Shown here piece by piece: positions 1-22,987 of a stretch of 22,987 nt of DNA. This DNA comes from a virus: positions 1 through 22,987 of IMG/VR virus record IMGVR_UViG_3300025322_000167. One strand, given 5' to 3'. Position 1 is the first letter of the stretch; each line of letters starts with the position of its first letter. The notes beneath the pieces were generated by a model. It was not told where the DNA came from, ran no database searches, and saw only the letters and a list, made by a program, of their open reading frames with translations. The translations under genes were made by a program, and so were the position numbers.

Positions 1-1304
1 TTTCAGAGTTTGACCGGATGGAGCCGTTCAGGTGCTATCCGTCGCCAGGAGCCACTTCCCCCCAGGACGGATTCTTCATTTACACGCCGTCGCTCACACG
101 CGGAGACCTGTACGCCATGATCGGAATCGAAGGCTTCGACGAAAAGGCTATACGTGAGGTTTTGGAAGAGCATGGGCGTGGGGGGCTTACCGACTGGACG
201 ACCCAGTATGCGCAGAGCGTGCAGGCGACTGCGAATGGAGAACAGGTAAAGACATCAAGCTCAGCCAACGTCACCATCGACGCGATTGAGTATCTTGGGC
301 CGGTACAAGGCCGACAACTGGTTGAGTGGGGCATGAGCCCTGCCGAGATCAAGGACCCGGACGAAGAGTACGAGGCATGTGTGTGGATGATCGGGCGCTG
401 GGTCATCAAGGCACATCTCAACTACGACCCGCTTGGTCGGCGAAACGTCTACAAGCGCAGCTACGAAGAACTCCCAGGTGCGTACTGGGGGTTCGGGTTG
501 GTGGACATTCTCGAAGACATGCAGGGTATTGCGAATGCCGGACTGCGTGCGATGGTCAATAACATGGCTTTCTCAGCTGGACCGCAGATAGGCATAAACG
601 TAGACAGGCTGCCGCCCGGCGAAGAGATCACAAAAATGCACCCGCTGAAGATATGGCAGTTCAACGAGAGCCAGGTCAATTCCAACACTAAGTCGATTGA
701 GTTCTTTCAACCTGAGTCGAGAGCTAATGATCTACTCGCGGTTATTGAGAAGGCGTATCAGTTCGCTGACGACTTCAGCCTGATACCCCGCTGGATGGCC
801 TCTGGGTCGGGCAGCGAGCGCACTGCATCAGGCATGTCCATGAAGATGGATGCGGCCAACAAGGGGCTGAAGGGTGTAGTGTCAAACATCGATATGTTCA
901 TGTCGCAGATGCTCGAAGCACTGTTCAATTACAACATGCTGTTCAATCCCGACCCATCGATCAAAGGTGATGCGAAAGTTGTCGCGCGCGGCGCAGTATC
1001 CCTGATGCAGCTTGAGACTCTACAGCTGCGCAGAAATGAGTTCCTGGTTGCCACAGCCAATCCGTTCGATTCTCAGATCGTGGGTCTGGAAGGCCGGGCA
1101 GAGATACTCAGGGAGACTGCGAAGGGTTTGCAGCTTGACATCAACAGGGTTGTTCCGCCGCGCGGGTCACTAGCACAGCAGTCGCCGGCGAGCGCACAGC
1201 CGGGAAACCAGCCTCAACAGACATCTCTCGGTAGCGGGCAGGAGTTGTCGAATGGAGCGGCTGTCACGGACAGCTTCAGCAAAAATAGTATGACCCCGCA
1301 GTAA
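1..1304 (+). CDS. Portal protein, C-terminal part (5' end outside window)
   Basis: The reading frame is open from the first bases (first full codon at 3), so the start lies upstream; the ATG at 18 is internal and has no ribosome site. About 433 residues are visible. The portal is the dodecameric ring through which DNA enters and leaves the capsid. The call rests on overall resemblance to podovirus-type portals: a long mixed alpha/beta body, a segment with GLVDILEDMQGIANAGLRAM followed by NNMAFSAGPQIGINVDRLPPG, and helices rich in Met and Gln (near 780-1040), then a disordered Gln/Ser/Pro tail (about 1180-1300). Position immediately upstream of scaffold and capsid genes supports it. The first part of the gene and any terminase are not in the window. 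A less likely alternative is another head-tail connector. Confidence 0.82.
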   Translation, partial: SEFDRMEPFRCYPSPGATSPQDGFFIYTPSLTRGDLYAMIGIEGFDEKAIREVLEEHGRGGLTDWTTQYAQSVQATANGEQVKTSSSANVTIDAIEYLGPVQGRQLVEWGMSPAEIKDPDEEYEACVWMIGRWVIKAHLNYDPLGRRNVYKRSYEELPGAYWGFGLVDILEDMQGIANAGLRAMVNNMAFSAGPQIGINVDRLPPGEEITKMHPLKIWQFNESQVNSNTKSIEFFQPESRANDLLAVIEKAYQFADDFSLIPRWMASGSGSERTASGMSMKMDAANKGLKGVVSNIDMFMSQMLEALFNYNMLFNPDPSIKGDAKVVARGAVSLMQLETLQLRRNEFLVATANPFDSQIVGLEGRAEILRETAKGLQLDINRVVPPRGSLAQQSPASAQPGNQPQQTSLGSGQELSNGAAVTDSFSKNSMTPQ

Positions 1305-1341
1305 GTGACCGCTATTGTTTTTTAACCGAAAGGAGAATATT

Positions 1342-1482
1342 ATGGCTGCAACAAAGAAGTTACCGCCTTGGCTTGATAAAGGCGCAGATGTAAAAACCCT
1401 GAAAAAAGGGGCCAAGAAGTCCGAGAAAATGGTGTCTATGAAAATGGGTGCAGAGAAGTTCAAAAAAGTCAGCAAGAAGTAA
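1342..1482 (+). CDS. Small lysine-rich protein (46 aa), function unknown
   Basis: A 46-residue frame starts at ATG 1342, nine bases after a strong AAGGAG site (1330-1334 region) and ends with TAA at 1480-1482. It begins MAATKKLPPWLDKG and about one third of its residues are Lys, with no Cys and one Trp. The start context (AAGGAGAATATTATGGC) matches the module used by the other structural genes in this window, which is the main reason to believe it is translated. It lies between the portal and a beta-rich virion-like protein, so a minor head protein or a basic nucleic-acid-binding peptide is possible, but no family is recognised. Confidence 0.7.
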   Translation: MAATKKLPPWLDKGADVKTLKKGAKKSEKMVSMKMGAEKFKKVSKK

Positions 1483-1515
1483 CAAAAGAAAAGCTAACCA
1501 CAAAGGAGAACTAAA

Positions 1516-1908
1516 ATGGCAAAACGTGAACAGTTGATAGTAAACCAGATCATGAACAAAGATGGCAAGGTCATCGAACCAGCTAATTCAGGCACCTCTG
1601 GCTCGCTTACCAAGTTACTATCCGGAACGACTGTGCTGAGCAAAGCGCGCGCGGTGGACAGCATTGTGATGATCCAGTTGGTTGTGGATACCACATTCGC
1701 CGCCGGCGATGGCGCAGCGCCCAGTTTTGTAATTGGCCAGACAGGTACGACAAACAAATTTCTGGCATCCAAGAGCACAGGTACCGCTGGTGATCTGGTG
1801 ACAGTTTCCGGCGTACTGACGGCAGGGGCACAGCTGATCGTGACGCAGGTAGCGGCTACAGGTACTACCAGTGCCGGTGCAGTCACTGTCAATGCGATTG
1901 TAGTTTAA
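1516..1908 (+). CDS. Beta-rich virion-like protein (130 aa), possible head decoration or fibre
   Basis: The frame starts at ATG 1516 after AAAGGAGAACTAAA and stops at 1906-1908. The first 30 residues are mixed polar, then the protein becomes Gly/Thr/Ala/Val-rich with alternating hydrophobic residues, as in beta-sandwich decoration or fibre-like proteins (for example TAGAQLIVTQVAATGTTSAG near the C-terminus). There is no signal peptide or membrane helix. It lies between portal and scaffold, and its last base is the first base of the next start codon (TAATG), so the two are probably translationally coupled. Composition resembles the decoration-like protein at 5219-5656, but I see no clear sequence match between them. 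The exact role is unknown. Confidence 0.75.
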   Translation: MAKREQLIVNQIMNKDGKVIEPANSGTSGSLTKLLSGTTVLSKARAVDSIVMIQLVVDTTFAAGDGAAPSFVIGQTGTTNKFLASKSTGTAGDLVTVSGVLTAGAQLIVTQVAATGTTSAGAVTVNAIVV

Positions 1909-2129
1909 TGGCACAAGTACCCGACAATATTCTCGAAGCACTGGCGCGCATCGGTTATGCCGAAAAGCCCCTGATGAACTGGCTCACCGAGAGATTGAAG
2001 GACATGCAGGATAGAATGATGTTTCAAACGGATGAAGTTCAGTTGCGTATTTTGCAGGGGCGTGCGCAAGAACTGGCGGAAATCCTTGAGTTGGTAAAGA
2101 AGTCCCCTGAAATATGTAGAAAAGCGTGA
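1908..2129 (+). CDS. Small helical protein (73 aa), function unknown
   Basis: The start ATG at 1908 overlaps the preceding TAA by one base. The product is highly charged and predicted helical, with a coiled-coil-like stretch (QLRILQGRAQELAEILELVKK) and a Trp in NWLTERLKDMQD. No separate ribosome site is needed if re-initiation follows the upstream gene. The frame is followed by about 60 bases without a gene and then the scaffold gene. Size and position suggest an assembly or head-completion accessory, but no family is recognised. Confidence 0.65.
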   Translation: MAQVPDNILEALARIGYAEKPLMNWLTERLKDMQDRMMFQTDEVQLRILQGRAQELAEILELVKKSPEICRKA

Positions 2130-2174
2130 AAGTAACATCGGCTCCAAGCTGAAAAGTTATGAGTAATGGCATCG

Positions 2175-2183
2175 AAAAGGAGA
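2175..2183 (+). promoter_or_regulatory. Ribosome binding site that sets the scaffold start
   Basis: AAAAGGAGA lies 6 bases before ATG 2190. The frame is also open from ATG 2166, but that longer start would translate through this site and has no ribosome site of its own, so 2190 is chosen. Confidence 0.75.
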
Positions 2184-2189
2184 ATCAAA

Positions 2190-3176
2190 ATGGCACAGAA
2201 CCACAAAAGAGCAGGTGAAGAAGCAGACCGTTTGATCGCAGAGCAGGCGAGGTTAAAAGCTGAGGCAGAAGGACAGGTGGAAACGCCTCCCCAGCAAGAG
2301 CAGCAAGACCCGCCATCTGAGACTGCGGATGTTATCCCTGATGCTGTGGTAGAAGATGCTGTTATTCAACACGATGTCAGCGTTCAGAATACGACCGCGC
2401 CAATCGTGAGCGACCCGCAGTTGGAGTTGCTGAGAAAGGAAGTGGAAACTGCAAACCAGAGATGGAAGGTACTGCAGGGGATGATCGACAAGAAAGAATC
2501 CGAGAACGAGAACATGCGCGCGCTGTTGGCGCAAATGAGTCAAAAGGCTGAAAAGCCCGCAGACGTACCTACTCGGATGGTTACACAGGATGACGAGGAA
2601 GTGTTTGGCGCTGAGCACATTGACCTGGCACGCCGCATCGCCGGGGAAGTGTTTGAACAGAAAATCACCGCACTCAACGACAAGATTACACGGCTGGAGA
2701 ACTCCATCACCGGTGTCGGAGAGATAGTGGCCAAGACCGCAGCTGAGACGTTTGACGAGGCGCTGGAGCGCAGAGTGCCAGATTGGAGAATCACGAATGT
2801 CGACCCCGCCTTTATGGCGTGGCTGAGCGAGGAAGAAGGGATGTCTGGACGCACGCGTCTTGATCTCCTGAACGCCGCGTATAGTTCGTCTGATCTGGTG
2901 CGCACTGCGAAGTTCTTCACTGCATTCCGAGAACTCAACGCAAAGCCGGGTACACCGGCCCCCAAAGTCGATAATGTGACCAAGTTGATCTCCCCTGGAA
3001 AGTCCCGGAGCGCAGCTACTCCAGCACCAGCACCAGCCAATGCAGACATCTGGACGAAAGCAGACATTGCCCGACTCTATGACGACAAACGAAATGGTCG
3101 AATCACGCAGGCGCAGTTCGATGACTATGAGCGCGATTTGTTCGCGGCACAACATGAAGGCCGCTTGGCAGCATAA
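2190..3176 (+). CDS. Capsid scaffolding protein
   Basis: This 328-residue protein is expected to guide assembly of the major capsid protein into a procapsid and then leave. It has the usual make-up of podovirus scaffolds. A charged, Gln/Glu/Pro-rich N-terminal third is followed by a coiled-coil stretch (about residues 80-115 and again 155-185, e.g. ITALNDKITRLENSI). Next comes a conserved-looking helical block with RVPDWRITNVDPAFMAWL and a later FFTAFRELNA, then an Ala/Pro linker and a basic helical C-terminus (IARLYDDKRNGRITQAQFDDY), the region that binds coat protein in P22-type scaffolds. There is no Cys. It lies directly upstream of the capsid gene, with a 28-base gap holding the capsid ribosome site. 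Assignment is by architecture and position. Confidence 0.82.
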   Translation: MAQNHKRAGEEADRLIAEQARLKAEAEGQVETPPQQEQQDPPSETADVIPDAVVEDAVIQHDVSVQNTTAPIVSDPQLELLRKEVETANQRWKVLQGMIDKKESENENMRALLAQMSQKAEKPADVPTRMVTQDDEEVFGAEHIDLARRIAGEVFEQKITALNDKITRLENSITGVGEIVAKTAAETFDEALERRVPDWRITNVDPAFMAWLSEEEGMSGRTRLDLLNAAYSSSDLVRTAKFFTAFRELNAKPGTPAPKVDNVTKLISPGKSRSAATPAPAPANADIWTKADIARLYDDKRNGRITQAQFDDYERDLFAAQHEGRLAA

Positions 3177-3204
3177 CTTTTCAACTTAAACAAGGAGCAT
3201 TAAA

Positions 3205-3290
3205 ATGGCATATCCTATTGCAGCCGGTAGCGTGGTTAGCCCCGCTTATTCCGGTACGTTTATCCCCCAGATATGGTCGAGCAAGCTGAT
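3205..3290 (+). CDS. Major capsid protein, exon 1
   Basis: ATG 3205 follows AAGGAGCATTAAA. The 28 complete codons end in FIPQIWSSKL plus the first two bases (AT) of an Ile codon. The exon ends in T at 3290, as expected for a group I 5' splice site. Joined to 4318 it restores the family-typical string WSSKLIEKFYDATVL in one frame. Without splicing, translation would continue three codons past the last complete exon codon and stop at TAA 3295, giving a 30-residue peptide. Confidence 0.85.
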
Positions 3291-4317
3291 TAAGTAATCG
3301 GTCAGCGTAATATCGGGTCTTGAAAACGGGAATGGTGAATAGCCTAACCCGATCCAAGCGAAAAGTCTTCTTACCTTCGTCATTGCGACGAGCATAGAGG
3401 AAAAAGAAATGAATAGTGAAAAGTACCTTGCGGGGTTCGTAGATGCTGATGGGCACTTTGGTGTCAGGTACAGAGTCGGCGCAACCCCGGATTTAATCTT
3501 TGTTCTTTCACAGCGTATAGACCGAATTTATGTCGTACAAGACATACAGGAAATGTTCGGCACTGGCGCAGCACTTCGAGTAACTGGAAGCTACGCAACC
3601 ATATCGTTGCGTTGTGGCCCGGCAGTGCAGGTGATGGAGCGCTTAGCCAAGTATATGGTGATGCGGCGGAGATACGTGGAGTGGTTACTGGTGTCACGAA
3701 AATTGTGGCCGGTGATGCGCGATAACGACGGCATAGCCAAAGTGAAGGCTGAAGTTAAATCAGCAAGGAGATGGTGTGCGACAGACGCCGAGCTACCGAA
3801 CTATCCAACAAGGAAATGGATGGCTGGGTATATTGACGCAGACGGGTCGTTTACAGGAAACACCAATGAAGGAGCTTTCTATCCGAAGTTGAGTTTTGTA
3901 ACCGAACCATTTGACACTGAGGCGGTGCGACTTTTGCATAAGGCTTTTGGTGGTGCGGTCAACATCATGAAAGACGGAAACGTCTCATACAACTTGGCGC
4001 TGGGAGACCCCAGCAAAGTGATAAAAGTGATGGAGTTTTGTGCCGATCACCTAGTCGCAAAAAAAGCTGTAGCATACTTTTTACTGGGCTGTGCAAGGAT
4101 GGGTAACTTCCGAGACGGAGACACCATCAAGCAGATAGTTAAACAGCTAAATTCGCAGGAGCAGAGACTAAGTGACCCGACATCAGAGGCAGCAAGATTG
4201 GTATCAACAGTGAATTTTGGCATTCCGAAGCGTCCGCAAGGGCGTCCTGTGGGGGTCAAAGAGTTGAGACCAAGGGCTCCGAAGATGAAGCGATAGTCCG
4301 ACGGCGTTTGCCGGTGG
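3291..4317 (+). ncRNA. Group I self-splicing intron in the major capsid gene
   Basis: The 1027-nt intron has nearly all group I core helices traceable by eye. P1 pairs exon GCTGAT (3285-3290) with guide GTCAGC (3301-3306), placing the splice-site U opposite G3301. P10 pairs TCG (3298-3300) with exon 2 CGA (4318-4320). P3 is 3313-3319 with 4174-4180 (TCGGGTC/GACCCGA). P4 is 3327-3330 with 3348-3351 (CGGG/CCCG), enclosing a short P5 and an AA joint. P6 is CC 3354-3355 with GG 4158-4159 and GCGAA 3358-3362 with TTCGC 4152-4156. P7 is GACTA 4166-4170 with TAGTC 4294-4298. P8 is CATC 4181-4184 with GATG 4284-4287. The J8/7 strand AAGCGA precedes TAGTC, close to the usual S motif. P9 is a CGGC/GCCG hairpin (4302-4313). 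The intron ends in G4317. The endonuclease gene sits in the P6 loop. Subgroup is not assigned. Confidence 0.9.
3409..4296 (+). CDS. LAGLIDADG homing endonuclease encoded in the intron
   Basis: The 295-residue protein has both LAGLIDADG helices of a single-chain enzyme: YLAGFVDADGHF at residues 6-17 and WMAGYIDADGSF at 137-148. D14 and D145 are the expected metal-binding catalytic Asp residues. The two halves are of similar length, as usual for monomeric members. The enzyme should cut capsid genes that lack the intron near the exon junction (around CTGAT/CGAAA) so that the intron is copied in by repair; this is family knowledge, not shown here. The start ATG 3409 follows GAGG at 3397-3400 with suitable spacing. 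The C-terminal 43 codons (from 4165) overlap ribozyme helices P7, P3 and P8, and the TAG stop lies in P7. The extreme C-terminus is basic (LRPRAPKMKR). Some LAGLIDADG proteins also help intron splicing, which is possible here but untested. Confidence 0.93.
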   Translation: MNSEKYLAGFVDADGHFGVRYRVGATPDLIFVLSQRIDRIYVVQDIQEMFGTGAALRVTGSYATISLRCGPAVQVMERLAKYMVMRRRYVEWLLVSRKLWPVMRDNDGIAKVKAEVKSARRWCATDAELPNYPTRKWMAGYIDADGSFTGNTNEGAFYPKLSFVTEPFDTEAVRLLHKAFGGAVNIMKDGNVSYNLALGDPSKVIKVMEFCADHLVAKKAVAYFLLGCARMGNFRDGDTIKQIVKQLNSQEQRLSDPTSEAARLVSTVNFGIPKRPQGRPVGVKELRPRAPKMKR

Positions 4318-5167
4318 CGAAAAATTTTACGATGCAACAGTTTTGGCAGCAATCAGCAACACGAACTATCAAGGTGAAATTTCCGGACAAGGCGACCTGG
4401 TCAAGATTCGCACGGTGCCTGATCTGGTCATCAGCGATTACTCGTCTGGCCAAACTTTGGTCAATCAACGCCCTACTAGCTCTGTTATCGAGCTGTTGAT
4501 CGACAAGGGCAAGAGCTGGTCGGCAATTGTTGACGACGTGATCGCAGTACAGACCGACATCGACATGATGAACCTGTGGTCTACCGACGCGTCTGAGAAG
4601 ATGAAGATCGCAATCGACCGCGATGTTCTGGGCGTACTCGGTCCCCTGGTCGCTGCCGCAAACCGTGGTGCAACTGCTGGGCGCATTTCTGCGAACATCA
4701 ACCTCGGCGTGGCCGGTACTCCGGTGGCGTTGACCAAGGTGAACATCATCGACTTCCTGGTTGATGCGAACGAGGTGTTGCAGCAACAGAACATCCCTGA
4801 GTCGGGCCGCTTCGCAGTATTGCCGTTCTGGGCCATCTCGCTTCTCAAGAAATCTGATCTGAAGGATGCCTCGATGTCTGGTGACGGCGTGTCGGTGATG
4901 CGTAATGGTCGCGCGGGTATGATTGATGGTTTGACGCTGTACTCCAGCAACAACCTGCCGAACGTAACTGACAGTGGTGGTCAGACCGGATGTTCCAACA
5001 TCTACGTCGGGCACAAGAACGCACTGACCTTTGCATCGCAGTTGGTGAAGACCGAGACTCTGCGTGCAGAGTCCACCTTTGGCGACATCATGCGCGGCTT
5101 GCAGATATTCGGGTACAAGATGATTGACCCGACCGCCATGGCTTATGGCTACGTGTACAAGGGCTAA
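4318..5167 (+). CDS. Major capsid protein, exon 2
   Basis: Exon 2 begins with C4318, completing the Ile codon started in exon 1, then GAA AAA TTT (EKF). The joined gene (86 + 850 nt) encodes 311 residues. The protein forms the icosahedral shell and belongs, by recognition of its N-terminal half, to a widespread phage coat family with an HK97-type fold. Its recognisable segments are KFYDATVLAAISNTNYQGEI, DLVKIRTVPDLVISDY, RPTSSVIELLIDKGKSWSAI, DDVIAVQTDIDMMNLW, then KMKIAIDRDVLG. The C-terminal part contains NNLPNVTDSGGQTGCSNIYV and a final YKMIDPTAMAYGYVYKG, typical of capsid proteins that end with a beta strand. The long open frame counted from TTG 4343 is only part of the exon; no ribosome site precedes it. 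The gene is followed by a GC-only hairpin. Confidence 0.92.
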
Positions 5168-5174
5168 AAACTGA

Positions 5175-5194
5175 CGGGGGGCAGGTTCCCCCCG
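5175..5194 (+). terminator. GC-only hairpin after the capsid gene
   Basis: CGGGGGG (5175-5181) and CCCCCCG (5188-5194) form a 7-bp perfect stem with loop CAGGTT, 7 bases after the capsid stop codon. No T-run follows, so it is a weak candidate for an intrinsic terminator. It could instead protect the 3' end of capsid mRNA or set relative expression. Confidence 0.5.
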
Positions 5195-5218
5195 ATGATT
5201 GAAATAAGGAGAACTAAA

Positions 5219-5656
5219 ATGGCAACAGCCTTTACTACTTACACCGATGGCGAGGTAGTCGCCAAAGCATCCGGCGGCAATTATGCCGGCGCGCCAGTCC
5301 GTACTGTCCTGACCGGGTATTACGACTCAACCCGCCGCAACATGACCGTTGACGGCGACACGATGGAAGTCGTGAATATTCCAGCGGGCACTCTGATTGA
5401 GAGCGTCATTCTGGAAGTCATCACGGCAGAAACTTCGGCGACCCCAACCATTGACGTTGGTGACGGCACTGATCCTAATGGATGGGTTGCTGCCGCGTCT
5501 TCGGCAACTATTGCCAAACTTCTGGGGGCTGGTGCCTATGTGGTTGCTGGCGGCAAGTTCTACGCCACTGCGGATACGTTGGACATCGCGATGCCTACCG
5601 GCGATGATGCCACCACTCTGGTGTGCAAAATCCACGTCATCTGTACGATTGTGTAG
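5219..5656 (+). CDS. Decoration-like structural protein (145 aa)
   Basis: ATG 5219 follows AAGGAGAACTAAA, the same start module as the capsid neighbours; the longer frame from 5195 would run over this site and is rejected. The product is beta-rich and Gly/Ala/Thr-rich, with the pattern VVNIPAGTLIESVILEVITA followed by PTIDVGDGTDPNGWV. That pattern is common in small phage proteins encoded right after the capsid gene and thought to be outer capsid or decoration proteins. There is no signal peptide. It is flanked on both sides by strong GC hairpins (5175-5194 and 5666-5685), which suggests a separately tuned, highly expressed gene. Role is inferred from position and composition. Confidence 0.72.
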   Translation: MATAFTTYTDGEVVAKASGGNYAGAPVRTVLTGYYDSTRRNMTVDGDTMEVVNIPAGTLIESVILEVITAETSATPTIDVGDGTDPNGWVAAASSATIAKLLGAGAYVVAGGKFYATADTLDIAMPTGDDATTLVCKIHVICTIV

Positions 5657-5665
5657 TAAACTTCA

Positions 5666-5685
5666 GGGGGCGGGCAACCGTCCCC
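5666..5685 (+). terminator. GC-rich hairpin with GCAA tetraloop
   Basis: GGGGGCGG (5666-5673) pairs with CCGTCCCC (5678-5685) through 8 pairs including one G-U, closed by a GCAA (GNRA-type) loop. It lies 9 bases after the decoration-like gene. A short T-rich stretch (ATTCTTT) comes 6 bases later rather than immediately, so termination may be partial. Confidence 0.5.
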
Positions 5686-5708
5686 AACCAATTCTTTAGG
5701 AGGCAGTG

Positions 5709-5969
5709 ATGGCGCAGATGCTCAGACACAAAGTCACAGGCGAACTGTTCGTATACACCGAACTTCTGTCAAGGCTCTCCGAGCTGGAATTCGTTGTCGA
5801 GGACCCTGTTGCGGCAGTGATTGCCGAGATACAGGCCAAGATTAAGGCGAGCGAACCAACTGATATGGAAATACCTGTGTTTGCCCCAGGTACTCCGGCA
5901 GAGGAAGTTGCAATGAAATCTACTCCAGGCTATATGTCCAACAAAGACAAGGGCCGCAAGGCTAAATAA
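5709..5969 (+). CDS. Small protein (86 aa), function unknown
   Basis: AGGAGG at 5698-5703 is 5 bases before ATG 5709, which is preferred to GTG 5706. The protein begins MAQMLRHKVTGELFVYTELL and has an acidic helical middle (DPVAAVIAEIQAKIKASEP), a proline-containing segment and a basic end (SNKDKGRKAK). It lies between the decoration-like protein and the head-tail adaptor, with only 3 bases before the next start. The size and location fit a minor head or connector protein. No family recognised. Confidence 0.65.
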   Translation: MAQMLRHKVTGELFVYTELLSRLSELEFVVEDPVAAVIAEIQAKIKASEPTDMEIPVFAPGTPAEEVAMKSTPGYMSNKDKGRKAK

Positions 5970-5972
5970 CCC

Positions 5973-6620
5973 ATGACCGGCGCTGAGCTTCTTGCATACA
6001 CGCGCACAGACGTTCTTCGGGACGCCGCGACACCGTATCTGTGGTCGGACGCGCTGATTTACCGCAGACTCTCGGAAGCGCAGGAGATTCACGCGCGGCG
6101 CACATATTCAATCATTGACGAGACGACAACGCTGACAACAGAGATTGGCACTTCTGTATATGCCAACGAGGACACAACTTTATTTATCTTATCTGCCACG
6201 CTGTCTACAAGCTCCGCAGACCTTAGCAACTACACCCGCAAGGCGATCCCGTCACATTTGCTGACCAACACAGGAGAACCTCGGATATACACGCTGGACG
6301 AGGCTACGAATAAAATTCGTCTGTACCCAGTACCTGACGCGGAGTACACCATCAATCTGCGTATCGCCAGACTTCCACTAACCTCGATAACTTCTTCTAC
6401 TACGCCGGAGATTCAAGCGCGGTATCATCTTGATCTGGCCGAGTACGTTGCGTGGCGGTGTCTCCAGGACAACGATGTTGACGGACAGGCAAACAAAGCT
6501 GCGGAGCGTCACCGGGTCGACTGGGAGCAGCGTGTATCTGACGCCAAGCGCGAGCTGTACCGGATGCAGTTAGGCAATAATCCACGAGCCACGTCCAGTT
6601 GGACAGGCAAGAGGAACTGA
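5973..6620 (+). CDS. Head-to-tail adaptor protein
   Basis: This 215-residue protein resembles the adaptor proteins that bind under the portal in short-tailed phages. It has an N-terminal helical pair (TGAELLAYTRTDVLRDAATP then WSDALIYRRLSEAQEIHARR). A beta-containing middle follows with GEPRIYTLDEATNKIRLYPVP, and then a C-terminal helical hairpin (HLDLAEYVAWRCLQDNDVDG, later HRVDWEQRVSDAKRELYRM). The WxDxxIxxxLxEA pattern and the KIRLYPVP strand are features I associate with this phage adaptor family. It starts 3 bases after the previous stop; the upstream reading frame likely supplies ribosomes. It precedes the nozzle-like gene, as expected for the neck. Confidence 0.78.
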   Translation: MTGAELLAYTRTDVLRDAATPYLWSDALIYRRLSEAQEIHARRTYSIIDETTTLTTEIGTSVYANEDTTLFILSATLSTSSADLSNYTRKAIPSHLLTNTGEPRIYTLDEATNKIRLYPVPDAEYTINLRIARLPLTSITSSTTPEIQARYHLDLAEYVAWRCLQDNDVDGQANKAAERHRVDWEQRVSDAKRELYRMQLGNNPRATSSWTGKRN

Positions 6621-6622
6621 CC

Positions 6623-7813
6623 GTGGCGGCTGCACAGTCTTATATTGATCCAACCAAGCTGAATACTTTCGGGGGGCTGAATAACGTCGCCGACCCGATG
6701 CGCGCTGGATGGGAATTCCAATCAGTGGCGGATAACGTCAACGGCACTGACTCTAACGGCATGGAACTGCGCGAAGGGTATCAGGCGTTCCTATCCACAA
6801 CGAACGTCACGGGATCGTACTCCACGACAGACTACTCGCGGATGTTCATCGTCGATAATGGAAGTTTGAAGCGAGTTCATGCTGACGGCACGGCGCTGAC
6901 GCTGTACTCAGGACTATCCGGCACGCCTCACTGGACCGAGATGAACGACGTAGTGTACCTGTCCTGCGGAACGGCGAAGCTGCAGATTGAACTGGACAAC
7001 GAAGTGCGTGAGTGGGGTGTGCCTATACCGGCAGATCCGGCGGTCACGGCGACGACCGGCAACCTGTTCGGAGGGTTGTACCAGGTGTGTTTAACCTATA
7101 CGGACAGCCACGGACGCGAAGGCGGCCCCAGTGTTCCGATCGAAATTACTCTCCTTGACGCATCTGGCATCACAGTGTCAAGTATTCCACAAGTAGCCGG
7201 CTATATCTCGAACCTGTACGTGACTGATATGGACGGCACGGTGTTCTACCGCGCTGATATGCCGACAGGCGTTACAGCGCACACACTGACATGGCCGGCA
7301 TCCGGTCGCGAGCTTACCCTCGGGGGAGTCGATCCACCTCCAGTAAACGGTGAATATCTTGCGGTGTTCAGATCGAGCATCTATATGTCCGAGTACATGC
7401 CCGCTGCAGACCAGACAATAGTGTGGTTCAGCCTGCCGCTTGGGTACCATCTGTTCAACATGAGCGCGGATTATTTCCTCGTGCCTGGGGAAGTGACACA
7501 GCTACATGGATCGGAGACTGCTCTCGTCGTTACCACACAGACACGCGTCTATTTGTACGATGGTGCGAAATTAGCTCAGGCGGCTGAATACGGAACTGTT
7601 TCAGGTCAGCACGCTGACCTTGGCGCTGACGGGAGGATTTATTTCTGGACTAAGCGAGGGTTGTGCCGCGCAGCGCCGTTTGAGAACCTCACCGAGGCAA
7701 GAATTTCAATTGCGCCGGGGGGGCAGGCTGGTGGTACAATTATGGAGCGCAATGGGTATCGGAAGTATGTGGCGGTAATTCGATCTGGCGGAGACGCCTT
7801 CAACAACAGGTAA
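6623..7813 (+). CDS. Tail nozzle / hub-like structural protein
   Basis: The chosen start is GTG 6623, two bases after the adaptor stop and after GAGGAA; the frame extends to TTG 6599 but that would overlap the adaptor without need. The 396-residue product is almost all beta strand with an early FGGLNNVADPMRAG then VADNVNGTDSNGMELREG. This is a pattern seen in beta-propeller-like proteins that form the tail nozzle of podoviruses (role like T7 gp12 or P22 gp10). Later strands include MFIVDNGSLKRV, DLGADGRIYFWTKRGLCRA and NGYRKYVAVIR, consistent with repeated blades. The assignment to a role is from fold impression and position after the adaptor, not from a direct homology search. Confidence 0.7.
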   Translation: MAAAQSYIDPTKLNTFGGLNNVADPMRAGWEFQSVADNVNGTDSNGMELREGYQAFLSTTNVTGSYSTTDYSRMFIVDNGSLKRVHADGTALTLYSGLSGTPHWTEMNDVVYLSCGTAKLQIELDNEVREWGVPIPADPAVTATTGNLFGGLYQVCLTYTDSHGREGGPSVPIEITLLDASGITVSSIPQVAGYISNLYVTDMDGTVFYRADMPTGVTAHTLTWPASGRELTLGGVDPPPVNGEYLAVFRSSIYMSEYMPAADQTIVWFSLPLGYHLFNMSADYFLVPGEVTQLHGSETALVVTTQTRVYLYDGAKLAQAAEYGTVSGQHADLGADGRIYFWTKRGLCRAAPFENLTEARISIAPGGQAGGTIMERNGYRKYVAVIRSGGDAFNNR

Positions 7814-7824
7814 AGGAGAAAATC

Positions 7825-8286
7825 ATGGCTGTTCGTATATCAACAGGAATGCGTAATAAATTGCTGGATGGGGGGGCTGCTGGAGGCATTAAAGGGTATT
7901 TTTCGGGGGTTGCAAACGCGATGATCCAGATTCGTACAGGTCCGCAGCCATTAACAGCCGATACTGCCGCTACAGGTACTCTGCTGGGCACCGTAACGGT
8001 CAACGCAGACGGAGTTACGGGATTGACATTCGACGCAGCGGTGGATGGCGTGATTTCAAAAGCTGCTGCCGAAGTGTGGAAGTTTACAGGTGTCGCAGCA
8101 GGTACATCAGGCTGGTTCAGGGTATACCCGGAGAATGGCGATCCGGCGATTCTCTCCACTACTGAGGGTCGTATTGACGGTAATATCGCTACCAGTGGCG
8201 GGGATATGAACTTGAGCAGCATCAGTGTAGCTGTCAGTTCGCCACATACAATCGATACATTTACGTTTACCATGCCGGCTGCGTAA
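7825..8286 (+). CDS. Tail-associated structural protein (153 aa)
   Basis: ATG 7825 follows TAAAGGAGAAAATC, the stop of the previous gene being part of that string. The sequence has the recurrent phage pattern of an RISTGMRNKLLDGG start, then MIQIRTGPQPLTADTAATGT and TLLGTVTVNADGV. A KAAAEVWKFTGVAAGTSGWF strand pair and a C-terminal end of beta strands (SPHTIDTFTFTMPAA) follow. I have seen this combination in many phage genomes as an uncharacterised virion protein. It is likely a small beta-sandwich on the tail or neck. There is no membrane or secretion signal. Confidence 0.7.
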   Translation: MAVRISTGMRNKLLDGGAAGGIKGYFSGVANAMIQIRTGPQPLTADTAATGTLLGTVTVNADGVTGLTFDAAVDGVISKAAAEVWKFTGVAAGTSGWFRVYPENGDPAILSTTEGRIDGNIATSGGDMNLSSISVAVSSPHTIDTFTFTMPAA

Positions 8287-8297
8287 TTGAGGGGTGT

Positions 8298-10712
8298 GTG
8301 TCACTCTTTATACACAAGACGATCCTGGGAGACACGGCGAAGTGTGCTGTTTATCTCCCATTCGCGCTGAGCAAAGTCCGGTATCTGTACCAGATCAAAT
8401 CTGTTCAGACACAATCTTTCGAGATCGACGGAATCAAGATCAGATGTCACGTTGTCGGAGATCAGGGGTTTGTCAGACTGGACGGCGGATGTTTTGCTGA
8501 TATAGAGGCTGGGGCGCTCGAACTAGGCTCGACATCATGTACATACATCGAGAGTGTCAAAAGTTGCGCGGTATATAAAGACGGTGTGGCAAGCCTCGGC
8601 GAAATTGCCGGAGTGTCGGTGACTCCGCTGCCAGTTGACGATCCTGCACATTCAGAAAACCCGCAGTACACATCGAAAGTTTTCAGGCTCAAAGAACCAG
8701 CAACGCCACTTCCTATAATGCCTGTGCCGAAGTTGGAGGATTACTGGACACCGATGGGGAACCCGGATTATTGTGGATGGCGCAAAGCCATGTATCCAGA
8801 CCAAGCTGAGCTTCGAGACAAAAAATTAAAGCTGGAAGCAAGGCTGAATCCATCGAAATACACCGGAAAAATGCGCATGTTTATGCAGGCCATCGTGGGC
8901 TGTAAGAACGTGTTCGACAGAATAAAAACACAGAGATTTCCAGATGGTCAAATCATAGAATATCTCGATAATTATCTTCCGTTGGAAGAGACTAACTATA
9001 TCGTGCGGGATACCGCAGGGGAATACTGGATGTTCTTCAGTGGAAAAACGTATGTATGGAGAATGCTGTTTCATTCTTGCGCTGATAGAGCAAAGGTAAT
9101 GTTACGTGCTGGAGGGTTGACCCGCGAGGAAGAATCGAAGTTGGAGGCAGTGTTGTTTTCCTTCGTGTATGTCGATCAACACGACCAAGCATTTATAGAT
9201 GCTTATTACGAGGGCGATTTTCTCGACCTTAAACTTCCGCCCCCACCGCCAAGCGCAGTTGCGTATACATGGCCAGTGGCCTACGGAAGCGCGTATGAGT
9301 ACGACTGGCATTTTGCGTACCAGAAGCCGACGGCGCTGCGTGTAGGCCACATCAGTAAACCGACTGAAAATCCGCTTGATCCTAATGAGTGGATCGCGCA
9401 CGCGCAGATGGAGGAGATCACTTTTTTCTCGACCGCCGATGTAGCGGGTGAGCCGCAGCCGCCGACAGCATCGCTACGGTTGCTTGAGCAATCGGACTGG
9501 TCTTACATGGCCGCGTACAACGCTATCTGGCTTAATGTATCAGACTATCACTGGATACCCGTTCCATACGACCACCCGGCGGATGGGGCTTGTGATGCGC
9601 CCATATATGCGTTCTACGGAGCCAAGGACGAACACGTTATAGTGCGGTATAAGAAATCAGAAAAGAGCGCGGAAGACGAATTACTCCTGGACGAGGATTA
9701 TGGTTCGTGTGAATATGGCACACAGTCGTCTGGAAGAAAGATACTTGCCGGGAGCCTCACAGGGGGTTTTTACGTTACTAGAGATGGCGCCACTGTGTGG
9801 GATGGGGTTGGAGCGGTAAAAAGAGAGTCCAGTTCATACGCTATCAAACGCTGGATAGAAGGCGAGGAATATCTGATGGACTTTAACGGGTATGTACTTG
9901 ATTTGTATAAAGAACGCATAGTTATCCATAATTGGGAGTTGTTGACTACGTATACTGGCACTTATGCCGGGTATTATGTTGGGCAGGGATGTGGTGCGCT
10001 GGACTCATCATACGGTACGTCCGGAAGTATAGATATTATTTCAAATAGGATCACATTTAGAATACATGAAAAAACAGAGTATGAGACAGAACCGCTTAGA
10101 CATGGGGCGCACTCTGTTGTTATGTTTCCGACCGACAATCCAGACGCTGTATTTGTAGGCCTCAAACAAGAAGTTGAATATCAGAATACTGTAGATCATG
10201 CGACTATGAGGGGCGGGTTAACACATGTTGAGACACAATTTTGGCATCCGTCATATCCTGACGACCCTACGCATATGATAGGCTCAGCCATAGAGACAAT
10301 ACCGTTTTCGAGTGCTTCTATGAATTATGATGGGGTTGATTATGGTGAACCGTGGGTAACCGATACATACGTCGAACGTAAACTTGAGCGTGTGCAAGAC
10401 ATTTCGCTTATCGCTCAACTTGGGGAGCATACATTATCTCACACAGAGACCATGTACCTCAAAAAAGATGGGGATGTTTATTCATGGATAGATGCGACGC
10501 GGAATCATCCGTGGCAAGCTTTCGTCGCCCCTCCAAGGGCTATGACAGACAAAGAAGATTATCCCGAATACAGATTTAACGCGCGAGAGAGCATAAATGG
10601 TAAACTATGGTATGTGAGCGCACCAGGAACTCAACCAAACAACGTAGCTAAAACGAATTTTGAAGTTAACAATCCTGATGACACGAGCGGTTACTTTACG
10701 GGGTGGGCATAA
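8298..10712 (+). CDS. Large unrecognised virion-associated protein (804 aa)
   Basis: GTG 8298 follows TTGAGGGG with short spacing; there is no good ATG nearby. The 804-residue product has an N-terminal beta-rich region (to about 130), a Pro-rich segment (residues near 140-160), and a helical middle (about 175-310, e.g. AELRDKKLKLEARLNP). A proline linker (PPPPPS near residue 318) leads to a long Tyr/Trp/Asp/Gly-rich beta region to the end. It is unusually rich in Tyr and Cys for this operon. By eye, the DNA (especially 9600-10650) is more A/T-rich than the capsid genes. It has the size and place of a tail-fibre or tailspike-like protein, but no catalytic motif or family was recognised. The stop overlaps the next ATG (TAATG). 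Confidence 0.72.
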   Translation: MSLFIHKTILGDTAKCAVYLPFALSKVRYLYQIKSVQTQSFEIDGIKIRCHVVGDQGFVRLDGGCFADIEAGALELGSTSCTYIESVKSCAVYKDGVASLGEIAGVSVTPLPVDDPAHSENPQYTSKVFRLKEPATPLPIMPVPKLEDYWTPMGNPDYCGWRKAMYPDQAELRDKKLKLEARLNPSKYTGKMRMFMQAIVGCKNVFDRIKTQRFPDGQIIEYLDNYLPLEETNYIVRDTAGEYWMFFSGKTYVWRMLFHSCADRAKVMLRAGGLTREEESKLEAVLFSFVYVDQHDQAFIDAYYEGDFLDLKLPPPPPSAVAYTWPVAYGSAYEYDWHFAYQKPTALRVGHISKPTENPLDPNEWIAHAQMEEITFFSTADVAGEPQPPTASLRLLEQSDWSYMAAYNAIWLNVSDYHWIPVPYDHPADGACDAPIYAFYGAKDEHVIVRYKKSEKSAEDELLLDEDYGSCEYGTQSSGRKILAGSLTGGFYVTRDGATVWDGVGAVKRESSSYAIKRWIEGEEYLMDFNGYVLDLYKERIVIHNWELLTTYTGTYAGYYVGQGCGALDSSYGTSGSIDIISNRITFRIHEKTEYETEPLRHGAHSVVMFPTDNPDAVFVGLKQEVEYQNTVDHATMRGGLTHVETQFWHPSYPDDPTHMIGSAIETIPFSSASMNYDGVDYGEPWVTDTYVERKLERVQDISLIAQLGEHTLSHTETMYLKKDGDVYSWIDATRNHPWQAFVAPPRAMTDKEDYPEYRFNARESINGKLWYVSAPGTQPNNVAKTNFEVNNPDDTSGYFTGWA

Positions 10713-11347
10713 TGGCCGGACTATTCAGATTCTACGACAATTTCTTCTACGGCCTCGGGCGCAGCCGGTTCAACTTCGCTACCCCTGACACGCTGAAACT
10801 CGCGCTTCTAACCAGCGCGTATGCCCCTAATACTGGCTATGGTTCTCGTGGCGGGATGTTGAATTACGTTCGCGGCGACGTGATCTACGAGACGGCATAT
10901 ACCTGCTTCTTTGTCTGCACAACACCCGGGCAGTCCGCGCTCGGCGCGCCCACATTCAATACCACCCCGGCAGCGACTACCGCTGATGGGACGGTTATCT
11001 GGACAAGCTGCGGTCTGGCTCCGCCTTCAGCTCATGCCGTGCTTGCAGACGTAGTGGCCAGCGAATTCTCTGGTGCCGGATACACTGCTGGAGGCGCGAC
11101 GTGCAGCTACACGCATACCCTGACTGGAAGGCGCACCACGCTCGGAGTGTCGGAGAGCGTTTGGCCCGGCTCGTCGATCACGGCCAAGTACGGCGTACTC
11201 TACAAAGTCGGTATAGTTGACTCCGTGACAGACCCTCTGATCGGGTACATCCTGCTCGACACGGCTGGAGTTGACCTGTCATCCACGTCTGGAGATTTCC
11301 GTGTGAGATTCGGCAACAACATCGCTTACGAACTGGCGGGGGCTTAG
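10712..11347 (+). CDS. Tail-associated protein with an inserted module (211 aa)
   Basis: ATG 10712 overlaps the preceding TAA by one base; GTG 10703 is rejected because it lies inside the previous gene without need. The outer parts match a common phage virion-protein pattern: TPDTLKLALLTSAYAPNT near the start, then HAVLADVVASEFSGAGYTAG, YGVLYKVGIVDSV, and DPLIGYILLDTAGVDLSSTS with a beta-rich C-terminus. Between them (about residues 45-108) lies a separate module, YVRGDVIYETAYTCFFVCTT then PTFNTTPAATTADGTVIWTS. This resembles the small repeat-type domain found in many phage tail proteins with a T/V-DGTV-W-T signature. So one domain appears inserted in another. Likely on the tail; host-facing role possible. 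Confidence 0.7.
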   Translation: MAGLFRFYDNFFYGLGRSRFNFATPDTLKLALLTSAYAPNTGYGSRGGMLNYVRGDVIYETAYTCFFVCTTPGQSALGAPTFNTTPAATTADGTVIWTSCGLAPPSAHAVLADVVASEFSGAGYTAGGATCSYTHTLTGRRTTLGVSESVWPGSSITAKYGVLYKVGIVDSVTDPLIGYILLDTAGVDLSSTSGDFRVRFGNNIAYELAGA

Positions 11348-12004
11348 ATGTTTGACATGAAATTCAATTCGGCAGATAAGAGCGCGAATATTACACTATC
11401 CGGTGGGGATTTTATTGCCACGGCGGCGGCTGGCGGAGCTATCATAGGAGTTAGAGGCACTCAGGGGCGTGGGGCGGTAGCGGCAGCGATGCAGGGGAAG
11501 TTTATATTTGAGGTAACTATAAACGCTATTGGGGCATCAAATAAAATTAGTGTGGGTGTTGGTTCGACCACGGCGGAGGTACTTACAACGGAAGCCGGTA
11601 ATCATGCCGAGTCGATGGGGTATAGAACATCCGATCATTGGATCGAAGCGTTGAACAATGGCACGTTAATAACGCCTTCTTGGGCACAAGCGGTAGCCGG
11701 GGATGTTTTAGGAGTGGAATTCGACAACATAACTTCTGACAGTTACGGAGCTGTTAAAGTATATAAGAACGGTGTTGAAACGGCTACTGTTGTCTTCGGG
11801 ATAACCAACACTCCATCAGCCCCATATCCGCTGATAACATTGTTCGATATTAACGATCAAGTCATGATAAATTTTGGGGCAACGCCTTTTGCGTTCGAGT
11901 ATCCTCATGGAACGAGCCCGTATAGCACGGATGTTAGGCCGGTGCACCCTATGTCCAGATCAAAAGTGCAGTCCAGTCGTCCCATCCATCACATTCGTTT
12001 ATAA
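11348..12004 (+). CDS. SPRY-like domain protein (218 aa)
   Basis: The start ATG directly abuts the previous TAG. The core (about residues 50-190) follows the order of a SPRY/B30.2-like beta sandwich: GKFIFEVTINAIGASNKISV, then GVGSTTAEV. A GYRTSDHWIEALNNGTL segment is followed by AGDVLGVEFDN (the GDxxGxxxD motif), VKVYKNGVETATVVFG (the ykNG motif) and a final INFGATPFAFEYP strand. In cell proteins this fold binds peptides or other ligands; in phages it occurs in tail or surface proteins. The C-terminus (about 195-218) is basic and His/Arg-rich. By eye it is more A/T-rich than the structural genes on either side, like the 804-aa gene. Confidence 0.72.
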   Translation: MFDMKFNSADKSANITLSGGDFIATAAAGGAIIGVRGTQGRGAVAAAMQGKFIFEVTINAIGASNKISVGVGSTTAEVLTTEAGNHAESMGYRTSDHWIEALNNGTLITPSWAQAVAGDVLGVEFDNITSDSYGAVKVYKNGVETATVVFGITNTPSAPYPLITLFDINDQVMINFGATPFAFEYPHGTSPYSTDVRPVHPMSRSKVQSSRPIHHIRL

Positions 12005-12018
12005 AAAGGAGAACTATC

Positions 12019-12465
12019 ATGGCAGGAATCTTAGGTGTAGCACAAACAGTTGAAGTCGCGCTTGTGGCAGCAACTGCGAAAACAATTATCCAGCTTGTAG
12101 CACCGGCCAACCATCGGGTAAAAGTTCTTGGATGGGGGATATTCTTCGATGGCGTGAACACCGCCGGAGAGCCTGTCCAGGTGCGTGTGCTTCGCCAGAC
12201 TACGGCGGGTACGATGTCGTCTCTGACTCCAGTTCAGATCATTCCGGTATCAGAAACCATCCAGGCATCCGCACAGTACGGCGCGACAGCAGAGCCTACC
12301 GTAGGAGATGTGATTGACATGGTCGAGTGCCATCCGCAACAGGGCTATGAAGTGAAGTTCCCGATGGGGCAGGAGATCGTTATCGCCGGTTCCGGGCGGC
12401 TTGGCATTGAATGCACTGCGCCAGCCATTGTGAATTGCCGCGCCAAGTTCTTCTTCGAGGAGTAA
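12019..12465 (+). CDS. Conserved phage virion-type protein (148 aa)
   Basis: ATG 12019 follows AAAAGGAGAACTATC, a clear copy of the operon's start module. The protein follows a pattern seen repeatedly in phage genomes: ILGVAQTVEVALVAATAKT, then APANHRVKVLGWGIFFDG, EPVQVRVLRQTTAGTMSSLT, a VGDVIDMVECHPQQGYEVKF strand pair, and GSGRLGIECTAPAIVN. It is all beta, without a signal peptide, and is best described as a small structural or tail-associated protein of unknown role. It lies 6 bases upstream of the repeat protein. Confidence 0.75.
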   Translation: MAGILGVAQTVEVALVAATAKTIIQLVAPANHRVKVLGWGIFFDGVNTAGEPVQVRVLRQTTAGTMSSLTPVQIIPVSETIQASAQYGATAEPTVGDVIDMVECHPQQGYEVKFPMGQEIVIAGSGRLGIECTAPAIVNCRAKFFFEE

Positions 12466-12471
12466 TCTTCG

Positions 12472-13608
12472 ATGGCCTCTGTCAACAGGCCGCTAAGTCG
12501 TAGGTACGGGCCGAAGTTCAACTACGTCGAAATGATCTCGCTGGTTTCCAGCGATGTCCCGACTACGCTCGTTATTCCGATCACGTACCCTGTCGAGGTC
12601 AATGACTGGAGCGTAGCGAACCTGACGCTGCTCGGCTCGTTCGTGATCGAGTCGCAAGTATCTTCGTTCGTGAACGGTGTAGAGGTGACGCTACCGGCGA
12701 TCACTTCTGAGGCATACAGCGGAGGTCGAGTCGGGGTATCGCTGTCTCCCCTGACGGGTTCCTCAACAGGAACATCAATTGGTTGGATAACAGCGAGCAT
12801 GACGCTGCCTTCGCTGACAGCTTCTGCTACCGGGACAACGGGGTCTGTCGGGTTTGCCGCACTCACTTTGTCAGGGGCTTTCAGCCTCTCTGCTTACTCC
12901 GGCGCGCAAACAGTGCTTGCTATCGCTCCATACGGATATGTCATATCCAGTGCAGGAACTTCAGGGTCTGTTGGCGGGGCAGAACTCACGCTTCCCGCGC
13001 TACAAGGGGCGGCTATTGTTACCGCCGAAGGACATGGCAGCGCGAATCTCACCCTCCCAGCACTCCAGATGGCTCCCGCAGGGCAAGCGTGGCTCACGCT
13101 GCCAGCCCTCACGATGCACGCTGTCGGCCACGAGGTCGTCACAGTCACATACGAGGCATACGCCATCAACCTGACGACCGGCGCGGTGACGCACTACACG
13201 AATTATCCGTTCGACAATATCCTGCGGTTCGGGGCGAAGTATTACGGCATCGCACCTACAGGCATTTTCGAGATCGGCGGAAGTACAGACCTTACTGCTC
13301 AGATCGACGCGCACATCAAGACTTTCGCCACGAAATTCGGCAGTGACAAGATGAAGCGTGTGCCGTATGTGTACTCGTCCGGACGATCTGGCGGCGGGGT
13401 TGTCGTCGGGGTCACGGCAGACGAGGGAACGACTTATGAGTACGAGTCAGACTGGGGCGAAGTTCTAGGTTCTACGAACCACAGAACGCAGGTTGGCAAA
13501 GGGATACGCGGCGTGTATTATGCGTTTGACGTGAAGAATGTTAACGGTGGCTCGCTGGAGCTTGACGGTATCGACGTCAGAGTAGAGAAAACCGAGAGGG
13601 CGATATAA
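12472..13608 (+). CDS. Tail-associated repeat protein (378 aa)
   Basis: ATG 12472 lies after GAGGAG (12456-12461) at the end of the previous gene. The N-terminal 55 residues are non-repeated. From about 60 to 225 there is a degenerate repeat of the form hydrophobic-LTLPALxxxAxG: VEVTLPAITSEA, ASMTLPSLTASA, AELTLPALQGAA, ANLTLPALQMAP and AWLTLPALTMHA, with more diverged copies between. The C-terminal 150 residues are a globular alpha/beta domain (YGIAPTGIFEIGG, HIKTFATKFGSDKMKRVPYV, then a beta-rich end). Such repeats suggest a fibrous or beta-solenoid-like stalk carrying a globular tip or base. The last base of the stop is the first base of the next ATG. Confidence 0.72.
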   Translation: MASVNRPLSRRYGPKFNYVEMISLVSSDVPTTLVIPITYPVEVNDWSVANLTLLGSFVIESQVSSFVNGVEVTLPAITSEAYSGGRVGVSLSPLTGSSTGTSIGWITASMTLPSLTASATGTTGSVGFAALTLSGAFSLSAYSGAQTVLAIAPYGYVISSAGTSGSVGGAELTLPALQGAAIVTAEGHGSANLTLPALQMAPAGQAWLTLPALTMHAVGHEVVTVTYEAYAINLTTGAVTHYTNYPFDNILRFGAKYYGIAPTGIFEIGGSTDLTAQIDAHIKTFATKFGSDKMKRVPYVYSSGRSGGGVVVGVTADEGTTYEYESDWGEVLGSTNHRTQVGKGIRGVYYAFDVKNVNGGSLELDGIDVRVEKTERAI

Positions 13609-15503
13609 TGGCAGACACTGCTGCAATAATTTCCACGATTATGTCGAACGCTGCGTCGATGCGCGGCGAAGCGTCTGCCGCACTTGGTGCGGCCATAGCT
13701 ACGATCACGCCTCCTGAGAACTTTAATCCAGATCCTTATAGTTACACTGGATGGTACGGATATTCGGTGGGTATAGGCGAGGTTCCTGTGTATACAGGGG
13801 CGCCTTACCTCGCGCCTGATAAGGCTTTCGGCTCCGCGCCGAGCGTAGAACCGATCCCGGTGACTGACTACGGTATTACCCCGATACTTACGGCTGTAAA
13901 TCCTGGCTTTACAGCTCCTACAGAACCGGCGGAACTGGATGGGTTCGATGTTCTTGATCCGGTTACAGACCCTATCACCATACCGTTGTTGCCTGGTGCG
14001 CTTGAGTCGATAGATGTAACGCCGCCAACGCTTAGCGTGATAGTCGTGCCGCCGGTGCCGAGCGTCACGCTGCCTGAATTCAATGCGGTTGTACCAGATA
14101 CGACTATATCCGCGCCCACCGATTTTGCTGCGCAATACGCGGCCAATTACGCAAGCATGTCTGTTTCGATGCGCAACTCGCTGAACGATGCGATAGATGC
14201 GGAGCTCGTGAAGCTCAACCCCGAATACCACACGCAGATGGCGCTGCTGGAGTCGAAGCTCACTACATATATCAACGGCGGGACTGCGCTCACGGAAGAA
14301 GTCGAGCAGGCTATCTACAATCGCGCAAGAGATAAGACGAACGCGGAGTATTTGAAAACACGCGACACCATATTTACCGAGGGCGCTGCGCGTGGGTTCA
14401 CTATTCCAGGAGGAGCACAGTTTTCTTCGCTGGCGCTGGCCCGGCAAAATGCGGCGGACAACAACGCGCGCGCCGCGATGGACATCGCCATCAAGCAGGC
14501 CGAGATGGAGCAGAACAATATCCAGTTCGCCATCACGCAGTCAGCCAATCTTCGCGCAGCGATCCTGGGGACGGTTATGTCGTGGATGGGTGGGATGATC
14601 CAGCTCAACGGGCAGTCACTCGAATACGCGCGAGATGTTATGCAGGCATCGATAGCGCTCTACGAGACGATGGTAAAGATTGTGACCGCGCGCATCGAAA
14701 TATACAAGGCGCAGGCGCAGGTCTACGAGATAGAGCTGAAAGCGGTACTGGCTGTGTACGACGTTTATCAGGCGCAGATCAAGGCGCTCGAATCTCAGGT
14801 CAATGTGGATCGCGCCAAGGTAGATGCTTTCAGTGCGCAGATGGCGGCTTACGGAGCCTTGGCGAACGCGTACCAGGCGTCTATCCAGGGCGCGGCGGCT
14901 GCGGCGCAGATAGAAAAGCTGAAAGTGGACATCTACGAGGCCAAAGTGCGGACGTTCGGCGCAAAGGTCTCCGCCAAACAAGCGGAGTGGCAGGCGTTTG
15001 AAGCGAAGGTTCGCGGTGAAACAGCCAAGCTGTCCGCATACGAAACTGAGGTCAAGGCATATTCTGCTGAAGTGCAGGGGTTTGAGTCCACTGTGCAGGC
15101 GTACAAAACACAAGTGGACGCTGTGTCCACTAAAAACGAAGCCGCTTACAAAATATACACTGCCGCTGTGCAAGCATACGTCGCGGAAGTTCAGGGCGCG
15201 AGCGAATCCGCGAAAGCTGAAATCGCATCGTTTGAACTTACGCTTGATGCGTGGAAGGCCGGCCAAGAAGCGTGGCAAGGAGCCAACAGAATAAATCTGG
15301 AGAGTATGCTCGGAGAGCAGCGGCTGGCACAATCTCAGTACGCCATGAACGCCGACCTCGTAAGAAGCACCGCTTCCGCATATAGCGCGTACACATTACA
15401 GGCATCTTCTGCGATTATAAGTGCCGCCAATGTATATGGGAACATGGCCGGTTCGGCAATGGCCGGGGTTAATGGCCTGGCCGCGTCGGTTGTAAACGAA
15501 TAA
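13608..15503 (+). CDS. Long alpha-helical virion protein (631 aa)
   Basis: ATG 13608 overlaps the preceding TAA. After a short helical start, residues about 35-180 are Pro-rich and low in helix (repeated PxxPxxV patterns such as DPVTDPITIPLLPGALESI). From about 180 to 600 the protein is nearly all helix, with very regular Ala/Gln/Lys/Val spacing: AQVYEIELKAVLAVYDVYQA, AKVRTFGAKVSAKQAEWQAF, YETEVKAYSAEVQGF, YKTQVDAVSTKNEAAYKIY. This is a coiled-coil or helical bundle. The place, next to two other large helical proteins, fits an internal virion (ejection) protein, but a tape-measure-like or fibre role cannot be excluded. There are no catalytic motifs. Confidence 0.75.
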   Translation: MADTAAIISTIMSNAASMRGEASAALGAAIATITPPENFNPDPYSYTGWYGYSVGIGEVPVYTGAPYLAPDKAFGSAPSVEPIPVTDYGITPILTAVNPGFTAPTEPAELDGFDVLDPVTDPITIPLLPGALESIDVTPPTLSVIVVPPVPSVTLPEFNAVVPDTTISAPTDFAAQYAANYASMSVSMRNSLNDAIDAELVKLNPEYHTQMALLESKLTTYINGGTALTEEVEQAIYNRARDKTNAEYLKTRDTIFTEGAARGFTIPGGAQFSSLALARQNAADNNARAAMDIAIKQAEMEQNNIQFAITQSANLRAAILGTVMSWMGGMIQLNGQSLEYARDVMQASIALYETMVKIVTARIEIYKAQAQVYEIELKAVLAVYDVYQAQIKALESQVNVDRAKVDAFSAQMAAYGALANAYQASIQGAAAAAQIEKLKVDIYEAKVRTFGAKVSAKQAEWQAFEAKVRGETAKLSAYETEVKAYSAEVQGFESTVQAYKTQVDAVSTKNEAAYKIYTAAVQAYVAEVQGASESAKAEIASFELTLDAWKAGQEAWQGANRINLESMLGEQRLAQSQYAMNADLVRSTASAYSAYTLQASSAIISAANVYGNMAGSAMAGVNGLAASVVNE

Positions 15504-15514
15504 GGAGAATTGAA

Positions 15515-16759
15515 ATGGCTTACGAATTAACAGAAACCGAAAAACGCATGGGAGCTATTCCCGAGCAGATGACTGAAGGGGCACAGATGTTGTCTGACTC
15601 GGAGCGAAGAGTTCGTGCAATCGCTGCTGATCGTCCGGCATACACACCACAGTTTGGCTCGCAGGGAGCGGTTTCGCAAGCGCCGGAACGTCAAATAGAG
15701 CAAGCTGATGTACAACAACAAGCTATCACTGGCGCGTTCAAACCAAATCAGAGAATTAGCGCAAATGTTGAGAAGCAATATGGTCCGCAAGGAGAACTGC
15801 TTGGTTATGTGGGACGTGGAACCGGCAGACCGTCGCCGGCGCAGCAGGAACGGGACAAAGAAATGGCTGGGCGTGGAATGACCAAAGACATCTACGGTAA
15901 CTGGGCAGCCCCCAAGCGGTTTGAGGATATGACGCTGATGGAGGCAGCAACAGCTATTCGCGATCAACGACGGGCACAATATGAAAAATCAAAGGCGCTG
16001 GAAGCAGCACAGAATGCACCGTATCGTGAGGCACAGATTGAAGCTTTGAAGGGACAAACTGCGCTTGCGAAAACGCAACGAGGAATTGCTGAGCTTGGTG
16101 CGTACGAACCGCGAGCGAAAATCGCCTTGATGAAGCAGTTGGAACGCACAGATATTTCAGCAGAGGATCGTACGAAGTTCGAGACTGCGTTGAAAGAAAT
16201 CAATGAGCGGGCAATGCGCCAAAAAATCGCGATCGAAATTGCAAAACAAAACGCCGCGCTAGGGGAAGAAGTAGAATTTACAGAAGGGGGACTCGTCCGA
16301 GGCTACGCCGGCGGAGGAGCTGTGAGTCGTGACTTGGCGCAGCCAGCCCCGCAGGTAAACCCGCTGATCGCACAGTACGGACAGTATTTGACGGCAGCAG
16401 CATCCGCCGGTGTGCCGCCTGTTCCGTTCGCACAGTATCAGAACCTGCTCCAGACAACACGCACCTCGATGCAAGGACAGCCTCCTGTAGGGTTCGCAGA
16501 TGGTGGCGATGTATCTGCATTAGGGCGAACACTTGAGGGTCCCGGCACGAGCACCTCTGACTCGATCCCGGCGGTGATCGACGGCAAGCAGCCAGCAGCC
16601 CTGTCCAAGGACGAGTTCGTATTCCCCGCCGAGGTGACGAAGTATTACGGCACCAAGTTTATGAACGACCTGATCGCCAAGGCGAAGGCTGCGCTGTCCG
16701 GCGAGGGACTTGAAACACCTGCGCCGCAGAAGACTAAATTTGCTGATGGGGGTGTTTGA
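15515..16759 (+). CDS. Helical/Gly-rich phage structural protein (414 aa)
   Basis: ATG 15515 follows TAAGGAGAATTGAA, the stop of the previous gene being within this string. The N-terminal 245 residues are charged and helical (e.g. IRDQRRAQYEKSKALEAAQN, QLERTDISAEDRTKFETAL). The C-terminal 170 residues carry Gly-rich turns (GGLVRGYAGGGAV; GFADGGDVSALG). They also carry a motif seen in many phage structural proteins, GTSTSDSIPAVIDGKQPAAL followed by SKDEFVFPAEVTKYYGTKFM and NDLIAKAKAAL, ending in TKFADGGV. This C-terminal motif also turns up in tape-measure and internal virion proteins. The stop overlaps the next ATG (TGATG), coupling it to the giant protein. Likely an internal virion protein. 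Confidence 0.75.
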   Translation: MAYELTETEKRMGAIPEQMTEGAQMLSDSERRVRAIAADRPAYTPQFGSQGAVSQAPERQIEQADVQQQAITGAFKPNQRISANVEKQYGPQGELLGYVGRGTGRPSPAQQERDKEMAGRGMTKDIYGNWAAPKRFEDMTLMEAATAIRDQRRAQYEKSKALEAAQNAPYREAQIEALKGQTALAKTQRGIAELGAYEPRAKIALMKQLERTDISAEDRTKFETALKEINERAMRQKIAIEIAKQNAALGEEVEFTEGGLVRGYAGGGAVSRDLAQPAPQVNPLIAQYGQYLTAAASAGVPPVPFAQYQNLLQTTRTSMQGQPPVGFADGGDVSALGRTLEGPGTSTSDSIPAVIDGKQPAALSKDEFVFPAEVTKYYGTKFMNDLIAKAKAALSGEGLETPAPQKTKFADGGV

Positions 16760-19700
16760 TGGCTGAGTATGATTTTGACGAAGAATCGTATCTGGCGTCG
16801 GTGCTGCGCAAGCCACTTCCTGCGCCTGTGCAAGCTATACCTGTAAAAACACCATCCGGCGCTTTTCGTAGACACATTATTGACCCGACGCTAAGCGCTG
16901 TGGCTGGAGCAACGGAACTTCCGTCGCTCGGGGTGGCTCTTGCGGACATTCCAACTGGCGGCTACGCTGGTAAGACTGTCGGGTATCCAATAAAAGCAGT
17001 ATCGGACTGGGCAACAAAAGGCGTAGAAAGCTGGATGTCCCCCGAGGCGCAGGAAGGCCAAGCGGCTATTGCGCGCAGAGCGGAAGAAGGCCGTGCCGCC
17101 GCAGAATCGGTGGGCGCAGGTAAAGGCGGGCAGTTTTTGTCTGAGTTTGGTGGGGCGTTAGTAGGCGCGTCAGAAAACCCGCAGGCAGGTATAAATACCG
17201 CCATCAGGTCTTTTGGGGGGATGAAAGCTATTGCAAAAGTCACCGCACTTAAACTAGCGCCTATTGCGGCCAAATTAGAAGCTCAGGTAGCTGCGAAAAC
17301 ATTATCGAAATCTGCTGCTGACGCACAGCTTCGCAATTTGGCAACAAAATACTCCGCCGCTGGAGAAGGTCTGCTGGGCGCTGGTGCTATCTCTAAAGGT
17401 ATAGGGGAAGGGGATGATGTAGGGTACTGGGATCGGTTCGCGGCTGTCCCTGCCGGTATGCTTACAGCCGGCATAACAAGAGGTGTGGGCAGGATACCAG
17501 GGCTTGGAGACGTTGAAGCACAGATGGCGTTGCGCAGTATCGGCAAAGAAAGTGCGGGGAGTCTTACAGGGGGATTTATCAAACGAGGCGCAAAGGCTGC
17601 GTTGTCAGAAGGGCTTCAGGAAGGTACGCAAGAATTTCAGGAAACCGCATGGGAAAACGTCGGCGCGGGACGCGATTGGCTAAACAAAGCCGGATATTCG
17701 ACGGCGATGGGAGTTGTGTCGGGCACAGGAATGGGAGCGACTCTGGGCGCAATCGCTGGAAAAAAGAAAGACCTCACAGAACAGCCTCCACCTCCTCCAG
17801 GAGAACTCTTTACCTCCCCACCGGCAGGGGCACGCACAATGATTGACGAGAGATTGTACACGAGCCTTCGCCGCAATGGTGCAGACCACGAAAGCGCCCT
17901 TCTGGCAGCGCGCAGGGACGAGATCGGGATTGCCATGAGGCAGGCATTGGAAGAAACCCTGCCAGCTCCGGCAACATACCGCAAGGATTACGAGAAGCAG
18001 TTGACCGCCGCAGGCGCGAATATCGAAGATGCGACCAGGGCGGCTTTTAGCACGTCTGATGCGAAGCAGAACTACCTGTACTTGCGCAAGCTCGGAATGC
18101 CCCGAGCGGCAGCCATCAAACAAGCACTGACTTTACCGCTGGTCGGTTCTGAAGCGCAAGGGATGTTGTTCGACAAGAAGGGGTCACGTATCGCATACCC
18201 CACCGAGGGATTTGAAGAGAGTGCGAGATTGCGTGATGAGGCTTTGCGTAGATATGACGAAGCACAAGCTCGCAATCTTCGCCGTGCTGAGGCAACTCCT
18301 GGAACAATTCAAAATATATTCGCACCTAAAGACTTTACGCAGCCGCGCCCGCCTGCCGTAGTGCAAATTCCGGCGGCGTTGGCTGATGTGACCTTGAGCC
18401 AGGCGGGGTTCAGGACCAAGACGTCGAGAAAAGAACTCGCTGCTGCGTATGCAGCGGGAGACTTTGATAGATCAGCTACTATGCTTCAAGATCATTTATC
18501 TGCAGGAGTGCCTAAAAAGGCCGCGAAGAACATAGAGAAGCTACAACGGATAGTTGAAGCAGCGCGTGCCAGAAAAGAAACGTCTCAAGAAGCTGAAATA
18601 AGTGATTTTGCTGGAAGGGAACATCGCAAGCAAGGGAAGCTGCTGACCGCAGCGGGCAGGTCAAAGACCCTTGCTGAACTCGGCAGTCAAAAAGGAACTC
18701 AAAATGCCTTATCAATCGGAAGCACAGCGCAAGAAATTCCACCTGTTGGAGAAGCGGGGCAAGTTGTCGCCGAAGGTGGTACAGGAGTGGGACCAGTCGT
18801 CGAAGGGACTGAAGTTGCCCCAGAAGTCAAAGGGACTGAAGTTGCCCCAGAAGTCAAAGGGGAAGGAAAAGTAATTCCGTCGTATACGGAGCTGCTGGCA
18901 GAAATGCAAAAAGAAGAATCTGTGAAACCGGCCAAGCCTGCAAAGAGCGGTCGTGCTTTGGCGGAAACATATCTGGATTTGCAGACCGCGTTTAACGAAA
19001 CCGGCGACAGCACCGAGCTTGATGTGTTTGAATACGAACACCAGGAAGACCTGGCGGCTATCGTAAAAGCAGCGGCGCGCATTGAAGAGCCGCACGCAAC
19101 GGCTGAAGAAGCCTCTACAGAAGACGTCGTAGACGAAGAGACTGCCGACTCTGGCAGAGATTATGAAGGCGACCCAGAGGATTTGCTTTTTTCAAAAACC
19201 GCCGGCGCAAAAACTCCTTCAGATGCCGGAACAATTCGCTCGAATCTGAAGAAGCTGTTCTTCTCGCCGAAGAAATTCGATACCATAGTCACGATATACG
19301 CGACACAGGCGGAGGCGCGCACAGACAATAAAGACCTGGACGCCTCCATGAAGATCGATGGCGGTGGGTTTGTGGCTGGATTCAAAACCGCCGATGGCAA
19401 GATCGGCCTGATAGCGGAGAACATCGAGCAAGGCAAAGAACTTGGCGTGTTCCTGCATGAAGTTGGCGTACACCTCGGGATGAAGAACCTGATTGGTGCA
19501 GCCAACATGGCGTGGCTCAAGAACAAGGTCGGTGAGTGGGCTGCTAGAAACAACGGATCGAAAGAAAGCCTCGCTGCGAAGCGCGCCATCAAACGAGCCA
19601 TGGACTCCACATCGGCAAATAAAGATGAAGAATACATCGCCTACATGGTTGAGGAGCTGGTCAAGGAAGGAGTTGTGCCGAAAGCCGTTGACGGAAAAGC

Positions 19701-22695
19701 GGAAGGCTGGCTGTACAGACTTGTTGGAGCTATGCGCGTGGCATTGCTGAAACTCAACCTGAAATGGCTCGGATACTCAGGGCAGAATTTGGTTGATCTT
19801 GCCTTCGGTGCTGCCGGTATCGAGCTAGGGGCAGTTGAGCGTCCGTCTGAAGCCGTATCACAGCCGACGAGACAAGGAGAACTGGCATTTTCTGAAATAG
19901 GAGCTGAAGCAGCAATAAACACGACTATCAACACGATGCGCGCGCGGATGAAGTCAACGTCATGGACAGCCAAACTTGCGGCGATAATTCCGTTCACCCA
20001 CGATCTCGTGAACGCAGCCAAGAAATACATGCCTAGTGCGACAGCACTGTGGGACGCTACCAACGATATGATGGCGGAGACGAAGAAATGGTCTGACACC
20101 ATTCATTCCGCCGCGCAAACGATGTCAATGCTGCCGGAGAACTCGCAGGATAAAGTGCAGACGTTTCTGCACGACGGAAAGATGGCTGGCGCGTGGGGGT
20201 TCAAATTCGACTGGATTACAGACCGTGGAGTACACACGTCTGTTGCGATGGAAAACAAGTGGAAGGCGCTTACTCCGCAAGAGCAGAAGTCTGTCGAGCA
20301 GGTTTTGAAGTTCTTTTACGACGCGCGAATCGAGCACGTCAATGCTGTCGAAGAGAACGTCAAGTCGATGCGCAAGTATACCAAGACACTGATGGATGAA
20401 GTTACAAAAGAAGCGCTGCTCAAGGACATCAACGATGAGATGGCCAGGATGAGCTTGTGGAAAAACTACACCGGGCCGTATGTGCCGACCGTGCGGTTTG
20501 GGCGGTGGGCGGTGGAAGCTAAGTCGAAGGAGTTCATCGAGGCCGAGTCCAATGGCGGGGATTACGCGTCGATGAAGTCGGATGCGTCGAAGTATCGGTA
20601 TGTGCAGTACGAATCCGAGCACGCAGCTATGTCGGCAAAAGCAGAGTTACTCAAGACGTTCAAATCTGGCAGTGTTGAAGTGGATATAAAACTGGATTCT
20701 CCACAAGGTCGCAGAGAAGACTTTGCCGCATTGCTGCGTCTCGAAACAATGATAAGGAAGCGCGAGGGCGACGTCATTTCTACAGAAGCCGTCAAGGAAA
20801 TGCTGGAAGTGTTGCGCGTGATGACTCGAGAGCTGTCCGACGAATACTCGGAAGTGCAGTCCCGCCAGCAGTTCAAAGCGGTGGCTGGTGCAAAGTATGA
20901 AGAGGTGATGCGCGGAGCGATTTTGAGAGGGGAACAGCTTGCATTCACCATTGGCAGGTTGAAACACAGTCGTCGCGTGTCGGGCGCACTGTACGATATG
21001 CGTGGTGAGGTGGAGACGTCTGGCGACAAGACAAAAGCAGGTATTTTGTGGAACGAATTCAACGCGCGCTACAAAGGCGGGATGGCGGAGAAATCCCAGG
21101 ATGAGGTCATAAAGACCATCATGGGCGGAGCTGCGTTTTACAAGCTACTGACTCAGCCGATGTATTTCTTGACGCAATTGATGCAGACACCTCAGTACAC
21201 GATTCCCAGCATGTTGAAGTATGGGTTTGATTATGGTGCATCGTGGAAGGCGTGGATGAATAATCTGCACGTCATCAACGAGGTATGGACGCAGGGCAAG
21301 ATCGTCAAGGGCATCGTCCGCGATCTTGATTTGCTGACACACCCGCCCGGCAAGAAAGTGACGGCTGCCGAATTGACGCTCGCTGACGAAAAGAGAGAGC
21401 TGCTCGTGTGGCTGCGCAACAGAAACCTTCTCGATATGGGAATGGAGTCCGACACAGGGGCGTTTGATGGTACGCATCCAGCGAAACGAGCTGCGCAGCG
21501 ATTACTGCTGACGCCGCTCAAGAACGCCGTGCAGAACGTGGAGATTATCAACCGCGTAAGCTCTGCTCTTGCCGTGTACGATATGTCGAAGATACAAGGT
21601 AAGTCTCTCGCCGAGATCAAATCTCTGTCAGAAAATATCATCAGGGATTCCCACGGCATATACGCTGGATTCGCATCCCCGAGGTACTTGAACACCAAAG
21701 GTATCATGCGCATACCGATGCAGTTTCGACGGTTTCAGTTAATACAGGCTGGGTTCCTGTACAAAAATATCTGGCTTGAAGCCCAGAAGCTGAAAAATCC
21801 GGGAGAGCGCGCGGCGGCACTCAGGACGATAGCGGCAACGCTCGGACACACTCTGGCTGTCGCGGGATTGAAAGGCTCTGTATTATGGGTGGTTGTTCAC
21901 GGGCTGATGGCATTAGCCGGAGCGGGTGATGATGATCCGAGAGATGCCGAAACCCTTGCGATGGCTGTTCTCTCGGATAACTTTTCGCCGGAGTTCGCCG
22001 ATCTGCTTATGAAAGGACTGCCTACACTTGTCGGGGTGAACATATCCGCGCGCGCATCTCAGAACCCGTTCTCTATTCTGCCATTTGAAGGGCAGTACGC
22101 GCTCCAGGCATTCGAGTCCAGAGAAAAGCTGATGAAGAGTGCATACACGCTGTTTGGCGGTGCCTCTGGAGGCGTTCTAGGAGACATGGTGGATGGGTAT
22201 GATCTAATGTCGAAGGGGAAGTATTACAAAGGCATGGAGATGATGCTTCCATCAGGTCTAAGAAATATGATGCGCGCCGGAAGATTCTCTTCTGAGGGAG
22301 TGACCAATAGAAACGGCGTTGTCATGTTGACTCCTGAAGAGATGAGTATGTGGGATTTGATCCAGCAAGGATCAGGGTCGGCTCCAGAGAAAGTGCAGAA
22401 GGCGTACTGGACGCAAGAGAAGCTTCGTAATGTGCAGACGAAGTTCTCTGAGCAGGCGCAGAGGGCAGATGACGACTTCGTGGAAGCCTACGAAGCCCGC
22501 GACAAGGAAGGGATGCGCGCAGCGCGAGATGATTTAATAAAGATTCAGAAAGCGATGCGCGGCGTCAAGCTAAAGCCGTACCCGCTGTCCAGACTCATAG
22601 GAGCCGTTACAAGCAAGCGCAAACAGGGGCGGCAGATAGTGAGGGGTGTCAAGACAACCGCGTCAACGCGCAGATTTGTGGAGGCTCTTCCATAA
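16759..22695 (+). CDS. Giant polyvalent / internal virion protein with HExxxH motif and LPD38-like C-terminus
   Basis: Start ATG 16759 overlaps the previous TGA; TTG 16756 is rejected. The 1978-residue protein has several regions. Residues 1-335 are Gly/Ala-rich with weakly hydrophobic helices, ending in EGLQEGTQEFQETAWENVGA, a segment typical of phage polyvalent proteins. A proline linker (PPPPP at about 342-347) follows, then charged helices to about 650. Residues 670-705 are a low-complexity linker that overlaps another gene. Residues 860-1010 look like a metallopeptidase: FLHEVGVHLGMKNLIG gives HExxxH at 900-905, and EEYIAYMVEE (about 957-966) may give a third ligand. A large helical region follows. 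From about 1626 comes a block I associate with LPD38 (IMRIPMQFRRFQLIQAGFLY, then a hydrophobic helix LKGSVLWVVVHGLMALAGA). Probably injected with DNA; the role is inferred. Confidence 0.82.
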   Translation: MAEYDFDEESYLASVLRKPLPAPVQAIPVKTPSGAFRRHIIDPTLSAVAGATELPSLGVALADIPTGGYAGKTVGYPIKAVSDWATKGVESWMSPEAQEGQAAIARRAEEGRAAAESVGAGKGGQFLSEFGGALVGASENPQAGINTAIRSFGGMKAIAKVTALKLAPIAAKLEAQVAAKTLSKSAADAQLRNLATKYSAAGEGLLGAGAISKGIGEGDDVGYWDRFAAVPAGMLTAGITRGVGRIPGLGDVEAQMALRSIGKESAGSLTGGFIKRGAKAALSEGLQEGTQEFQETAWENVGAGRDWLNKAGYSTAMGVVSGTGMGATLGAIAGKKKDLTEQPPPPPGELFTSPPAGARTMIDERLYTSLRRNGADHESALLAARRDEIGIAMRQALEETLPAPATYRKDYEKQLTAAGANIEDATRAAFSTSDAKQNYLYLRKLGMPRAAAIKQALTLPLVGSEAQGMLFDKKGSRIAYPTEGFEESARLRDEALRRYDEAQARNLRRAEATPGTIQNIFAPKDFTQPRPPAVVQIPAALADVTLSQAGFRTKTSRKELAAAYAAGDFDRSATMLQDHLSAGVPKKAAKNIEKLQRIVEAARARKETSQEAEISDFAGREHRKQGKLLTAAGRSKTLAELGSQKGTQNALSIGSTAQEIPPVGEAGQVVAEGGTGVGPVVEGTEVAPEVKGTEVAPEVKGEGKVIPSYTELLAEMQKEESVKPAKPAKSGRALAETYLDLQTAFNETGDSTELDVFEYEHQEDLAAIVKAAARIEEPHATAEEASTEDVVDEETADSGRDYEGDPEDLLFSKTAGAKTPSDAGTIRSNLKKLFFSPKKFDTIVTIYATQAEARTDNKDLDASMKIDGGGFVAGFKTADGKIGLIAENIEQGKELGVFLHEVGVHLGMKNLIGAANMAWLKNKVGEWAARNNGSKESLAAKRAIKRAMDSTSANKDEEYIAYMVEELVKEGVVPKAVDGKAEGWLYRLVGAMRVALLKLNLKWLGYSGQNLVDLAFGAAGIELGAVERPSEAVSQPTRQGELAFSEIGAEAAINTTINTMRARMKSTSWTAKLAAIIPFTHDLVNAAKKYMPSATALWDATNDMMAETKKWSDTIHSAAQTMSMLPENSQDKVQTFLHDGKMAGAWGFKFDWITDRGVHTSVAMENKWKALTPQEQKSVEQVLKFFYDARIEHVNAVEENVKSMRKYTKTLMDEVTKEALLKDINDEMARMSLWKNYTGPYVPTVRFGRWAVEAKSKEFIEAESNGGDYASMKSDASKYRYVQYESEHAAMSAKAELLKTFKSGSVEVDIKLDSPQGRREDFAALLRLETMIRKREGDVISTEAVKEMLEVLRVMTRELSDEYSEVQSRQQFKAVAGAKYEEVMRGAILRGEQLAFTIGRLKHSRRVSGALYDMRGEVETSGDKTKAGILWNEFNARYKGGMAEKSQDEVIKTIMGGAAFYKLLTQPMYFLTQLMQTPQYTIPSMLKYGFDYGASWKAWMNNLHVINEVWTQGKIVKGIVRDLDLLTHPPGKKVTAAELTLADEKRELLVWLRNRNLLDMGMESDTGAFDGTHPAKRAAQRLLLTPLKNAVQNVEIINRVSSALAVYDMSKIQGKSLAEIKSLSENIIRDSHGIYAGFASPRYLNTKGIMRIPMQFRRFQLIQAGFLYKNIWLEAQKLKNPGERAAALRTIAATLGHTLAVAGLKGSVLWVVVHGLMALAGAGDDDPRDAETLAMAVLSDNFSPEFADLLMKGLPTLVGVNISARASQNPFSILPFEGQYALQAFESREKLMKSAYTLFGGASGGVLGDMVDGYDLMSKGKYYKGMEMMLPSGLRNMMRAGRFSSEGVTNRNGVVMLTPEEMSMWDLIQQGSGSAPEKVQKAYWTQEKLRNVQTKFSEQAQRADDDFVEAYEARDKEGMRAARDDLIKIQKAMRGVKLKPYPLSRLIGAVTSKRKQGRQIVRGVKTTASTRRFVEALP
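18691..18697 (+). promoter_or_regulatory. Ribosome binding site for the nested gene
   Basis: AAAGGAA ends 7 bases before ATG 18704, ideal spacing for translation of the nested frame. It lies inside the giant gene, where no start signal would otherwise be expected. Confidence 0.5.
18704..18874 (+). CDS. Nested small gene in another frame (56 aa)
   Basis: This 56-residue frame (shifted relative to the giant gene) begins MPYQSEAQRKKFHLLEKRGK and continues LSPKVVQEWDQSSKG, followed by two LKLPQKSKG copies and a KEK end. This is the layout of a common small phage protein: a start of the type MPxxSxAQRxxFxxLxxxG, then an EWDxxSKGxxLP segment and a basic tail. I recognise the pattern but not a named function. 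A good ribosome site (18691-18697) precedes it. In the giant protein's own frame the same DNA encodes a low-complexity Gly/Val/Glu linker, which suggests that the small protein is the older, selected reading. The longer frame from 18671 lacks a ribosome site and is not chosen. Confidence 0.62.
   Translation: MPYQSEAQRKKFHLLEKRGKLSPKVVQEWDQSSKGLKLPQKSKGLKLPQKSKGKEK
18805..18858 (+). repeat. Perfect 27-bp tandem duplication
   Basis: Two adjacent identical copies (18805-18831 and 18832-18858), beginning GGGACTGAAGTTGCC. The unit length is a multiple of three, so it adds a nine-residue repeat in both frames: GTEVAPEVK in the giant protein and KGLKLPQKS (in register) in the nested protein. Confidence 0.95.
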
Positions 22696-22697
22696 AA

Positions 22698-22718
22698 ATC
22701 CCCGGACTAGCCGGGGAT
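22698..22718 (-). terminator. Intrinsic terminator for the minus-strand operon, possibly bidirectional
   Basis: ATCCCCGG (22698-22705) and CCGGGGAT (22711-22718) form a perfect 8-bp stem with a 5-base loop. AAAAA at 22694-22698 makes a T-run right after the stem on the minus strand, so it reads as a rho-independent terminator for leftward transcripts. It also lies 3 bases after the giant gene's stop, but rightward transcripts get no T-run, so it would act on them only as a hairpin end or barrier. Confidence 0.75.
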
Positions 22719-22728
22719 CAGGGTGCCT

Positions 22729-22754
22729 CAGTTCAAGGGAGGAGGTTTGAACTG
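22729..22754. repeat. Inverted repeat with a purine-rich loop
   Basis: CAGTTCAA (22729-22736) and TTGAACTG (22747-22754) form a perfect 8-bp stem around loop GGGAGGAGGT. It lies between the terminator and the end of the minus-strand gene. On the minus strand the loop reads ACCTCCTCCC, similar to the anti-Shine-Dalgarno sequence. No T-run follows on either strand. Function unknown. Confidence 0.6.
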
Positions 22755-22794
22755 CGGAGATGTTAAACCAAGACTTACCAAAATGCAAGCGGTG

Positions 22795-22987
22795 TCAGCC
22801 ACCTCCTTTGTTGCACAGTTTAACTACTTCGGCCAGCATCGGCGATACGTTTGTTGAGTTTTCCAGCTTCGCCCAATCAAGAATAAAGCATCTCACCTGC
22901 CCCATCGCATGGTTCGATCCTTTGCCGGGATAGCGCTTTTCTGAGATGCCTTTGTTGAGCACCCATCCCTGCGCAACACCGGCGTTA
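22795..22987 (-). CDS. Convergent minus-strand gene, C-terminal 63 residues (start outside window)
   Basis: On the minus strand a frame is open from the right edge to TGA (22797-22795), encoding 63 visible residues that include VAQGWVLNKGISEKRYPGKG, then SNHAMGQVRCFILDWAKLEN, and end in VVKLCNKGGG. The amino-acid mix looks like a folded soluble protein, and an intrinsic terminator facing this direction lies about 80 bases downstream; both support a real gene. The last codons contain AAAGGAGGTGG, a very strong ribosome site, but no convincing start follows it. No family recognised. It marks the switch from the rightward late genes to a leftward operon. Confidence 0.6.
   Translation of the reverse strand, partial: NAGVAQGWVLNKGISEKRYPGKGSNHAMGQVRCFILDWAKLENSTNVSPMLAEVVKLCNKGGG

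Follow-up and report, generated by a model that had tools for sequence, protein, structure and literature searches.

A widespread small phage gene nested out of frame in giant genes, and its probable engulfment at a joint between giant modules

The window (the whole 22,987-base stretch analyzed) is a virus record with a tailed-phage virion module, in which genes for a portal/head-tail adaptor, the major head protein, a structural protein, and head closure are followed, at the end, by a giant gene (positions 16756 to 22695, plus strand) of 1979 aa that starts with TTG at 16756 or ATG at 16759. The C-terminal part of the giant is of the DarB-like/PLxRFG type; its match to phrog_10089 (DarB-like antirestriction; E = 3e-29) covers residues 1398 to 1955 only (20947 to 22620, plus strand), and a Pfam methylase or helicase match, as expected of the DarB methylase-helicase dyad, was not obtained in the 1979 aa. 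The sequence and an alignment with relative L043 revealed HEVGVH (19456 to 19473, plus strand), a putative metallopeptidase-like HExxH motif, in a conserved segment of the giant 3' of the nested gene described below. In these features, its very large size, and its place in a virion module, the giant resembles the polyvalent/DarB-like giants (Iyer et al. 2017, PMC5512222). It differs in the out-of-frame gene inside it, an arrangement not described in that paper, where "overlapping" is absent and "nested" is used of a protein fold only.

This nested open reading frame (ORF) (18704 to 18874, plus strand; ATG at 18704, TAA at 18872 to 18874) encodes 56 aa, MPYQSEAQRKKFHLLEKRGKLSPKVVQEWDQSSKGLKLPQKSKGLKLPQKSKGKEK, and lies wholly within the giant ORF (16756/16759 to 22695) on the same strand in another frame, beginning one base past the giant-frame codons and overlapping the giant from residue 650. 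A Shine-Dalgarno-like AAGGA (18692 to 18696, plus strand) precedes its ATG by 7 nucleotides, bearing out the initial annotation of a 56-codon frame with its own ribosome site, out of frame in the giant. Read in the giant frame, the overlap (18703 to 18873, plus strand; residues 650 to 706) is a Gly/Val/Glu-rich, disordered linker at the 99th percentile of disorder propensity within this giant. The C-terminal part of the nested ORF holds 2.3 copies of a 27-bp tandem repeat (18799 to 18861, plus strand) that lengthens both proteins in frame, adding KGLKLPQKS in one and KGTEVAPEV in the other; it duplicates the conserved KGLKLP motif of the small frame and extends the giant linker in step, and is missing from the aligned L043. 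The 56 aa include no cysteine for a lipobox, and thus lack the lipoprotein signal of an Rz1-like spanin. At such loci, standard annotation would probably keep only the big gene.

Searching with the 56-aa protein yielded one relative, and successive alignments yielded 26, 41, and 238 relatives (80 kept) in viral contigs, so that homologues, which the initial annotation could only anticipate, were found. A profile of 40 other members, with the window left out, matched the ORF at E = 6e-23 (next best, E = 1.7) among 632 six-frame segments; as judged from sequence, the nested ORF is a member of a real phage small-protein family. The consensus is MPYxSxAQRxxF...VxEWDxxSKGxxLP, in which S5, Q8, V26, W29, G35, L38, and P39 are invariant or near-invariant in an alignment of 41 sequences and are all present in the window ORF. 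Fetched loci with a family member number 166 and hold about 115 distinct sequences; about 90 of these are not nested, in agreement with the earlier proposal of a real small phage gene that also exists outside the giant. The small protein gave no significant match to a named family in Pfam, NCBIfam, or PHROGs (scattered weak ones only), a tblastn comparison of family members with annotated phages produced no convincing match (which is not proof of absence, as masking may hide short basic queries), and the literature, as far as it was covered (incompletely), holds no report of the family or of such engulfment. In bacterial assemblies, an earlier scan of genome contigs gave no match, and the last scan gave 12 metagenome-assembled-genome (MAG) loci (L163 to L174, including Aminicenantes, Bacteroidia, Thiothrix, and Burkholderiales), the family copies of which are probably phage sequence binned with hosts. 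One subfamily (MPAKSxAQLRWVNSPSG...VKEWDxASKGLKLPE) is free-standing in L048, L054, L056, L060, L063, L064, and L066; the L064 copy has a terminase large subunit gene upstream of it. On a contig shared by L004, L011, and L100 (L004:8001-10811), the small domain forms, in frame, the N terminus of a 936-aa protein; in-frame fusion thus also happens.

Strict nesting was found in 33 of the 166 loci, representing 18 distinct sequences; L058 and six further distinct copies, located close to the 5' end of a large gene, bring the nested distinct sequences to 25. All are from metagenome-derived virus contigs, with one family copy per nested record; L017 was rejected as a nested copy, since a downstream gene with a Met of its own accounts for the ORF around it. 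The host ORFs range from about 1,090 to >4,000 aa, and many have no blastp similarity to each other, though some groups share domains. All 25 nested distinct sequences share one frame relative to the host gene. Frame openness was rejected as the cause, because in most lineages the other frame is at least as often open (of 91 free-standing copies, 10 are open in the used frame and 21 in the other). A better explanation is peptide character: the used frame of nested copies is Gly/Glu/Gln/Pro-rich, without Cys or Trp, and the overlaps lie at the 87th to 100th percentile of disorder propensity within each giant, whereas the other frame would read Arg/Cys/Trp-rich. Bacterial same-strand overlaps likewise arise by start or stop codon change and show a phase bias (to phase 1) of compositional origin, tied to the frequency of start codons (Sabath et al. 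2008, PMC2542354); the present bias differs in that the other frame is open as often as the used one or more. Parsimony on the larger tree gave 13 changes of nested state, although only 2 of these are required by well-supported branches (3 on the smaller tree); a single origin is unlikely on this count, and nesting likely arose several times. A 46-column tree cannot fix the direction of change.

Split relatives, fused relatives, and swaps of the giant N-terminal part at the small gene were established by sequence comparison. In L113, L114, L119, L087, and L076, the giant region is split into genes A (925 to 1719 aa) and B (1089 to 1172 aa) with a gene of about 170 aa between them, and the small gene lies 44 to 50 codons into the gene B ORF, whereas in L152 to L156 the same region is fused into one giant with the small gene at the junction; residues 1780 to 2751 of L152 align with L113 gene B from its residue 35, just 5' of the small gene. 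The intervening gene (about 168 aa and conserved; L113:9368-9874, L076:7242-7751, L088:9325-9825) matched nothing in the fused relatives' loci. The initial annotation had pictured two genes fused through a small gene lying free between them. The fusion part found support in this sister lineage, where the split halves have the small gene at their junction; the free position did not, since in the split state the small gene is already nested, about 43 to 58 codons into the ORF of downstream gene B. For the window's own giant, neither blastp nor hhalign relates the N-terminal parts of the window and L043 (630 and 792 aa) to each other, and the homologous part starts at or just before the small gene, which favors fusion, but no split relative of this giant was found among the relatives compared. 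The DNA of L045 and L046 behaves similarly, being homologous up to 8.6 kb, unrelated across the giant N-terminal part, and homologous again from 22 nucleotides before the nested ATG.

These comparisons also bear on the alternative that illegitimate recombination placed the small gene, whole, in a linker that the giant already had, with no gene fusion. In L014, the related giant is intact and the small gene follows about 1 kb downstream, outside the giant, which keeps insertion in consideration; the related giants L078 and L080 have no nested copy, and within the giants tested the nested copies sit where disorder propensity is highest. The arrangements in L014 and in L078 and L080 may reflect insertion or loss. 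Insertion would, however, leave both sides homologous to an uninterrupted giant, and so the unrelated N-terminal parts, with homology restarting at the 5' edge of the small gene in both the window/L043 and L045/L046 comparisons, speak against it, as do the split genes that meet at the small gene in five relatives. We regard insertion as rather unlikely.

The nested ORF could instead be a decaying relic, a gene before the fusion whose translation has since been lost, and the window is known from one record only. The signature of selection in relatives makes this very improbable. Between L021 and L022, pN was 0.017 and pS was 0.31 in the small frame, and giant-frame pS was 0.029 in the overlap versus 0.53 around it; in three related giants, small-frame pN/pS was near 0.05 while nested and giant-frame pS was cut about twentyfold. 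L077 repeated the L021/L022 pattern twice, and L045/L046, L152/L156, and the L113/L076 group agreed with it. The single-copy state and the start codon are also kept, as is the ribosome site in most lineages. The window itself has one distant partner, L043, and the divergence between the two (flank pS, 0.76) precludes dependable estimates of synonymous rates; they share 64% identity in the small protein and, in the giant, 32% across the overlap and 44% in the flanks. The small frame, judged by these substitution patterns, is under purifying selection while nested and is the conserved one, and we agree with the initial annotation that the giant residues there are an out-of-frame reading of an older gene.

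The giant frame left its own mark on codon usage. Third-position T in the small frame would give T-initial giant codons, and in nested copies it occurred at 0 of 120 stop-making sites (30.5 expected) and at 10 of 187 harmless sites (46.4 expected). Six further nested lineages gave 0 of 90 and 8 of 90, respectively, and the window alone gave 0 of 11 and 2 of 19. Free-standing copies, in contrast, showed no depletion at harmless sites (600 versus 596 expected) and mild depletion at stop-making sites (332 versus 434 expected). Depletion at harmless sites in nested but not in free-standing copies indicates that the giant frame is also selected, and speaks for genuine translation of the giant across the overlap. 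Both frames are thus, on the evidence of the relatives, under selection and used, and the earlier view of the linker as featureless gave way to one of codons selected to stay open, polar, and disordered.

Initiation at the nested starts was assessed by duplex energy. The mean ribosome-site energy of 12 nested starts was −6.0 kcal/mol, versus −2.8 kcal/mol at other internal ATGs (0 of 20,000 resamplings as low; P < 5e-5). Sites were strong in 7 of the 12 copies tested, and the nested starts of L009, L036, L043, L045, L046, L053, and L070 ranked in the best 0 to 2.5% of their own giants. The window site (−5.6 kcal/mol, a value reached by 17% of the internal ATGs of this giant) was moderate, that of L012 ordinary (32%), and no Shine-Dalgarno sequence was seen at the nested starts of L021, L022, L077, and L058. 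Programmed frameshifting into the small frame, which would produce a truncated giant with a conserved C-terminal tail, would fit the constant relative frame of the nested sequences. Like the relic, it is very improbable, since upstream of its ATG the small frame stays open for only about 19 codons in the window (9 in L021), the start codon is conserved and in most lineages follows a ribosome site, and free-standing members start at the same place. A chance ORF, as might be expected where short internal ORFs are common in the window and the segment bears a tandem repeat, is ruled out by the family match obtained with the window left out and by the selection signatures in several lineages.

We therefore consider it likely that the nested ORF functions as a phage gene, with its own internal ribosome site for translation, and that it was engulfed by extension of the 5' end of the downstream gene followed by fusion of an upstream gene. 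The small gene would be the older element, which elsewhere stands alone, several times in the head or packaging region, and in several lineages a large gene would have grown across it. The 5' end of the downstream gene would first have extended upstream over the small gene in the one frame that gives a polar, disordered peptide, and an unrelated upstream gene would then have been fused on, leaving the small gene to mark the joint between giant modules. The same DNA would from then on encode a conserved small protein and a flexible giant linker, with selection on both. That extension preceded fusion is inferred from one sister lineage.

AlphaFold2 modeled the 56-aa protein with a mean pLDDT of 77, as helices at residues 6 to 18 and 23 to 33 followed by a basic tail. 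Fold searches gave no solved-structure match and insignificant viral ones only, a poor yield that is expected for a two-helix model. Free-standing copies adjoin genes for the terminase large subunit (L010 and L020) or portal/adaptor (L019 and L025), and most other neighbor genes tested gave no informative match. From this neighborhood, an accessory role in head assembly or DNA packaging would be the most likely function, an assignment we make tentatively.

The nearest precedent is the embedded two-component spanins Rz/Rz1 of phage lambda, in which a small gene also lies inside a larger one in the +1 frame and is translated from within it (Kongari et al. 2018, PMC6139136). Spanin gene pairs occur in embedded, overlapped, and separated arrangements and are often missed by annotation, and the survey found no family mixing embedded members with other architectures and no frame bias (PMC6139136). 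Spanin partners, however, act together and the spanin host gene is small, whereas here free-standing and nested members belong to one family, the hosts exceed 1,000 aa, many of them are unrelated, and the frame is constant. Overprinting, which usually puts a new frame inside an old one, as with phiX174 E within D (review PMC8227390), is alike in the internal same-strand overlap and the disorder of one product; it differs in that here the nested gene is older and widespread and the host's reading is new.

A second, unrelated ORF (MNQLQKKLKQRVEKNPRLLQRVNKLSEKQKEG...) is nested in the giants of L022 (10850-11008), L077 (7187-7342), and L021 (10847-11038), again in the same relative frame, with small-frame pS of 0.31 and pN of 0.018 and giant-frame pS of 0.028 between L022 and L077; no further copies were found in the loci examined. 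Its matching signature fits a broader reading, to which we give slightly less than even weight, that giant phage genes in general act as hosts to pre-existing small genes, captured by repeated engulfment in linker-compatible frames and kept as dual-coding linkers and module joints.

The usual view of overlapping viral genes, a new gene within an old one, would here be reversed, the nested gene being old and the host linker new. Since one family occurs in free, 5'-nested, and fully engulfed states, the steps of engulfment should be traceable and testable. The findings suggest that conserved genes within giant ORFs are missing from phage gene catalogues; for such genes, the collapse of synonymous change together with third-position T depletion may offer a simple screen.
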